Assembly (NCBI RefSeq): GCF_040784935.1
Contig: NZ_CP160680.1
Span: 124,001-188,000 of the forward strand
Direction of reading: 5' to 3'
DNA: 64,000 nucleotides
From: Lewinella sp. LCG006
Lineage (GTDB): Bacteria > Bacteroidota > Bacteroidia > Chitinophagales > Saprospiraceae
The position numbers and the translations under genes are program-made. Below are positions 1-64,000 of the stretch, in pieces; the first letter of the stretch is position 1, and the number at the start of each line of letters is the position of its first letter. Below the pieces are notes generated by a model that was not told where the DNA came from, made no database searches, and saw only the letters and a program-made list of their open reading frames with translations.

Positions 1-3000
1 TTCTTAGAAAAATATTTTGCTCATTGGTTAGTAAGGAAACTTTTTTCGCTATTGGTTTACTTAACCACCATGTAGCATAAGGAGTAATGCACCAAAGAAA
101 CAAGATAGGACTCGCTACGCTTAACTTTAATGGAGAATAAATAAACAGGTAGAGAAGTACTACCAAAGAAAGAACCGGTTCAATCCACATAGAAGAATAG
201 GAATCGAACAGATTTGTTTTAATACTTTTTTCTTCATTATCAGATGGATCCCATTCTAACATTTTTTTCCTGGAAATCGACATTCTCCATAGTGTTTGTA
301 TGATTGCTGTCGAATTAGAAAATGCTTCGTAAGGAAGACAGATAAGTTTAAATAAAGTCTTTCTGAAAATATCAGCAATGTTGTGGATAGAATTTTCAAA
401 GTGGTGACTTAAGGTGACTTCTCTCGGCTTATTGATCGTATCCCAAACGGAAGAAATGATAGTCGGGAGTATGATCATCACGGAAACCGTGATTGTCCAG
501 AACAAAGTAGATGGCAATACCATCCAACCCATTAACAAAAACAAGGTAAGAGCAAGAGGAACTAAACTTCGTCTAAGGTTATCAAATATTTTCCATCGTG
601 ATAAAACTGAAAGAGGATTTTTATGCCAGCGTCTTTTCACATCAGGAACCATAGGTAGAAATCTGGAAAAAATCTGCCAATCTCCACGAATCCATCGTGA
701 AAACCTTTTCCTATCGGCTCGATAGCTGGTCGGATATTTTTCAAACAATTGCACATCGCTCAACAATCCAGACCGTATATAGCAACCTTCAAGGAGGTCG
801 TGACTTAGAATGGTATTTTCTGAAAATCTTCCTTCAAGAACTTTTTTAAAAATGTCCACTTCGTAAATTCCTTTGCCGATAAAAGAACCTTCCCCAAATA
901 AATCCTGATACACATCGGATGATGCAAGTGTGTAAGGATCAATGCCTGGCTCATTCCCATGCATTTGTGTATATAACGAACTGGTTGTTTCTGGTAAACT
1001 GACCGTTACTCTTGGTTGAAGAATGCCGTACCCTTTGGTTACACGTTTCTTTTTCTCATCATACCATGGATGATTCGAAGGATGAGCCATCGTTCCTATT
1101 AACTTCCAAGCTGAGCCAAGCGGCAGTTGTGTATCTGCATCGAGGGTTATCACATACTTTATTTGTGGGAAAATGGATTGGTCACCTATGATGAGTGAAA
1201 ATCTTTCATTTAAGCTCCCACGCAATAATGAATTAAGTTCAGTTATTTTTCCGCGTTTTCTCTCATAACCCATCCACGTATTTTCCTGTAAATTCCAATA
1301 CCTCGGACGATGGAAAAGAAAAAATAAATCATTTTTTTCTCTACCGTATTTTTTATTGAGTTCTTCAATACCACGTTTTGCTAAATCAATAAGAGACTTG
1401 TCTCCGGGAAGTGTTTCCTCCGCAGCATCCGTAAAATCTGTCAGTAAACCAAAATGCAAATTGTCGTTTCTGTTTGCCAGAAACCGGACTTCCAATGCCT
1501 CAACTAAATTTTCAATTGCCTTTTCATTAGTGAGCATTACAGGGATTACAACCAATGTGCGGAACTCAGAGGGGATTTTTTTAGAGAAATCCATTCTTGG
1601 CAGCAGATTCGGTTTAACCAACAAAGAAGAAAAAAAGTTAACAACCGATATGGCAAGCTGACTTGCAAATAGCAACGAAAGCACCGCAATTGAAAAAAGC
1701 AGCCAGTTATTTTGTGTATCCCTATATGCTCTTAATAAAATACCTGCAGTGATCGCACATGTGATTAACAAGATAGCACCTAAATAAATTTTAAGCGTAT
1801 GTTTTCTCAATCCGTACCTGACCCTTTCAAAAGCCGACACAGGCATTTTAGCCCGTTTTTTGGTTTGCCTGACTCCATCCCCTATGAGGTAATATCCAAC
1901 ATGTAATGTGCGATCATCATTAATATTTTCTAGTGCATTTTCATGCATTAGCTGTATGGCTATGCGGGCAACTTCATGCTCTGTTATTTTGCTTTTCTTT
2001 GCAATACGCTCCACCACATGACGGTATCTGTCGCGCGTTGAGAAATCCATTGAGCCATAAATTCCATTGTTATCTTCACGAAGCGTTTTCTCAACAATGC
2101 TATGTGCTTCGACAAATTCGCGCCAATCCATTGCACCCAGCAAACGAAGACTGCCGATACTATTGTTCATGGAAACCTGGTCGGCAGCTTCCTTTTGATT
2201 TTCTGCGTGAACCAATTCAAGGCTCGTCAATCCGATTGCTGACAATTGCCTTTCTATCCAGTTAAGCGCCACAGCCAAGTCAGGACCTTTGCCTCTCAAT
2301 TGCCGGATTAATTCAGAAACATAAGCACTTGTCAAAGGCGGATTTGACCGTGCCATGTCGGCAATAACCAATATCAGATTTTTGGGATCCGTTTCAACCG
2401 TTTCAATCATCTTCTTTCCCCAATAATCAGCAAGGCTTTTATCCACTCTTTCAATAGCGATCCTGATTGATACGCGCCTGAGGTTCTCGATCAGCGCAAG
2501 GCGAAGCATTATAGGTATTGCCCACAGTTCACCTAATTGCAAATTGGTAACGGTTTGATATGCGTTCACAAAACTGCTCAGGCTCTCCATGTCCATTCTT
2601 CCATCGCTGTGAGAAATAATCTGGATGACTATGTCATAGATGCGTGCTAATCCTTCGGATTCATTGTTTGAGAGTTGAGGCAAATCTTCGCTGTACCCTT
2701 TTGGAAAATGTTTTTTTGCAATGCGTATATGTTCTTCAACAAGATAAAAATTGTCTATCAGCCATTCGGCAGCGGGCGAAATCTGATCTTTTCTTTTAAT
2801 TGAATCGGTTATAAGCTTGCGCACGCTGTGCAGAATGATTTCATTATTTGCAAGCCGTCCGAGTAAATGATCCTTTGCCGGTTTCTTGCTTATCTTATGG
2901 CTTCCCGCGAGGGTTTTTCCTAAGCGTTCCATCTGATCAGAACTGAATAACTGCGCCCTCAATGGTTCCTCTTGTGAGTAACGTTGATTAGCGTTATTAC

Positions 3001-3058
3001 TTTGAAACAAATCCCTCATATTGGATATGAGTTCATCTGCTTTAGGTATCAATTTCAT
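1..3058 (-). CDS. ndvB: Cyclic beta-1,2-glucan synthase (NdvB/GT84), N-terminal part
   Basis: An open frame of about 1019 codons starts at the ATG at 3058 and runs off the left edge without a stop. It reads as the membrane and glycosyltransferase part of a cyclic beta-1,2-glucan synthase, which polymerises UDP-glucose at the inner membrane and normally continues into cyclising and GH94 phosphorylase domains (family size about 2800 aa). Visible signatures are AEWLIDNFYLVEEHI near residue 100, two hydrophobic segments around 420-475, LANRNDNLHFGLLTDFTDA, the GT motif DADTQLP at 640-646, FGEGSFIGKGIY near 722, SHDLLEG near 755, RWIRGDWQ near 793, and more membrane segments toward the edge (WCITPYATWWLSKP). 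The family is best known from rhizobia and Brucella. The C-terminal domains lie outside the window, so activity cannot be judged. Confidence 0.88.
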   Translation of the reverse strand, partial: MKLIPKADELISNMRDLFQSNNANQRYSQEEPLRAQLFSSDQMERLGKTLAGSHKISKKPAKDHLLGRLANNEIILHSVRKLITDSIKRKDQISPAAEWLIDNFYLVEEHIRIAKKHFPKGYSEDLPQLSNNESEGLARIYDIVIQIISHSDGRMDMESLSSFVNAYQTVTNLQLGELWAIPIMLRLALIENLRRVSIRIAIERVDKSLADYWGKKMIETVETDPKNLILVIADMARSNPPLTSAYVSELIRQLRGKGPDLAVALNWIERQLSAIGLTSLELVHAENQKEAADQVSMNNSIGSLRLLGAMDWREFVEAHSIVEKTLREDNNGIYGSMDFSTRDRYRHVVERIAKKSKITEHEVARIAIQLMHENALENINDDRTLHVGYYLIGDGVRQTKKRAKMPVSAFERVRYGLRKHTLKIYLGAILLITCAITAGILLRAYRDTQNNWLLFSIAVLSLLFASQLAISVVNFFSSLLVKPNLLPRMDFSKKIPSEFRTLVVIPVMLTNEKAIENLVEALEVRFLANRNDNLHFGLLTDFTDAAEETLPGDKSLIDLAKRGIEELNKKYGREKNDLFFLFHRPRYWNLQENTWMGYERKRGKITELNSLLRGSLNERFSLIIGDQSIFPQIKYVITLDADTQLPLGSAWKLIGTMAHPSNHPWYDEKKKRVTKGYGILQPRVTVSLPETTSSLYTQMHGNEPGIDPYTLASSDVYQDLFGEGSFIGKGIYEVDIFKKVLEGRFSENTILSHDLLEGCYIRSGLLSDVQLFEKYPTSYRADRKRFSRWIRGDWQIFSRFLPMVPDVKRRWHKNPLSVLSRWKIFDNLRRSLVPLALTLFLLMGWMVLPSTLFWTITVSVMIILPTIISSVWDTINKPREVTLSHHFENSIHNIADIFRKTLFKLICLPYEAFSNSTAIIQTLWRMSISRKKMLEWDPSDNEEKSIKTNLFDSYSSMWIEPVLSLVVLLYLFIYSPLKLSVASPILFLWCITPYATWWLSKPIAKKVSLLTNEQNIFLR

Positions 3059-3113
3059 ACGGACTGCCCTTTTAGTTTTTTTTATTCATTAATTAGATAT
3101 TATTTGACATAAT

Positions 3114-4094
3114 TTAATCTTTAGACAGAACAAAATCGAAGCTGACGGTTATTTCGTCTCCAACTTTTATGGCTCCAAGGAACATGACAGGGGGCTCCAT
3201 ATTGAAGTCTGTCATCTTTATCGTTTTGGAAACGGTTAATTGCAAGTCTCCATTAGGCAGTTCTTTTCCAATAGCCAAAAGAGAAACCGCCTTGCTGGTA
3301 CCAGCCATGGTAAGATTACCGGTAGTACCTATGCTTACAGCGTGAGTATCATTTATATTTACAACGGCATTGCTGAAGGGAAAAATAATAGAAGGATACT
3401 TGTCTGAATTAAAAGCTTCGTAGGTTTTATCATCCATCTTATCCCCTTCTTCACTCTTAATGCCAGTCACTTTAATTTTAATTTCAGCATCTTTAATCGA
3501 AGACAGCACATTGTCTTCCATCTGAAAGGAACCCTTGCCTTCCATTACCGTCACTTTTGACACCCAATCATGTAAAGTGGACGTACCACTGATGGTTGCA
3601 TTTACAGATTTCAGGGAAAAGTCAGCAGCGGTCAATTTTGACTGTATTTCAGTAGTTACTGCCTTAAGTATCTCAGGAGCCGCTGCTTCCAGCTCTTGAG
3701 TAGTAACGTCTTCCAGTTGTTCAACAATAGTTGGGATGGGCTTTTCCGTGGTGGTTATTTTGGGAACGGTAACAGCAACGCTCGGCTTTTCAGTGATTAT
3801 TGCCTTAGGTTTGTTAGTAGTCATTGCAGGCTTATCAATACGGGCTACCTTAGGCTTACTAGCCATCTCTTTAGGCTTATCAACCATCATTTCAGGCTGG
3901 TCTACAGCTATTAGTCCCGAATCTACCTTTACTTCAGCAGTGATCACTGACATGGAAGTATCCAGTTGGCTAGTCACCTGTGCTTCATCATTTTCAGGCG
4001 CACTGCATTGCATGAATGCAACAGAGATGACCATCAGCGACGCGACAAGTGACAGGGAATATTTAGTCATTGTTTTATTAATTAGATTGTTCAT
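3114..4094 (-). CDS. YceI-like domain lipoprotein with Lys-Pro spacer
   Basis: Predicted lipoprotein: hydrophobic signal ending in VAFMQC. An in-frame Met at 4070 would give a more usual 22-residue signal peptide. Residues ~60-125 are a low-complexity spacer rich in KPK/EKP turns, probably extended. Residues ~150-326 look like a YceI-type lipocalin-like domain (TISGTSTLHDWVSKVTVMEG, SDKYPSIIF, GNLTMAGTSKAVSL, FNMEPPVMFLGAIKVGDEITVSF). YceI proteins bind isoprenoid-type lipids and are often stress induced; the ligand here is unknown. It lies 55 bp downstream of the glucan synthase start, on the same strand, so both may be envelope-stress genes. Confidence 0.8.
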   Translation of the reverse strand: MNNLINKTMTKYSLSLVASLMVISVAFMQCSAPENDEAQVTSQLDTSMSVITAEVKVDSGLIAVDQPEMMVDKPKEMASKPKVARIDKPAMTTNKPKAIITEKPSVAVTVPKITTTEKPIPTIVEQLEDVTTQELEAAAPEILKAVTTEIQSKLTAADFSLKSVNATISGTSTLHDWVSKVTVMEGKGSFQMEDNVLSSIKDAEIKIKVTGIKSEEGDKMDDKTYEAFNSDKYPSIIFPFSNAVVNINDTHAVSIGTTGNLTMAGTSKAVSLLAIGKELPNGDLQLTVSKTIKMTDFNMEPPVMFLGAIKVGDEITVSFDFVLSKD

Positions 4095-4185
4095 TTATTC
4101 AGTAAAGATGATCCTATTCATTTTCAATACATTACACATCCGCTGCAAAGACTTACATGTATCACACATTTTAAATTTAACATTC

Positions 4186-4214
4186 AAAAAAGCCCCCAGT
4201 AAAGTACTGGAGGC
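4186..4214 (-). terminator. Rho-independent terminator
   Basis: Read on the minus strand, a GC-rich stem (arms 4205-4214 and 4192-4201, loop 4202-4204, one mismatch) is followed by six Ts (4191-4186). It sits about 75 bp after the stop of the 106-aa gene, which it probably terminates. Confidence 0.75.
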
Positions 4215-4286
4215 AGTGCATCAAATGGTATTCTAGACTTAAAATTTCCAGACAATAAAGCGGTTTGGGCTAAGGCCGAGATTGTT

Positions 4287-4607
4287 TTAAAGCAAAAGAA
4301 GTAATAGCAGTACAATAACGATAATGGCCCCTACCGAGAGATAAACACCTTGATTTAGAGCTTTAAGCTCGCGTTTTATTTCACGTACTTCCTTGCGCAA
4401 TGCCCTCTTCTGAGTACCAATCATTTCCGACTTGCTCATTGTGTTTATTTCGTCTAATCGGTTGAGTAGAACTTCAGCAGGTGTGGCGCTAACGGGAGGA
4501 TTAATGGGGATAGCACTAGGAGGCCTTACCGATGCAGCATACACCGTAGGAGGAAAAAATGACAAGATCAAGAGCGCCGTCATTATAGGCAATATTAACT
4601 TTTTCAT
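4287..4607 (-). CDS. Small membrane protein, signal peptide plus C-terminal helix
   Basis: 106 aa, no family recognised. Residues 1-24 form a signal peptide (MKKLILPIMTALLILSFFPP, cleaved near VYAAS). A Pro-rich stretch follows, then a charged helical segment (residues ~45-85, SKSEMIGTQKRALRKEVREIKREL) that could form a short coiled coil, and a C-terminal transmembrane helix SVGAIIVIVLLLLLLL. The topology suggests a small inner-membrane protein with a periplasmic coil. It is followed by a terminator and preceded by the 59-aa basic protein gene on the same strand, so the two may be cotranscribed. Confidence 0.7.
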   Translation of the reverse strand: MKKLILPIMTALLILSFFPPTVYAASVRPPSAIPINPPVSATPAEVLLNRLDEINTMSKSEMIGTQKRALRKEVREIKRELKALNQGVYLSVGAIIVIVLLLLLLL

Positions 4608-4625
4608 TGGAATACTTTTTTTGAA

Positions 4626-4805
4626 TTACTTTTTCTGTGAACCACCACTTTTACCTCCAGATTTTGGTGTAAAAGCGTCGATGGCTGGCTCCTTTTTCTG
4701 ACCTTCCGCTTTATAATCAGAGACAATTTTCTTCTTGCCGGTAGCTTTTTCTTTTTTCTTGTTTTTATTTCCTTTGTCCTTGCTCATTTTTTTGTTTTTG
4801 TCCAT
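4626..4805 (-). CDS. 59-aa lysine-rich small protein
   Basis: A short frame from the ATG at 4805 (alternative ATG at 4787) to TAA at 4628-4626. It begins MDKNKKMSKDKGNKNKKKEK and ends FTPKSGGKSGGSQKK. Nearly 40% of residues are lysine, and there is no hydrophobic segment. Short basic proteins with an MSKDKGNKNKKKEK-like start are familiar to me as hypothetical proteins in Bacteroidota, but I know no function; nucleic-acid binding is a guess. It lies 18 bp upstream of the 106-aa membrane protein on the same strand. A hairpin at 4817-4840 lies just ahead of the start. Confidence 0.6.
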   Translation of the reverse strand: MDKNKKMSKDKGNKNKKKEKATGKKKIVSDYKAEGQKKEPAIDAFTPKSGGKSGGSQKK

Positions 4806-4816
4806 GCCATGTAGGG

Positions 4817-4840
4817 GGGCTGTCCGTATTGCTACAGCCC
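4817..4840 (-). other. Hairpin in leader of the 59-aa gene
   Basis: GGGCTGT (4817-4823) and ACAGCCC (4834-4840) form a perfect 7-bp stem with a 10-nt loop, 11 bp upstream of the ATG at 4805. It could affect translation of the small gene or simply be a leader structure; no riboswitch class is recognised. Confidence 0.45.
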
Positions 4841-4890
4841 ACCAAGCGGTGGAAATTTTAAATTTTTAATCGAAAAAAGGGAAAAAGCAA

Positions 4891-4920
4891 AATTGGCGTA
4901 AAAAAAATTTTACGCCAATT
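4891..4920. repeat. Perfect 13-bp inverted repeat
   Basis: Arms AATTGGCGTAAAA (4891-4903) and TTTTACGCCAATT (4908-4920) are separated by four As, with a further TTGCGTAAATT just to the right. It lies in the AT-rich 338-bp gap between the sigma-factor gene and the 59-aa gene. It may be an operator for the small-gene operon or a weak bidirectional terminator. Nothing else was recognised in 4841-5143. Confidence 0.55.
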
Positions 4921-5143
4921 TGCGTAAATTAGATTCCCTAAAAAGGTTAAAAAACCTGCTTATTAAAAACAAGAGGAAAACCTTGTTAATTAATATATTA
5001 AATATACAAATGTTAATAGGGAAAGGTGTTATACAATTCATGGGAACTGTTACATAAATCACACATTCAGGACAGGTACAACCAGGCTATTGAGCAAAGA
5101 CATCCTACTTGTTCGCTAATAGGGTTTTGAATCAGCCACTTAC

Positions 5144-5647
5144 CTAATTCCTGGCGTTGACTTTTTTTTGCAAGACCTGTCGGGCAGTATACAAGCGGCT
5201 TTTTACTGTACCAATGGGTAGGTTTAAAGCCTGTCCAATCTCTTTGTATTGGTACCCTTGGTGATGCATTAAAAAGGGAACTGAGTATTTGTCGTCTACC
5301 TCATCCAACATGCCATAGATTTCCTGAATTCTAATGTTTACTTCACCTTGATTGGCCAGTGTACTCTTGCTTTCCGTATAGAGAAGAGACCTTTCAAAAG
5401 ATATTTTAACCAAGCCTCTTCTTTTATTTTCCCGAAAATTATTGATAAAAGTGTTGCGGATAATCGTTGCCATCCAAGCTCGAAAATTGGTACCCATTAC
5501 AAAATGGGAGCAGTAATGAAAGGCGCGCATAGTTCCATCTTGAAAAAGGTCCTGCGCATCCTGGTAATCTTTGGTCAATTTCAAAGCGAAAGCAAAAAGG
5601 ATTGATCTTTTGTTAATCAATTCAACATTAAACTCTTGATGTGTCAT
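5144..5647 (-). CDS. ECF-type RNA polymerase sigma factor
   Basis: 167 aa, the usual ECF length. Residues ~8-80 form sigma region 2 (ALKLTKDYQDAQDLFQDG, then FRAWMATIIRNTFINNFR); residues ~110-165 form region 4 (MLDEVDDKYSVPFLMHHQGY, YKEIGQALNLPIGTVKSRLY, a helix-turn-helix). It would direct core polymerase to a small regulon. No anti-sigma gene is adjacent. The gene 21 bp upstream on the same strand encodes a cupin, so the pair is probably one transcript; a ChrR-like sensing role for the cupin is conceivable but it lacks an obvious zinc-binding anti-sigma domain. Confidence 0.9.
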   Translation of the reverse strand: MTHQEFNVELINKRSILFAFALKLTKDYQDAQDLFQDGTMRAFHYCSHFVMGTNFRAWMATIIRNTFINNFRENKRRGLVKISFERSLLYTESKSTLANQGEVNIRIQEIYGMLDEVDDKYSVPFLMHHQGYQYKEIGQALNLPIGTVKSRLYTARQVLQKKVNARN

Positions 5648-5668
5648 TTTATATTTAAGTTTAATTAA

Positions 5669-6010
5669 TCAATCTTCATAACCGCTTTTTATTACGGTAA
5701 GTACCATCTTGAACCTTCCATTTGGTCTAATAAAATTTGCCTTGTGAGCAGGTATTACGATGGACTCCCCCGTCTGCAGCATATGTGACTTGCCGGCAAT
5801 CACAATTTCTGCCTTGCCTTCAATAATCTGAGCGAAGGAATCAAAGGGCGTTATCTTTTCAGTCAGGCCTTCCCCTCCATCAAAAGACATCACGCTAATA
5901 TTCCCTGTCGACTTTTTAAGGATCGTTTTTATGACTACTGCATTAGGAATGTATTCAATGATCTCTACGGTGATATTTACTTTGGATTTTTCCAGTTCAG
6001 CTTCGTCCAT
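5669..6010 (-). CDS. Single-domain cupin protein
   Basis: 113 aa. Residues ~40-110 make one cupin barrel: the TPFDSFAQIIEGKAEIVIAGKSHMLQTGESIVIPAHKANFI stretch (quoted here only as its start TPFDSFAQIIEGKAE and end GESIVIPAHKANFI) matches the two cupin motifs. The metal-binding His pair of motif 1 is absent, whereas one His (PAHKA) remains in motif 2, so metal binding is doubtful. Such small cupins often bind small molecules. It is cotranscribed with the ECF sigma factor immediately downstream, which suggests a regulatory or stress role. Confidence 0.78.
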   Translation of the reverse strand: MDEAELEKSKVNITVEIIEYIPNAVVIKTILKKSTGNISVMSFDGGEGLTEKITPFDSFAQIIEGKAEIVIAGKSHMLQTGESIVIPAHKANFIRPNGRFKMVLTVIKSGYED

Positions 6011-6149
6011 GGTTCTCTCTTTGTTTAGAAAAATAAAGGTCGCCCAATTTCAACCTCGAACCATTATATAATTAAACCCCATAATTACATAATTCACAGA
6101 TGAGCACCGCCGAACAACACCTCCTTTCGTAACTATCTGAATATCAACA

Positions 6150-6165
6150 TACTTTCCAAAAAGTA
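6150..6165. promoter_or_regulatory. TACTTT-CCAA-AAAGTA operator-like palindrome
   Basis: A perfect 6-bp-arm palindrome about 90 bp upstream of the DJ-1/hydrolase gene; a second AGTAAGTA lies at 6180-6187. The arms resemble boxes of HxlR/YodB-family redox regulators, which often control DJ-1-type genes. No such regulator gene is in the window, so this is only suggestive. The rest of 6011-6252 shows nothing else clear. Confidence 0.35.
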
Positions 6166-6252
6166 CGTACCTCACAAAATAGTAAGTAATCAACAAACAA
6201 CAGGGTCCAGCTCGTTCTTTGGGTATTGTTATTTCTTTAAAAAAAACCTGAA

Positions 6253-7773
6253 ATGAAATATTATAAGACGATGCTTACGCTGCTTTTGATGGCAGTAATG
6301 AGTCAGTTTGCCGCCGCACAGCACAATGCGGGTCACAATGGTAAAATATTGATGATTGCGTCCAACCCCGCCGTTAGTGAGCAAACGGGTTGGCCCATTG
6401 GGGCCTGGTATTCGGAGGTCGCCCACCCACTTTGGGCATTTACCGAGGCTGGATATACGATGGACATTGCCAGCCCCGAAGGAGGAGAAGTAAAGTTTGA
6501 TGCTTTCAGCGACCCCGAAGACGAAAGCCAATATGCTGCTTTTGACTACTTGTCACTAGGTTTCAAAAAAGACCCTGTAAGGCAAGAACAGATTAAGCAT
6601 ACGCTAAAATTGTCGGACGTGAACCCCGACGAGTACAAAGCCATCTTTGTTTGTGGAGGACAGGGGCCGATGTACACCTTTATCAACAATGAGGAACTAC
6701 ATCAATTCTTTGTAGATTTTTACCAAACCGGAAAACCAACGGCAGCCATTTGTCACGGCACGAGTATTTTACTCAAAACAAAACTGCCGAACGGAAAGCT
6801 GTTGGTCGAAGGAAAAAAGTGGACGGGTTTCGCTTCTTCCGAAGAACAATATGCCGACAACTACGTAGGGATGCAAATCCAACCCTTCCGCATCGAAGAC
6901 GAAGCCCGAAAAATAGCCAACACTACCTTTGTGGTTGCTCCTCCTTTTGAGGCTTTTGCCGTAAAAGACGGCAACCTGATCACCGGACAACAGCAAAATA
7001 GTGGTGCTGCCGCCGCTGAATTGGTATTGGAAGAACTCCACAAGCAAAGGAAAAACTATCCTACTTATGTATTGGTGCACGGCGCCTGGGCCGACGAAAG
7101 TGCCTGGGGTTTTGTGAGAAACCAACTGGCCGTCCAGGCCAATGTAGTGGTGGTAAACCTACCCGCACACGGCGTGGAGCTCACCCCGGCCAATCAAGTA
7201 GCACTCAGTGATTACGTAAAAACAGTTACCGATGCGATTCAGCAGCAAGCAGGAAAAGTCATCCTGGTGGGGCATAGCATGGCAGGCATGGTCGTCTCTC
7301 AGGTAGCGGAAAATATTCCCAACAAGATCGACAAGTTGATCTATGTTGCTGCCTACTTGCCGCAAAATGGAGAAGACCTCCTGACGCTTTCCAGCCAGGA
7401 CAAGCAGAGTGAAGTAGGAGGAGCTCTGGAGTTCAACGCAGACTACTCTGCTGCCACGATAAAAAAAGAGATGATCGCTCCGGCAGTTTGTGCTGATTGT
7501 CCGGATTACATGAAAGAGGTATTGGTAAAATACCACAAAGCAGAACCCGCCAAGCCGCTCAGCGAAAAGGTAAGCTTGACGCAGCAAAACTTCGGGAGCG
7601 TACCGAAATATTACATCCATACCACCCAGGACCATGCGGTTGGCTACGAATTGCAAAAGCAGATGGTCAAAGCCAACGGCACCATCCAAAAGACTTTTGA
7701 GATGAATACCTCCCATTTGCCTTTTGTGGTTCAACCACAGGAGTTTTTAACGATCATTACGACGATCAAATAA
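6253..7773 (+). CDS. Secreted DJ-1/PfpI and alpha/beta-hydrolase fusion
   Basis: 506 aa with two enzyme domains. A signal peptide covers residues 1-22 (ends QFAAAQ). Residues ~30-262 are a DJ-1/PfpI glutamine-amidotransferase-like domain (WPIGAWYSEVAHP, VFVCGGQGPMYTF-like VCGGQGP, and the nucleophile elbow AAICHGTS with Cys167-His168), similar to Hsp31-type glyoxalases or chaperones. Residues ~270-506 are an alpha/beta hydrolase (YVLVHGAWADESAW oxyanion region, elbow GHSMAG with Ser342, candidate acid Asp460 in TQDHAV, and His488 in TSHLP) of the salicylate-esterase/EstX-like type. The two are usually separate genes. It is monocistronic with about 240 bp of upstream DNA. The substrate is unknown. 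Confidence 0.85.
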   Translation: MKYYKTMLTLLLMAVMSQFAAAQHNAGHNGKILMIASNPAVSEQTGWPIGAWYSEVAHPLWAFTEAGYTMDIASPEGGEVKFDAFSDPEDESQYAAFDYLSLGFKKDPVRQEQIKHTLKLSDVNPDEYKAIFVCGGQGPMYTFINNEELHQFFVDFYQTGKPTAAICHGTSILLKTKLPNGKLLVEGKKWTGFASSEEQYADNYVGMQIQPFRIEDEARKIANTTFVVAPPFEAFAVKDGNLITGQQQNSGAAAAELVLEELHKQRKNYPTYVLVHGAWADESAWGFVRNQLAVQANVVVVNLPAHGVELTPANQVALSDYVKTVTDAIQQQAGKVILVGHSMAGMVVSQVAENIPNKIDKLIYVAAYLPQNGEDLLTLSSQDKQSEVGGALEFNADYSAATIKKEMIAPAVCADCPDYMKEVLVKYHKAEPAKPLSEKVSLTQQNFGSVPKYYIHTTQDHAVGYELQKQMVKANGTIQKTFEMNTSHLPFVVQPQEFLTIITTIK

Positions 7774-7847
7774 ATTACTATTTTTTGCTGTACTGGACTT
7801 TCAGCAAAATGCCTAAAGTCGTAAAGAGACGAGTGGCAATAATCACA

Positions 7848-8164
7848 AATCTTGATATACCCGGCACTAAGTGGTTTGGGAATATTATCGCAACGTCATT
7901 TTTTGCTCTGCCAAGGCGAAAAACGTAGGCGAAGCCTAAGCTTCGGCGAGGCTTTTTAACGCAGTCAGAGCAAAAAAGGACAAGTGAGAATGTCCCAGAC
8001 CACTTAGTAACGGGTATAGAACACGGATCTAACGGATCTGACCGATTTACACGGCTTTTAAAACTGTAAAAATTCGCTTCGCGTCTACTTCGTGGTCTGT
8101 TTTATCCATTAAACTCCGAGGAGCTTGCGAAGATCAGCGAAGCTAATCTGTGTTCTATCAAGAT
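7848..8164. repeat. Palindromic intergenic repeat interrupted by a MITE
   Basis: AATCTTGATA (7848-7857) followed, after the inserted element, by GAACACGGAT (8019-8028) is the mirror of ATCTGTGTTC plus TATCAAGATT at 8145-8164. Removing the MITE and one TA restores a continuous 20-bp arm with 19 matches. The interior carries loosely repeated ACGGATCTGACCGAT-type units. With the MITE it fills most of the 511-bp gap 7774-8284; the flanks show nothing else. Confidence 0.7.
7858..8016 (+). mobile_element. 159-bp MITE, copy 1 (TA target duplication)
   Basis: Starts TACCCGGCACTAAGTGGTTT and ends in the near-perfect reverse complement (GACCACTTAGTAACGGGTA), giving 24-bp terminal inverted repeats with about three mismatches, flanked by TA at 7856-7857 and 8017-8018. 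The centre is also palindromic around GAAGCCTAAGCTTC. No coding capacity. The same element lies inverted at 40591-40749 with about four differences. The TA duplication is characteristic of IS630/Tc1-mariner transposases; no such transposase is in the window, so mobilisation in trans is inferred. Confidence 0.85.
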
Positions 8165-8284
8165 TATCTCCATTGGGGGGCCTAGTCTTAAGCTGCTAAC
8201 ATTCCAAAAGCAGTTACGCCTGTAGCCTAAAATACAGTAAAGGTCCTCTCTTATTCTCAACCACCTACGATTCAATCATAAAAG

Positions 8285-9055
8285 ATGAGAAAAACCTATC
8301 TCGTTAGTATTTTCCTATTAACCAGCCTGCTTGCTTTTGCTCAGATCAATGAAAGCGACACGGTTGGCTTCCAGCTTCAACTACGCTCGGGAGGTTCCTA
8401 TCAAACCGGAAATGTAGAACTTCTCCGGGTGACCAACCAGTTGGATGTATCCACAAGAATATCCAGCGATCTGGTTTTTAAAACGCAGAATAATTACTTC
8501 TACCAAAGATTTTTTGGCAACAAAGCAGATGAAGATTTGGCGAGCAGCAACTACCTGTACCTCCAACCGGAGAACATCCTCTATCCTTATGCCATAAGTT
8601 TTATCTCGACGAATTTCCGAAGAGACCTTGACCTGCGAACGTTTACCGGGCTCGGGCTGACCTATCAGTTACTACAAAAAACAGCTCAAACCGTCAAACT
8701 CTCGGCCAATGTGCTTTACGAGCAATCGACCTATCGTAGCCAAGTTTTCAATTATCAGGAATTTGATGGCTCGGAGCACATTAAGGCTTTTTGGAGCACG
8801 CTTTATCTCCGTGGCTTTCATCCATTAAAGGAAGCTGCCCTCAAGCTCACCTACGAACTCTATTGGCAACAGTCGCTAGCCGACAGGGTGAATTACCGCT
8901 ATCATCTCCTGGCTGGCTTGGACCTTAGCGTACGGAAGGGGTTTTCCATCCAGTCGAGGATCATCTACGCTTACGAAAACCTAGTGACGACGCGGGTCAA
9001 ACAAAAGGATTTGTTGTGGACCTGGGGATTGGCTTATCAGTTTAAATCAAAGTGA
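8285..9055 (+). CDS. DUF481 outer-membrane beta-barrel protein
   Basis: 256 aa. Signal peptide MRKTYLVSIFLLTSLLAFAQ, then alternating aromatic and polar strands typical of a small outer-membrane barrel (SGGSYQTGNVELLRVTNQLD, YYQRF-type turns, FTGLGLTYQLL) ending in TWGLAYQFKSK. The layout matches DUF481, the YdiY-like family. Function unknown; members are linked to salt or envelope stress. It stands alone after the repeat-rich gap. Confidence 0.75.
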   Translation: MRKTYLVSIFLLTSLLAFAQINESDTVGFQLQLRSGGSYQTGNVELLRVTNQLDVSTRISSDLVFKTQNNYFYQRFFGNKADEDLASSNYLYLQPENILYPYAISFISTNFRRDLDLRTFTGLGLTYQLLQKTAQTVKLSANVLYEQSTYRSQVFNYQEFDGSEHIKAFWSTLYLRGFHPLKEAALKLTYELYWQQSLADRVNYRYHLLAGLDLSVRKGFSIQSRIIYAYENLVTTRVKQKDLLWTWGLAYQFKSK

Positions 9056-9213
9056 TTGGGCGAGTAGCTTTATGGTTTTGTTGGGCTTTGGGGCATTTTT
9101 GTTAGTGGGATACTTTTTTTATTTGCTATTTTTCGCGGCTATAACGGTTAGTGTATGGTGCAACTCCAGCTCTTTGTTGTTTACAGGTCTGTATTATATT
9201 GTTGTCTCTTCAT

Positions 9214-9678
9214 TCATCTTATTGCAAATCTTTGTTGAGCAAATTCAAAATATTTTCTATTCTCTGTATTTGTAATGTCGGCCATTTGTTTTTCGACAAA
9301 ATCTAAAATCTCCTTCTTCTCATCGTTTGTTAATTCTATTCTTCCACTTGCCAATGACGTATCAAAACTTTGACTTGCTCCCTGTAAATAATTGAGCAAG
9401 TATTTTGTCTTTCCCCTGTTTAGTATTTCTTGAGCAAACAAATGATAGCTTCTATAAACTCCCCAAGTTTCTTTCGAACTTTTTGACAATTCTTGATATA
9501 GGTCTAAAATCAAACTATCTGGTACGATTGAAAAATCTTTTATCACATATTCACAAACTTTCATTCTGAAGTCCATATTAGGGTCTTTCAGATCGTCTCC
9601 GTGTTTTCCATTCCAGTCGAATTTTATCTTATTAAAATCCAAGTCTGAATATTCCTTTATGAACTTTTGGATTTCCAT
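9214..9678 (-). CDS. Hypothetical helical protein, AT-rich
   Basis: 154 aa, no family recognised. Mostly charged helices (MEIQKFIKEYSDLDFNKIKF, EKKEILDFVEKQMADI), no signal peptide or membrane segment, so probably cytoplasmic. Base composition is clearly more AT-rich than the flanking surface-protein genes, as in the other genes up to 14.2 kb. Its start lies 12 bp from one end of the attC-like palindrome, so it could be a gene cassette. Its size and features would suit an immunity or antitoxin-like protein, but nothing in the sequence proves that. The overlapping plus-strand frame is hydrophobic noise. Confidence 0.6.
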   Translation of the reverse strand: MEIQKFIKEYSDLDFNKIKFDWNGKHGDDLKDPNMDFRMKVCEYVIKDFSIVPDSLILDLYQELSKSSKETWGVYRSYHLFAQEILNRGKTKYLLNYLQGASQSFDTSLASGRIELTNDEKKEILDFVEKQMADITNTENRKYFEFAQQRFAIR

Positions 9679-9689
9679 TCATTTAATTG

Positions 9690-9828
9690 GTTATAACGTC
9701 TCGGTGCCGCGCAATGCCCGCCTTCACCAACGTCGCTAGATGGTTTTAACGTGACCAATTTAGGGCTTTTTACTCGAAGAATCAACGTTATGGCGGCATT
9801 GCGGCATTGACGCGTTAGCATTGTTAGC
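9690..9828 (-). other. attC-like imperfect palindrome
   Basis: GTTATAACG at 9690-9698 pairs with CGTTAGC near 9813-9819. Inward, TGCCGCGCAATGCCCGCC (9705-9722) pairs with GGCGGCATTGCGGCA (9792-9806), leaving small unpaired bulges on one side. The ends carry AAC/GTT triplets as integron attC sites do. Length about 139 nt is in the range of chromosomal-integron attC sites. It sits exactly between the stop of the OLD-nuclease gene and the start of the hypothetical gene, as attC does in cassette arrays. No integron integrase is in the window and the outer boxes do not fit the RYYYAAC/GTTRRRY consensus fully, so this is tentative. Confidence 0.45.
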
Positions 9829-9850
9829 TGTCGGATTTTTCATATAAAAA

Positions 9851-11671
9851 TTATTCGATTATTGATTGTATTTTCATAAATGCATTTTTAAGAATCTCAA
9901 TATTCTCAATTTCTTCTTTAGTCAAATCAAAAGCAATTTCGGACGCAATTTCTGGTTTACCTATATTTCTTTTACATAAGGTACTAATTAATCTTCTCAA
10001 GTCCTTTGAAAATTTAACACTATTCCTAATAGATTCAAAATCATTTATTGTCCATTCACTTTCATCGTCTTTCACGAATGCTCTAGTGCAGGTATTTTTT
10101 AATTGTATATTTGTAAAAACATCTTCAAACTCTTTAGCCCCAATAAAAAAACAATGATTTTCTAAAAAATCATCATCAAATCCAACCTCTCGTAATTTTG
10201 ATAATGTTACTTGGTTTTTTGAATTCGGAAACTGAGTATCCTTGTCAAGTAGAAGGATCGTACAATCTTTTTTATTTTTATGAAGAAACTTTAGTGCGTT
10301 ACTCCATTGGCCATTTGTCTGAAGGTTTATCAGTACGATACCATCTTCTATTAGATCTTTTTTAGTAAAAGTTTTATACAAAATAGGTATAGCATTTTGC
10401 TCACTCTCACCTTCAACAAGAAGGAAGCATTTTTCATAAAAAATGCTACTATTTTTGATTCCGCTAATTTCAGAAATCTTAGATAAAAATTGTCTGATGT
10501 CTTCGCTTTCATCAGTATCCAAATATAAGATTCTTGATTTTTCTTCTACTTCATTTCTTAAAACATGATTAATATTGTTAGCAGGGGCCCTATCAATCAT
10601 AGTTAATGAGTGAGTACAAATAATAGATTGAATATTCAAAGATTCATCTTCTGCTAAATCTCGAATTACATAGAACATCTTTCGTTGAGCGTCATAGTGA
10701 AGATTAGAATCAGGCTCGTCATATCCTCGGATTAAAAACCTATTCGAGTCAGCTGTTGCATTTATTTCAGCATCCCATTCAAGTATAGATAGAAAAATTT
10801 TCTTTTTCGAGCCTTCTCCTATTTGAGAAATAGATTTCTCTTTGCCCGAAGCATCAATAATGTTTAATCCAAAGAAAGAGAGTCCTCTTGAAAAATCAAT
10901 ATTGTAATTTCCTTTAATTATATCTATTTCAGGCTTGTACTTTTTAATATGCCCTAGTAATTGATTTTCTAATTTATTGTCTAAATCTGAGGTTATATTT
11001 CTTTTCAAGCCTTGAAAACTCTCTTTAAGCACCTCATTCCCGTCTTCATCTTTTTCATAGAATGAATTTCTGTATACAATTTCTAAAGTTTTTCTAATAA
11101 TACCTTCTGGATTTCCATAATCGCTTGACGAGAATCGTTGAAATATTGGCAGGTGATTAACAATACTATTGTATCTAATTTCTTGCCAAATTCTAGTTTT
11201 TGGTAACTCATGACGTTTTAGATAATCCTCGACAGCACCTTTTCTTTCAGCTTGATTTGATTTTCTATCAATTCCATATCGTTCTAATAGAGCTTTAAGT
11301 TCAGGCGCGTTTAAATCATTGTAATTATTAAGCTCATTATCTGAGTATACTTCTAGATAACAGAAATACTTTGACGATTCTGATTTCGGTATAATTCGCC
11401 TAATTTTTAATTCCCCATCCAAAATAAATTTAGAAATATCTACATTTTCACTAGATGGTGTTAAAGTCAATTCAATTTGAATAGCATCAGCATCATCTCT
11501 AAAGTCTTCATCTCCTGGATTTTTATTGTTCAAAATAATTTCAATCGCATCAAAAATAGTTGACTTACCTGCATCATTTTCGCCTATAAAAACCGTGAGA
11601 TTATGAAATGGAATTTCTCCCGAATCTTCATAACACTTCAGGCCTTTGATGGATAATTTTTTCAGCTTCAT
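9851..11671 (-). CDS. OLD-family AAA ATPase/TOPRIM nuclease
   Basis: 606 aa from the ATG at 11671; a TTG at 11692 would overlap the previous gene and is less likely. An ABC-type ATPase head occupies residues ~1-365: Walker A GENDAGKST at 30-38, signature SQIGEGSKKK at 282-291, Walker B region FLIRGYDEPD ending near 321, and H-loop THSLT near 353. A TOPRIM nuclease domain follows: LLVEGESEQNAI (Glu near 421), LLLDKDT (Asp476, Asp478) and KEFEDVF near 515. This is the overcoming-lysogenisation-defect layout seen in GajA and in retron or PARIS-type defence proteins, which cut DNA in an ATP-sensitive way. No GajB-like helicase is present. The partner gene ends 2 bp upstream. Confidence 0.85.
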   Translation of the reverse strand: MKLKKLSIKGLKCYEDSGEIPFHNLTVFIGENDAGKSTIFDAIEIILNNKNPGDEDFRDDADAIQIELTLTPSSENVDISKFILDGELKIRRIIPKSESSKYFCYLEVYSDNELNNYNDLNAPELKALLERYGIDRKSNQAERKGAVEDYLKRHELPKTRIWQEIRYNSIVNHLPIFQRFSSSDYGNPEGIIRKTLEIVYRNSFYEKDEDGNEVLKESFQGLKRNITSDLDNKLENQLLGHIKKYKPEIDIIKGNYNIDFSRGLSFFGLNIIDASGKEKSISQIGEGSKKKIFLSILEWDAEINATADSNRFLIRGYDEPDSNLHYDAQRKMFYVIRDLAEDESLNIQSIICTHSLTMIDRAPANNINHVLRNEVEEKSRILYLDTDESEDIRQFLSKISEISGIKNSSIFYEKCFLLVEGESEQNAIPILYKTFTKKDLIEDGIVLINLQTNGQWSNALKFLHKNKKDCTILLLDKDTQFPNSKNQVTLSKLREVGFDDDFLENHCFFIGAKEFEDVFTNIQLKNTCTRAFVKDDESEWTINDFESIRNSVKFSKDLRRLISTLCKRNIGKPEIASEIAFDLTKEEIENIEILKNAFMKIQSIIE

Positions 11672-11673
11672 TT

Positions 11674-11988
11674 TTACGAAAATTTCCCCCAATCTCTTTT
11701 AACGAACCAATTTGGGCTCCAAGTTATATAGTCGGCTGGATCAAAATGTTCCGTTAATACTTCTAAATTCACAACTTGTTCAGGATGTATAGAAAGTGTA
11801 TGTTTTCCATCAGGGCTTTCCAAGTCATAAGTATGGTATCTATCAGGGTTATCCTTTAGATTTCTTCTAGAAGGTCCATAATCAAAAGGGATACAAACCC
11901 TTGAAATTCTACCCTTAGACTTCGAATCAAAGGTGATTTTCACTTTTCTTTTGTCATGTATTGCCTGAATAAATGCTTCCTTTATCAT
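11674..11988 (-). CDS. 104-aa partner of OLD nuclease, WYL-like
   Basis: 104 aa, no family firmly recognised. It starts MIKEAFIQAIHDKRKVKITF, like the first helix and strand of WYL-type SH3-like regulatory domains, has a central YHTYDLESPDGKHTLSIHPEQVV strand pair (only its ends quoted), and ends in the aromatic-rich YITWSPNWFVKRDWGKFS. No signal peptide or membrane segment. Its stop codon is 2 bp before the nuclease ATG, so the two are translationally linked. A role as regulator or sensor for the nuclease is inferred from operon structure alone. It is AT-rich, like its neighbours. Confidence 0.65.
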   Translation of the reverse strand: MIKEAFIQAIHDKRKVKITFDSKSKGRISRVCIPFDYGPSRRNLKDNPDRYHTYDLESPDGKHTLSIHPEQVVNLEVLTEHFDPADYITWSPNWFVKRDWGKFS

Positions 11989-12128
11989 AGTAAAATTTAA
12001 TTAAGTTATAGAAATCTTACGTTTTTAGCAGCGTAAAAGTTCCATGAAAAGCTTTTTTTCATCCACTCATTATGCGAAACTCAAATACATCAGTATTACA
12101 CAATACTTAAATTTCTGCTTTGATTAAC

Positions 12129-12235
12129 ATCTGACAGCTAACTCAAAGGCCTGTCTGCGCCCTCACCTCCCAAAGCTCTTCACCATCCTATCTCTAGCGC
12201 AGACAGGTCAGTCGACGACGGCCAAATCCTTTGGC
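12129..12235. repeat. Inverted repeats at the right edge of the nuclease cassette
   Basis: ATCTGACAGCTAAC at 12129-12142 is the inverse of GTTAGCTGTCGGAT at 9823-9836 (13 of 14), so the two-gene nuclease operon is bracketed by matching ends. Just beyond lies an 11-bp stem (CCTGTCTGCGC 12150-12160, GCGCAGACAGG 12197-12207) and a small hairpin GCCAAA-TCC-TTTGGC (12221-12235). The remaining 12236-12601 holds no gene I can see; it contains an AGCCT/AGGCT arm pair near 12500-12550. Confidence 0.5.
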
Positions 12236-12601
12236 AACGAGCCGTTGGACCTGCCTTAAGACATTTACCACCCCTGATAGAGGTTATCGATAACGACTGT
12301 AGTGGAAAAGCGCATTTTGTTTGTTTTGCTTATCGAACTAAATTTAGGCTTTTTTCGGTTATTCTACTCCAAAAATAAATCAGCAATGCCCTTAAAAGTC
12401 TACTGAAATTCAAAATTCTCTCTTCCAAGTGTCGCCCAAGCCCAGGCAAGTACCATTGAATACCCATAAGAGCGTGCATATTGGCGGGGTTAGTCACAAG
12501 GGAGCCTCAACGCATGACCTCGCTATGCTCCGTCAGGCTTTAAGGCTTTTTTGTTCAGGCAGGTTTACCCTATTTCTTTTGGTTTAAAAGTACATGAATA
12601 C

Positions 12602-14215
12602 TTAAGCAATTTCATTTGCAACTTGTGAGACGCCGACTGTTACTAAATCTCTAAGGTAGGCATCAATATTTTTTCTTAAGTTGTCAGGTGTAGCATCTAA
12701 TGAGATAGTGTAGGGTTCAATCGGTATCGGCATTAAAGAATATGTTTCATCTTCATATCCAGATTGCCCTTGAACACGTTTTTTATGTTCTAAAAAACCT
12801 CCAATGGCTAGAATTGAGTCATCATAACTGTAGTGGTGAAGAGTTATTATCAAACTGTATTCTACATCTTCTCCTAGCTTAAACTGAAACTTAAACCACC
12901 CTCTGGGCAAACTCCTGTTAAAAAAATAATCGTGCTGATTTGCATACTCAATAATTTGCTTAGTATAATAATAGTTTTTTTCCTTGTCAGGATAAACACT
13001 TTCGACGTAAATCTTTGCCTTATCTTTTGGGATAACCTCAAAAAGTTCGTTCTTAATCTCTCCAATTAATTGATAACACATATCAAAAATGGCAACTCTA
13101 TTATCTGACAGCTGCTGTTGTCGTTCTTGTTCATTTTGTTCCCTTAGAGTGTCAATCTTTCCTGACAGAGCCTTTGCTGCGTCCAGTAAACTTGTAGTTG
13201 GCTTTGACTTGTAATTAAATACTCCCTCAATACTTTTCTTTTGTAGTTCACTGAAAAACTCTACTAACAACTTGGGATTACCATTATCGGCCGCTTCTAA
13301 CGCATCTATATAGCGAGGTTTATCTTCTCTTTTTATCGTTAAAGGAAAAAGGCCGTGCTTAATAAGAATAACACTTGCAAGAAGCCGTGCAACTCTTCCA
13401 TTTCCATCTTGGAAAGGATGTATTTGTGTAAAAGCATGATGCAACCAAGCAGAAATTATCACTGGATGAACCTCACTTTCGACTAATTCATTATAAATTT
13501 CAAGTAGTTTATCGATTTCCACATCAACTTGTACAGGAGGGCAATACTTAAAAACGGAACCATCATCCCTCTTGGGATTATTAGGAAATTCCTTAAACTT
13601 ACCACTTATAAGTTTTACTTGGACATTATTTCCAAATTGATCAATTGCTTCAGTTGTTTCTTGGTTTTGAGTAAGCAACTGATGCAATTGCTTTATAAAG
13701 GATTTAGATAATGGTCTCTCGTTTTTTACAAGGTCAAAAATAAAGTCAATAGCCTCAAAATGATCCTTAAGGTAGGCAAATAGCTTTCGAGGAGAAATAT
13801 TTGTGTCTCCATGTTGTAGGTAAGACTCGACAAAACCTTCCTTAATAAAAGTTTGAGTAATTCCTTCACTTAAATCATATAATTTTTCTACAACGCCAGT
13901 TTCAATCGCATGTTGCCGTTTGAGACGGCTTAAAAATTCTTCATAGTCGCTATTACCTTCTTGTAAAGTATTTCTCTTTCTATACCAAGTTGGTAAAATG
14001 TCATCTAATTTTGATGTATCTGCCTCTAACCAATTTTCACTAAAAGATATTGGCTTCCAAATTTCAATTTCCTTGCTATCAACTGAATCCATCTTTTCTT
14101 TCTTAGATTTTAAAATCTTTCTAGTTCTGTCCCTTTTAGACTTTCTACTTCGCAATTTACCATAAGATTTTCTAAATATTTTTCCTCGCTTTGTTTTTTT
14201 ATCTCCTTTCCCCAT
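12602..14215 (-). CDS. Fic protein with bTHX-like ribosomal N-terminus
   Basis: 537 aa. The Fic core spans residues ~100-330, with the catalytic motif HPFQDGNGR at 266-274 (His266 is the AMPylation base); a helix with AIETGVVEKLYDLSEG near 103-118 is where Fic proteins of this class carry their self-inhibitory or substrate-gating segment. The first ~26 residues start MGKGDKKTKRGKIFRKSYGK, which reads as small-subunit ribosomal protein bTHX, followed by a very basic linker to residue 41. The frame is continuous; a start at Met42 would drop the tail. Residues ~350-537 form an unrecognised C-terminal domain. Fic enzymes transfer AMP or other nucleotides to proteins; the tail suggests action on or near the ribosome (inference). 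No FicA-type antitoxin is adjacent. Confidence 0.85.
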   Translation of the reverse strand: MGKGDKKTKRGKIFRKSYGKLRSRKSKRDRTRKILKSKKEKMDSVDSKEIEIWKPISFSENWLEADTSKLDDILPTWYRKRNTLQEGNSDYEEFLSRLKRQHAIETGVVEKLYDLSEGITQTFIKEGFVESYLQHGDTNISPRKLFAYLKDHFEAIDFIFDLVKNERPLSKSFIKQLHQLLTQNQETTEAIDQFGNNVQVKLISGKFKEFPNNPKRDDGSVFKYCPPVQVDVEIDKLLEIYNELVESEVHPVIISAWLHHAFTQIHPFQDGNGRVARLLASVILIKHGLFPLTIKREDKPRYIDALEAADNGNPKLLVEFFSELQKKSIEGVFNYKSKPTTSLLDAAKALSGKIDTLREQNEQERQQQLSDNRVAIFDMCYQLIGEIKNELFEVIPKDKAKIYVESVYPDKEKNYYYTKQIIEYANQHDYFFNRSLPRGWFKFQFKLGEDVEYSLIITLHHYSYDDSILAIGGFLEHKKRVQGQSGYEDETYSLMPIPIEPYTISLDATPDNLRKNIDAYLRDLVTVGVSQVANEIA

Positions 14216-14269
14216 TAAAATAGTTTATAAAGTTATCTTACTTGCTTGCAACTTACTTATATGCGATCA

Positions 14270-14279
14270 CCCCCCCCCC
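14270..14279. repeat. Ten-C homopolymer upstream of the Fic gene
   Basis: An uninterrupted run of ten C residues lies 55 bp upstream of the Fic start on its coding strand side. Long C/G tracts are slippage-prone and in promoters can give phase-variable expression. No promoter boxes can be assigned with certainty. Confidence 0.5.
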
Positions 14280-14584
14280 AATTCTGACGTACTTTTACAA
14301 ACCCATCAATTTCGGATACTAAGCCCCACCTACTTACCTTTACCCTAATCGCCACTGCTTATCCTCTTTTTAAAAACGCCATTTTGCCGTGTGGGCCTGG
14401 CGAGGCAGTAAGTCCAGTAGCAGGCAGAGACTGCTTGCAGTCTGGAAAAAGGTGCCGGTATTTTGAATGATAAGCAGTATTCAACTCCGGAAAACAGCAA
14501 AATAGTGGATTCAAATTTGGCTGAGCCAGCGCGTTGGTCAACCTTGGTGTACAAGTATAGCGTATTATGGTGAATAGGGCAAGT

Positions 14585-14719
14585 GAATGGTACACCTAAG
14601 AGCATGTTTGGAGCTTGCTTACACCGAAAACCAAGCATTTAGCAACCTGGCTAAATCATTGATTTTCAAAAGTAATCCGCTCCAAACATGCTCTAAACAT
14701 TACCGCTTGTGTACCATTC
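14585..14719. repeat. Nested inverted repeat element
   Basis: Outer arms GAATGGTACAC (14585-14595) and GTGTACCATTC (14709-14719) and inner arms GAGCATGTTTGGAGC (14600-14614) and GCTCCAAACATGCTC (14679-14693) are perfect. The element ends 10 bp from the stop of the metal-transporter gene. The phrase ACACCTAAGAGCAT recurs near 38480, again close to a gene 3' end. It may be a MITE remnant or a terminator. The rest of 14216-14584 shows only unconvincing short frames. Confidence 0.6.
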
Positions 14720-14729
14720 GAAATCTAAC

Positions 14730-15440
14730 CTAGCCCAATTGTACATTAAACAGATAGCCCACCAGGGCCGTCAGCCCCATCGCGATGGTTCCCCAAAAGG
14801 TAATTCTGATAATGGCTTTGCTGATGCTCGACCCTCCAGTTTTAGCCGCCAAGGCTCCTAAAACGATCAGGAAGAAGAGGGCGAATCCGTAGAGTGCATA
14901 CTCCATGTTTTTCATCGGCAAAAAGAGGGTCACCAGGAATGGCAACAGTCCACCAGCAGTGAAGGCCGCTCCGGAGGCAAAAGCCGCCTGAATGGGTTTA
15001 GCCTGGCTGATTTCGTTGATCCCCAGTTCATCTCTGATGTGGGCTGCCAGGGCATCTTTTTCCGTCAGCTCTTTCGCAACGATCAGGGCGGTTTCTTTTT
15101 TCAGGCCTCTTTTTTCGTAGATGGCTGCCAGCAGTTGCAGTTCAATTTCCGGCGTCTCTTCCAGCTCAATCTTTTCTCGTTCTATATCTGCGCTCTCTAC
15201 ATCCGTTTGGGAACTCACCGAAACGTACTCCCCCGCCGCCATCGATAAAGCTCCCGCAACCAAACCAGCCAGGGTAGCTAGCACAATGGGCTCCCTAACA
15301 TCACTCGCCGCCGCTACCCCAATGGCGAGGCTCGCCGTGGACAAGATGCCATCGTTTGCGCCAAGCACTGCGGCTCTCAGCCAATTGCTACGGTGGATGT
15401 AGTGGCTGTCGAGGTAGTTGTCTATATTTTTTTCTGCCAT
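14730..15440 (-). CDS. VIT1/CCC1-family iron/manganese transporter
   Basis: 236 aa. The first membrane segment carries the family signature (NWLRAAVLGANDGILSTASL) and is followed by GALSMAAGEYVSVSSQTD; the charged cytosolic loop ~75-140 (EKIELEETPEIELQLLAAIY, EKDALAAHIRDELGI) resembles the metal-binding domain of VIT proteins. Four further hydrophobic segments follow, ending AMGLTALVGYLFNVQLG. These proteins move Fe2+ or Mn2+ out of the cytosol. The gene is monocistronic by position. Confidence 0.88.
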   Translation of the reverse strand: MAEKNIDNYLDSHYIHRSNWLRAAVLGANDGILSTASLAIGVAAASDVREPIVLATLAGLVAGALSMAAGEYVSVSSQTDVESADIEREKIELEETPEIELQLLAAIYEKRGLKKETALIVAKELTEKDALAAHIRDELGINEISQAKPIQAAFASGAAFTAGGLLPFLVTLFLPMKNMEYALYGFALFFLIVLGALAAKTGGSSISKAIIRITFWGTIAMGLTALVGYLFNVQLG

Positions 15441-15482
15441 GACTTGCTATTTGAATCCCAAATAATTCAATTGTTCTCTTGC

Positions 15483-15830
15483 TTAAGACTGTTCATAAAA
15501 CTTATCGATTTCGACATCACTAGCTGCAAAGCTTTCACCCGAAATTTCTTTTATTGTACGCTTAACAAAAGCGTAATTTTTCTTGGTGAACAATAATTCT
15601 CGATCTTCCTATTTGGCTATCGAAAAATCATCTAGCTGGGAAAAATTTTCCGCATCTGCTTTTATATTTTTCAGATAAGAAAAGTCAATAAATTCATTAT
15701 TCATAGTCTCTTCGTAATTGAAGCTACCGAAAAGCCTAAGTACAATAGAAACACCTACATAGGCTGTATTATCTTTTCTATTGACTCTCATTAGCGAATA
15801 GTTATATTCCCCAAATATCCTCTTTCTAAT
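15483..15830 (-). pseudogene. Gene remnant with in-frame TAG
   Basis: The minus-strand frame is open from 15830 and reads FGEYNYSL, MRVNRKDNTAYVGVSIVLRL, then LDDFSIAK, a TAG at 15611-15609, and without any frame change EDRELLFTKKNYAFVKRT and DVEIDKFYEQS to TAA at 15483. Both sides of the stop look like real protein, so this is probably a nonsense-mutated, 5'-truncated gene. Its upper end touches the end of the T9SS gene (5-bp overlap), and I see no start. Family not recognised; the strand-like first half could come from an outer-membrane protein. It fills most of the 385-bp gap 15441-15825. Confidence 0.6.
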
Positions 15831-18800
15831 CTACCACAAATAATGCTTTACGAATCTGTTTTTCGCTACGAATAATACAGAGGTAGGCACCTTTTGAAAA
15901 AGGCGTGGTATCCAGTGTCGATACCGCAGCGTGTTTTTTCCGGTAGACCATTTTACCGTCGGCCGAAAAGATGTCGATCAAGATATCTTCCTGGTACGGG
16001 GTTTTGATTTGCATGTGCTCACCCTGAATGACGGGGTTGGGATATAATTCTACAACCGCTTCCGCTGGTAGTGCTTCCGTAGCAGTCACAGGATCTACGT
16101 GCAGGTTGATGTTATCGACGTACAAGTTGTTGCCAAAACCGGTATGATTTCTAAAGATCAGCAGTACATCTGTGTACTCCGCATAGGCGCTCAAGTCAAT
16201 GGTGTCGGTCCGCCATTCGTCCCCACTGGGGGTGAAAGGGGAATCCTGCGCTGGCCGCGTCGCCAGGTCTGCCCCACCTTTGAAATATTCGCTGACCAAG
16301 GTAAGGCCACAGTCGGTAGAAAGCAGCACCTCCAGGGAATCTGAATAATTGCCGCCCCAAAGGGTGTAGGCTACGTCGAAGGTAAGGAAAGGGGCTGCTT
16401 GCCCACTTAAATCCAGGGCCACCATGATATCGTCCAGTTCTCCACTTTCGAAATAATCGAAATTATTGACCATCATCGATCGGCTGCTATTGTTGAAACC
16501 ACCGACATTGTTGGCCGCCTGCCAGGTGATTCCATTGTCCGGGTTTTCTACCAAGAAGCCGGAGGGGGGAAAACTGCCTTCAAAGTCTTCGCTCAAAATC
16601 GGGCTGGCGGTATTTTGCGCAATAGAAATATAGAGGGAGTCGGTGTCTGAATTTCCTTGTGCATCCGTCACCGTGAGCGTGGTGAGGTAAGTACCGGGTG
16701 TATCGTACGTTACTTCGGCCTGGATGTCAGCAGACGTAGCGGGGGTTCCTCCTGCAAACGTCCAGCTCCAGGAAGCTCCTGCGTGGTCGATGATCGAGTG
16801 ATCAACATAGCGAAAGGGCGCAATTTCACACAATACCGTATCCACAAAACGGTCCACCGATACTTGCGCCACCGGCCGGGAGGGTGCCTCGAACAAAGGA
16901 CTTTCCCAAACGCCTTTCCCGTAAGAGGCCAACCTGATTTTTGAATCCCGGTAAAAAGGTCGGATAATATTGGTGTTGATCTCTACCGGCAACCCGTCCG
17001 CAAAATGTTCCCAATCGCTCATGCTATTGTTGCGGTAATAAATGCTGTTGGAGGTTGCGTAATAAATACCGCCATCGGTGCCGCCGCAAACGGCAATAGA
17101 CTTACCATTTTGGTTGTTCAGGATGGGCGTAGTCAGGTTGGTCCAACTGAGGCCGCCGTCTTCCGACTTGTAGATACGTTGGCCATTGCCCGTCGATTGA
17201 AAAGCAATGTAGACGATGTTCTCATCCAAGGGATCTACCTGTACCAGCATTTTCCGGGTATTGGAAGCGACCGGCAAAGTGAGCTGTTGCCAGGTATTGC
17301 CAGCATCGGTGGTCTTCCACAAACGGCCCAGATTCCCGGTGTTCATTTGTTGACAAACGTACATGACCGAAGGAGCTGACCAGGCAATTTCAATATAAGT
17401 AATGCGATCATCAATATTGTTGCCAAACGTGGCAAAAAGGTCAAACGTGACACCTAAATCATTAGAACGCCACAACTGATGATCTTTACCCGTGTAAGCG
17501 GTGTAATAGGATCGGGGATCAAATTCCAGTTCGGTCGACTGAACGCCCCAGTAGCTCTCATTCGGGTTGATACCAAACTGGAAGCTGGTGACTGGCTCGC
17601 CAATTTCCAGTGGCAAGATGCGACCGCCTACTTGCGTAGAATAGACCCTCCGCCCTTCACCAGGATTGACGTAGCCGGATGCCGGTTCGCCACCGCCGAG
17701 TTGCAGGAAGTCGCCAGGAGCCCAGTTATCAAAGGAGCTGAGCACTCCGTTGTGGTACAAACCACCTACTGTGACGTCCTCGTTCCAGCCTTGCCCAAAA
17801 CCCCAGTAATCCGAACCGTGGATACCGGTCATACGTATATCAAAGCCATCGGTGCTGAAAAAGTCGGTAGATCGATAAATACCGCCATCGGTTGTGATCC
17901 AGCTCGTGGTACCAATGGACCTGAAATCCTGCATGTCTACGTGCATACGGTAAGGACCTCCTGCGTAACCAGCCAGCGCTGTAAAGGTATTTCCCCCATC
18001 GGTAGATTTGTAGAGCGACAAGCCACCCACAAGCAGCTCGTCCGGGTTGGTATTGGAGCACATGAGCGCACAGTTGTAGTACCCCTGATGGTAAGACCAA
18101 TTGACGGATGCAACCGCCAAATTGATGTGATTTTCATCATAAGGGCCACCAGCCGGACCGTTCGGCAGAGTCCAACTGAGGCCGCCATCATCAGAACGGT
18201 AGAGGCCGATGAATCCGGAATCTCCGGTTTTTGATTCGCCGATGAGGTGAGCATAAACCCGGTCGGGATCAGCATCGGAAACGGCCAGCCGCACGCCGCC
18301 GTCATTGCGTCCCGGATCGGTAGAGGTGTGCCAGCCGTCGGTTTGGATCGTAAAGGTCAGTCCACCATCGGTGGAGCGGTAAAATTCGCTCAGGTTTTGG
18401 GCAGTATTACTTTTAGCCAGGAAGACAATCTGATCGTTGCTGGTATTCAACTTCAAGTCCCAGGCTTTACCGGGTGAGACCAGGTCCCAGTCGATGCCGG
18501 CGTCGGTACTGCGGAAGACCCCGTTGAAGGTAGACATCAAGACCACATCGGGCATGGAAGGCATGAAGGCGATCTCGGTGACCCGATTAAAGCCACTCAA
18601 TACGACCGTCCAGGTGGTGCCACCATCCTCAGAACGAAAAAGAAAACTACCGGAACCCGCCAGCACTAGCTCTGGATTCGTGGGATGAATTTTTATGGCG
18701 TCAATCCCCGTACCGATGGTCAGCGGGTCGTTCAGGCTCACATTGAACCAGGTCTCGCCTTCGTCATTGGAGCGGTAAATTTCACCGGGTTCCGTGCCGC

Positions 18801-19257
18801 TGTAAAGCACACTTGGGTCAGAGAGCGATTGATCCAGACAATAAATATTGGTATGCTGCCCGGAATCATCCCCATCGGTATTGTAGGAATCTACTGGCCC
18901 CAGCAAAGTCCAGCTGCCACTTCTGCCCGCTGCCGGTGCTTGCCGCATCGTTTGCTCTCGTCGTTGCAAGACCTCGGCCTCGGTGGGCAAAGCATAATGT
19001 CCGTCTGCCTGGATGTAAGCATCAATGGTTTTTCGCCACTTTTTGTAATACTGGGTATGGTATGATTTCTCCAACACCCGCTCGCGGTAATATGCCTGAA
19101 AAGCAGCATCTACCGCGAAGACATTGGGATCGTCTTCGTACATCAGCTGGGCCCATTGTGGCAAGGAGGCAATTTCAGCAGCAGCAGGCTTTTCCAGTAT
19201 TTGCGCAAAGCTCAGATTCGCAAATAGCATCATACAAACGAACAGTAAATTTTTCAT
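15826..19257 (-). CDS. T9SS-secreted Asp-box beta-propeller protein
   Basis: 1143 aa from the ATG at 19257; the frame continues further upstream, but the signal peptide MKNLLFVCMMLFANLSFAQ fixes the start. About nine Asp-box motifs (for example SNDEGETW, SEDGGTTW, SDDGGLSW, TTDAGNTW, SEDGGLSW) between residues ~140 and 790 indicate sortilin/VPS10-type beta-propellers, as in secreted sialidase-like or xyloglucanase-like proteins. A PKD domain follows (SWSWTFAGGTPATS, TYDTPGTYLTTLTVTD), then a jelly-roll-like segment starting EDFEGSFPPSGF, and a C-terminal T9SS sorting domain (LYPNPVIQGEHMQI to KALFVVD). It is probably exported and surface-anchored or released; catalytic function cannot be assigned. 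Confidence 0.85.
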   Translation of the reverse strand: MKNLLFVCMMLFANLSFAQILEKPAAAEIASLPQWAQLMYEDDPNVFAVDAAFQAYYRERVLEKSYHTQYYKKWRKTIDAYIQADGHYALPTEAEVLQRREQTMRQAPAAGRSGSWTLLGPVDSYNTDGDDSGQHTNIYCLDQSLSDPSVLYSGTEPGEIYRSNDEGETWFNVSLNDPLTIGTGIDAIKIHPTNPELVLAGSGSFLFRSEDGGTTWTVVLSGFNRVTEIAFMPSMPDVVLMSTFNGVFRSTDAGIDWDLVSPGKAWDLKLNTSNDQIVFLAKSNTAQNLSEFYRSTDGGLTFTIQTDGWHTSTDPGRNDGGVRLAVSDADPDRVYAHLIGESKTGDSGFIGLYRSDDGGLSWTLPNGPAGGPYDENHINLAVASVNWSYHQGYYNCALMCSNTNPDELLVGGLSLYKSTDGGNTFTALAGYAGGPYRMHVDMQDFRSIGTTSWITTDGGIYRSTDFFSTDGFDIRMTGIHGSDYWGFGQGWNEDVTVGGLYHNGVLSSFDNWAPGDFLQLGGGEPASGYVNPGEGRRVYSTQVGGRILPLEIGEPVTSFQFGINPNESYWGVQSTELEFDPRSYYTAYTGKDHQLWRSNDLGVTFDLFATFGNNIDDRITYIEIAWSAPSVMYVCQQMNTGNLGRLWKTTDAGNTWQQLTLPVASNTRKMLVQVDPLDENIVYIAFQSTGNGQRIYKSEDGGLSWTNLTTPILNNQNGKSIAVCGGTDGGIYYATSNSIYYRNNSMSDWEHFADGLPVEINTNIIRPFYRDSKIRLASYGKGVWESPLFEAPSRPVAQVSVDRFVDTVLCEIAPFRYVDHSIIDHAGASWSWTFAGGTPATSADIQAEVTYDTPGTYLTTLTVTDAQGNSDTDSLYISIAQNTASPILSEDFEGSFPPSGFLVENPDNGITWQAANNVGGFNNSSRSMMVNNFDYFESGELDDIMVALDLSGQAAPFLTFDVAYTLWGGNYSDSLEVLLSTDCGLTLVSEYFKGGADLATRPAQDSPFTPSGDEWRTDTIDLSAYAEYTDVLLIFRNHTGFGNNLYVDNINLHVDPVTATEALPAEAVVELYPNPVIQGEHMQIKTPYQEDILIDIFSADGKMVYRKKHAAVSTLDTTPFSKGAYLCIIRSEKQIRKALFVVD

Positions 19258-19389
19258 ACCAACAATTATGTCTATTGAGTGAAGCCGAAAACATACAAAG
19301 AAGAATCGGCAGTCTTCTACCGAAAATAATGAATGTACAGGGGGAGACATAAAGTAAGGTAAGGTAAGATACCATTCACCATCTCATGT

Positions 19390-19666
19390 CTAATCAACAA
19401 GAAACGTTTTACTGCCCTGCCGTACTCCATCATCCAACTGTAGCAGGTAGCTACGTCTGGTCAGTTCACCCCCAGCACTGTTCCCCCTAAAAAGTAAATC
19501 CTGGTCATTGTCCCCATCTACATCTGCAAAGGCGACCGCCCCAAATAGTACCGCTGCAAAAGGAGTATTGGGTACTTCGCTAAAATTCATCCGACACTTG
19601 TTCAAATGGAGAATCACTAGCCTCGATAAAGACCTGGGTGTTAATTTTTTGCGTAATATAAATCAT
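19390..19666 (-). pseudogene. Frameshifted FG-GAP/VCBS repeat remnant
   Basis: One frame from 19666 reads NTQVFIEASDSPFEQVSDEF then stops; a second frame continues the same kind of sequence, SEVPNTPFAAVLFGAVAFAD and VDGDNDQDLLFRGN, ending TFLVD. Both halves are FG-GAP repeat signatures (VSDSPFEQV, FADVDGDNDQDLL), so this is the broken end of a larger FG-GAP protein, with a frameshift near 19590. No sorting domain remains. Confidence 0.65.
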
Positions 19667-19725
19667 AAAATATGCGATTGATTTATCGTTTTTTGTATCT
19701 GGTCATCACGAAAAATGGTCTTGAT

Positions 19726-20448
19726 TCAATATCCCCTATCCTTCACCATATACCGAGCCAAAATCCTGCTCTTCTCGAGGTCAATTACATAGATCCAGTC
19801 TTCGCTCAATTGCCCCAACAAGCAATCTTCCTCAAGTTTTAGGATTTTTGGTTGATTCATCAATCCCTGTTTTCCTAGCGTGGTTTCCGTTAAACCAAAG
19901 CGCTGTTCGAGTGGTACGCGATAGTCATTACCATCGTAAGACAATTCAAAATGACGATCTCCCTGGAACATGAATGAACCGCGCACGGAATAATTTTCTT
20001 GTAGTAATTTGTTAGCCTCTTCTTCACTAGGAAATACTCCCTGGTAAGCACCTTTTTGGAAACCAAACTTTGATACCAGCGTCCTAATCGTCTGGTTATA
20101 AGTATTCGCACCCAACATTGATGTCCCGGTAACGGTACATCCCATCGATTTTCGCGCTAACCTGTATTGACGATCAATATTATAAAATTGCGGTGCAGGT
20201 TCTCCAAACGATCTTATTCTCGCATTCCCTTGGTAATAATCGACACCCCCTTGCCCAATATTGATCAAAGCAAGAAATACAAATGGATTTAATAAAATGG
20301 CATATTTGGTAGCACTGGACTTCCTGACCAGCAAAATAACGATGGTCAGTACCGTAGTAAATACAGCTGCTGTCATCAAAAAAAACTGGCAAGTAAGCCA
20401 CGCTCCAAAGGTTCCGAAAGCAAGTATTTTGCCGTCTTCTTTATGCAT
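19726..20448 (-). CDS. Hypothetical two-helix membrane protein
   Basis: 240 aa, family not recognised. Two hydrophobic segments lie at the N-terminus (FFLMTAAVFTTVLTIVILLV and YAILLNPFVFLALINIG), followed by a soluble domain of about 165 residues with SMGCTVTGTSMLGANTYNQT and, near the end, QLSEDWIYVIDLEKSRILAR. The topology suggests an inner-membrane anchor with a large cytosolic or periplasmic domain. Neighbouring genes give no hint of role. Confidence 0.6.
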   Translation of the reverse strand: MHKEDGKILAFGTFGAWLTCQFFLMTAAVFTTVLTIVILLVRKSSATKYAILLNPFVFLALINIGQGGVDYYQGNARIRSFGEPAPQFYNIDRQYRLARKSMGCTVTGTSMLGANTYNQTIRTLVSKFGFQKGAYQGVFPSEEEANKLLQENYSVRGSFMFQGDRHFELSYDGNDYRVPLEQRFGLTETTLGKQGLMNQPKILKLEEDCLLGQLSEDWIYVIDLEKSRILARYMVKDRGY

Positions 20449-20536
20449 AAATAGCTCGGTTGAATCGCACTTTCAAACAAGTAGCCACAAAAGCACAGAC
20501 CTATCTGCTGCCAGGCAGGCTCCGCGACTAATAAGC

Positions 20537-22348
20537 TCACCCCCAAACCCCGCCAAACCCGAGTTTCTTCTGTGGTTTAGCTACTTCGTCCAGTCCACCG
20601 CGTTCCTTGGGAGGAGAAGGCATGGGTTCGATGTCGAAATGTGCCAGGGCAAGGTCGGCCGAGCGCAAGGAGCCATTGACCCAGGCTTGCATATCGGAGA
20701 TGGCTTCGTTGCACAGATATATGCCTTTGTCTTTGTAGGGTTTCGACAAGTATTTGCGGGTCACACTGTCTTCGGCGTTGAGCCGCCACTGGTGGTAGGC
20801 GTACTCAAAGTCGTCTTTGCCGTTCCAGGAACGGTAGCTGGTCAGGATGGGTTCCGGCAAGTTGGTGGCTTCGAAGAGGAGGCACAGTTGCTTCATCATC
20901 TCCTCCACCACCGCCTGGGAGGCGGGAAAAATATCCTGGGCCTTGGCTTTTGAAAAGTGCTGCTGCAATTCTGAATCAAACATCGGCTCGATATTTTGCA
21001 GTCCTTCCCAAAACTGGCTCTTGCTAAAATCGGTGTACAAGGTCAGGGCGGCAGGGCGATCGTAATGTTTCTCCTTTAGTGTTACCTTTTCCCCGTCGAT
21101 CTGCAAAGTTTCCAACGCATAGAATGGGTAGATGGCGTTGAGTGGTAGGGTGGTAAAATTGGGACCAAACTGGATGGCAGGCCTACCCGTCATCCCGTTG
21201 AGCCACCATGCTTCTTTAAAATAGAGGTTAATTTTCATCAATTCTGCCCCTTCCACTTCGTTGATGGCCTCCCAAAGGCGAGGAGCATTTTTGTGCCGAA
21301 ACAGCGCGGGCGATTTGTAGAAAATATCGCTGATTCCCTTCACCGCGGTGGCGAGGATGACTTCCTTGGCATGAACAGAGAGGGTATCTTTGCTGAAAGG
21401 CGTGGCATTGTTTCCCCGTTCGGCAGCAGCGAGGCGTAGCTCAAAACCGTCCTTGGCATTGTGCAAGCTGTTCAGGTTGGTACTGAGGTAGATAGGAACT
21501 TTTCCCTTTATCGCTTTCACGATCGCATCGGGCAGGGTGCTGAATCCATCAATAAAGGTATTGTAAACCGGGTTGTTCGGAAAATCCGCCAACAACTGAA
21601 AAGCACCGCCCGCATTGGTGAAGGCCTTGAAGGTATCCGGAAAGCCGGTCGTATCTGCCAACATTCGTACACATTCCTCGGAATAGCCCATGTCGCGGAA
21701 GAGGCCCCAGATGTGCCACTTGTTGAGGGTTTTGCCTTTCCATTTTACCTTTTCCCGGATCTCGGTCCATTGGTCAGGCGTGAGTTCTTCGCCCATGGCC
21801 CAATTGTTGGCTTTCAGGATGCGGTTAAACGCATTGGCGATGATCTGATTGGGGTCAAGGCCCTGTTCTGTCTGGTCGATTTCGTAGAGTTCCCCCCAGA
21901 TGCTGTTATCGCTTTCAACGGCATCAGCCACCGAAAAACCCGATCCCCGGAAATAAAAACGGTTCGTGTTTACCGCAGGTTCTCCTTCCCTCACCACTAC
22001 TTCGCTCTTCATGGGGAAGGGCACAATCTGGTCTTCGAGTTTCAGCTCATGGATCAGGTTCATCAGCTCTTTCATGCTGTCGTTGAAACGCATGCCGCCC
22101 TGTTCTTCTTTGATGGTATTGACATCATGGTGCTTATGCTTTCCCGAAACCAGCTCGCCGTTATTGGTCAGTTTGATAATATCCGAATCCAGGCGCCCAC
22201 CAGTACGGTTAAGGCGCTCAAAAATGGCAATCTTCAATTTGGGCTTTTCCTTCATCAGGCGGTAGGCGGCGTACAATCCGGCCATTCCTGCACCTACAAT
22301 AGCAATATCGTAGTGCTCTATGCCTTTAACATCTTTAAAATTTCGCAT
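20537..22348 (-). CDS. Flavin amine oxidase family protein
   Basis: 603 aa. The N-terminus has the dinucleotide-binding motif GAGMAG at 19-24, the acidic end of strand 2 (AIFERLNRTGGRLDSD), and an FAD-contacting GGMRFNDSMKEL segment. Near the C-terminus, GIYLCNEAISDMQAWVNGSL fits the second FAD motif of monoamine or L-amino-acid oxidases, with the RSADLAL helix after it. The middle has the variable substrate domain. No signal peptide. It likely oxidises an amine or amino acid; substrate unknown. It is not obviously in an operon. Confidence 0.82.
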   Translation of the reverse strand: MRNFKDVKGIEHYDIAIVGAGMAGLYAAYRLMKEKPKLKIAIFERLNRTGGRLDSDIIKLTNNGELVSGKHKHHDVNTIKEEQGGMRFNDSMKELMNLIHELKLEDQIVPFPMKSEVVVREGEPAVNTNRFYFRGSGFSVADAVESDNSIWGELYEIDQTEQGLDPNQIIANAFNRILKANNWAMGEELTPDQWTEIREKVKWKGKTLNKWHIWGLFRDMGYSEECVRMLADTTGFPDTFKAFTNAGGAFQLLADFPNNPVYNTFIDGFSTLPDAIVKAIKGKVPIYLSTNLNSLHNAKDGFELRLAAAERGNNATPFSKDTLSVHAKEVILATAVKGISDIFYKSPALFRHKNAPRLWEAINEVEGAELMKINLYFKEAWWLNGMTGRPAIQFGPNFTTLPLNAIYPFYALETLQIDGEKVTLKEKHYDRPAALTLYTDFSKSQFWEGLQNIEPMFDSELQQHFSKAKAQDIFPASQAVVEEMMKQLCLLFEATNLPEPILTSYRSWNGKDDFEYAYHQWRLNAEDSVTRKYLSKPYKDKGIYLCNEAISDMQAWVNGSLRSADLALAHFDIEPMPSPPKERGGLDEVAKPQKKLGFGGVWG

Positions 22349-22412
22349 GAATATGGGTGTAAGTTAGGTTGCAGCTAAAGGTAGAAAAAAGGTGCGTAAA
22401 TCTTATGCTTGA

Positions 22413-23561
22413 TTAATTATAAACCAGCACGCTGAACTTCCTATCCTGATGATGAATTCCGAGAATGCCCCAGCTGTGGGAACTGGAGAACCATTTTTTT
22501 TCGTCACAATTGAATCTGTACCAATCAAATTCATTTATTTTCTGCTCAATGAGGTCCACATTTGAATTCGTAATGTCCAAGTGAGCCAACCCGGCCATGG
22601 TTTTCCAGGTAGTCATCCTACTCAAGGCTAAATTATATGAAGACTTACAGCACAATGCCGAATAAAGTGTATTGGAGGGCAATTTCGTAAGCTTCAGCGT
22701 ACCTATTCTACGCCCCGGGTAGTAAGCCCGATGAATAGAAAAGAGTATTTTTTCCGGACTGAGACCTCCACTCATTGAAAACTCTCCTAATTCTAAATAC
22801 CTGCTAAACAGCGGAGCTATATGCTCCTTTAGTGCTTCAGCCTTTAAGAACAAGACAGGCATCTGTTTACGATCGTACTCCTCTTTTGTTACTGGCTTTT
22901 CCTCAACCAGAAAAAATGTAAAAGGTGCAATACTAGAAGTAAAGAAGGTTTCTCTGTTTTCTACAAACCCTTTCTCTATGTCTCTTAATGCTTGGGGCAA
23001 AAAGTCGAATACTGTTTTAAAAGACAATGCTAAAGCGTCAATTTGCGCTTGCTGCTCAGCGCTAAATTCATGCCCCAACATTAGCATCGTTTGCAAGATA
23101 TTATCGACTAAATAAGCGTCCTCCTCCCCAAGGTCTGCTTTTGACAAGTAGTCAATGATTTGTTCCGGAGGTCGATTGGAAACCAAGTGAGTCACCCAAC
23201 TATCCTGGTCAATAAAAGGATCTTTTCTGGCCAGATCAAATAATACATCGATGGTACTTTCGTCACTGTTCTTTGCAATCAACCAAAGGCTACGTTGTTT
23301 GATACGGGTAGACATTGTACCCTCCTCATAGAGCATCCTATCGTAAACAACAAGGAGGTCTTCTAATTTATATTGCTCAAGATTTTCATAAATCCTATCC
23401 AGCGTTTTTAAATCTTTTGCTTCAATAGGTGTTGCCAGTGAAGCCAGATAATCATGCACATTTCCAGAATGATTACACGAAGAAATAAAGACGATCACGA
23501 TAATCCCCATTTGAAAGCGTAGTTGCCTAGCCATCAACAACAACCTACTTGAACTGTACAT
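22413..23561 (-). CDS. Hypothetical lipoprotein
   Basis: 382 aa; not recognised. The N-terminus (MARQLRFQMGIIVIVFISSC from the in-frame Met at 23534) is a lipoprotein signal with lipobox FISSC. The remainder is helical and charged in the first half (LATPIEAKDLKTLDRIYENL, DLGEEDAYLVDNILQTML), reminiscent of HEAT/TPR-like helical stacks, and strand-rich at the end (WGILGIHHQDRKFSVLVYN). Cell-envelope location is likely. It lies next to a possible small ORF and an OmpA-like gene on the same strand. Confidence 0.6.
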   Translation of the reverse strand: MYSSSRLLLMARQLRFQMGIIVIVFISSCNHSGNVHDYLASLATPIEAKDLKTLDRIYENLEQYKLEDLLVVYDRMLYEEGTMSTRIKQRSLWLIAKNSDESTIDVLFDLARKDPFIDQDSWVTHLVSNRPPEQIIDYLSKADLGEEDAYLVDNILQTMLMLGHEFSAEQQAQIDALALSFKTVFDFLPQALRDIEKGFVENRETFFTSSIAPFTFFLVEEKPVTKEEYDRKQMPVLFLKAEALKEHIAPLFSRYLELGEFSMSGGLSPEKILFSIHRAYYPGRRIGTLKLTKLPSNTLYSALCCKSSYNLALSRMTTWKTMAGLAHLDITNSNVDLIEQKINEFDWYRFNCDEKKWFSSSHSWGILGIHHQDRKFSVLVYN

Positions 23562-23630
23562 ATTATCTTATTTATAAGTCGATCAATAATACGACCAACA
23601 TAAGCGCGGAAAATGTCAGAGCAGCAAAAC

Positions 23631-23780
23631 CTATTGAATTCCTACCTCTCCCAAGGGAGTTTCCTGATAACAGAAGAGCGTAAAAGCGTGTGTTTGGTTC
23701 GTTGAGCTTACCAATTGATTAGCAAAGCTCAAAAAAAGGAATACGAGGGTAACGAAGAGAAATACGACAAATCTTATCAT
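23631..23780 (-). CDS. Possible 49-aa membrane or secreted peptide
   Basis: Short frame beginning MIRFVVFLFVTLVFLFLSFA, strongly hydrophobic, then NQLVSSTNQTHAF and ending GEVGIQ. It could be a small membrane protein or just the signal peptide of a lost gene. It starts 18 bp after the stop of the OmpA-like gene on the same strand. No homology recognised. Confidence 0.35.
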   Translation of the reverse strand: MIRFVVFLFVTLVFLFLSFANQLVSSTNQTHAFTLFCYQETPLGEVGIQ

Positions 23781-23798
23781 TGTTGAACCTTTAGCCCT

Positions 23799-24851
23799 TT
23801 AATTCAAAAAAACAATCTCTACCCGCCGGTTGAGCCTTCTACCTTCTTCATCGTCGTTCGTCGCGATTGGGACGGAGGTTCCCTTCCCTTCCGCCACTAA
23901 TCGGTCGCTGGAAATCCCCTGAGCCACTAAATATTGAAGCACGGCATTGGCTCGGTCCGACGAAAGTTGTTGGTTATAGGCGGAGGTGCCCACATCGTCG
24001 GTATGCCCTTCTATCCTGATGCGCTTGTCTGGATGGTCTTTAAGGAAGGTGACCAACTTGTTCAAGTCGAGAAAAGAGTCGGATTTCAGCGTGGAGCTAT
24101 TGGTTTCAAATTGAATGTTTTTAGTATTCAAGATACTAGCTACCGTTACCCCATTACAATCTTCGGCTAATGCGACCAGAAGTACATCATCAAACAGGTA
24201 GTAAGCGTAATTCAAGCCACCGGGCTCCACCACTGTTTGGGTTTGTTGGTCTGCATAAAAATTACCGATTGCCAGGTATTGGTAGCTGCTGTCCACACAG
24301 ATAGTGTCCGAAATTTTTATCCATTCATCATCAATATCATCTACAATGTTGTCCACATTGATCGTTGGTCGGTAACCAGAAATGCCTTCCCCGTATTTTT
24401 CGATCTTATTCACAGAAAGCAGCATTCCGATATTATTGATCTTGATGGAGTTCCCAATCGGTTTCGTCCAGACTTCAAAATAGTACCTTCTCCCTATTTC
24501 GAGCGAATCGCGGAACGCGACTTGGAGGAATTCTTTACAATGCTCACCACCTTCGCAACCCAATAGCTTCAGGCCCACCATTACATTCCCACTTCTCGAA
24601 CGGTAGGAGGCAATCGCAACATTGGGTCGTGCGTTTCGCATTCTCCCCAGCTCCTTTAGTTGTAGAATATCCGGGGACCCCGAATTCGGAGAAAACCAGT
24701 TGATCATCGAATCATCAAACTCCACATTGGTGAACATCCAATTGTTAATGGGTATCCGGCAATATTCGAAACCCGGATTAGGCACCAGGTTCTGCCCAAC
24801 GACGATCTGCTGAAGTAGCGCTACAAAGCAGAAGAGGAAGAGATTTTTCAT
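23799..24851 (-). CDS. OmpA-family outer-membrane/peptidoglycan-binding protein
   Basis: 350 aa. Signal peptide ends near QQIVVGQ. Residues ~22-215 are a carbohydrate-binding-like jelly roll (LVPNPGFEYCR, GRRYYFEVWTKP, YYLFDDVLLVAL). Residues ~235-350 are an OmpA C-terminal domain: IQFETNSSTLKSDSFLDLNK, IRIEGHTDDVGTSAYNQQLS, SDRANAVLQYL and RRLNRRVEIVFLN, with the Asp and Arg that contact diaminopimelate. It should tether the outer membrane to peptidoglycan; the N-terminal domain may face outward. Many Bacteroidota carry this arrangement. Confidence 0.85.
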   Translation of the reverse strand: MKNLFLFCFVALLQQIVVGQNLVPNPGFEYCRIPINNWMFTNVEFDDSMINWFSPNSGSPDILQLKELGRMRNARPNVAIASYRSRSGNVMVGLKLLGCEGGEHCKEFLQVAFRDSLEIGRRYYFEVWTKPIGNSIKINNIGMLLSVNKIEKYGEGISGYRPTINVDNIVDDIDDEWIKISDTICVDSSYQYLAIGNFYADQQTQTVVEPGGLNYAYYLFDDVLLVALAEDCNGVTVASILNTKNIQFETNSSTLKSDSFLDLNKLVTFLKDHPDKRIRIEGHTDDVGTSAYNQQLSSDRANAVLQYLVAQGISSDRLVAEGKGTSVPIATNDDEEGRRLNRRVEIVFLN

Positions 24852-24904
24852 ATTTGTGAGTTTTTAGGTTCTCCCGAGCGTGGAGGATGGGTAGAGCACA
24901 CCGC

Positions 24905-26023
24905 TTAAACCGTCATTTCCTTGAATTTTATCCCTAATGCTTTTTGCAGCTCCAGCACTTTTTGCATTTCGCCAGGGATGATCAAAGCAATAGACTGCCC
25001 TGTGTTACCTGCCCGGGCGGTTCGGCCGCTTCTGTGGGTATAATAATCTAAATGATCGGGTAGTTGATGGTGCAATACAAAAGCAAGGTTGTTCACATCT
25101 ATACCTCGCGCCGAAATATCGGTAGATACCAATACCTGAAGGCTTTCGTTTTTGAAGGCACGCATTACCTTGTCGCGTTCTTTTTGGAGCATATCCCCTT
25201 CTAGTGCTTCCACCGCAAAACCACTGTCTTTTAATTCTTTAGATAGCTTTTGGGCACCCGCTTTCGTCCGACAGAATATCACCCCTCTTTCGTCCTTTCT
25301 TTTACTGAGAATTCTGATGATTACATTTAACTTGTCTTTAATATTGGTATTAATAAAGTGGTGGGAAATGTTTTCATTTACGGATGCATTTCTATTTGCT
25401 TCAATGCTGACCACATCAGCCGACATGGTGCCTTCAATAAGCTGTTTGATTTCTTCGGGCATCGTTGCTGAAAACAGCCAGATATTCCACTTTGAGGTAT
25501 TGTAGGCTAAAATGCTACGCAGCTCTTCTTGAAAGCCCATGCTCAACATCTCATCCGCTTCATCCAGTATCAACGTTTTGACATTAGAGATGTCTACTGC
25601 TTCGCGCTCTACCAGGTCAATCAAGCGGCCTGGCGTAGCGACAACGATGTGGGTAGGTCTGGTTAAGGCCCTGATTTGTTTAGTGATCTTTTCACCACCG
25701 TAAACGCCTTCTACAAAAATCTTCCCATCAATGTATTTGGTAAATTTGAAGAGTTGCTTTTGAATTTGCTGAACCAGCTCCCGTGTTGGGGCAATGATTA
25801 AACCTTGAACTTCTGCTTTAGAAGCATCAATGGAATGCAAGAGCGGCAGGCCAAACGCGGCTGTTTTTCCCGTTCCTGTTTGCGCTAAGCCAATCAAATC
25901 GGTCTTACTCCCTAAAAGGGTTGGTATGACCTCTTCTTGAATTTTAGTTGGAAATATTATATCAAGTTCTTTCAGTGCTTTTATGTAAGCCTTACTTATT
26001 CCTAGTTCTGAAAATGTTGCCAT
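24905..26023 (-). CDS. DEAD-box RNA helicase
   Basis: 372 aa, the compact core without a long tail. Motifs: Q motif FPTKIQEEVIP, motif I AQTGTGKT, Ia PTRELVQQ, Ib TPGRLID, II DEAD in LILDEADEMLSMGF, III SAT, then VLVSTDISARGID (V) and HRSGRTARAG (VI). It unwinds RNA duplexes in ribosome assembly or decay, like RhlE/CshA proteins. Start chosen at MATFSELGI, directly before the Q motif. It is divergent from the metalloprotease gene. Confidence 0.92.
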   Translation of the reverse strand: MATFSELGISKAYIKALKELDIIFPTKIQEEVIPTLLGSKTDLIGLAQTGTGKTAAFGLPLLHSIDASKAEVQGLIIAPTRELVQQIQKQLFKFTKYIDGKIFVEGVYGGEKITKQIRALTRPTHIVVATPGRLIDLVEREAVDISNVKTLILDEADEMLSMGFQEELRSILAYNTSKWNIWLFSATMPEEIKQLIEGTMSADVVSIEANRNASVNENISHHFINTNIKDKLNVIIRILSKRKDERGVIFCRTKAGAQKLSKELKDSGFAVEALEGDMLQKERDKVMRAFKNESLQVLVSTDISARGIDVNNLAFVLHHQLPDHLDYYTHRSGRTARAGNTGQSIALIIPGEMQKVLELQKALGIKFKEMTV

Positions 26024-26242
26024 ATTGTTATTGTTCTGGCACGAAGGTAGTTGGATTCTATGACAAATATTGTGTTTTGAGTTGGGCTTTAGCCAGCTAT
26101 CCCCTTTGGTGTGTTTTTATGCAAATCAACCGACACTATCTCCCCCCACTCTCCTCCACGACGCTTTTTTCTCATTAGCTTTGGTCTTGACAACCTAAAT
26201 CATCAACTATCTAGTATGACACTACGCAGTGGGCATAACGCT

Positions 26243-29200
26243 ATGCCATTCCTTAAATCGTTCTTTTTATTCCTGGTTTTAACGACCTTTTCCAGCGGTT
26301 TATCCGCCCAAATATGGGAGGATACCAACCCTTGGACGGTCCAGGAAGAAGCCACCTTCTCTTCGTTTAATTCCGAGCGAAGGATCATTCCTGATCGCTA
26401 CTTAACCTATCGGCTGAATGAGCAAACTTTGCGTCCTGTATTACGCAATGCGCCACTCCGCTTCAGCCCACAGGCTGCTGAGGAAGCAACCGTATTGCAA
26501 TTGCCGGTAGCCGACGGTAGCATGGAGCGTTTTCGAGTATGCTACGCACCAGTATTGGCACCGGGGCTGGCAGCACGTTTCCCCAACATCCGATCTTATG
26601 CAGGCATTGGCATCGATGATCCTACGGCCAGCGTACGGCTCGATCTTACGCCTGCCGGGTTTCACGCCATGATTCATTCGGCGCGGCACGGTACGGTTTA
26701 TATCGACCCTTACGCACAAGGCGATACCGAACACTACATTGTTTATTACAAAAAAGACTTCACCAAAGCCAATCAGAACTTTGCTTGTCTTACGGAAGAA
26801 GAGGTCGCGAAAGGCAGTAATGCAGCCCCACTGGATGATCCTGCTCGCAACTTGCTGCAAGGAGACTGCCGCTTACGCACCTACCGCTTAGCGCTGACCT
26901 GCACCGGGGAGTACGCTCAGTTTCACGGTGGCACCGTCGAGGGCGTTTTGGCCGCCATGAATACCTCAATGACCCGCGTCAACGGCGTTTTCGAGCGGGA
27001 TGTGAACGTGACAATGGAAATTGTCGAAAACAACGACCTCCTAATTTTCCTCGATACGGAAACCGACCCTTACGAGGATGGCAACCCTGGGCAAATGATT
27101 GGAGAATGCCATACACAATGTATAGACATTATCGGTAGCAACAACTTCGACATTGGCCACATTTTCAGTACCCAAGGCGGCGGGCTAGCGGGCTTGGGTG
27201 TCATCTGCTCCCCCAATCGCAAGGGCAACGGCGTGACCGGCATCAACAACCCCGTTGGAGACCCCTTTGACATTGATTACGTCGCCCACGAGATGGGCCA
27301 CCAGTTTGGCGCTGGACATACGCAGAACAACGATTGCAACCGTAGCGGCTTCTCGGCCATGGAGCCCGGAAGTGCTTCTACCATCATGGGTTATGCAGGA
27401 ATTTGTTCCCCCAACGTACAATCCAATAGTGATGATTACTTCCACGCCATCAGCATTCAGCAGATGTCCAATTACATCAATAACAATGAAGGCAACAATT
27501 GTGCGGTTTTCACCGAAACCGGGAACAACCCTCCTACGGTAGTTGAACTAAACAACTACATCCTGCCCATCGCTACGCCATTCCGGCTGACCGCTATTGG
27601 GGAAGATCTCGACGGCGATGCGCTCACTTACTGCTGGGAACAGATGGACAACGAAGTAGGTGACATGCCGCCTCAACCTACCAATACCCAAGGGCCCGTT
27701 TTTCGTAGCTTCGACCCTACAGAAAGCCCTACCCGCTATTTCCCACGCCTGAACGACTTGCTCGCCGGAACCGACAACGGATGGGAGTCGCTACCAGCGG
27801 TAAGCCGTGCCATGAGCTTTCGCGTAACCTTACGTGACAATAACCTAGGCAGCGGCTGCACCATTGAAGACGACCTGGAACTGACCTTCACGGAAGCTGC
27901 CGGCCCCTTTGTTGTACAAAACCCTAACGAACCCGTAGCATGGGTGATCGGACAAATGGAAACCGTCACCTGGGATGTGGCCAACACCGATGCCGCTCCG
28001 GTCAGCTGTGCAGTAGTAGATATCCTGCTGTCGCTGGACGGTGGCTTTACCTATCCCATTACGCTGGCTAGCCAAGTGCCAAACAACGGCAACTACGCGC
28101 TGCAAGTTCCCAACCAGGTGACCACCATGGCCCGCGTGATGGTCGTCTGTTCTGACAACGTCTTTTTCGACATTTCAGATGAAAACTTTTCCATCAGCGA
28201 ACCCACAGAACCGACCTTTATTATCGAAGTGTCTCCTCTTAGTCTAGAGGTTTGTAATGACGTGGAAACGGTTGACTATGAACTTGACCTGACGCCCTTT
28301 GTGGGCTTTGACCAAATCGTAAACCTGAGCGCAACCGGCGTACCGGTCAATGCAACGGCGACTTTCTCCGACAATGACATTTTGCCTACAGCAAGCTCTA
28401 CCCTTACCATTAGCAACCTGATGGAGGTAGCCGGTGGTGTCTATGAGATCATGCTTAATGGTACGACAGACTCCATCAGCATTGATCGCTCGGTGGAGTT
28501 GACCGTCGTCAGCGGTACACTCGACGATTTGGCACTGTCTCTGCCTGTAGACGGCGCAATTGCTCAGGAAGCCAATACCTTATTGACATGGGAGCTCCTC
28601 CCCTCTGCCAGTGGCTACTTTGTTGAGATTGCCACCAACCCTGCCTTCGGTGCAACGGTGATAGAAACGGCCACCTTAGACCAAAATATCAATACCTATC
28701 AGCCACAAAACCTCCTTCCGAGTACCGTCTACTATTGGCGAATTGCGGCCGATAATTTATGTGGGCGGGGTGCATCCTCGGCATTTTTTGCGTTCCAGAC
28801 CATAGGTAATGATTGCATCACCTACACCAGTGGTGATGTACCGGTGAACATATCCAACAATGATGTAGGCACCTTCTTTGCGACCATCAACATCCCGGAT
28901 GATTTGACCATCAATACCATGACGAGTAGTATGGAGGTTTCCCATACCTGGGTAGGCGACCTCAATGCAGTGCTGGAGTCGCCACAAGGCGTAACCATCA
29001 ATTTGTTTAACCAACCGGGCATTACTACCTCCAACTTCGGCTGTGATCAAGACAACCTGCTGCTGACCTTCGACGACGCGGCAGAGGATGATGCCTCCGT
29101 ACTGGATGCCACTTGCGGCAACGAGGGCGGCTACGCCATTAACGGAACTTTCCAACCTGTTGATCCGCTGGGCACTTATGCCGGCAGCTCTTCTCTGGGC

Positions 29201-30787
29201 GTTTGGACCTTGGCGATTACCGATAATTTCGATCAGGATGGTGGTCAATTGGAAAGCTGGAGCCTGGACATTTGTTTAGGCCATCCACCAGTTGTAGCCC
29301 CTACCCTGGTCAACAATATTTTCGTTCTGGAAGCTGGCACTACAGCGAGCATTCCAAACAGTCACTTGCTGGCGAACCTGCCCGGAGAAGACGCGGCCAC
29401 TATGGTTTTTACGCTACTTAGCCTGCCCGCAGAAGGCACCTTGATGCTTGATGAGGCTCCCGTTGCGGTTGGAGTTTCCTTTACCCAAGCCGACATCAAC
29501 GATGGACGCCTGGTTTACACCAATACCAACCTTGACGCTACGCAAGACGACTTCCGCTTTAGCCTAATCGCCCCTAATGGTGGCTGGATACCCAACGAGA
29601 CTTTTACCATCCAGTTTGGGACGAGCACTTTGGTTGGTGCTTCTTACGTAAGCGAAATTATCGTGTGCGCCGGCGACACCGATGGACAGATCACCGTCAA
29701 CGCTACGGGGCCCGATGCGCCCTTTACTTACAGCCTGGATGGAGAGAGCTTTCAGATCTCTAACGTCTTTACGGAATTGGCCGCAGGTACCTACCTGGTG
29801 ACGGTCATGGATGCTCTTGGAAACACCGTGCTCACCAATACAGTAGAGCTGGCAACGGGTACGAGTATCATTGTAGCAGCCATGGCCACTGATAATACCA
29901 TCAATGTGACATCTACGGGAGGTTCAGGAATGCTGACTTACAGCATTGATGGCGAGAACTTTCAATCGGAAAATGAGTTCGCTGATTTGCCCAACGGCAC
30001 TTATGAAATTACCGTCATGGACGAAAATGGCTGTATCGGCACCTCCTCTCCGATTACGATCAACCTCATCCAAAGTGCGACCATCGCTACGACAAGCCCC
30101 GATTGTACCGACAATGAAAACGGTGTACTGATCATCACGGACGTGGTGGGCGGAGAAAGCCCTTACCAGTACAGTATCGACGGTGAAGTGTTTAGCGACA
30201 ACAATACTTTTGAAGGCTTATCAGCAGGTTTCTATCCAGTAAGCATCATGGATGCGCAGGGCAATATCTTTATTGCAGGGATTTTCTCAGTAGAAGATGC
30301 GCCGGAGATAGTCCTTGCTATCGAAGTGATCGAAAACACCATAATGGCAGCGGCTACTGGCGGCACCGGCGAGTTGATGTACAGCATCGATGGCGGACTG
30401 AGCTTTCAAGACAGCGGCACCTTTGCCGATTTACCCGATGGCGAATACATCATTATCGCGGTGGATGCGAATGATTGCACCGTCAGTTCGGAAGTGATCA
30501 CGATCGACATCGTTGGCGTCGCAAATCTGGCTTTCGATTTGCACTTTAGCCTGTATCCCAACCCCGTCAGTACCCAGCTTACCCTGGAGCTACAATCACC
30601 TACCGCACGGGATATTCGTATCCTGGTGTATGATGTAGCTGGTCGTTTGCTACTGGAACAAAGCGTCATTAAACCCGGTGATTATCTGAAAACCACGATC
30701 GATGTACAACACTTACCAGCCGGAAGCTACGAAGTGATCGTTTCCGATAACGAAAGCAAAGGCAGGAGTCGTTTCGTAAAAATGTAG
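26243..30787 (+). CDS. T9SS-secreted metzincin protease, multidomain
   Basis: 1514 aa from the ATG at 26243 (signal peptide MPFLKSFFLFLVLTTFSSGL); an ATG at 26216 is possible. The zinc motif HEMGHQFGAGH is at 349-359 and the Met-turn IMGYAG near 381, a reprolysin-like (M12B) metzincin. Downstream are Ig-like modules, a fibronectin-like segment (YFVEIATNPAFG, TVYYWRIAADNLCG), a proprotein-convertase P-domain (WVGDLNAVLESP, GVWTLAITDNFDQDGG), a CSPG/cadherin-like module, at least four SprB-like repeats (YSLDGESFQ, YSIDGENFQ, YSIDGEVFS, YSIDGGLSF), and a T9SS sorting domain (LYPNPVSTQLTLEL to RFVKM). It probably acts as an exported surface protease. An unusually rich domain set. Confidence 0.9.
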   Translation: MPFLKSFFLFLVLTTFSSGLSAQIWEDTNPWTVQEEATFSSFNSERRIIPDRYLTYRLNEQTLRPVLRNAPLRFSPQAAEEATVLQLPVADGSMERFRVCYAPVLAPGLAARFPNIRSYAGIGIDDPTASVRLDLTPAGFHAMIHSARHGTVYIDPYAQGDTEHYIVYYKKDFTKANQNFACLTEEEVAKGSNAAPLDDPARNLLQGDCRLRTYRLALTCTGEYAQFHGGTVEGVLAAMNTSMTRVNGVFERDVNVTMEIVENNDLLIFLDTETDPYEDGNPGQMIGECHTQCIDIIGSNNFDIGHIFSTQGGGLAGLGVICSPNRKGNGVTGINNPVGDPFDIDYVAHEMGHQFGAGHTQNNDCNRSGFSAMEPGSASTIMGYAGICSPNVQSNSDDYFHAISIQQMSNYINNNEGNNCAVFTETGNNPPTVVELNNYILPIATPFRLTAIGEDLDGDALTYCWEQMDNEVGDMPPQPTNTQGPVFRSFDPTESPTRYFPRLNDLLAGTDNGWESLPAVSRAMSFRVTLRDNNLGSGCTIEDDLELTFTEAAGPFVVQNPNEPVAWVIGQMETVTWDVANTDAAPVSCAVVDILLSLDGGFTYPITLASQVPNNGNYALQVPNQVTTMARVMVVCSDNVFFDISDENFSISEPTEPTFIIEVSPLSLEVCNDVETVDYELDLTPFVGFDQIVNLSATGVPVNATATFSDNDILPTASSTLTISNLMEVAGGVYEIMLNGTTDSISIDRSVELTVVSGTLDDLALSLPVDGAIAQEANTLLTWELLPSASGYFVEIATNPAFGATVIETATLDQNINTYQPQNLLPSTVYYWRIAADNLCGRGASSAFFAFQTIGNDCITYTSGDVPVNISNNDVGTFFATINIPDDLTINTMTSSMEVSHTWVGDLNAVLESPQGVTINLFNQPGITTSNFGCDQDNLLLTFDDAAEDDASVLDATCGNEGGYAINGTFQPVDPLGTYAGSSSLGVWTLAITDNFDQDGGQLESWSLDICLGHPPVVAPTLVNNIFVLEAGTTASIPNSHLLANLPGEDAATMVFTLLSLPAEGTLMLDEAPVAVGVSFTQADINDGRLVYTNTNLDATQDDFRFSLIAPNGGWIPNETFTIQFGTSTLVGASYVSEIIVCAGDTDGQITVNATGPDAPFTYSLDGESFQISNVFTELAAGTYLVTVMDALGNTVLTNTVELATGTSIIVAAMATDNTINVTSTGGSGMLTYSIDGENFQSENEFADLPNGTYEITVMDENGCIGTSSPITINLIQSATIATTSPDCTDNENGVLIITDVVGGESPYQYSIDGEVFSDNNTFEGLSAGFYPVSIMDAQGNIFIAGIFSVEDAPEIVLAIEVIENTIMAAATGGTGELMYSIDGGLSFQDSGTFADLPDGEYIIIAVDANDCTVSSEVITIDIVGVANLAFDLHFSLYPNPVSTQLTLELQSPTARDIRILVYDVAGRLLLEQSVIKPGDYLKTTIDVQHLPAGSYEVIVSDNESKGRSRFVKM

Positions 30788-30814
30788 AAAAAGCTGGAGG
30801 CGATTTTTACAAGC

Positions 30815-30854
30815 AAGCGTTCCTTGGCTAATTGGCCGGGGAACGCTTTTTTTT
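30815..30854 (+). terminator. Rho-independent terminator of the protease gene
   Basis: Arms AAGCGTTCC (30815-30823) and GGAACGCTT (30840-30848) form a 9-bp stem followed by a T tract to 30854, 28 bp after the stop of the metzincin gene. Confidence 0.9.
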
Positions 30855-31052
30855 GTCAGAGCCCCTAACAATAACATTGATACCATCTCTTATTACGAAA
30901 CCAACCAAACGGATACGGATCTGCTGGTCTTCCAATATACTTATTCCGATTTTGATAGCACTGTCGAACTGAATTCGGCCTTGAATCCCGTTTATAACTA
31001 TTCTTTTAGCACCTATGATCCTTGGCTTGGCCTTGCATTTGTTAATGCATGA
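30855..31052 (+). pseudogene. Orphan coding fragment without a start
   Basis: A 66-codon open stretch beginning directly at the terminator's T tract reads NIDTISYYETNQTDTDLLVF, then YTYSDFDSTVELN, and ends PWLGLAFVNA-stop. It has normal protein composition but no start codon, so it looks like the 3' remnant of a deleted gene. Family unknown. Confidence 0.5.
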
Positions 31053-31089
31053 CTTCTCTAAACTTAGTTAGACGCTAGTGCTTTTTGGT

Positions 31090-31803
31090 CTACTGTTTTT
31101 TACGACCTTTTATACCACTTGCACAACCATACAAATATTCTACATATTCCACTTCAAATCCATGATCCTTGAAAATCTCCAACACTCCCCTTGAGTTCTT
31201 GAATCTATTCGTGTATTCTCCTAGCATTTTATAGCTTTCTGGGTTTTTCAAAAACAACTCACCCAATATTGGTATCACCTTATTCAGATAAAACATGTAG
31301 AATATTTTCAACACCCTCATTCTGGGTTCAGATACATCAATTAGTGAAAATTTGCCTCCTGGGATCAGTAATCTATCAATCTCTTTAGCTAATTTTTTCA
31401 ATTGCTCTTCATTGAAGGTCTTCATACCGAACCCAGAGACCACATAATCCGCTTCTTCGTCTTCTATTCCATTGTCGAATACATTTTCTTTCCGGATTTC
31501 GATGTCATATCCTTCATATTTTCGTCTGTTTTTCTCCGCTCTTTTTATCATTTCGCTCGATATATCAAGCGCGATCAATTTCTTTACCCTCTTCTCTTTT
31601 GATAGAATATATTTCCAACACTCCCCCATTCCCGTCATCAGGTCGATTACAGTTGATTCTTCGCCGATTTCTATCTCATTTATAAACTTCCGTCGCCATC
31701 TTTCACTGAATCCAAATGATGTGATCACATTCATTAGCGAATAAGAACTACTCATATTATTGAATAATTCCTCTACATATTTTGGGTCGTAAATCTTTTC
31801 CAT
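31090..31803 (-). CDS. UbiE/COQ5-like methyltransferase, AT-rich
   Basis: 237 aa class I SAM-dependent methyltransferase. N-terminal FNNMSSSYSLMNVITSFGFS matches the UbiE family's opening motif; the SAM-binding loop is VIDLMTGMGECWKYI, the acidic end of strand 2 is ALDISSEMIKRAE, and VVSGFGMKTF plus LLIPGGKFSLIDVSEP follow. True menaquinone or ubiquinone methylases usually have D.ACGTGD-like loops, so this diverged member may act on another substrate. Codon usage and AT content are distinct from both neighbours, which suggests horizontal acquisition. Monocistronic. Confidence 0.78.
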   Translation of the reverse strand: MEKIYDPKYVEELFNNMSSSYSLMNVITSFGFSERWRRKFINEIEIGEESTVIDLMTGMGECWKYILSKEKRVKKLIALDISSEMIKRAEKNRRKYEGYDIEIRKENVFDNGIEDEEADYVVSGFGMKTFNEEQLKKLAKEIDRLLIPGGKFSLIDVSEPRMRVLKIFYMFYLNKVIPILGELFLKNPESYKMLGEYTNRFKNSRGVLEIFKDHGFEVEYVEYLYGCASGIKGRKKQ

Positions 31804-31869
31804 TTCATGAAGTTAGGTCTTTTGTTGACTATTTCTATATCTTCTTTTAGCCCTCCCATTTCAAAAACA

Positions 31870-33045
31870 TCACGCGTTGAACCTCCCCCGCAACAAACCC
31901 CATAAGCCCAGTAACGGCCCTACCGCCAACACTATAAACAAGTAAGCCGGTTCCACCTCCAACTGCAAATAGTTGAGCAACTGAATACTCAGAATGGTGA
32001 TCGCAAAACCAAGGCAATTGACAATCGTCAGAGCGGTACCTTTTTGCTCAGCGGGGGCATTTTGGGCCACCAGGGTAGAAAATTGCGGCGAGTCGGCCAC
32101 TACCATCATGCCCCAAAAAAACAGGAATAACACGAATACCTCCACAGGGGCATACAGAAAAAACAAAGGCGAAAGCAGGCAACATAAGCCCGAAAAGGCC
32201 AAAGCTACCGCCGCAACCTTGCGAGCTCCAACACGCAGCGATAAATAGCCACCCAACACGCAGGCCACACTCCCGACGCCAATAATCACAAAGGACAAAA
32301 CAGCAATGCTATAACTAGCCGCGGGGTGCAGCTCGCTATAAGCCAGCAAAGCAACCGGCACAAAGGCCCAAAAGGCATACAGCTCCCACATGTGGCCAAA
32401 GTACCCAAAGGCCGCTGCCCGGAAAGAGCGGTTGCTAAAGACCCTAAAAAATGCCCTTAGGTCGATCCCTTGTCCTGCTCGTCGGTGAGGACCATCTGGT
32501 ACCAACACCAGCATCAAGCCACCTCCCAACAACGCCAAGCCAGAGGTTGACAACAATACAAACCGCCAGGGCCACTCACCACTGAAAGCCTGCAACAAAT
32601 GCGGAAAAGCCGTCCCCAACACCAATGCACCCACCAAATATCCCAGCGATTTGCCCAGGCCCTGCGCGTAATAATCCGCCGCAATCTTCATCCCCACCGG
32701 GTAAATGCCCGCCAGACTGCACCCCATCAAAAACCGCAACAGCAGTAGCGTGAAGGGCGTATTGAAAGCACCAATAGAGACGATATTGAACAACGCCCCC
32801 AGCAAAGCACAGACAAAAAACACCCTTGCCGGCGAAAACCGATCGGCTATCGTCAGCAAAGCAAACAGCAAGGTACCCGTAATAAACCCAAACTGTACCG
32901 CAGAAGTAAGATCGCCCAATGCACTCACCGGCAAGGAGAAATCTATCACCAGATCGGCCATCACCGCATTACCAGCAAACCACAAGGAAGTACAGCAAAA
33001 CTGAGCAATTACAATGACGGGAAGGATGTGGCCAGGTATTTTCAT
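31870..33045 (-). CDS. MFS transporter
   Basis: 391 aa with about 12 hydrophobic segments and the usual central loop around residues 185-205 (VPDGPHRRAGQGIDLRAFFR). N-terminal segment HILPVIVIAQFCCTSLWFAG and the conserved DRFSPARVF loop after TM2 fit the major facilitator fold. It probably exports or imports a small molecule; the family (nitrate/cyanate-transporter-like or drug exporter) cannot be decided. A repeat cluster of the TCGGAAGT type lies directly upstream. Confidence 0.82.
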   Translation of the reverse strand: MKIPGHILPVIVIAQFCCTSLWFAGNAVMADLVIDFSLPVSALGDLTSAVQFGFITGTLLFALLTIADRFSPARVFFVCALLGALFNIVSIGAFNTPFTLLLLRFLMGCSLAGIYPVGMKIAADYYAQGLGKSLGYLVGALVLGTAFPHLLQAFSGEWPWRFVLLSTSGLALLGGGLMLVLVPDGPHRRAGQGIDLRAFFRVFSNRSFRAAAFGYFGHMWELYAFWAFVPVALLAYSELHPAASYSIAVLSFVIIGVGSVACVLGGYLSLRVGARKVAAVALAFSGLCCLLSPLFFLYAPVEVFVLFLFFWGMMVVADSPQFSTLVAQNAPAEQKGTALTIVNCLGFAITILSIQLLNYLQLEVEPAYLFIVLAVGPLLGLWGLLRGRFNA

Positions 33046-33154
33046 ACCTGCGAAAATAGGTGATTTTGAAATCGGAAGTGGGAAATCGGAAGTCGGAATT
33101 ATTTAGGAAGCACCAAAAAACGCTTATGTGTTCTTTTATGTACTTATATGGTTC

Positions 33155-33198
33155 AAAAAAAGGAACCGGAAGCAGCTAAAAGCTCTACTCCCGGTTCC
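33155..33198 (-). terminator. Rho-independent terminator
   Basis: On the minus strand, GGAACCGG (33198-33191) and CCGGTTCC (33169-33162) form an 8-bp stem, followed by a T tract (33161-33155). It lies about 115 bp after the DsrE-like gene. The flanks (33070-33102 and 33270-33297) are TCGGAAGT-type repeats in inverted arrangement. Confidence 0.75.
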
Positions 33199-33313
33199 TA
33201 TATCCGACTTTGTTTTGTTATGTTCATTTAGTGGCAGTGAACCAATTCAGCTTCGCGTGTCCTATTAATTCCGACTTCCCACCTCTGACTTCCGACTTTA
33301 TCAGCCTCTCCTT

Positions 33314-33793
33314 CTAGATGAAAATTACATGCGTCCCTTCTCCTTCGGCGCGTCCGTAAAAATCACCTACGGTGAGTACGCCGTCCAGGTCCTCGATAAG
33401 GTCTTTTTCTTCGAGGTCAAACATGTCCATAGCGAGCTTACAAGCCCACATTTTGGTGCCAGAAGCAGAAAGGATTTCCAGGAACTCGCCGATAGGAGGA
33501 ATATCCAAATCCTCAATCTTTTTCTTCATCATTTTGGTAGCCATCGCCTCCACACCAGGCAGTCCACCCAATACGCTGGGGATGTGCATCGCGGGGTTGC
33601 CTACCGTAGCTACGTGCAGATGCTCCAGCTTAGCCTTTTGGATAGCCTCCAAGCCGAAGAAGGTGAAGAAAATCTCAGATTCAATCCCTTCCATCCGAGC
33701 TCCATTGGCCAAAATAAAGCAGGCGTATACATTGTCTAAAGTCGCTTTAGACAAGATGAGCATCATCTTTTTGACTTTATGATTCTTTTGCAT
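33314..33793 (-). CDS. DsrE/DsrF-like sulfur-relay protein
   Basis: 159 aa from the ATG at 33793 (an upstream in-frame start at 33832 would add residues in a repeat-like sequence). The fold markers MMLILSKATLDNVYACFILA, MEGIESEIFFTFFGLEAI and MWACKLAMDMFDLEE place it in the DsrE/DsrF/DrsH-like family; Cys in the WACKLAM helix is the likely persulfide carrier. Such proteins pass sulfane sulfur between partners. The next two genes upstream are TusE/DsrC-like and SQR-like, so the three may form one sulfide-handling unit. Confidence 0.82.
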   Translation of the reverse strand: MQKNHKVKKMMLILSKATLDNVYACFILANGARMEGIESEIFFTFFGLEAIQKAKLEHLHVATVGNPAMHIPSVLGGLPGVEAMATKMMKKKIEDLDIPPIGEFLEILSASGTKMWACKLAMDMFDLEEKDLIEDLDGVLTVGDFYGRAEGEGTHVIFI

Positions 33794-33825
33794 GATTGTT
33801 TTTTTTAGTTGGCAAAACCTTTGGT

Positions 33826-33904
33826 TAGCCACTAAAGCACCAAAACACTAAAGTTCACAAAAATATATTCCGTGCTATTCCGTGCTTTAGTGCTTTCGTG
33901 GCTA
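33826..33904. repeat. TAGCCAC...GGCTA dispersed repeat, copy A
   Basis: 79 bp with imperfect terminal complementarity (TAGCCACTAAAGCAC and CACGAAAGCAC-type ends). Nearly the same sequence is inverted at 55411-55490. A shorter match lies at 50043-50082. Here it separates the DsrE-like and TusE-like genes. Confidence 0.75.
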
Positions 33905-33919
33905 TCCACGAAACGCTGA

Positions 33920-34231
33920 TTAGATACAACTCACCGGCTTAGGAATCCCCGCAATTCTGCTCGCTTTTTTCAAAGGTCCTTCGGGAAAGAGTTGGTAAAA
34001 GGCTTTGATATCCGTCACGCCACTCTTGCCTATTTTGCGGATCGTCAGCGGTAATTGCTGACGGTATTGATCCTGAAGATAGGCGATCACTTCCCAGTGC
34101 TGAGGGGTCATGGTGATACCTTCTTCCTTAGCAATCTCCTCGCCTACTTCTTTGGTCCATTCTTCGAGGTTCATCAGGTAGCCTTCTTCGTTACAAGCTA
34201 CATTGGTTCCAGCATATGTTTTCGTTGCCAT
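33920..34231 (-). CDS. tusE: TusE/DsrC-family sulfur-relay protein
   Basis: 103 aa, the family's usual length. Conserved segments: EEGYLMNLEEWTKEVGEEIA, ITMTPQHWEVIAYLQDQYRQ, LTIRKIGKSG and the C-terminal arm ending KPVSCI with a penultimate Cys. The second Cys about 11 residues earlier, present in dissimilatory DsrC, is absent, so this resembles TusE or a sulfur-trafficking DsrC variant that accepts a persulfide on one Cys. It sits between DsrE-like and SQR-like genes on the same strand. Just upstream (34238-34283) a GATTGTTGTTGGTGGATGG unit occurs twice in tandem. Confidence 0.85.
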   Translation of the reverse strand: MATKTYAGTNVACNEEGYLMNLEEWTKEVGEEIAKEEGITMTPQHWEVIAYLQDQYRQQLPLTIRKIGKSGVTDIKAFYQLFPEGPLKKASRIAGIPKPVSCI

Positions 34232-34284
34232 GGTATTGTTGATTGTTGTTGGTGGATGGTTGATTGTTGTTGTTGGTGGATGGT

Positions 34285-35535
34285 TTACCCTACGGGCACT
34301 GGCTCAATGTCTTTCCCAGCCGTCGCCATCGCGGAAGACACGAAGGGGATTGGTTTTCCGGTGATGAGCATATTCCAGTAAATCCAGCGGAATGCCAGCT
34401 TGCCCCAGTGGTTTACCTTGCTTTCTTTGAGGAGTTTCAGCGGGCCTACCCCGGGTAGTGGGAAGGTACCGGTCACTGGTTCCTGGTCGTAGTTGAAGTC
34501 GATCAGCAAGGCTTTGCCATTGCCTGTTTCCACAAAACAGTTGGCGTGGCCATCAAAGCTACCCTTCAGTTCTTCGCCAGCGATGTAGGCCAGGATGTTT
34601 TCCGTCAGGATTTCGGCTTCAAAGTGGGCCACAGACCCCGCCTTAGAAGCTGGCACATTGGTAGCATCGCCGATCACGAAGATGTTGTCCTTGACCAAAC
34701 TTTGCAGCGTCGCCTTGTCGGTGGGCACAAAGTTCAGGTCATCGCCGATACCAGAACGCTCGATCATTGGATTACCCATATTGGTGGGCACCGTCACCAG
34801 CAGGTCGTAATCTACTTCCTGGCCACCGTAATCATAGATTTTGCGTGCTTCACCATCTACCCGCTCAATGTTAAAATTGGGAACAATGCGAATGTTTTTC
34901 TGCTCCAGCAAGTAGTTCAGTTCCTTGGTCGCACGCGGCTTTGTGAAAGCACCATCCATTGGCGTCACAAAGGTGAGGTCTACCTTATCCCGCATGCCTT
35001 TGTTCTTGAAGAAAGAATCGGCCAGGAAAGCAAACTCTAGCGGAGCTACCGGACACTTGATGGGCATCTCACAGATGTGTACCACCATTTTACCTCCTTC
35101 CCAATCCATCAGTTTCTTACGCAGATTACTCGCGCCACTGAAGGTGTAAAAGTCGAATACGCTCTCTTGCCAGTGTTCGCCCAACATTCCCTCAATTTCT
35201 TGCGGCGCAATATCGGTGCCCGTAGCGATAATCAGCAAATCATAGTCCAGCACCTCACCATTACCCAGGTACACCTGGTTATCGTCCTTCGCAATCCGGT
35301 CGATGGGTTCGCGCACCAGCTTCACTCTTTTCGGAATAAACTGGTCGATAGACTTGACAATCTGCTCGGGTTGGTAAATGTCGAAAGGCACAAACAGGTA
35401 CCCAGGTTGGTAATAATGTGCTTTTTCCTTGTCGACAATTGTGATTTGCCATTCCTTGGTCGGCAGCTTCTTGCTCAGATGGTTGGCCATCATCGTTCCC
35501 GCAGTACCGGCACCTAAGATCAACAGGTTTTTCAT
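34285..35535 (-). CDS. Sulfide:quinone oxidoreductase-like flavoprotein
   Basis: 416 aa. FAD-binding GAGTAG at 8-13, VDKEKAHYYQPGYLFVP, IIATGTDIAPQ, and the second FAD motif FVIGDATNVPASKAGS near 286-301. Candidate redox cysteines are Cys161 in IKCPVAPLEF and Cys333 in HANCFVETG, in the positions SQRs use; Cys155 lies nearby. The tail FRWIYWNMLITGKPIPFV is amphipathic or membrane-seeking. The expected role is transfer of electrons from sulfide to menaquinone, leaving sulfane sulfur for the TusE- and DsrE-like carriers encoded next. The subtype of SQR is not certain. Confidence 0.82.
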   Translation of the reverse strand: MKNLLILGAGTAGTMMANHLSKKLPTKEWQITIVDKEKAHYYQPGYLFVPFDIYQPEQIVKSIDQFIPKRVKLVREPIDRIAKDDNQVYLGNGEVLDYDLLIIATGTDIAPQEIEGMLGEHWQESVFDFYTFSGASNLRKKLMDWEGGKMVVHICEMPIKCPVAPLEFAFLADSFFKNKGMRDKVDLTFVTPMDGAFTKPRATKELNYLLEQKNIRIVPNFNIERVDGEARKIYDYGGQEVDYDLLVTVPTNMGNPMIERSGIGDDLNFVPTDKATLQSLVKDNIFVIGDATNVPASKAGSVAHFEAEILTENILAYIAGEELKGSFDGHANCFVETGNGKALLIDFNYDQEPVTGTFPLPGVGPLKLLKESKVNHWGKLAFRWIYWNMLITGKPIPFVSSAMATAGKDIEPVPVG

Positions 35536-35646
35536 ATTGTTAGTTATCTAATTCCTAACAAAACTAGGTGATCCCAACGCCAGCGCCATTGATTTTCATC
35601 AACCAAACATGTGATTTTCATCATATTTCATAAAGCAGGCAAAAAA

Positions 35647-35746
35647 CAGCCCGTGTATTGATGTGGTGCCGATCGGCACCAGGCTGTCCGCTGCTTCGCT
35701 CCGGGCTCCGTAGTCGGGTATAAAACCCGACGCTACGGAGCCCGGA
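35647..35746. promoter_or_regulatory. Strong palindromes upstream of the SQR gene
   Basis: A perfect 16-bp palindrome GGTGCCGATCGGCACC (35665-35680), enclosed by ACAGCC/GGCTGT (35647-35652, 35682-35687), lies about 130 bp upstream of the SQR start. Next to it a long hairpin pairs 35699-35718 with 35724-35746 (CTCCGGGCTCCGTAG arms with a 2-nt bulge, then TCGGGT-ATAAA-ACCCGA). Either an operator or an intergenic palindromic repeat. A short ORF across it is not credible. The rest of the 432-bp gap has a GTACCCAGTACACAATACCC-type repeat at 35932-35967. Confidence 0.5.
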
Positions 35747-35967
35747 GTGGAGCGACTACTATCCTCGTATGTTTGTGACATGATCATTCCCTCTTAGGTT
35801 TAGCGGCCTAAAATAGTGATCTTACTTCTAGCAAAACAAAAAATCTTAGGTGTCCTTAGGTGCCTTATGTGGTTCAAAAAACCCTATGTGGGGAAAAACG
35901 GCACCCCGCACCAAAAGAAAATCAAAATACCACGTACCCAGTACACAATACCCAGTACCATCCACCC

Positions 35968-36498
35968 CTACTCCAACCGCAGATAATCCAACTCCAGGCG
36001 AAAAGTTTGAGCTTCTTTGTTACCGATCAGGAAAGCAACCTCAGCAAGTTGCTCGCCGGGGTAGTTGGGCATCCGCAATTTGCGGCCTCGGAAGGTGGGG
36101 TACATCTCGGCCAGAGGTACGGTGATTTCCTCCCATTCGCCGCTGGTAGTGAAGTAGTAAATGTAAGAATGGGCATCGTTGAGGCTGCTCTTGAAGCGGA
36201 GTTGATAGCGCCGCCCATCGCCCTTGAGCCGAATGACACAGTGGCTGTAATCCCCCACCGGAATAGCCGAAAAACGGTGCCGAACAGAGGAGAATCCACC
36301 GTTATTTTCCAGCGACACTTCACCATAAAACAAGCCATTACCAGCCTCATTGATTTTGAAGTGCCCATCCGAGCGGCCACCCATCACCACGTCATCAACA
36401 ACGCGCCAGGCAGCGAGATCAGTATCGATAGTAAAATCAAATAGCAGTGGTGCCGTAGCCATAAGCAAGAGATTGATGCTGAGAATTAGAGCTTTCAT
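35968..36498 (-). CDS. CIA30-family protein
   Basis: 176 aa from the ATG at 36498, which opens a signal peptide (MKALILSINLLLMATAPLLF). The domain shows AAWRVVDDVVMGGRSDGHFK and FYGEVSLENNGGFSSVRHRF, hallmarks of complex-I intermediate-associated protein 30, a jelly-roll related to carbohydrate-binding modules, ending FRLELDYLRLE. In bacteria the role is unknown; secretion suggests glycan binding. Its stop abuts a GTACC-type repeat. Confidence 0.82.
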   Translation of the reverse strand: MKALILSINLLLMATAPLLFDFTIDTDLAAWRVVDDVVMGGRSDGHFKINEAGNGLFYGEVSLENNGGFSSVRHRFSAIPVGDYSHCVIRLKGDGRRYQLRFKSSLNDAHSYIYYFTTSGEWEEITVPLAEMYPTFRGRKLRMPNYPGEQLAEVAFLIGNKEAQTFRLELDYLRLE

Positions 36499-36601
36499 GA
36501 CTATGAAATAATCCTTGGCCCAAATTGTTTCCCCTGAAGGCAAGATTTAGCCAGATGTAGGGGATGGCATTATAGTAGTGCATCCGAAAAAGTGTAAACG
36601 T

Positions 36602-36893
36602 TGTAAAAGTGTAAGGGTGTAAAAGTGTAATGGTGTAAGGGTAGGCTGTTCAATCTGACCTATCTGGGCTGAGACGTATTTAGCTTGAATTCACGCCCCC
36701 TGCCTGCTCGGCAGCTTCGCTGGCAGGGGTCGTGAACACAGCCCAAAAAGCGTCTCACCCCTTTACCACCAGATGGTACAGCCTAGGTGTAAAGATGTCA
36801 GTAGGAGCCATCAGAAGTAGTTGATGCTACTAGCGTCAATCAACCAACCCTTACACCTTTACACTTTTCAAACTTTTACACTTTTCAAAGTCT
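36602..36893. repeat. TGTAAGGG-arm repeat pair with palindromic core
   Basis: Arms of GTGTAAGGGTGTAAAAG units (36602-36642) recur in inverse at 36848-36893. Between them, TTCACGCCCCCTGCC pairs with GGCAGGGGTCGTGAA (36692-36735 region), nested within GGGCTGAGACG and CGTCTCACCC-like arms. The segment near 36810-36835 is homologous in inverse to 58395-58430 inside another copy of the family. This occupies most of the 507-bp gap 36499-37005, together with a TACCAAGTACAAAACACC-type repeat at 36971-37000. Confidence 0.65.
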
Positions 36894-37005
36894 GAAGTCG
36901 GAATTTTTGAACTCGCAAATCGCACGCACCCCGCACAAATAAACGGTTCTACTCAACCAAAAGGAAACCATAATACCAAGTACAAAACACCTAGTACTAC
37001 CTCCC

Positions 37006-38337
37006 TTACCGCTTCTTTTTCTTCTTCTTATTCCGCCGATCGGCTTTCTTGCGGCCGCGTTTTTCTTCGAGCTCGCGGCGGGTGAGTTTTACTTTGGTAT
37101 TTTTAAATTTCTTGTCGTGGAAGGCTCCTTCGCCACGAGGGGCCATCTTTACCCGCACGTTGGGTACCCGCAGGTTAGGCATCTCTTCGGGGATCAGCTC
37201 TTCCGACACTTCAACCTCCTCGGGCATAGGTAGGACCTCCACCGTTTTTTGCATCAACTCTTCTGCCGCCTCCAACCAAGGCTTTTCCTCATCGGTAACA
37301 AAAGTAAGGGCAGCCCCCTCCTTGTCCAATCGGCCGGTACGCCCGATCCGGTGGATGTAGTCTTCGGCCGCGGTAGGGGTATCCAGATTGATGACGTGCG
37401 AAACATCATCTATGTCCATCCCTCGTGAGATCAAATCCGTCGCAATGAGGATGCGAATTTCCCCGGCGTGGAATTTACGCAGCACTTCAAAACGGAAATT
37501 CTGACTCTTGTTGCCGTGGATGACTCCCATTTCTTCTTCAAAATCGGGGACCAGTTGCTCGTAAGCCATATCGGCCAGTCGCTTGCTAGGGGCAAAAACC
37601 AGGGTACGTTGGTAGGTCTCCTTATCGTGGAGCAGGTGCTGTAGTAAGTTGAGCTTGGTGCGGTAGTTGGGAACGTGATAAACCGTCTGGGTGATGTTCT
37701 CCAGCGGTGTCCCTACCCTGGCGGCCTCAATGATGACGGGGTAATCGAAGGTGGTATCAATCACTTCCTGCACATCTTCCGTCATGGTAGCCGAGAAAAG
37801 CAGGTTTTGCCGCTTCTTGGGCAGAATATCAATGATCTTCGTCAATTGGGGCCGAAAACCCAGGGCCAACAACTCATCAACTTCGTCGAGAATGAGGTGG
37901 CGAATTTCTTTAAAACGCAGTGCTCCCTGGAGGGCGAGGTCAAAAATTCGGCCAGGCGTGCCCACCAGCACATCCAGCCCGTCTTCTACGACCGCCTGAT
38001 GACGTTTCATGTTTACACCACCGTACACACCTACCACAACAACCGTCTGATAAGCAGTGATGCGCTCTATTTCTTCGACGACCTGCATGACCAGTTCGCG
38101 GGTAGGTACCATGATGAGCACCTGTGGTAGTCGGTGCTTCTGGAACTTCCACATCCGTAGTACCGGCAACAGGTAGGCCAGCGTTTTTCCGGTACCCGTT
38201 TGGGCAATACCGATGACATCTTTACCGGACATGATCACGGGAAAGGCACGCTCCTGAATGGGCGTTGGCGTCTCTAAGCCAGCTTCTGCCAGGGCTTTGA
38301 GTTGCGACTTCGAAAGGTTAAAATCTGTAAATTTCAC
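37006..38337 (-). CDS. DEAD-box RNA helicase with basic tail
   Basis: 443 aa. Q motif ETPTPIQERAFP, motif I AQTGTGKT, Ia PTRELVMQ, Ib GTPGRI, II DEVDELLALGF (DEVD rather than DEAD), III SAT, V IATDLISRGMDIDD and VI HRIGRTGR. Residues ~400-443 are highly basic, ending RRELEEKRGRKKADRRNKKK. The tail is typical of helicases that bind structured rRNA. The DEVD variant of motif II keeps the catalytic Asp-Glu pair. A standalone gene with a start immediately before the Q motif (MKFTDFNLSK). Confidence 0.92.
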   Translation of the reverse strand: MKFTDFNLSKSQLKALAEAGLETPTPIQERAFPVIMSGKDVIGIAQTGTGKTLAYLLPVLRMWKFQKHRLPQVLIMVPTRELVMQVVEEIERITAYQTVVVVGVYGGVNMKRHQAVVEDGLDVLVGTPGRIFDLALQGALRFKEIRHLILDEVDELLALGFRPQLTKIIDILPKKRQNLLFSATMTEDVQEVIDTTFDYPVIIEAARVGTPLENITQTVYHVPNYRTKLNLLQHLLHDKETYQRTLVFAPSKRLADMAYEQLVPDFEEEMGVIHGNKSQNFRFEVLRKFHAGEIRILIATDLISRGMDIDDVSHVINLDTPTAAEDYIHRIGRTGRLDKEGAALTFVTDEEKPWLEAAEELMQKTVEVLPMPEEVEVSEELIPEEMPNLRVPNVRVKMAPRGEGAFHDKKFKNTKVKLTRRELEEKRGRKKADRRNKKKKKKR

Positions 38338-38493
38338 GGCGCAAAGGTAGCAGTTTTTGGAGGAATTCTCGCTTTTTTAAACCAGATGAGGAAATAGAAG
38401 GGATGATAAGGAAAGGCTTAGACAGGATATATTCACGAATTCACCCGCTGGGGAAATGATTTTTCGAATCACCAACATACACCTAAGAGCATC

Positions 38494-40341
38494 CTACATA
38501 CCCACGATGACCTGCTCGAGGCTTTCGGCGGTTTCCAATTGGAGTTTCTTGCGCAGGCGGTAGCGGGCCTTGCGGACCCCTTCGTCAGAGATATTCAGCA
38601 TGGAGGCAATCTCCTTACTGCTGAGGTTCATGCGGAGGAGAGCGGCCATACGGATATCCGTTTTAGACAGTTTTTCGGCACGTTCGTTCAGGGTCTGAAA
38701 GAAGGAAGGGTTGTTTTCGATAAATACTTTGGTAAACTGATCCCAGTTGTCGTCCATTTGTTTTTCGATGCGCAATTTTGCATTCAGTTGACGAATGTCT
38801 ACGCCCTCCGGGCGGCGCGACAGCGCGGTAACTTTTTCCTGTACTTCGCGCAGGAGTTCATTTTTTTGGGAGAGGTGCAGTGCCTGCGCCTGCAGTTCAC
38901 GGGTGCGGAAAGCCAGTTGCTCCTGTAGCAATTCTTTCTCCAGGTTTTCGCGTTCCAGCTCAGCTGCGTGGCGGGCTTGTGCTTCGGCTTTACGCTTTTG
39001 CTCACGGTTCCAGATGCCCCAGCCACCTAGAAGGAGGAGGCCAATGATGGTGAGAAGGCCCCAACGCTGCCAGCGATCCAGCTGGGCTTGTTGTTCCAGG
39101 TTGGTAATTTCCTGGGCTTGCATTGTCAACTCGGCTTCACGTTGTTCTGCTTCATAGTAAGCTTGCAGTGCAGCTATTTCTTTGATTTTGGTTTCGTTGA
39201 AAACTGTATCACGGGTAGTGTTGTACAATTGAAAGATTTTTACGGCTTCCCCATTTAGTCCATTTGCGGCCAATACTTTGGCGTAGGTTTGCAACACGTT
39301 GAGATGAGTACTGGAGAAAGCTTGTTCCTTTGTGGCTTCATACGCAGATTGGGCAAACGTCAAGGCCTGTTGTGGTTGGCCGCTTTCGAGAAAAGTTTCC
39401 GCCAAAAGGCGTTTGATGTAAATGAATTGTCGCTCATTCCCTAAATTTTCGGCCATTTTCAGGTTTGGTTTTAAAACCTGTAGTGCTTCCGGAAAATTTC
39501 CCGCTAAAAGATACGCTCGTCCCAGTTGGGTCTCGGCATAAAGGGTCGCATTGGCATACCCTTTAAAAACAGCCAGAGCTTTGGGCAAACGATCCAGTAC
39601 GGCAGTCGTCTCCTTGGCATCCAACAAATTATTGCTCCAATTGACCAGTGATGAGGCGTACATCATCGTATCCTCTACCTCCAAAAAACCGTCAGCGGCT
39701 TCCAACAACAAGGCAGCAGCCTGATCATTTTCGCCAATCCCCTGGTACGAAGTGGCCAGTTGAAATTTTATACCGTACAAGCGATGAGCATCCGGACTGG
39801 CGCGTGCGTAAGGTTCGGCCTCCCTCAACAATTCGATGGCTTTACGATCTTGGTAAACCTGCTGAAAATTGCCGGCCAACTGGATGAGTGTAATGGCAAT
39901 AAAGCTGGAATCCTTGCTGTATATCGCCCATTCCAAGGCTTTATCAAAGGCTGGAAAAATACTATCCATTTGCCCTAGCCTACGGTAAGCGCTGGCCATT
40001 TCCCGATAAATCCGATTGGTCACCGTAGGGTGTTGCTGCCCATTGGTAACCCTTATTGCTTTTTGGGCGTAAGCCAAACGATCCTTCATATCCCCGTGAT
40101 AGTCGAGCATATTGCAAACCTCAAAATAGGTCATCGCTAAAAGCGTATCTGTATCACTTTGTTGGGCAAGGGCTATAGCAGCATCAAAAAAACGGTTGCA
40201 GTCCGACTGCTCACTTTTTAAACATTCCACAGCAGCACTGATCTTTTCCATAATAGGATCAGGTAAATCATAGACTGTTTCTTGGGCAAAAACGGATGAG
40301 CATCCCCCAATAAGCACCAATAAGGAGAGTACGTATTTCAT
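38494..40341 (-). CDS. Membrane TPR regulator with LuxR-type HTH
   Basis: 615 aa. Signal peptide MKYVLSLLVLIGGCSSVFAQ, a TPR-like helical array over residues ~30-390 (for example AIELLREAEPYARASPDAHR), a transmembrane helix at ~425-443 (WGLLTIIGLLLLGGWGIW), a coiled coil of about 90 residues, and a C-terminal LuxR-like helix-turn-helix (LSKTDIRMAALLRMNLSSKE then IASMLNISDEGVRKARYRLR). This is the common Bacteroidota layout in which periplasmic TPRs sense a signal and the cytosolic HTH acts at DNA. No partner kinase is adjacent. Confidence 0.88.
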   Translation of the reverse strand: MKYVLSLLVLIGGCSSVFAQETVYDLPDPIMEKISAAVECLKSEQSDCNRFFDAAIALAQQSDTDTLLAMTYFEVCNMLDYHGDMKDRLAYAQKAIRVTNGQQHPTVTNRIYREMASAYRRLGQMDSIFPAFDKALEWAIYSKDSSFIAITLIQLAGNFQQVYQDRKAIELLREAEPYARASPDAHRLYGIKFQLATSYQGIGENDQAAALLLEAADGFLEVEDTMMYASSLVNWSNNLLDAKETTAVLDRLPKALAVFKGYANATLYAETQLGRAYLLAGNFPEALQVLKPNLKMAENLGNERQFIYIKRLLAETFLESGQPQQALTFAQSAYEATKEQAFSSTHLNVLQTYAKVLAANGLNGEAVKIFQLYNTTRDTVFNETKIKEIAALQAYYEAEQREAELTMQAQEITNLEQQAQLDRWQRWGLLTIIGLLLLGGWGIWNREQKRKAEAQARHAAELERENLEKELLQEQLAFRTRELQAQALHLSQKNELLREVQEKVTALSRRPEGVDIRQLNAKLRIEKQMDDNWDQFTKVFIENNPSFFQTLNERAEKLSKTDIRMAALLRMNLSSKEIASMLNISDEGVRKARYRLRKKLQLETAESLEQVIVGM

Positions 40342-40402
40342 AGGAAAATGTTGGTTTTAGTAAAATAAAGATAAAACATACCTAGGAACTCCTCATTTTC
40401 TA

Positions 40403-40588
40403 CCGGGATGGCTTATTAGCTGGAGCAGGATGATACAAGCGTATGAAGGTACTGGCATAGGTCTGGCCATTTGCCGAAAGATCGTGCAAAAGATGGGCTG
40501 AATCCTCAAAATTTGTGCTGAAGAACAAGGAAGTACTTTTGTCTTCACGATACCTATTGACAAAAGAAAGACCGACCTGGCCCTCTAC
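40403..40588 (+). pseudogene. Histidine-kinase C-terminal remnant
   Basis: Reads MIQAYEGTGIGLAICRKIVQ, then KMG, a TGA at 40499-40501, and continues in frame ILKICAEEQGSTFVFTIPID. YEGTGIGLAI is the G2 box of HATPase domains and GSTFVFTIP the last strand of histidine kinases. Only this end remains; it is interrupted by a stop and runs up to the MITE at 40589. Confidence 0.75.
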
Positions 40589-40590
40589 TA

Positions 40591-40749
40591 TACCCGTTAC
40601 TAAGTGGTCTGGGACATTCTCACTTGTCCTTTTCTACTCTGACTGCGTTAAAAAGCCTCGCCGAAGCTTAGGCTTCGCCTACGTTTTTCGCCTTGTCAGA
40701 GCAGAAAATGACGTTGCGATAATATTCCCAAACCACTTAGTGCCGGGTA
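40591..40749 (-). mobile_element. 159-bp MITE, copy 2 (TA target duplication)
   Basis: Inverted relative to the element at 7858-8016, same length, about four differences. Begins TACCCGTTACTAAGTGGTCT, ends in CCACTTAGTGCCGGGTA, flanked by TA at 40589-40590 and 40750-40751. Non-coding and internally palindromic. It follows the histidine-kinase remnant directly. Confidence 0.85.
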
Positions 40750-40798
40750 TAAAGTCATCAGCAATACAGAAGTGAGCGTCTCCTCGCATTAAATCAAG

Positions 40799-40987
40799 GT
40801 GAGGTTGGTGCACAAAGCTCTTGAAAATGAAAGAATCCCGACCCCCAACCTCACTGTATTAAGTACTTAGTACTAGGCACTCAGATGGAAAAACTATTTT
40901 AATCCAAGTACACAGTACCCAATACCAAGTACCGTGAGATTGGGGAGCATAATCAATTGATGAACAGGCTTCCCCCCCAACCTCACA
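40799..40987. repeat. GTGAGGTTGG inverted repeats with GTAC-type repeats inside
   Basis: GTGAGGTTGG (near 40799) is the inverse of CCCCCAACCTCAC (near 40845-40857) and of a second copy ending at 40987. Between them are AGTACTTAGTACTAGGCAC and CCAAGTACACAGTACCCAAT, members of the same GTAC repeat family seen at 35932 and 36971. It ends 5 bp before the stop of the GH13 gene. Together with the kinase remnant and MITE it accounts for the 650-bp gap 40342-40991. Confidence 0.5.
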
Positions 40988-40991
40988 TTTA

Positions 40992-42485
40992 TTACTCTTT
41001 TTCGCGGTGCAGCACGTGGTAAGACCAGGGTGCCATTTTGGTGGCCCAATTTTGTGTCAGCGTCGTCTCTTCCCCTGAAAATAAATCAGCGTAGGTTCCC
41101 TCAAAATTATCGCCGGTTAATTTCAGGGCTTGCTCCTGTGCAGATAGATTGATGATGACCACCACCTTGTCTCCGTTCTTTTCTCGGGTAAAAGCATAGA
41201 TATTTTCATCATTTCCCGTCGGGATTTTCACCAGTTCGCCACCGGCTTCACCATTCCAGAGCGCCTCGTTGCGATGCTTAAGATCGAATAGTTTGTGGTA
41301 AAAATCGGCGTAAACGTAATTGCCCCACTCAATCTCGTCTTTCTCAAAGAATTCGTATTGTTTATCTACCGCCGATTCCATACCGGTGTACAACAGCGGC
41401 ATCCCATCGAAGGTCGCCGTTAAAACCGCAAAAGCCAGGTGACCATCTCCCATTCGCTGAAACTCCGTACCAGCCCAAGCGTTTTCGTCGTGATTGGAGG
41501 TAAATTGCATAAAGTAGCCTTGATGGTAGTCCTCCTTGTTTTGAGCAAGGATGGCATCAATATCGAGAGCAGTTTTGGGTTCCATTTGCTGGTGCTCAGT
41601 ATCTACCAGGTTCCCCTGCACCAATTGCTTGTTCTCACTGCGATTGGCCCCTTGGTATTTCGCAATTTCATTCAATAAATGGTGCATTTCCCAGCCGTAA
41701 TCCATGACAAAACCGCCACTATTTCGCCGATCAGGGATAGCTGATTCAGCCAGCATAAACAAAGGTTTAATTTGGTAGAGTTCACTATTGCATTCTTCCC
41801 AGAAATCCAAGGGCACACCATGAGCAACATCCACCCGGAAGCCATCAATACCAATGTCCTTCACCCAAAAAGCCATGGCATCAATCATTGCCCGGCGCAT
41901 CTCAGGATTGTCATAATTAAGATCCGCTACGTCTGTCCAGCCCCATGACTCACCCGTTTCTGGATTGATAGGGTCAACGATATTACCTTCGGCGTCCTGG
42001 GTATACCAATCTGGATGTGCCGTAATCCAGGGGTTGTCCCAGCCGGTATGGTTGGGTACCCAGTCAATAATACAATACATCCCTTGGTCGTGAATGGCCT
42101 TTAGTAAGGCTTTAAAATCATCCATTGTCCCGAAATCTGGATTAACATCCAAGTAATCGGCTACAGCGTAAGGGCTGCCCAAGCCTCCTTTTCTCCGAGC
42201 CACTGACACCGGATGAATAGGCATCAGCCACAGGATATCTACCCCCATTTCTTTGAGCCGAGGTAGATGGCTGGCAAATGCATTGAAAGTCCCTTCCGGT
42301 GTATAATGCCGCAAGTTGACTTCATAAATCGTAGCATTTTTTTGCCAATCTGGCAGGCGAGGCATTTCTACTGCAACTTCTTCGACAACTGTGGCATCTT
42401 CTGTCTTCTCCGTTTCTTTGCAAGAAAACAGGAAGCAAAAGAGAGCAAAACTCAGCAATGAATAACGAAAAAAAGAACCGTTCAT
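40992..42485 (-). CDS. GH13 alpha-amylase-family lipoprotein
   Basis: 497 aa. Lipoprotein signal with lipobox FLFSC (Cys22). GH13 barrel motifs: DWVPNHTGWD at 141-150, GFRVDVAH with nucleophile Asp219, acid/base Glu247 in FMLAES, and transition-state Asp333 in SNHDEN. C-terminal beta domain ends ATKMAPWSYHVLHREKE. It should hydrolyse or transfer alpha-1,4-glucans at the cell surface or in the periplasm. It follows a small gene and a GH3 gene on the same strand (13 bp and 1 bp gaps), suggesting one glycan-degradation transcript. Confidence 0.92.
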   Translation of the reverse strand: MNGSFFRYSLLSFALFCFLFSCKETEKTEDATVVEEVAVEMPRLPDWQKNATIYEVNLRHYTPEGTFNAFASHLPRLKEMGVDILWLMPIHPVSVARRKGGLGSPYAVADYLDVNPDFGTMDDFKALLKAIHDQGMYCIIDWVPNHTGWDNPWITAHPDWYTQDAEGNIVDPINPETGESWGWTDVADLNYDNPEMRRAMIDAMAFWVKDIGIDGFRVDVAHGVPLDFWEECNSELYQIKPLFMLAESAIPDRRNSGGFVMDYGWEMHHLLNEIAKYQGANRSENKQLVQGNLVDTEHQQMEPKTALDIDAILAQNKEDYHQGYFMQFTSNHDENAWAGTEFQRMGDGHLAFAVLTATFDGMPLLYTGMESAVDKQYEFFEKDEIEWGNYVYADFYHKLFDLKHRNEALWNGEAGGELVKIPTGNDENIYAFTREKNGDKVVVIINLSAQEQALKLTGDNFEGTYADLFSGEETTLTQNWATKMAPWSYHVLHREKE

Positions 42486-42498
42486 AAAACATGATTTA

Positions 42499-42735
42499 TT
42501 ATTGATAAATGCCGGTTTTAAAAGGAGTCGAACAAGATAGGGAAATTTTCAAACCATACCCCCGATAGAGGTTACCATAAAAGCCCTCTTTCATCCCTAA
42601 GGCTTGCTCCATTACAAAGTGGGCCAGATCGTGGCCAGACAAGTCAGGGCCTAAATCAGCTACTAGCAGCTCTCCGTCCTGGCGTTGGTAGGTGAGCTGG
42701 CAGCGGCGTTCTTTCTTGGTGAATCTGATGATCAT
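42499..42735 (-). CDS. Small HDLAHFVME-motif protein, perhaps truncated
   Basis: 78 aa. Starts MIIRFTKKERRCQLTYQRQD and contains LSGHDLAHFVMEQALGMKEG, a motif I associate with a small uncharacterised bacterial family that is usually longer. After YRGYGLKI the sequence loses that character and ends TPFKTGIYQ, so the C-terminus may be lost or replaced. Read in transcription order it lies between the GH3 gene (1 bp upstream) and the GH13 gene, so it is probably cotranscribed. Function unknown. Confidence 0.6.
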   Translation of the reverse strand: MIIRFTKKERRCQLTYQRQDGELLVADLGPDLSGHDLAHFVMEQALGMKEGFYGNLYRGYGLKISLSCSTPFKTGIYQ

Positions 42736-42736
42736 A

Positions 42737-44926
42737 CTACCAGGTAAATCCCTTCTCCTGGCGAATATCGCGGGAAGAGCTGCCTACCATAATCGTAAAA
42801 GCCCCTGGCTCCAATACCCATTTCTTTTGCTGATCATCGTAGTAGGAGAAAGCGGCCTCGTCCAGCGTCAAGGTCACGTTTTGGCTAGCCCCTGGTTCGA
42901 GTTTTACCTTCTGGAAGGCTTTGAGCTCTTTCGCAGGGCGCTCCATGCTTGCTTCGTTGTCTTTGACGTAAACTTGCACTACTTCTGCACCTTTACGCTG
43001 GCCGGTATTGGTAACTTTCAGGCTCACGGTTACGGTTTTGCCCTCCTTGCTTACCGTGAGGTCATCGTAGCCGAAAGTAGTGTAAGATAAGCCGTGACCA
43101 AAGGCAAAAGCAGGTTCCACATTATAGGTATCAAAATAACGATAGCCTACAAAAATGCCATCGGTATAATTCTGTTCCAGCGACTCAAACCCGGTAACGG
43201 CCAGCTTGTGGGCAGGGCTGTCTTCCAACTTCACAGGGAAGGTCATCGGCAATTTCCCTGAAGGATTGAGCTTGCCGAAAAGGATATCCGCCAGCGCATT
43301 ACCGCCTTCCATGCCGGGGTACCAAGCCTGTATAATGCTTCTGGCTTTACCTTGCCACTTGCGCATATCAATCGGCCCGCCCCCCATGAGTACAATTACC
43401 GTATTGGGGTTGGCAGCCAACAGTGCCTCAATGAGTTCATCTTGCCCGAATGGAAGTTCCATACTCGCTTTGTCGGTAGCTTCTGCATCGTAAGCGTTGT
43501 CGTTCCATTCGTCACTGAAGCCGTGAATCCAGCCGCCTACGTAAATGGCTGCGTCGGCGTCCTTTACTTGCGCAACAGCTGCTGCAATGAGGTCGGCATT
43601 ACTGCCTCCTTCCCGACTAACGGTGTAGCCTTCGGCATAAGTAATGGCGGTATTTTCACCCAAGAGGTTTTGCAAACCTGCTATTGGTGTCACTTCGTAG
43701 AAGGCTTTCACCTGTGAGCTTCCGCCTGCTCCGGCGTGCTTGCGGGTAGCGTTGGCACCCACTACCGCCAGTGTTTTGGTAGCGGATTGCTCCAAAGGCA
43801 GGATGCCGTCGTTCTTAAGCAAAACTATCGCTTCGTCGGCAATCTGTCGAGCGATCTTTTGGTGCGCTGGTGTATTGTAAGCACCTGCCTGGCGTTCACC
43901 GAAAGCGTTGATTCGGAACATGGTACGCAGTAGGCGACGTACTTTTTTGTCGATCAGTGCTACATCAATGGTACCATTATTCACCAAGGTAACCAGGGTA
44001 TCTCCCATGTGGAACTTCCCGTAATCCAGGTTTCCGCTCCCTAGCATAGGCAGGTCGGAACCCATTTCCAGATCGATGCCAGCATTGACAGCTTCCATGG
44101 TATTCTTCACCGCGTTCCAGTCGCTGATGACGGCGCCATCAAAGCCAAATTCTGTTTTTAAGATACCATCCAGGAGGTATTCGCTGTGTGCGCAGTAATC
44201 GCCTCGAAATTTGTTGTAAGCAGCCATTACGGTATAAACACCTCCTTCCTGCACGGCAGCTTTGAAGCCCGGCAGGTAAATTTCGTACAGGGCACGGTCG
44301 CTCATTTCGACATTCACCTTTTCACGTTCGTACTCCAGGTTGTTGGCTACGAAGTGCTTGGCACAGGCAGCTACGCCCTGGTCTTGTACTCCTTTTACGT
44401 ACCCAACGGTCATTCGCGCGTTGAGGTAGGGGTCTTCGGTCAGGTATTCAAAGTTGCGACCATTGAGTGGGCTACGAATGATATTGAGACCAGGCCCCAG
44501 GATGATGTCCTTGCCGCGGTAATTGGCTTCGCTACCCAATACACTTCCGAAAGCATAGCCTAGATCGGTATTCCAGGTGGCCGCTAGTGCCGTACCCACA
44601 GGCAGATATGTACTACTATCTCTTACCCCTTCGTCTTTGGCCCAGTCGCGGCCGTGTTCGTGGCGCACCCCATGAGGGCCATCCGACATCACAAGCTCTG
44701 GTATCCCCAGGCGTTCTACACCTCCACTGGTAAAGGAAGAACTGGCGTGAATCATACGTACTTTTTCTTCCAAGGTCAGCTGGCTCATCAGCGAATCGAT
44801 GGCGGCTTCTATGTCTGGTGCTTTTTCGGCTTCTTCTTCTTGAGCAGCAGGTGCTTCGCACGTCAGAAACAGCAGTGGAAGTGCCAACAAGCCCAAGAAG
44901 AGATAATTTTTTAAGGAATGGATCAT
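42737..44926 (-). CDS. GH3 beta-glucosidase-like lipoprotein
   Basis: 729 aa, full family length. Lipobox FLTC (Cys23). GH3 N-terminal barrel with MSDGPHGVRHE, KHFVANN (190-196) and the nucleophile Asp269 in GAVISDW. The second alpha/beta domain shows ILFGKLNPSGKLPMTFP, and a fibronectin-III-like domain closes the protein (VTNTGQRKGAEVVQVYVKD). It would remove terminal beta-linked glucosyl or similar residues from oligosaccharides in the periplasm or at the surface. With the GH13 gene downstream it makes a small glucan-use cluster without SusC/D partners in view. Confidence 0.93.
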   Translation of the reverse strand: MIHSLKNYLFLGLLALPLLFLTCEAPAAQEEEAEKAPDIEAAIDSLMSQLTLEEKVRMIHASSSFTSGGVERLGIPELVMSDGPHGVRHEHGRDWAKDEGVRDSSTYLPVGTALAATWNTDLGYAFGSVLGSEANYRGKDIILGPGLNIIRSPLNGRNFEYLTEDPYLNARMTVGYVKGVQDQGVAACAKHFVANNLEYEREKVNVEMSDRALYEIYLPGFKAAVQEGGVYTVMAAYNKFRGDYCAHSEYLLDGILKTEFGFDGAVISDWNAVKNTMEAVNAGIDLEMGSDLPMLGSGNLDYGKFHMGDTLVTLVNNGTIDVALIDKKVRRLLRTMFRINAFGERQAGAYNTPAHQKIARQIADEAIVLLKNDGILPLEQSATKTLAVVGANATRKHAGAGGSSQVKAFYEVTPIAGLQNLLGENTAITYAEGYTVSREGGSNADLIAAAVAQVKDADAAIYVGGWIHGFSDEWNDNAYDAEATDKASMELPFGQDELIEALLAANPNTVIVLMGGGPIDMRKWQGKARSIIQAWYPGMEGGNALADILFGKLNPSGKLPMTFPVKLEDSPAHKLAVTGFESLEQNYTDGIFVGYRYFDTYNVEPAFAFGHGLSYTTFGYDDLTVSKEGKTVTVSLKVTNTGQRKGAEVVQVYVKDNEASMERPAKELKAFQKVKLEPGASQNVTLTLDEAAFSYYDDQQKKWVLEPGAFTIMVGSSSRDIRQEKGFTW

Positions 44927-45009
44927 ACGAACATTAGGTTTAAAAGATTAGCAATGGTAACAGCCTGAACTTAGTGTCATCTTAACAAGAACCAAAGATA
45001 AACGAAATT

Positions 45010-45672
45010 TTATTCCTCAAACGCTACTGCCTGCATAAGATAATTGTTTAATGGCTGAAGAGAAAGGTAAGCCTTCTCTATCAGTGCAGGAAAATCATCC
45101 GCGATAATTTCTTTTTCAGACAAAGTTCTGATGGCCGTAAAGTTTTTGCGTCGCAGCAGTTCCACCTCGGGGTGATCTTTAGGAAAATCGCGAGGTGCTG
45201 TTTTGAGCGCCTGATCGTCTTCGTCGAGACCCGCGTAAAAATCCGTAAAAGGGGCAGTACTGGTAAGTTTGCGCAAACGAGCGCCATCATAATCGATAGC
45301 TTCTCGAATTTTTTGTAAAATTTCCTTTTCCGGACGATAGATACCTCCCCCTACAAAAGAGCCGCTGGGACTGAGGTGGATGTAAAAGCCTGGCTTGCTC
45401 ATATCCATGCCGATGCTGCAGCCAAAATTGTCTTTGTACAGCGGCTTGTCCGGCTGAAATCTCCGATTGTTATTGATGCGCATGATGGTCTCTTTGGGCT
45501 TCACTTGCTCCAATGAAGGCTCATGTACGGACAATCGCTTCAAGATCAAAGCAATCTCTGCCAACCAGGTATTCTTGGCCTTTTGGTATTCCTTGCGGTT
45601 GGCATCCATCCACTCCTTGGAATTGTTGACAGTGAGATCGCGAAGGAAGGTGAAAATTTGTTTTTTGCTCAT
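45010..45672 (-). CDS. DUF2461 family protein
   Basis: 220 aa, typical length for this family (TIGR02453). Conserved start FLRDLTVNNSKEWMDANRKE, then PKETIMRINNNRRFQPDKPL, YKDNFGCSIG and GFYIHLSPSGSFVGGGIYRP. Cytoplasmic, no signal peptide. Function unknown across the family. It is followed upstream of its start by a TGTAAGGG repeat pair. Confidence 0.85.
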   Translation of the reverse strand: MSKKQIFTFLRDLTVNNSKEWMDANRKEYQKAKNTWLAEIALILKRLSVHEPSLEQVKPKETIMRINNNRRFQPDKPLYKDNFGCSIGMDMSKPGFYIHLSPSGSFVGGGIYRPEKEILQKIREAIDYDGARLRKLTSTAPFTDFYAGLDEDDQALKTAPRDFPKDHPEVELLRRKNFTAIRTLSEKEIIADDFPALIEKAYLSLQPLNNYLMQAVAFEE

Positions 45673-45688
45673 GGTTTTTAATTGTTAA

Positions 45689-45792
45689 ACGGTGTAAGGG
45701 TGTAAAAGTGTAAGGGTGTAAGAGTTTGGTGACTGCTAGATAAACCCAAAAATAACCCTTACACCTTTATAGCTACCCAACGCTTACACCTT
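45689..45792. repeat. TGTAAGGG-arm repeat pair overlapping a gene end
   Basis: GGTGTAAGGGTGTAAAAGTG units at 45689-45722 face inverse copies at 45757-45792 across a 35-bp core. The right arm forms the last codons and stop region of the esterase-like gene (stop at 45773), so repeat DNA has become coding. Confidence 0.7.
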
Positions 45793-46432
45793 TTTCCGCC
45801 TTTGCCCAGTTTATAGTAGGGACTATCCATTCTCTCAGGGGCTTGAATAAAAAACCGTGTCCAAGTCCTGTGTTGAGTTCGATTTCTTCGAATCGGGGAA
45901 TTGGCAGGTTTGAGGTTTCCTTACGGCGAACGGCAGATACGCCAAAAGCGTCACTGCGCTCATAGATGGTCAGGATATTACCACAATAATTGATTTCAGG
46001 GATTTGTTCAATATCGCTGTCTTGAAACGAAGCTACGAAAACAAACCTTAATTGTGGGTTAGCAGCCAGCGTAGAAACATACTGTGCGATGTACCCACCT
46101 TTGGAGGTACCCACTACTGTAATATGATCGGCAGGAACGCCAAGCGCTAAGAGGCTGTCGATTTGTTGCACCACAGCTAAAGCATAGGTGTGCGCATTGG
46201 TATTGGGTGGCCGTTTTTCGCTAATGACCTTTAATCCTGCCTGGGAAAACGCGGCTTTGATCTCCTCGTATTCCGTTCGACCATACTGTGGGTGTTGGTC
46301 TTCGAGTGCATGGTCTTCCAGGAAGCGATTGTGAAGAAAGAACAAATAACGTGGTGACCCTGAAGGCTTGCATGTAAGTAAGACGATGCCCAGTAGCAAG
46401 AAGAGTAATGCGAGGTGTGTTTTTAGCTTCAT
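45773..46432 (-). CDS. Alpha/beta-hydrolase-like lipoprotein
   Basis: 219 aa. Lipoprotein signal with lipobox VLLTC (Cys21). Strand YLFFLHNRFLEDH, then nucleophile elbow VVGTSKGGYIAQY (GTSKGG rather than GxSxG with small residues), and a candidate His in GLGHGFLFKP. Asp in ERSDAFGV could complete the triad. It is probably an envelope esterase or serine hydrolase of unknown substrate. The final residues KGVSVG are encoded by a TGTAAGGG-type repeat, so the original C-terminus may have been altered. Confidence 0.7.
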   Translation of the reverse strand: MKLKTHLALLFLLLGIVLLTCKPSGSPRYLFFLHNRFLEDHALEDQHPQYGRTEYEEIKAAFSQAGLKVISEKRPPNTNAHTYALAVVQQIDSLLALGVPADHITVVGTSKGGYIAQYVSTLAANPQLRFVFVASFQDSDIEQIPEINYCGNILTIYERSDAFGVSAVRRKETSNLPIPRFEEIELNTGLGHGFLFKPLREWIVPTINWAKAEKGVSVG

Positions 46433-46575
46433 GTAGTAAAGTTAAACCTGACTTTTGGTATTCACCGAAAGTTGTAAGTGATTTCTGGTAGAAGGATGAG
46501 GGATGGAGGAATAAGGACGGACAACCCATGCTGCTTACTATGGCTGTTGTTTCCACATTCCGATCAGCCACCTAG

Positions 46576-46641
46576 CAAGGACAGACTTTACAGGGCAGGC
46601 AGTTGGCAACCTCGCAAAAGCGGGGAAAGGCCCCAAAAATC
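46576..46641 (+). promoter_or_regulatory. Structured leader ahead of the OMP_b-brl gene
   Basis: The 299-bp gap upstream of the receptor gene holds a GC-rich, structured stretch: GGCAACCTCGCAAAAGCGGG then GAAAGGCCCCAAAAATC, with CCTCGC-AAAA-GCGGGG forming a hairpin. The GGCAACC...AAGG order recalls the second half of SAM-I riboswitches, but the 5' half is not recognisable. Possibly a degenerate or unfamiliar riboswitch. Nothing clear in 46433-46575. Confidence 0.3.
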
Positions 46642-46731
46642 AACCCCTACCTTAAAAATAATGCGGGGAAGAATGAGCAAATCGATAAAATTATTGTTAC
46701 AACATCGAATATTACAAAATATCGAATTCCA

Positions 46732-49164
46732 ATGTCCTACTTTACTCGTTTAGCAATTGTTTTACTCGCCTTATTTTCCACCCATCTGCTCGTCGCTCAA
46801 TCAACAAATAGTAAAATCCCCGTGCAGGGAACACTGATCGAACAAAGCTCGGGAGAACCCCTTCCCTTTGCTACCGTGATCCTGTTCAACCAGCAAGACA
46901 GCAGTATGGCCAGCAATGACCTCACTGACTTGGATGGTAAATTTAGCCTGCCTGTAGCTCCAGGCAATTACTATGCAGTATTGCAATTTATTGGTTTTGC
47001 AGACAATGTGATTCCTGATATCAAGGTGACGCCAGAAGTAGAAAGCGTAGCATTAGGCCAAATCTTTATGACCTCAGATGCTACGGTATTGGAAGAAGTA
47101 GAAGTGACCGCCGAGCGCAGTCAGATGGAATTCAAGCTAGATCGCCGAGTGTTTAACGTGGCTAAAGACCTGACCAACGGCGGCAACAGCGCCGCAGATA
47201 TTCTCGATAACGTCCCCTCCGTGAGTGTAGACCCCGAAGGCAACGTCAGCCTCAGAGGTAGCCAGGGAGTGAGAATCTTGATCAACGGCAAGCCATCGGG
47301 GATGCTCAGTGCTGGTGATACCAAAGCCCTGCTGCGCATGCAAGGCGACATCATTGAGAGTATCGAAGTCATCACCAACCCATCGGCACGCTACGAAGCA
47401 GAAGGTGAGGCAGGGATCATCAATATTATCCTCAAGAAAAACCAGGAAAAGGGCGTCAATGGTTCCTTCGGCGCCACGGTGGGTTATCCATCAAATTATG
47501 GTCTGTCTTACAGCCTCAACTACCGCCGAAAAGATTTCAACTTCTTCTCAAATTTCGGTGTTGATTACCGGAAATCACCCGGTGGCGGGGAAGCTACCCA
47601 ACGCTTTTTTGAGAATGGCAACCTGACCGAATTTTACAGCACGACCACCGACCAGACCCGCGCAAGCACCAGTGGTTATCTGCAAATGGGTACCGACTGG
47701 ATCATCAATCCCCAAAATACCATCACCGGTTCCCTTTTGTACCGGGGCGGTAAAGGAGACAATAACTCGATGGTCAGCTACCGCGATTTCGATGCCAATG
47801 AAAACATCACCAACCTGACCATTCGCGACATCTTGGAAACGGAAGACTCTCAAAACCTGGAGGCATCCGTCTCCTACAAAAAGACCTTTGAGCAAAAAGA
47901 CCGGGAATGGACAGTCGTGATGAAGTATATTCTGGATGATGATACCGAATTGGCGGACTACGATCAGATGGACAATGACTCACCGATCCGATTATTACAG
48001 CTTTCCAGCAATACCGAAGATGAGCGTAATTTTCTTTTCCAAACCGACTATGTTTACCCCATCGGAGACAAAAGTAAAGTTGAAGGTGGAATGAGGATGG
48101 CCCTCCGTACCGTCAACAATAACTTTCAAGTACAACAAAGTAACAATGGTACCTTTGAGGTGCTACCCGGTTTTGATGATGAGCTGCTTTATACCGAGGA
48201 TATTTATGCGGCCTACCTGATTGGTGCCCACGAATTTGGTGCTTTCAGTACCCAGGTGGGCCTACGGGCGGAATTATCGGACATCACGGCTTCGCTACTA
48301 AAATCGGAGCAGTCCAATGATCAGGATTATTTCAACCTCTTCCCCAGTGCTTCCCTGGCTTACAAGTTTTCTACGACTAAGCAGCTCCAACTAAGTTACA
48401 GCCGCCGCCTGAGTCGTCCATATTTTCGTCGCCTCTTGCCTTTCTCCAACTTCAACAACCCAAGGAATATCAACACCGGTAACCCGAACCTACGCCCAGA
48501 GTTTACGGATGCTTTTGAAATGGGCTTCTTACAATATCTGACCAATGGTTCCTTGCTGAGCAGTGTCTACTATCGCCGCACGACTGGCGTAATCGAACGC
48601 CTCATTTTGGCAGGTGAAGAAGAAGGTACCACCCTGATTTTCCCGGTCAACCTTTCCGCAAGGGATGCTTATGGTCTGGAGTTTAACTTTTCCTACCAAA
48701 TCCTGAAAGGTTGGGACCTCAACACCGACCTCAACTTTTACCGGGAGCAGGTGAATGGTCAGTTTCAGGAGCGCGACTATTCCAGCGACACCTACACCTG
48801 GAGTGGCCGCATCAACAACAAATTCAAGATCAGCAAGCCACTACAGGTTCAGGCTTCTTTCCGCTACAATGCACCTCAAAATACAACCCAAGGCCGGCGA
48901 TTATCATCGTATGCACTAGATATAGCCGCCTCTTTGGATGTTCTTTCGGGTAAAGGCACCCTCACCCTCAGCGGACGGGATCTGTTCAACACCCGTATTC
49001 GTCGATCCGAAATCAACTTACCAGACTATCAAGAAGAAAGTTTCTTCCAGTGGCGCCAAACCCGCCAGGTGATTATGACCTTTAGCTACCGTCTCAACCA
49101 AAGCAAGCAGCGTGGTGGCCGTGGTGAAGGTGGTGGTCGTGGTGAAGATGGGGATGATTTTTAG
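46732..49164 (+). CDS. OMP_b-brl (TonB-dependent-receptor-like) protein
   Basis: 810 aa from the ATG at 46732, where a signal peptide begins (MSYFTRLAIVLLALFSTHLL, ends VAQ); the longer frame upstream runs through the structured leader. Residues ~30-120 are a carboxypeptidase-regulatory-like domain (GTLIEQSSGEPLPFATVILF), ~125-230 a plug domain (LDNVPSVSVDPEGNVSLRGS, RILINGKPSG), and the rest a 22-strand-type barrel ending in FSYRLNQSKQ. The last ~20 residues are Gly/Arg/Asp-rich (RGGRGEGGGRGEDGDDF), which is unusual after the final strand. It probably imports or exports a substrate across the outer membrane; the specificity is unknown. Confidence 0.87.
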   Translation: MSYFTRLAIVLLALFSTHLLVAQSTNSKIPVQGTLIEQSSGEPLPFATVILFNQQDSSMASNDLTDLDGKFSLPVAPGNYYAVLQFIGFADNVIPDIKVTPEVESVALGQIFMTSDATVLEEVEVTAERSQMEFKLDRRVFNVAKDLTNGGNSAADILDNVPSVSVDPEGNVSLRGSQGVRILINGKPSGMLSAGDTKALLRMQGDIIESIEVITNPSARYEAEGEAGIINIILKKNQEKGVNGSFGATVGYPSNYGLSYSLNYRRKDFNFFSNFGVDYRKSPGGGEATQRFFENGNLTEFYSTTTDQTRASTSGYLQMGTDWIINPQNTITGSLLYRGGKGDNNSMVSYRDFDANENITNLTIRDILETEDSQNLEASVSYKKTFEQKDREWTVVMKYILDDDTELADYDQMDNDSPIRLLQLSSNTEDERNFLFQTDYVYPIGDKSKVEGGMRMALRTVNNNFQVQQSNNGTFEVLPGFDDELLYTEDIYAAYLIGAHEFGAFSTQVGLRAELSDITASLLKSEQSNDQDYFNLFPSASLAYKFSTTKQLQLSYSRRLSRPYFRRLLPFSNFNNPRNINTGNPNLRPEFTDAFEMGFLQYLTNGSLLSSVYYRRTTGVIERLILAGEEEGTTLIFPVNLSARDAYGLEFNFSYQILKGWDLNTDLNFYREQVNGQFQERDYSSDTYTWSGRINNKFKISKPLQVQASFRYNAPQNTTQGRRLSSYALDIAASLDVLSGKGTLTLSGRDLFNTRIRRSEINLPDYQEESFFQWRQTRQVIMTFSYRLNQSKQRGGRGEGGGRGEDGDDF

Positions 49165-49176
49165 GCGTAAAGGTTA

Positions 49177-49302
49177 GAAGGGTGTAAAAGTGTAAAGGTG
49201 TAAGGGTTATTTTGAGTTTCGTTAGGGGTATCGAATCCTTCTGACTTTCGAGCTCTACATTACAACTTTTACACCTACCCAACCCTTACACTTTTACACC
49301 TT
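49177..49302. repeat. TGTAAGGG-arm repeat pair between convergent genes
   Basis: AAGGGTGTAAAAGTGTAAAG at 49180-49199 and following GTGTAAGGGTT are the inverse of AACCCTTACACTTTTACACC near 49281-49300. They flank a 60-70-bp core between two convergent genes and would form a long stem in either transcript, so it may also work as a bidirectional terminator. Confidence 0.7.
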
Positions 49303-49309
49303 AAAAAAT

Positions 49310-49897
49310 TTATTTCTTCAACCGCAGCGAATAAACCGACCGGTAACGTTCCGGATTTTGGAAAAACTCGTCAAGTTGTTCGCGGGTTTCTTTTTCTACG
49401 AAGGGCATCAGGGGTTGTTCTACCGTAAAAAGATGACTGATGGACTGGCGGATTTTGTGGTCCCACTGCTCGTAGTAGTTGTCGAAATCTTCGGGTTTTA
49501 TGATTTTGCGGCAACCGGGTTCTCCGCAGACGAGTGTCATGGGATAATCCAGGTTGAAGATGCCGTATTCGTCGGTGATTTGTTCTCCTTTTTTGATTTC
49601 GCGGATGGCAATCTCAAAACCGTAGCCGGTGCTGATGGTATTGCAATTGCAGCAATGGTTGACGTATTTGGCGAAATCCCAGCTGATAATCCGGTTGCCT
49701 TTTTCATCGATGTAGGAATATTTCTCAACGACTTCCTGCATTTCAGGCGTGTGCAACAAATAATCCGTGGGGCTAATCACCAATTCCAAGCTGTCTTTGA
49801 CGTAGACGATGGTTCCTTCGGGAATATCACTGGTTGCAAAAACACCGTAACCAATAGATTCGCTGATGAATCTTAGTTCCGTATTCGGATGAATCAT
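49310..49897 (-). CDS. SET-domain protein
   Basis: 195 aa. SET hallmarks: GYGVFATSDIPEGTIVYVKD (start of the fold), KYVNHCCNCNT (the NHxC pseudoknot motif) and GEQITDEYG (catalytic Tyr region). A post-SET Cys pair may be VCGEPGCRKII. SET enzymes methylate protein lysines with SAM; bacterial targets are mostly unknown. No signal peptide, so cytoplasmic. Single gene between convergent and divergent neighbours. Confidence 0.88.
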   Translation of the reverse strand: MIHPNTELRFISESIGYGVFATSDIPEGTIVYVKDSLELVISPTDYLLHTPEMQEVVEKYSYIDEKGNRIISWDFAKYVNHCCNCNTISTGYGFEIAIREIKKGEQITDEYGIFNLDYPMTLVCGEPGCRKIIKPEDFDNYYEQWDHKIRQSISHLFTVEQPLMPFVEKETREQLDEFFQNPERYRSVYSLRLKK

Positions 49898-50077
49898 AAT
49901 AACGATTGCTGATTAAAGAGGTAATGAAAAAGAAGATATTGATTCTTTGTAAAAAACGGCGCAATGTAGGCTATAAAACAATACAATGCTTGATTATTTT
50001 CAATTTCGCCAACCAGTCTTCCTGCCTTGAAGAAGAATTAGCTACGGAAGCACTAAGCCACAAAATAGTACGGAATA

Positions 50078-50677
50078 TTACTTAACATCGACACTTTCCT
50101 TGCCCCCCGCACGCTCCTCCGACAAATCATCCATCACCGTGGTTACTCCTCCTGCCATGACGTACTTCATGATTTCGGAAGATTTTGCAGCCACGGGCTG
50201 TAAATAATGGGGAGGAACCAGAAACAGCTGCCCACTGAACGAAATGCTGAAAGGCACATAAACGGTGATCAACTGTTGTTCTGTCTTGAGGAACTTAAGC
50301 CCTTCGTCGGTCACAAAACCGAGGCGACGAATTTCAGTATCGTTGCCCATTTTCACCAGAACCGGGCGATTGAATCCCTGTTTTTGGCCTACCACCGCCT
50401 TGAGCATATCCTTGACCGAAGTATAGATCGTCTTTATGAAAGGTACCTGCTCCAACTGATGATCCAGAAAGTGAAAAAAGGGCAGTTTGATGAGAAAGCT
50501 ACCAATGAAACCTACCAGCGTCACGCCTACCAGCATGATCAAAATCCCTACCCCAGGGAAACTGAAGCCCAGCAATTGATCCAATTCTGTAAAGCTCCAA
50601 TACAGCGCATAACCCGTAACCGTAATTGGTGTAAGGTACAAGAGGCCTTGGAGGAAATAAGTAGCGATTGTTTTCAT
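50078..50677 (-). CDS. DUF502 membrane protein
   Basis: 199 aa. Two N-terminal transmembrane segments (GLLYLTPITVTGYALYW and GILIMLVGVTLVGFIGSFLI), then the family core VPFIKTIYTSVKDMLKAVVG, RRLGFVTDEGLK and YVPFSISFSGQLFLVP, and AAKSSEIMKYVMAGG before a short charged tail. DUF502 proteins are common inner-membrane proteins of unknown role. A partial TAGCCAC-type repeat lies just beyond its stop (50043-50082). Confidence 0.87.
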   Translation of the reverse strand: MKTIATYFLQGLLYLTPITVTGYALYWSFTELDQLLGFSFPGVGILIMLVGVTLVGFIGSFLIKLPFFHFLDHQLEQVPFIKTIYTSVKDMLKAVVGQKQGFNRPVLVKMGNDTEIRRLGFVTDEGLKFLKTEQQLITVYVPFSISFSGQLFLVPPHYLQPVAAKSSEIMKYVMAGGVTTVMDDLSEERAGGKESVDVK

Positions 50678-50714
50678 TTGTGTTGTTTAATCGGTTGCCT
50701 TAATATAAACACAG

Positions 50715-50853
50715 ATGTCCTGTTTGTGATACATATTCTACCAAAATTTATACTCCTTCCTGTATTTTATATCATTCCTCCTTTTTTTAATACCCCCACC
50801 ACTGGTTCCGGTCCCAACTTTGTCACCGTACTTAAGGTACTTGTTGATCTTCT
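50715..50853 (+). promoter_or_regulatory. Duplicated leader, copy 1
   Basis: Nearly identical over about 137 bp to 53154-53289. Shared landmarks include TGTTTGTGATACATATTCTA, CCCCCACCACTGGTTCCGGT and a GTACTT-AAG-GTACTT direct repeat. It ends 30 bp before the FAD-oxidase start. The conservation in non-coding sequence ahead of two different genes suggests a common promoter or leader. Confidence 0.75.
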
Positions 50854-50882
50854 TTTTTAAACCTAAAATTTAGTTTAACATC

Positions 50883-53015
50883 ATGAAAACAACAATGAAA
50901 ATCGAAGATTTGATCGGTGAATTATCGAACGCGACCAAAAACCAGTTACCGGATTTGGACCTCGCAATCGCCGCTGAAATCCAAGGAATGGACGCAACCC
51001 AGATTCCTGCATTTTTTAAGAGGATGAACCAAGTATTGGTGAACAATGAGCACTTCCCTGATTACACCGAAAAAAAACCTGAACAAGTCGAAGATAGAGG
51101 TGGCTTAAGTTTTGACACCGGAGCTAATGGACATGCAGAATGGGCAGAAGTGAATGGAGCCATTGGTTTTGGAGATATTGTACAAGTGAAACCTAATCAT
51201 TTTGCGGAACCTACTACTCTTGAAGAACTGATTCAGCTGATCAAGAAAACCCCAGATGGCAGTGCTATTGATGTGCTGGGGGCAGGGCTTTCGCTCAACG
51301 GCTTGTACGCTCAACATAGCCAGTATTTGATCTTAACCAACTGTTTGAACCGAAAACTTCCTTTTGACAGGGATCTATACCATAAAGACCCTAAAAAAGA
51401 ATATTATTATCAAACAGAAGCGGGGGTCAGAATTCCCAAGCTCCTTGATGATATTTATGAAGAAAATATGGCCCTGAGCTGGGGTGGATATACGCCACAA
51501 AGCCTGGTGGGTGCTGCAGTTACCTCTACCCATAAATCAGGCTTTTTAGCCCCTTTGGTAGACTTCATCCTGTCGGCTGATGTCGTGCAGAGTGACGGCA
51601 AAGTATATCGGATAGAGCCCACCGATGGCATCACTAATCGTGCTACATACGAGTATAAATACGCTGAGGAAGGAAGAGTCTTGATTCAGGACGATCATAT
51701 TTTTTACGCTACAATCAATCGCTGTAGTGTGGGCATTATTTACTCGGTTATCTTGCAGGCGTCGCCTCCTTACAGTTTGGTGGTTAAACGCGTTTATTAC
51801 GATCAATTAAGTCAGGCAGAAGAGGAGATCGCCAGGATTCTTCAAAATGAGTGTGCAGGAAATGGACCGTGGCAATTAGATTTGTGGGTGATGCCAAAAT
51901 CAAAAAAGACCATGCTGGTCATCCACGATAAAATACCTTATGATCCCACTATTCGCTCTAATCAACCTCCAAGTCTCTTGGATATCTTTGGTGCTTGGCT
52001 TGCTATGAAACTATGGGAGATGGCTTATAATATTCCCAGCGCCATGGAAGGTGGAATTGAAAAAATATTTTATACGAGAGCCACTTCCCCAGAAGGTGAA
52101 AAGCTGGACTGGCGACACTATATGGGAGGCAATATCCCCCCTCTGAAAATGATGGCTACGGAGAAGATGATCGATTATCACGGGGATGAGCGCACTTTTG
52201 ATAGATCCTTTATTGACCTCATCAATGAGATTGGTAAAAAAACGAAAGACCTATACTATAATTCTCCGATGGGTGTTCGGTTTGTTGGTGCATCAAAGCA
52301 TGCCCTCTCCATGTTTAAAAAAGAAGGGGTAAAGCGTTTTGTCTCCTTTGAGCAACCCTTTGTCCCTCACAGTCAGCATGGTCAGCGCATCCTGCGGATC
52401 ATTGACGAAGTGCTTTCTGCGGGCCGTACCCACTGGGGACAGAATAACCTGATTGAAGAAAACCGTGGCTTAGTAGCTCAACAATACGGCCGTGATTTGG
52501 AGCACTACCTAGCCGTTCGGCAACAACTGCTACAGGGCAAGCCTGATCGCTTCAAGTTGCCACGTGACCTTGATGTAAGTTTGCCTACCCCCGTTGACCC
52601 GGCCCGCTACTACCGTATCCGTGAAAATACCAAGGGCGGCTACTTAACAGTTTTGAGAGGAGTAGAACATAAGCTGAAACGCCAACCCTATGGCGACACA
52701 GTGGATCAGTATTTTTACTTTACGCCACTGGGTGATGGTTGTTACCACATTCGCACCGTTGATCATCGCTACTGGACGGTAGAAGATGGTGCATTCCCAA
52801 TAACTTACAAGAATGAGCCCCAAGGTGATAACAGCAAATTCCGATTGGAAGCCTTAGAGGACGGTTCTTACCGTATCCACGAACTTACCGCCAAGCAATT
52901 ATTATATATAGGTAATGGTGGAAGCTTTGATGGTCTCTGCATCCGTTTGGGGGAAACAAACGAGACCCCTGATCGGCAGCGGTTCTGGTTGCACGATGCG
53001 GGGCCGCTTACCTAA
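50883..53015 (+). CDS. FAD-linked oxidase with C-terminal trefoil-like domain
   Basis: 710 aa, no signal peptide. Residues ~95-300 are a PCMH-type FAD-binding domain: AIDVLGAGLSLNGLYAQHSQ, MALSWGGYTPQSLVGAAVTS and THKSGFLAPLVDFILSADVV, as in gulonolactone/alditol oxidases. Residues ~300-570 form the substrate cap with the C-terminal oxidase segment (LRIIDEVLSAGRTHWGQNN). Residues ~575-710 add a repeat module (YYRIRENTKGGYLTV, YYHIR-type CYHIRTVDHRYWTV, SYRIHELTAKQLLYIG) that looks like a ricin/fascin beta-trefoil. The combination suggests a sugar-derivative oxidase that binds a glycan. The leader is shared with the T9SS gene downstream. Confidence 0.82.
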   Translation: MKTTMKIEDLIGELSNATKNQLPDLDLAIAAEIQGMDATQIPAFFKRMNQVLVNNEHFPDYTEKKPEQVEDRGGLSFDTGANGHAEWAEVNGAIGFGDIVQVKPNHFAEPTTLEELIQLIKKTPDGSAIDVLGAGLSLNGLYAQHSQYLILTNCLNRKLPFDRDLYHKDPKKEYYYQTEAGVRIPKLLDDIYEENMALSWGGYTPQSLVGAAVTSTHKSGFLAPLVDFILSADVVQSDGKVYRIEPTDGITNRATYEYKYAEEGRVLIQDDHIFYATINRCSVGIIYSVILQASPPYSLVVKRVYYDQLSQAEEEIARILQNECAGNGPWQLDLWVMPKSKKTMLVIHDKIPYDPTIRSNQPPSLLDIFGAWLAMKLWEMAYNIPSAMEGGIEKIFYTRATSPEGEKLDWRHYMGGNIPPLKMMATEKMIDYHGDERTFDRSFIDLINEIGKKTKDLYYNSPMGVRFVGASKHALSMFKKEGVKRFVSFEQPFVPHSQHGQRILRIIDEVLSAGRTHWGQNNLIEENRGLVAQQYGRDLEHYLAVRQQLLQGKPDRFKLPRDLDVSLPTPVDPARYYRIRENTKGGYLTVLRGVEHKLKRQPYGDTVDQYFYFTPLGDGCYHIRTVDHRYWTVEDGAFPITYKNEPQGDNSKFRLEALEDGSYRIHELTAKQLLYIGNGGSFDGLCIRLGETNETPDRQRFWLHDAGPLT

Positions 53016-53033
53016 AGCCAAGTGATCAATAGA

Positions 53034-53076
53034 GTGCTTCAAGGTTTTCGAATGAAAATTTTGAAGCACCTCTTTT
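53034..53076 (+). terminator. Probable terminator of the oxidase gene
   Basis: GTGCTTCAA (53034-53042) and TTGAAGCAC (53061-53069) form a 9-bp stem with further TTTT/AAAA pairing inside, followed by CTCTTTT. The T tract is imperfect. Confidence 0.6.
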
Positions 53077-53153
53077 CGGTAGTAAACACCGTGGATCGGG
53101 ATTGAAATTTGGTTTTTCACGGCAGAATAGATAAGCAGAGCAAAACTAGCTGA

Positions 53154-53289
53154 ATGTCCTGTTTGTGATACATATTCTACCAAAATTTATACTCCTTCCA
53201 GTAATTTATATCATTCCTCCCTTTTTTAATACCCCCACCACTGGTTCCGGTCCCAACTTTGTCACCGTACTTAAGGTACTTGATCTTCT
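53154..53289 (+). promoter_or_regulatory. Duplicated leader, copy 2
   Basis: Second copy of the leader found at 50715-50853, with a 3-bp deletion near its end and few substitutions. It ends 27 bp before the ATG of the Omp28/T9SS gene, as copy 1 does relative to its own gene (30 bp). Confidence 0.75.
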
Positions 53290-53316
53290 ATTTTATTGAC
53301 CAATAATTTATTAAAC

Positions 53317-55377
53317 ATGAAACATCTTCTACTATTATTCCTCGCTACCCTGCTGCTACAGGCAGGTATTTCTCAAGACTATCAAGTCGTTGTTTCTACA
53401 GGAAACACCCCAGCAGGGGATCCTATGGATATATTTGGACCAGAACCCGATTATATCCTGGAAGACAACACGACAACGGATGTGACAGCTTGGCAAGCTT
53501 TACCTTTCCCTTTTGAATTTTATGGGGTTCCCGTGAGTGGTTATGTCGCCTCCCGAAATGGTTTTATCAGTTTTACCGATGCCGATGCCAATAGTGGTGC
53601 GTCGGAGAATACGGCCTTACCTGCCGCAGAAGGACCCAATAACGCCATTTATGCCTTCTGGGAAGCGCTCATTATAGACGGTGGCGGATCACATATATCT
53701 ACCTGGACCTACGGTGTTGCGCCCAATCGGGTCCATCTGATTCGTTGGTTTAGTCTTCTTCCGGAGAATACGGATCGCTCGCTCTTTTTTGCCATTCGGC
53801 TTTACGAATGTGGTGATTTTGACATTGTCCATGCTGCGGGTAACCCTGTTGTCGCCCTCTCTGGAACAGTAGGCTGTGAAAATGCGGACGGTAGTAGCGC
53901 TACAATGGTAGAAGGCAGCCCTAACCATGGCTTTTCACCCGGTTTTCTTGAATATACAGACGATGTTGTCTACACCTTCTATGGTGCTGCATATAATCTG
54001 GAATTGACCCATCTGAATTTTCCAACCAGAATACAAGTGGGAGAACAAGATGTTAGCGGCACGATTACCAACCAGGGAAACACTGCGATCAATTCCTTCC
54101 ATTTGAATTATACCATCAACGGTGGCCCGGTACAAACCATGGAAGTCACAGGCGTCAATATTGCGCCCAATGGAGGTACTTATTCCTTTGTGCACGATAT
54201 TCCCTGGATGGCAACTACCAGTGGCGAGCTCTCCACTCTTTGTATATACGCTGATCAGCTCAACGGGAACAATAGCGACCAACAATCCTGTAATGACCAG
54301 GTTTGTAAAGACATTTTCACCTACACTGGCACCTCCGGTAATAGAACCGTGCTTATCGAGGAATTTAGTGGGGCCTGGTGTGGCTATTGCCCCGATGGAG
54401 AAGTAATATTGGAGGATATTCTCACAGATCATCCCGATGATGTAGTCGCGCTTGCTTTCCATGAAGGAGATGCGATGGATGTCAGCGTTAGCTATGACGT
54501 CAGCACCCTGATTATTCTCCAAGGTTTTCCTCAGGCGGCTATCAATAGGGTCTTCTCTCCAGAACTGGGGATTGCAGTTAATCGTGACTACTGGCCGGGT
54601 ATGGTTGCGGCCCAACTCGATCGGTATACCCCGGCGGAAGTAAGTATTGAACACACCTATAACCCCGACAACCGCGTTCTGCGGGTAACGCTCACAGCCA
54701 ATTTCATGGACGATGCCTATGGCGATATGCGGTTTGCACTAGCGATTACCGAGGATAATATCACCGGCACTGGCAGCGGCTATGATCAGGCCAATAATTA
54801 CAACACCACCTTTGGGCATCCTTTCGCGGGAATGGGCGACCCCATTGTTGGTTACCAGCACCAGCGAGTGGTGCGAGCTATGCCCGGTGGTGCCGTGGGA
54901 ACGCCAGACATCATCCCAAACATCGTCAATTCGGGAGCACAATACAGTGAGGAATTCCTGTTTCTCGTCCCTGCAAGTTGGGATAAAGAACAGCTGTCTC
55001 TGGTAGGAATACTGGCCTACCACAGCCCGAATGCAAGAGAACGGGAGATCATCAATGTGGCAAAGGAAAAACTAATGTCAGATCCCACGCCGGTCGATTA
55101 CCTTTCACAAGTCGTAAACGAGGCCCGTATTTTCCCCAATCCAACTCGTGACCAGCTTCACTTGAGCTTCAGCCTAACGAATGACACCCCGGCCAGTATG
55201 CTCATTTATGATGCAACAGGACGACAGGTGCGTAACTTCGGCACACAAGACTACAGCGCAGGACAGCACCAACTGGACTACGACGTCTCCAACTTTTCTC
55301 CCGGCATTTATTATCTGAACATGCTAGGGGCAGGTGGGGTGATTTATTCCGGTAAGTTTGTGGTGGTGCCTGAATAG
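53317..55377 (+). CDS. Omp28-type thioredoxin-fold T9SS protein
   Basis: 686 aa from the ATG at 53317 (signal peptide MKHLLLLFLATLLLQAGISQ). The first ~230 residues are a jelly-roll-like domain (FPFEFYGVPVSGYVASRNGF), followed by a CARDB-like module (VSGTITNQGNTAINSFHLNY). Residues ~345-560 are an Omp28-related thioredoxin-like domain with active-site-like CGYC in EEFSGAWCGYCPDGE. A T9SS sorting domain closes it (RIFPNPTRDQLHLSFSL to SGKFVVVPE). It is exported; a surface thiol-disulfide role is plausible but unproven. Confidence 0.85.
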   Translation: MKHLLLLFLATLLLQAGISQDYQVVVSTGNTPAGDPMDIFGPEPDYILEDNTTTDVTAWQALPFPFEFYGVPVSGYVASRNGFISFTDADANSGASENTALPAAEGPNNAIYAFWEALIIDGGGSHISTWTYGVAPNRVHLIRWFSLLPENTDRSLFFAIRLYECGDFDIVHAAGNPVVALSGTVGCENADGSSATMVEGSPNHGFSPGFLEYTDDVVYTFYGAAYNLELTHLNFPTRIQVGEQDVSGTITNQGNTAINSFHLNYTINGGPVQTMEVTGVNIAPNGGTYSFVHDIPWMATTSGELSTLCIYADQLNGNNSDQQSCNDQVCKDIFTYTGTSGNRTVLIEEFSGAWCGYCPDGEVILEDILTDHPDDVVALAFHEGDAMDVSVSYDVSTLIILQGFPQAAINRVFSPELGIAVNRDYWPGMVAAQLDRYTPAEVSIEHTYNPDNRVLRVTLTANFMDDAYGDMRFALAITEDNITGTGSGYDQANNYNTTFGHPFAGMGDPIVGYQHQRVVRAMPGGAVGTPDIIPNIVNSGAQYSEEFLFLVPASWDKEQLSLVGILAYHSPNAREREIINVAKEKLMSDPTPVDYLSQVVNEARIFPNPTRDQLHLSFSLTNDTPASMLIYDATGRQVRNFGTQDYSAGQHQLDYDVSNFSPGIYYLNMLGAGGVIYSGKFVVVPE

Positions 55378-55410
55378 GTTTTTTAACTGCGGAGAAACGG
55401 CGTTTATTTT

Positions 55411-55490
55411 TAGCCACGAAAGCACTAAAGCACGGAATAGCACGGAATATTTTTTTTGTGAGATTATGTGTTTTAGTGCTTTAGTGGCTA
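55411..55490. repeat. TAGCCAC...GGCTA dispersed repeat, copy B
   Basis: 80 bp, the inverse of copy A at 33826-33904. Central GCACGGAATAGCACGGAATA is fully conserved. It separates the T9SS gene from the NADAR gene. Confidence 0.75.
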
Positions 55491-55552
55491 GTTATTTTTT
55501 CTTTCGTAAATTTATGAGGCATCCATTTCTGAATTGCTTCAAAACCGCGTTC

Positions 55553-56053
55553 ATGAGAGAGACAGAAAATTATTACTTCTTTTGGAAACACCAGTTTGGG
55601 CAATGGACGCTAAGGAATATAGTAGATGTGGATGGCATTGAATACAATTGCTGTGAGCAATATATGATGTATAAAAAAGCGATTCTGTTTGGTGATCTGG
55701 AAATCGCTCAAAAGCTGCTGGAAGAACCTGATCCGTCTGCACAGCAAAAAATGGGTCGGTTGATTCGCGGTTTCCAAGCAGAATTGTGGGATCAACATAA
55801 GCTGGGAATCGTTTGGTACGGGAATTATTTAAAGTTTACGCAGCATCAGGATTTGCAAGACCGACTCTTGCAAACTGGTCATAAAATTTTAGCAGAAGCC
55901 TCTCCCTATGATCTTATTTGGGGTATTGGATTGGGAGCTAAAGATGATAAAATATTAGATCAATCGAACTGGCGAGGCCAAAACCTGCTGGGAGAAACGC
56001 TGATGTCGGTGCGGTCGTTACTTACTGCGGCAGCTAAAAATACAGGGCTTTAA
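55553..56053 (+). CDS. NADAR (YbiA-like) family protein
   Basis: 166 aa from the ATG at 55553 (an ATG at 55514 would add 13 unlikely residues; the longer frame runs through the repeat). NADAR signatures: FFWKHQFGQW, CCEQYMMYKKAILFGD, and the C-terminal YDLIWGIGLGAKD with NWRGQNLLGETLM. In riboflavin metabolism YbiA hydrolyses the N-glycosidic bond of toxic pathway intermediates; other NADAR proteins act on ADP-ribosyl groups or take part in phage defence. Cytoplasmic, standing alone here. Confidence 0.85.
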   Translation: MRETENYYFFWKHQFGQWTLRNIVDVDGIEYNCCEQYMMYKKAILFGDLEIAQKLLEEPDPSAQQKMGRLIRGFQAELWDQHKLGIVWYGNYLKFTQHQDLQDRLLQTGHKILAEASPYDLIWGIGLGAKDDKILDQSNWRGQNLLGETLMSVRSLLTAAAKNTGL

Positions 56054-56133
56054 AGTAGACTGTTCAACCTGATGCTTTTCTGACGCGACGGATTTTAGCG
56101 CTTTCTTGACAGGCTAGTATTAAGTTATCGCGC

Positions 56134-56314
56134 CGTAGGTGCAACCTACGACAAACAGCACATAAACGCACAAGCCTGTAGGCCAGAGCTCAGAGTCTAG
56201 ACTTTAGAAGAAGAGGGATAGCAACTGCTCCGTAAAGCAGGGTTTCATACCCTGCATGAAGGAAAGATAGCAACTGCTCCGTAAGGCAGGGTTTCACACC
56301 CTGCATAAAGGAGC
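56134..56314. repeat. Hairpin and two 49-bp tandem units
   Basis: CGTAGGT-GCA-ACCTACG (56134-56150) is a perfect hairpin. Two adjacent 49-bp units (56217-56265, 56266-56314) begin GATAGCAACTGCTCCGTAA and each contains GCAGGGT...ACCCTGC hairpin arms, with few differences between units. Two units without spacers do not make a CRISPR. The remaining parts of the 475-bp gap 56054-56528 show no gene. Confidence 0.7.
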
Positions 56315-56528
56315 ACTGTGCAGTCCAATACCAAGGCACAAATATATCGCCCTAAAAGCCAGGAATTTCACACCAATCCCCTGGTGGTTTTCTTTACGAA
56401 ACCACTGTTACGCCCCCATCAAGAGGTAAACCCCACGTAATTTCCCTATCTTTCGGCCCGTCGCAAATACTGGAGTAATTTGCGAGTTTTATACGCCGAC
56501 AACCCCTCACTCATCTATTATATTGGTA

Positions 56529-57518
56529 ATGAAAGTATTGGTTACAGGAGCCGATGGTTTTTTGGGCAACAATATTGTCCGGGAACTCTTGGATCGCGGG
56601 CATGAAGTCTACGCGTTTATTCAACAAGGAAGGCACATCAAGACCTTGGATGAGCTAAACGTCACCAAACGATATGGTGATCTGCTCAACGCCGAAGAGG
56701 TCATTCAAGCCGCCCAAGGTTGCGACTATATTATTCACGCGGCGGCCAACACCTCAATCTGGCCACAGCGCTCGGAGATCACGCGCCGGGTCAATCACGA
56801 AGGCACCTTGAATGTGATCCAGGCGGCCTTGCACAACAAGGTAAGGCGACTGGTTTCCGTGGGCTCGGCCAATTCCTTTGGCAATGGCTCGCTGGAAAAA
56901 CCCGGTGATGAGCATTCTCCTTTCGCGGCTGGCAAGTACGGACTGGATTATATCGACTCGAAGCGGGATGCCCAGGAAGCCATCCTTGAGCATGTAAAAA
57001 ATCACGGGCTCAATGCGGTCATCATCAACCCTACTTTTATGCTGGGGCCGTACGATACCAAGCCCAGTAGTGGCGAATTGTTGCTGGCCCTGTATCACCA
57101 AAAAGTCCCTGGCTACACCGCTAGTGGGCGCAATTTTATCTATGTTAAAGACGTGGCCGTAGCTGCTGCCAACGCCCTCACCATGGGTCGGAGCGGCGAG
57201 TGCTACATCATGGCCAATGAAAACTTATCGTACAAGGATTTCAACCAACTGGTGGCCGATGAGCTAGGTGTGAAGCCCCCCAAAATATTGATTCCCAAGC
57301 CTTTCATCTTGCTTTACGGAGCTGTTTCGCAAATGTGGGCTTACCTCACGGGCAAGCCGCCAGTGGTGAGTTATGCAGTGGCACAGATCAGCCTCGACAC
57401 CAATTACTATACAGCAGCCAAAGCTGTGAAGGAATTGCAATTGCCCCAAACACCAATCAAAATTGCCGTACGTGAGGCCTTCAATTGGTTTCAAGAGAAT
57501 GGCTATCTTAACAAGTAA
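56529..57518 (+). CDS. NAD-dependent epimerase/dehydratase (extended SDR)
   Basis: 329 aa from the ATG at 56529. Rossmann motif VTGADGFLGNNIVRELLDRG, then the catalytic YGLDYIDSKR (Y and K) preceded by Ser in VGSANSFGNG, and NPTFMLGPYDTKPSSG. This resembles dihydroflavonol-reductase or 3-beta-HSD-like extended SDRs; substrate unknown. The next SDR starts 8 bp after its stop, so the two form an operon and may act on the same compound. Confidence 0.87.
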   Translation: MKVLVTGADGFLGNNIVRELLDRGHEVYAFIQQGRHIKTLDELNVTKRYGDLLNAEEVIQAAQGCDYIIHAAANTSIWPQRSEITRRVNHEGTLNVIQAALHNKVRRLVSVGSANSFGNGSLEKPGDEHSPFAAGKYGLDYIDSKRDAQEAILEHVKNHGLNAVIINPTFMLGPYDTKPSSGELLLALYHQKVPGYTASGRNFIYVKDVAVAAANALTMGRSGECYIMANENLSYKDFNQLVADELGVKPPKILIPKPFILLYGAVSQMWAYLTGKPPVVSYAVAQISLDTNYYTAAKAVKELQLPQTPIKIAVREAFNWFQENGYLNK

Positions 57519-57526
57519 GTAAGTAA

Positions 57527-58336
57527 ATGAGTTCGTCAACATTAGCAGGAAAAGTAGCCATCGTCACGGGTTCGAGTATGGGTATTGGCAAAGCCGTAGC
57601 CGTAGCCTTGGGCCAAAAGCAGGTGAAGGTGGTATTGAACGGGCGTAACCTGGAAAAACTCACCCGCACAGCGGAAGAATTAAAAGCACAAGGTCTGGAA
57701 GTATTCGCTATTCAGGGTGATGTGGGCATTTACGATGATTGTGAGCGCCTCATAGCGCAAACCATCGCCCAATACGGTGCTTTGGACATTTTGGTCAACA
57801 ACGCTGGTCTGGCCATGACGGGCAGTATTGCCGATGCCCCGGCAGATGCTTTCCAGAAAGTTTTTCACACCAATATTCTGGGGGTCCTCTACCCTACCAA
57901 AGCGGCCATCCCGTATTTGAAGCAAACCAAAGGAAGCGTGATCTTTTCGGGTAGCATCGCCGGCTTCATGGGCATCCCCAATTATTCCGCCTACTCTGCC
58001 TCAAAAATGTCGCTGACGGCACTGGTGCAATCACTCAAGATAGAGCTGGCGGGTACGGGCGTTCATGTAGGCATCAACTACATCGGTTTCGCCGAAAATG
58101 ACCCCACCAAAACCTACCTCAACGAGCAAGGTGAGGTCGTGACCATGCCGGTACGCGACCAATTCAAAAAAATGCCCGTAGAAGAAGTCGCCCAATATTT
58201 CGTGAGCGGCATCGAAAAACGAAAATACAAGCAGACCCTTTCTTTATTGGGCAAGTTGACGGGTATCATGCCCCGTTTCTTCCCTCGTATTTTTGAGTGG
58301 GCGATGATTCGGAAGCATTTGAGGGATGGGGAGTAG
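57527..58336 (+). CDS. Short-chain dehydrogenase/reductase
   Basis: 269 aa classical SDR. Cofactor motif VTGSSMGIGKAVAVALG, NNAG in ILVNNAGLAMTG, catalytic Ser in IFSGSIAGFMG and YSAYSASK with Tyr/Lys. The C-terminal tail (KKMPVEEVAQYFVSGIEKRK) is typical of lipid-acting SDRs. Likely NADPH-dependent oxidoreduction of a hydroxy or keto group; the substrate cannot be assigned. It is cotranscribed with the upstream extended SDR. Confidence 0.88.
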   Translation: MSSSTLAGKVAIVTGSSMGIGKAVAVALGQKQVKVVLNGRNLEKLTRTAEELKAQGLEVFAIQGDVGIYDDCERLIAQTIAQYGALDILVNNAGLAMTGSIADAPADAFQKVFHTNILGVLYPTKAAIPYLKQTKGSVIFSGSIAGFMGIPNYSAYSASKMSLTALVQSLKIELAGTGVHVGINYIGFAENDPTKTYLNEQGEVVTMPVRDQFKKMPVEEVAQYFVSGIEKRKYKQTLSLLGKLTGIMPRFFPRIFEWAMIRKHLRDGE

Positions 58337-58368
58337 TCTGGGCTTAAGCCCGGATGGTGGAAGGGTTG

Positions 58369-58653
58369 GAAGGGTGTAAGGGTGTAAGGGTAGCATTGAA
58401 CTAGTAGCATCAAATACTTCCGATTTCAAAGTCGGAAGTGGGAAGGTAGGAATTCGGACGTATTTGTACCCACTAGTGGCGCACTCTCCTCCAGCTCTTC
58501 GCTCATCTCGCTACTTCCGACTTCTCACTTCCTCCCAATACCTAGGGATCCGACTTTATGAAAGTTGATGGTCAGGTTAGATGGTTTGAGGGTACGCTTA
58601 CACCTTTACACTTTTCCAACCCTTACACCTTCTCACTTCCGACTTTATGAAAG
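58369..58653. repeat. TGTAAGGG arms enclosing TCGGAAGT-type repeats
   Basis: AGGGTGTAAGGGTGTAAGGG at 58371-58390 faces CGCTTACACCTTTACACTTT and CCAACCCTTACACC near 58589-58630. Inside are GTCGGAAGTGGGAAGG-like units (58428-58447) and their inverses (58513-58535, 58630-58645). This covers nearly the whole gap between two convergent genes. Confidence 0.65.
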
Positions 58654-58660
58654 TCAATAG

Positions 58661-61600
58661 TTAACGCATCACCACAATTCGCTCTACGCGCCGGAAACGG
58701 TCATTAGACAAAACCAGCAGGTATACGCCTGGGGGGAATGCACTTAAAGAAAGTTCCTGACTTATGGCCTGTACCGCTGACATTTGCAGCAGTGCTGCGC
58801 CATTAATATCAAACAGTTCCAGATCGTAAGACCAACTGTGGGTATTATCATGCTCAATGAATAAACGGCCGGAACTAGGATTTGGGAAAATCCTTAGGGT
58901 AGCAGCTTCCGGGTTTAGCGTATTCGTGAGGGTAGCCGTATAGCTCTCCATAAATACACAACCATTGGCATCCACAATCGTCAAGTCTATCATTTGGCCT
59001 TCTTGCAATCCGTTCACAGTATTGCTGGTACTGCCATTGCTCCACAGGAAACTGTAGGGCGGAGTACCTCCGCTTGCAAAAGCCGTAGCTTGTAAGTTTT
59101 CCTGAGCATCAACAGCAAAGTCCACAGTTGCTAGCAAGTTGGCTGGTGCCTGCAATTGGATACTCGCTGATAAGCCACAGCTCGCCGAACTCACGTTGTA
59201 AGTATACATGCCAGTCGATAATCCTTCTAACACAGGGCTGTCACTGCCATTACTCCAAGAGATACCATAAGGAGGGATACCTCCACTGATCGACAAATTA
59301 ATTTGCCCATCATTGGTATTGGCACAGCTAGGTTCAACAGCTGCGTACTCGACTGCAAATGGCGGTACATACGGTACTTCAAAATCCTCTGTAACGGTAC
59401 AGCCATTTGCATCTGTTAGCAGTAGATTATACAATCCGGCGGTAAGGTTAACGGCAACATTACCACTCTGGGCATCGCTCCAGGTTACTTCATAGGGTGG
59501 CTGCCCAGCACTTGGTTGGGTGATCGCAATGATTTCTCCATCTCCACAACCCAACAGTACCTGAAGATTGGTGGCTATAGGCGTCAGGCCAGGTAGCTCG
59601 AAACTACTTTCCAGACTACAGCCATTGGCATTGGTGATCGTAACAAAGTAGGTGCCTACGTCCAGGTTATTCAGTTGTGGCCCTGTTTGTCCGGTATTCC
59701 ATAGGAAGGTATGGGAGGTATTGCCACCAGCTACTTCCAGTTGGATGCTGCCATCTTCCTGCCCGGCGCAGGTAGGTTGTTCTACCTCCGATGACATTAA
59801 TTCAACGCTCTCCGATGCCTCCAGGGTGATTTCCTCTGAGGATTCACAACCTTCCGCTGTTCGGATATTCAGCAGATAGGTGTCGGGACTCAATCCGCCG
59901 AAAACGGTAGTCGCCATAAAAGGCCCGCCGGCAAAGCTGATCTCCAAACCGGGGTCATCACTAATGATTGCTATCAAACCATCCGTATTGGCCGCACAGC
60001 TTACCTCGCTAATTGCTACCTCGTATTCCGGGAATGGTAGTTCTTCTACCAGGAATTCCCACACACTTTCACAAGCATTGTCATCAGTTATGGTGACCAG
60101 GTATTCCGCCGGCGTTAACCCTTCCACAAGGGGCGTATTTTCCGGTGTATGGGCCCATTGGTAGTCTACCGTAGTTGGATCGCTTACCAAGGTAATTGTA
60201 CCATTGGGTTCACCCGCACAACTAGGGGTGGTGAGTGCTTCAATAACCGGTAAATCGTAAATGAGTAATTCAATATTTGCGACCGAATCGCAGCCATTCG
60301 CAGCAGTGAAAGTAGCAGTATACCAACCAGGCTCATTTTGGGTTTCGCCAAAGATGACCGTGCTCTCCCCTTCACAAACAAAGCGTTCCTCTGTAGATGA
60401 TGTGGGCTGTAGCACCTCCAGGTAGTAGACTTGGGTAGAGTCACAACCATTCATCGCAGTAAAGGACGATTGGTAGGTACCACTGGTGTTTTCCAAATTG
60501 CCAAATAGCTCCACGCTTTCGCCTTCGCAGATGGCAATAAATTCTTCTATCACGATTGGCTCTAAAATGGTCAAACTCACTTCGTGGATAGAATCACAAC
60601 CCGCAGTAGAAATAAATGATCCGGTATACACACCGGCATTACTGACTTCTTCGCCAAAGATGAGCACCGACTCTCCCTCACAAATACTCAGCAGTTCACT
60701 GGTTTCAATCAGTTCCGCAAAGACGATTTGTACCGTATGGGTAGAGTCGCAACCATTGCTTGCCGCAAAGGTGGCCGTTGCCGTAGCGTCATCCGTATAG
60801 GTTTCGCCAAAGACCGTCACCGTTTGCCCACTACAGGCTTGTAGAGTTTCCTCCGTAAAGAAGGGCTCCGCGACCAACAGCGTGATCGTATGGGTGGAAT
60901 CACAGCCCAGGCTACTCTCAAAAGTACCGCTGTATTCTCCTGCCTCGGTGACCATTTCCCCAAACAGCTCAATGCTCTCGCCGCTGCAAATTTGGGCCAT
61001 GTCCGACGTATTTACTACCTCGATCAGCGTGACCGTTACCTGATGGATAGAATCGCAGCCTGCTGCCGATGGGAAGGTACCTTCGTAAGTACCAGCTTCA
61101 CTGACGACCTCACCAAAAAGTTCGACACTGCTGCCGGAACAGAGGGCTAAAGTCGCTGATGTCTCAATTTGTTCCGTTACCGTAAGTACTACCGTATGCA
61201 TAGAATCACAACCATTACTGGTCGTGAAAGTAGCCTCATAGGTGCCGCTGGTGTTTTCTGAATTGCCAAAGATGTTCACACTTTCGCCCTCACAGATCGT
61301 AAGGAATTCTTCTACTGCTACGTGTTCAAACACCATTAGACTCACCTGATGGATAGAATCACAACCAGCAGCAGAAATAAATGATTCCGTATAAACGCCA
61401 GCATTACTGATTTCTTCGCCAAAGATGAACACCGACTCTCCCTCACAAATGCTCAGCAGCTCGCTGGTCTCAATCAGTTCGGCAAAGACGATTTGTACCG
61501 TATGGGTAGAGTCGCAACCATTGCTTGCCGCAAAAGTGGCCGTTGCCGTAGCGTCATCCGTATAGGTTTCGCCAAAGACCGTCACCGTTTGCCCACTACA

Positions 61601-64000
61601 AGCTTGTAGGGTTTCCTCCGTAAAGAAGGGCTCCGCGACCATCAAGGTGATCGTATGGGTGGAATCACAGCCCAGGCTACTCTCAAAAGTGCCGCTGTAT
61701 TCTCCTGCCTCGGTGACCATTTCCCCAAACAGCTCAATGCTCTCGCCGCTGCAAATTTGGGCCATGTCCGACGTATTTACTACCTCAATCAGTGTGACCG
61801 TTACCTGATGGATAGAATCGCAGCCTGCCGCCGATGGGAAGGTGCCTTCGTAAGTACCAGCTTCACTGACGACCTCACCAAAAAGTTCGACACTGCTGCC
61901 GGAACAGAGGGCCAATGTTTCCGACGTCTCAATTTGATCCACCACCGTCAGGACGACCGTATGTGTTGAATCACAATTATTAACGGAAGTAAAATTACCC
62001 GTATAGGTGCCACTGGTACTCACTTCTTCGCCAAAGAGTTCTACACTTTCTCCAGCGCAAATTTGGAGCATTTCTTCGGTACTCACTGGGTTCAGTACCA
62101 ATAGGGTGATACTGTGGGTGGAGTCGCAACCATTCTGCCCATCGAAAGTCGCTTGGTAAAGACCAGCTTCCGTAATCACTTCGCCAAACAGCTCAATTTC
62201 TTCTCCTTCACAAATAGACAATTCCTCGGCAGTTTGCTGACTTTCCTGTACGATCAACTCAATCTGTACCAGGGAGTCGCAGCCATTCACGCTCGTAAAG
62301 ATTTCGGTATACATACCCGGGGCATCTACCTCTTCCCCGTTGATCATAATCGTCTGTCCTGAACAGATTTCTATGGTCTGCTCACTCGTCAAATTCTCTT
62401 CATTGAGTACTTCTACTACGACGGCCGTATTGCCCAAACTCAGGTCACAGTTGAAGGTATTGACTGCGCTGACCAAGCTATACGCCGTAGCTACCTCTGG
62501 GTATAGCACCAAAGTGCCCCCCAGCGTAAAGTCGGTCACAGTTTGCGGTACACCGTTTGCCTCCAAGATCCAACTAAAGCTACCGCCCCAGGCAATATCC
62601 CCCGTCACGGAAAGCTCAACGCCATCGCCTGGACACAATACATCGCGATTGGCCGCTAAACTTAAAACCACCTCTGGGCAAGAGGGCACAAAGGTTAAGC
62701 ACTCCGCAAATGGGGAGGTATTATTGCCGCTATTGGTAGCAGTAGCAGTGAGCACTTCATCACCAGTTAGGTTCAGCCCTGTTAATAACCAGTTGCCGTC
62801 GGGATCAGTAAAAGTAGTGTTGAGATAGGTTTTCCCTTGGCAGAGCACATTAAAAGGGCAATTGCTATCATCGTTGAGGAAAACTTCGATCAAGTCACCA
62901 GGTTCAGCAGTGCCGTATAATTCATTTTCGTTTACTTCCGTGAGCACTGGAGGCTGTTTGTCGCCGTTAGCGCCATTGCGCAGTTGAATACCGCCATTGA
63001 ATCGGTTACAATAGATGCTGTTTTGTGTAATCTGGTGCGCTTGTCCATCGCCCAGCACCCCATCAATATTCACCGCCCACCAGTTATTGTACATGGTATT
63101 GCCTTCAACCAGTATCCGGTTCGCTCGGGAGGTCTGTACGCCATTGCGGAGACTAAACATTTCGTTGCCCCGAATTTCTACATCATCGGTGGTTACATAA
63201 ATACCCGTGGCCTGCTCCGGACTACTAATGGTATTGCTGTCAATGAGAATCTGACTAGCACTGGCCAAAACGGTGATTATCCGTTGGCCATTATAACCAT
63301 AGAGGGTATTGTTTCGGATCAATCCACTTCTACCTCTGACATCAATCAGTTCGCGAAAATCTATTATCGAGTTGTTTCTGATGTTGAAGTTACTCGACGT
63401 TTCTTCCAACAGTACTCCTCGCCCGAAACCTGGGCTTGCATGAAAGATCGTAAAGCCCTGGATGGTATTGAAGTTGCTGGCTATCGTAAACAATGGCTGA
63501 ACATTATCATACACGATGATGCGTTCACCAGCCCCATCAATGAGGATATTATCGTCGACAATCGAGGGTAGTGGTCCGTTGATAAAGAGCGTGTCATCTA
63601 TCGCCAAATCAAAGACGATGGTGTCCAGCTCAGCTAAGGCATTGGCACAGTTAATCGCTTGGCGCAAACTCCCGGCTACACTGTCCTGAGAAGTGGTTAC
63701 CCTGAACGTTGTCCCTTGTGGGCAAACGGAGTCCTCGGTACAAAAACTGGTGAGCTCCTCCCCCATAAATTCTCCTCCGATGGCGTACACTGCGCCTATT
63801 GAATTTTGCAATTTATAATTCCCCAAACCAGTAATGCAACAAATGCCATCATTGCCACTGTCGATTATACGGAAATCATAACACCCATCCGACAAGCAGT
63901 AATCATACTGGCGGGTTGCACGATCCGGAATATCCGTGCTACCAGCATCGGAATGCACGACCATGCCATCTCCGTCCAAAATTTCCCAGCTCACTTCCTC
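58661..64000 (-). CDS. Giant T9SS repeat adhesin, N-terminus outside window
   Basis: At least 1779 aa; the frame stays open to the right edge, so the true start is beyond it. In order: a GDG-type lectin-like segment (DYCLSDGCYDFRIIDSGNDG), a right-handed beta-helix region (~100-390; NNSIIDFRELIDVRGRSGLI), an Ig-like region, then 14 Cys-containing units of ~51 aa (see the separate entry), at least four SprB-like repeats (SISGGIPPYGISWSNGSDSP, ASGGTPPYSFLWSNGST), and a T9SS sorting domain (RIFPNPSSGRLFIEHDN to RIVVMR). SprB-type proteins are cell-surface adhesins used in gliding or attachment. Adhesion is the likely role. Confidence 0.9.
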   Translation of the reverse strand, partial: EEVSWEILDGDGMVVHSDAGSTDIPDRATRQYDYCLSDGCYDFRIIDSGNDGICCITGLGNYKLQNSIGAVYAIGGEFMGEELTSFCTEDSVCPQGTTFRVTTSQDSVAGSLRQAINCANALAELDTIVFDLAIDDTLFINGPLPSIVDDNILIDGAGERIIVYDNVQPLFTIASNFNTIQGFTIFHASPGFGRGVLLEETSSNFNIRNNSIIDFRELIDVRGRSGLIRNNTLYGYNGQRIITVLASASQILIDSNTISSPEQATGIYVTTDDVEIRGNEMFSLRNGVQTSRANRILVEGNTMYNNWWAVNIDGVLGDGQAHQITQNSIYCNRFNGGIQLRNGANGDKQPPVLTEVNENELYGTAEPGDLIEVFLNDDSNCPFNVLCQGKTYLNTTFTDPDGNWLLTGLNLTGDEVLTATATNSGNNTSPFAECLTFVPSCPEVVLSLAANRDVLCPGDGVELSVTGDIAWGGSFSWILEANGVPQTVTDFTLGGTLVLYPEVATAYSLVSAVNTFNCDLSLGNTAVVVEVLNEENLTSEQTIEICSGQTIMINGEEVDAPGMYTEIFTSVNGCDSLVQIELIVQESQQTAEELSICEGEEIELFGEVITEAGLYQATFDGQNGCDSTHSITLLVLNPVSTEEMLQICAGESVELFGEEVSTSGTYTGNFTSVNNCDSTHTVVLTVVDQIETSETLALCSGSSVELFGEVVSEAGTYEGTFPSAAGCDSIHQVTVTLIEVVNTSDMAQICSGESIELFGEMVTEAGEYSGTFESSLGCDSTHTITLMVAEPFFTEETLQACSGQTVTVFGETYTDDATATATFAASNGCDSTHTVQIVFAELIETSELLSICEGESVFIFGEEISNAGVYTESFISAAGCDSIHQVSLMVFEHVAVEEFLTICEGESVNIFGNSENTSGTYEATFTTSNGCDSMHTVVLTVTEQIETSATLALCSGSSVELFGEVVSEAGTYEGTFPSAAGCDSIHQVTVTLIEVVNTSDMAQICSGESIELFGEMVTEAGEYSGTFESSLGCDSTHTITLLVAEPFFTEETLQACSGQTVTVFGETYTDDATATATFAASNGCDSTHTVQIVFAELIETSELLSICEGESVLIFGEEVSNAGVYTGSFISTAGCDSIHEVSLTILEPIVIEEFIAICEGESVELFGNLENTSGTYQSSFTAMNGCDSTQVYYLEVLQPTSSTEERFVCEGESTVIFGETQNEPGWYTATFTAANGCDSVANIELLIYDLPVIEALTTPSCAGEPNGTITLVSDPTTVDYQWAHTPENTPLVEGLTPAEYLVTITDDNACESVWEFLVEELPFPEYEVAISEVSCAANTDGLIAIISDDPGLEISFAGGPFMATTVFGGLSPDTYLLNIRTAEGCESSEEITLEASESVELMSSEVEQPTCAGQEDGSIQLEVAGGNTSHTFLWNTGQTGPQLNNLDVGTYFVTITNANGCSLESSFELPGLTPIATNLQVLLGCGDGEIIAITQPSAGQPPYEVTWSDAQSGNVAVNLTAGLYNLLLTDANGCTVTEDFEVPYVPPFAVEYAAVEPSCANTNDGQINLSISGGIPPYGISWSNGSDSPVLEGLSTGMYTYNVSSASCGLSASIQLQAPANLLATVDFAVDAQENLQATAFASGGTPPYSFLWSNGSTSNTVNGLQEGQMIDLTIVDANGCVFMESYTATLTNTLNPEAATLRIFPNPSSGRLFIEHDNTHSWSYDLELFDINGAALLQMSAVQAISQELSLSAFPPGVYLLVLSNDRFRRVERIVVMR
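60245..62390 (-). repeat. Fourteen 51-aa repeats with a 765-bp duplicated block
   Basis: Each unit runs like TSDMAQICSGESIELFGEMV through FESSLGCDSTHTITL, with one Cys near residue 8 and one in GCDS near 32, which could form one disulfide per unit. Units 4-8 and 9-13 are the same five unit types in the same order, offset by exactly 765 bp, and are nearly identical in DNA (compare 60890-61150 with 61655-61915). This indicates a recent five-unit duplication. Confidence 0.9.

Follow-up and report, generated by a model that had tools for sequence, protein, structure and literature searches.

The genome of Lewinella sp. LCG006 (Saprospiraceae) encodes a Fic protein whose N-terminus is a bTHX domain, that is, a small ribosomal protein joined in frame to an enzyme. 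Fic-family enzymes often serve as toxins or in antiviral defence. The bTHX-Fic fusion is a real and unusual domain architecture, which came to light in a window of 64,000 nucleotides of contig NZ_CP160680.1 (Table 1). The original prediction held that the frame containing HPFQDGNGR begins with bTHX, and the profile matches and the uninterrupted 537-residue ORF bear this out, with the tag and the Fic domain (PF02661, 69.7 bits) sharing one frame on the minus strand, which the prediction had left unstated. The genome is a single 7.5 Mb contig, so a chimeric contig end is of no concern. Of the roles considered for the tag, docking of the enzyme on the head of the 30S subunit is tentatively the leading hypothesis as judged from sequence comparisons, followed by an incidental gene fusion.

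Table 1. Features of the bTHX-Fic locus (positions within the window) and the second bTHX fusion (own locus coordinates)
Feature	Position	Strand	Basis
bTHX-Fic fusion ORF, 537 aa, ATG start, no internal stop	12602..14215	-	ORF listing
bTHX tag, residues 1-27 (MGKGDKKTKRGKIFRKSYGKLRSRKSK)	14135..14215	-	Pfam Thx and TIGR04560 above curated cut-offs; shuffle control
Basic linker, residues 28-41 (RDRTRKILKSKKEK)	14093..14134	-	Resembles Lys/Arg-rich C-terminal tails of standalone bTHX
Met42, start point of untagged homologues; possible internal start (A at -3)	14090..14092	-	
T122-FIK-E126-G127, fits class II inhibitory-helix motif [S/T]xxxE[G/N]	13835..13852	-	Alignment
Fic/DOC domain, residues 168-284	13364..13714	-	PF02661, E 4.1e-19
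Catalytic motif HPFQDGNGR, residues 266-274	13394..13420	-	Homologue alignment
TAACTTTA, weak -7 element candidate, 12 bases before tag ATG	14228..14235	-	7/8 match to TAHHTTTG
OLD/GajA-like ATPase-TOPRIM gene, TTG start as listed, probable defence gene	9851..11692	-	PADLOC, Pfam
Small ORF, 104 aa, overlaps ATPase gene, no family match	11674..11988	-	
bTHX-DRT2 fusion, antiviral reverse transcriptase	L010:3118-4733 (G293:C63)		

Residues 1-27 score above the cut-offs of both curated bTHX profiles, Pfam Thx (PF17070, cut-off 29.7; E 2.2e-7 and 31.1 bits in the whole protein, 36.3 bits when the peptide is scored by itself) and NCBIfam ribo_THX (TIGR04560, cut-off 26; 44.1 bits in the whole protein, 49.4 bits for the peptide by itself). 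A profile search of the N-terminus against the bTHX family, on which the original prediction was to stand or fall, therefore gives a significant match. Scored against an HMM built from 15 bTHX sequences of other genomic loci and that of Thermus, the tag reaches 45.8 bits, whereas none of 20,000 shuffled versions of it exceeds 14.9, so basic composition does not explain the match and an artefact of this kind is rejected. Among solved chains, the nearest in sequence to the tag are Thx from Thermus and the bTHX of plastids or mitochondria. All nine positions that are invariant among 16 compared bTHX (M1, G2, K3, G4, D5, G11, K12, G19, and R22) are kept in the tag, which differs from the common residue at G16K and P23S (Gly and Pro in 13 of the 16), and preservation of the amino acids extends beyond the early codons through residue 25. 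In known bTHX the first ~26 residues are conserved and the C-terminal tail varies freely in length, so a C-terminal cargo would be a sterically sensible arrangement. AlphaFold places residues 1-24 at pLDDT < 50, as would suit a peptide that needs rRNA in order to fold, and predicts a helix at residues 17-43 with low confidence. While the bTHX profiles are matched, the 537-residue ORF is not a short standalone protein, and a separate standalone bTHX is present in the genome; the ORF thus carries a bTHX domain yet is not the bTHX gene.

The enzyme portion has the Fic signature HxFx[D/E]GNGRxxR in the form HPFQDGNGRVAR, with R277 invariant, and within an alignment of nine homologous sequences HPFQDGNGR is invariant apart from F/Y at one position. 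Thr122, Glu126, and Gly127 are likewise invariant in this alignment. They belong to the stretch TFIKEG, N-terminal to the Fic core, which fits [S/T]xxxE[G/N] and which we take to mark a class II Fic protein; with this inhibitory motif present, the protein is classed by its sequence as class II. The motif region is modelled by AlphaFold at pLDDT < 50, within a model of mean pLDDT 71 that has moderate confidence outside the tag. The best Foldseek match of the model is a Bacteroides Fic protein (3cuc, E 3.2e-9).

The composition of the locus is low in GC, with 29% in the tag, 34-35% in the Fic gene, and 30% in the nearby OLD/GajA-like gene against 46% in the window, as would be expected of an acquired defence island, and the Fic AMP-transferase was probably horizontally acquired. 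The OLD/GajA-like gene matches the PADLOC models Old (4.6e-37), AriA (4.6e-34), and GajA (1.1e-28), and has PF13175 with an OLD-like TOPRIM domain. Through this neighbor an anti-phage role of bTHX-Fic is indicated by association only. Three sequence elements flank the gene: a run of ~10 C, read as 10 G on the strand of the Fic gene, at 14270-14279, ~55 bases upstream of the tag start, which is a possible phase-variable tract; an inverted repeat with 36 nt arms and a 16 nt perfect core (AGAGCATGTTTGGAGC) at 14585-14719, in the interval that separates VIT1 from the Fic gene, which may be a small mobile element or a terminator; and, found by eye, an inverted repeat GCCTGTCTGCGC ... GCGCAGACAGGTC at 12140-12210, downstream of the Fic gene.

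The standalone bTHX gene of Lewinella sp. LCG006 lies at C1:4415.7k, and its product is 44% identical to the tag, which makes derivation of the tag from the resident gene unlikely. The distribution of bTHX in the family is patchy, with matches in 103 of 239 genomes. Three other genomes of the genus (G205, G241, and G517) gave no bTHX match above noise; these and G237 are nearly complete, with no bTHX gene detected.

The tag is a rare, single and lineage-specific addition to one Fic protein. The original prediction had named homologues starting near Met42 as evidence against it, and this is how the closest relatives (62-44% identity) begin: eight homologues of the same bacterial family (44-54% identity) begin at or near the Met42 position without a tag, as does L042 (62% identity), which was found in a species-wide scan. 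The tag is therefore no family trait, and its conservation across the Fic family is rejected. A scan of about 85,000 species genomes returned no other Fic relative with the fusion, and the tagged Fic is present in one genome only. At the other Fic loci fetched, including 80 genome-contig and 80 viral-contig loci, no bTHX match was found on a long frame. Searches with bTHX patterns gave none in viral contigs and none in phages, and on plasmids the only match was an annotated Xanthomonas THX; these searches led us to reject spread of the tag by phages or plasmids.

A survey of bTHX frames, using order, family, class, and phylum samples, identified a second enzyme fusion. The survey comprised roughly 450-500 distinct frames among the matches listed (at least about 155 entries each for order and class, plus 80 further order and class genomes); inspection of individual frames covered the long ones other than about 8-10 of 150-176 aa, mainly from the class and phylum samples. 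Among the matches listed, the only other enzyme fusion, and the only other frame of more than 210 aa with a strong bTHX score, belongs to G293, a genome from the same family. There a 352-residue ORF opens with bTHX and runs in frame into the N-terminal half of Drt2, and a frameshift at an A8 run (near 4113-4125) separates this half from the rest of Drt2. The frameshift may be an error, decay, or programmed, and the fusion may be decaying. At the nine positions without variation in the bTHX set, the G293 tag also has the shared residue throughout; a search for a standalone bTHX in this genome found none. The fusion gene adjoins a type III restriction-modification-like methylase gene. The other long bTHX frames inspected were rejected as fusions, those of G277, G189, G594, G610, and G021 being open upstream (5'-open) and those of G541, G689, and G549 ending in low-complexity Lys/Ala/Pro tails. 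Standalone bTHX with long Lys/Ala/Pro-rich C-terminal tails also occur in other families of the class (L137, L139, and L150). A search of the open library found no paper on bTHX fusions.

The DRT2 reverse transcriptase described from Klebsiella has no additional domains (PMC12039810). A tag general to DRT2 is rejected, as G293 alone is tagged among 12 genomes with DRT2-like matches and other DRT2 in the order are untagged; no DRT2 was found in viral contigs. Roughly 140-350 nt upstream of the G293 tag is a structured stretch, with a best z of about -3.8, suggestively placed where DRT2 ncRNAs are found (PMC12039810); an Rfam search for the DRT2 ncRNA gave no match, and BLAST between DRT2 leaders gave nothing convincing. 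Lewinella sp. LCG006 itself has an untagged DRT2-like reverse transcriptase (L126:746-854; C1:6273001-6274461); Rfam matches a group II intron upstream of it, so the enzyme may be a group II intron reverse transcriptase.

The bTHX-DRT2 fusion is independent of that in Lewinella sp. LCG006 and so makes a ribosome-targeted enzyme more plausible; a 30S-docking tag leads because there are two independent fusions, both on phage-defence-type enzymes. That two such fusions go beyond chance is argued after the fact from two cases, of which G293 is frameshifted. In Thermus thermophilus, Thx groups with S13, S19, and the 16S rRNA of the head (PMC3734280, PMC7535068). By the proposed mechanism, a class II Fic AMP-transferase would have gained a complete bTHX as an N-terminal tag. 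On some of the ribosomes this tag would take the place of bTHX in the 30S head, beside uS13/uS19 and 16S rRNA, with the Fic domain tethered by the basic linker close to translation factors and ribosomal proteins. Release of the inhibitory helix, e.g. on phage infection or stress, would trigger the Fic domain, which may AMPylate a translation factor or ribosomal protein at the ribosome and so slow translation, as an effector of the abortive-infection type. Against docking stand the two departures of the tag from common bTHX residues and the resident standalone bTHX of Lewinella sp. LCG006, which would compete for the site. A broader proposal, in which bTHX is a recurrent ribosome-docking tag by which unrelated defence enzymes (Fic, DRT2) ride the 30S head, there to sense translation or shut it down, the tagged enzyme being sole occupant of the site where standalone bTHX is absent (as in G293), is less likely than not.

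An incidental gene fusion is a serious contender, if a less probable one than docking. A foreign bTHX gene upstream of the Fic gene would have lost its stop codon and spacer, leaving a tag without a role or an enzyme made mostly from Met42. The start of the homologues at Met42 or its equivalent, and the uniqueness of the fusion in the species-wide scan, are as such an event would leave them, and the linker resembles a whole bTHX C-terminal tail with the start of Fic after it. Initiation contexts point the same way: Met42 has A at -3 and Met1 has T, and A at -3 is favored in initiation in Flavobacterium johnsoniae, from work that also gives the Bacteroidota -7 element consensus TAHHTTTG (PMC6847099). 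Because the Met42 context is the better one, an untagged isoform may be made from this codon. However, the tag has lost none of the invariant bTHX positions, DRT2 acquired such a fusion independently, and both cargoes are defence-type enzymes, which would rarely be expected from random fusion.

It is improbable that the N-terminus serves as a general nucleic-acid-binding tail, which would bind DNA or RNA non-specifically and tether the enzyme to the nucleoid or to phage nucleic acid. The 41 residues before Met42 are rich in Lys/Arg and overlap the low-confidence predicted helix, as such a tail might, but by the shuffle control composition alone does not yield the bTHX score of the tag. Least probable is the capture of a bTHX start region as an expression leader, with a dispensable peptide, for efficient initiation in bacteria without Shine-Dalgarno sequences: the bTHX gene is short and presumably translated at a high level, and a near-consensus -7 element lies just upstream of the tag, but it is the amino acids and not the early codons alone that are preserved, and the G293 tag is preceded by the structured stretch expected for a DRT2 ncRNA, with no recognizable bTHX promoter region.

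Fic and DRT2 effectors have so far been understood as soluble enzymes, and a ribosomal protein serving as their address label would, if true, represent a novel means of directing defence to translation. Docking is simply testable because the bTHX binding pocket is known and, if true, it would suggest a general search for ribosomal-protein tags on defence enzymes.

The fusion shares with bTHX (Thx, S31; PF17070/TIGR04560) the end-to-end match of the first 27 residues and the nine invariant positions, whereas bTHX normally measures about 26-50 aa, in some cases with a long Lys/Ala/Pro tail, and lacks an enzyme domain; the fusion adds 510 residues. With the class II Fic AMP-transferases (BT_2513, PDB 3CUC; FICD/HYPE) it has in common the HxFx[D/E]GNGR motif, the N-terminal [S/T]xxxE[G/N] motif, and the Fic fold, to which it adds the bTHX tag and a ~200-residue C-terminal region outside the match. 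Anti-phage action is known for a Fic enzyme, Sofic (PMC12249575), and the Fic core matches Sofic (SoFic) models (PADLOC E 4.8e-23), but at about 40.4 bits against a cut-off of 550 for NCBIfam NF046030 the protein is not assigned to Sofic. Nor is it a FicTA toxin-antitoxin, as the inhibitory motif sits inside the same protein; in the ORF list, no small gene was recognized directly upstream of the Fic gene. The G293 DRT2 differs in its cargo, a reverse transcriptase, and in its frameshifted ORF; like bTHX-Fic it joins bTHX in frame to the N-terminus of a defence-type enzyme, and both come from one bacterial family.
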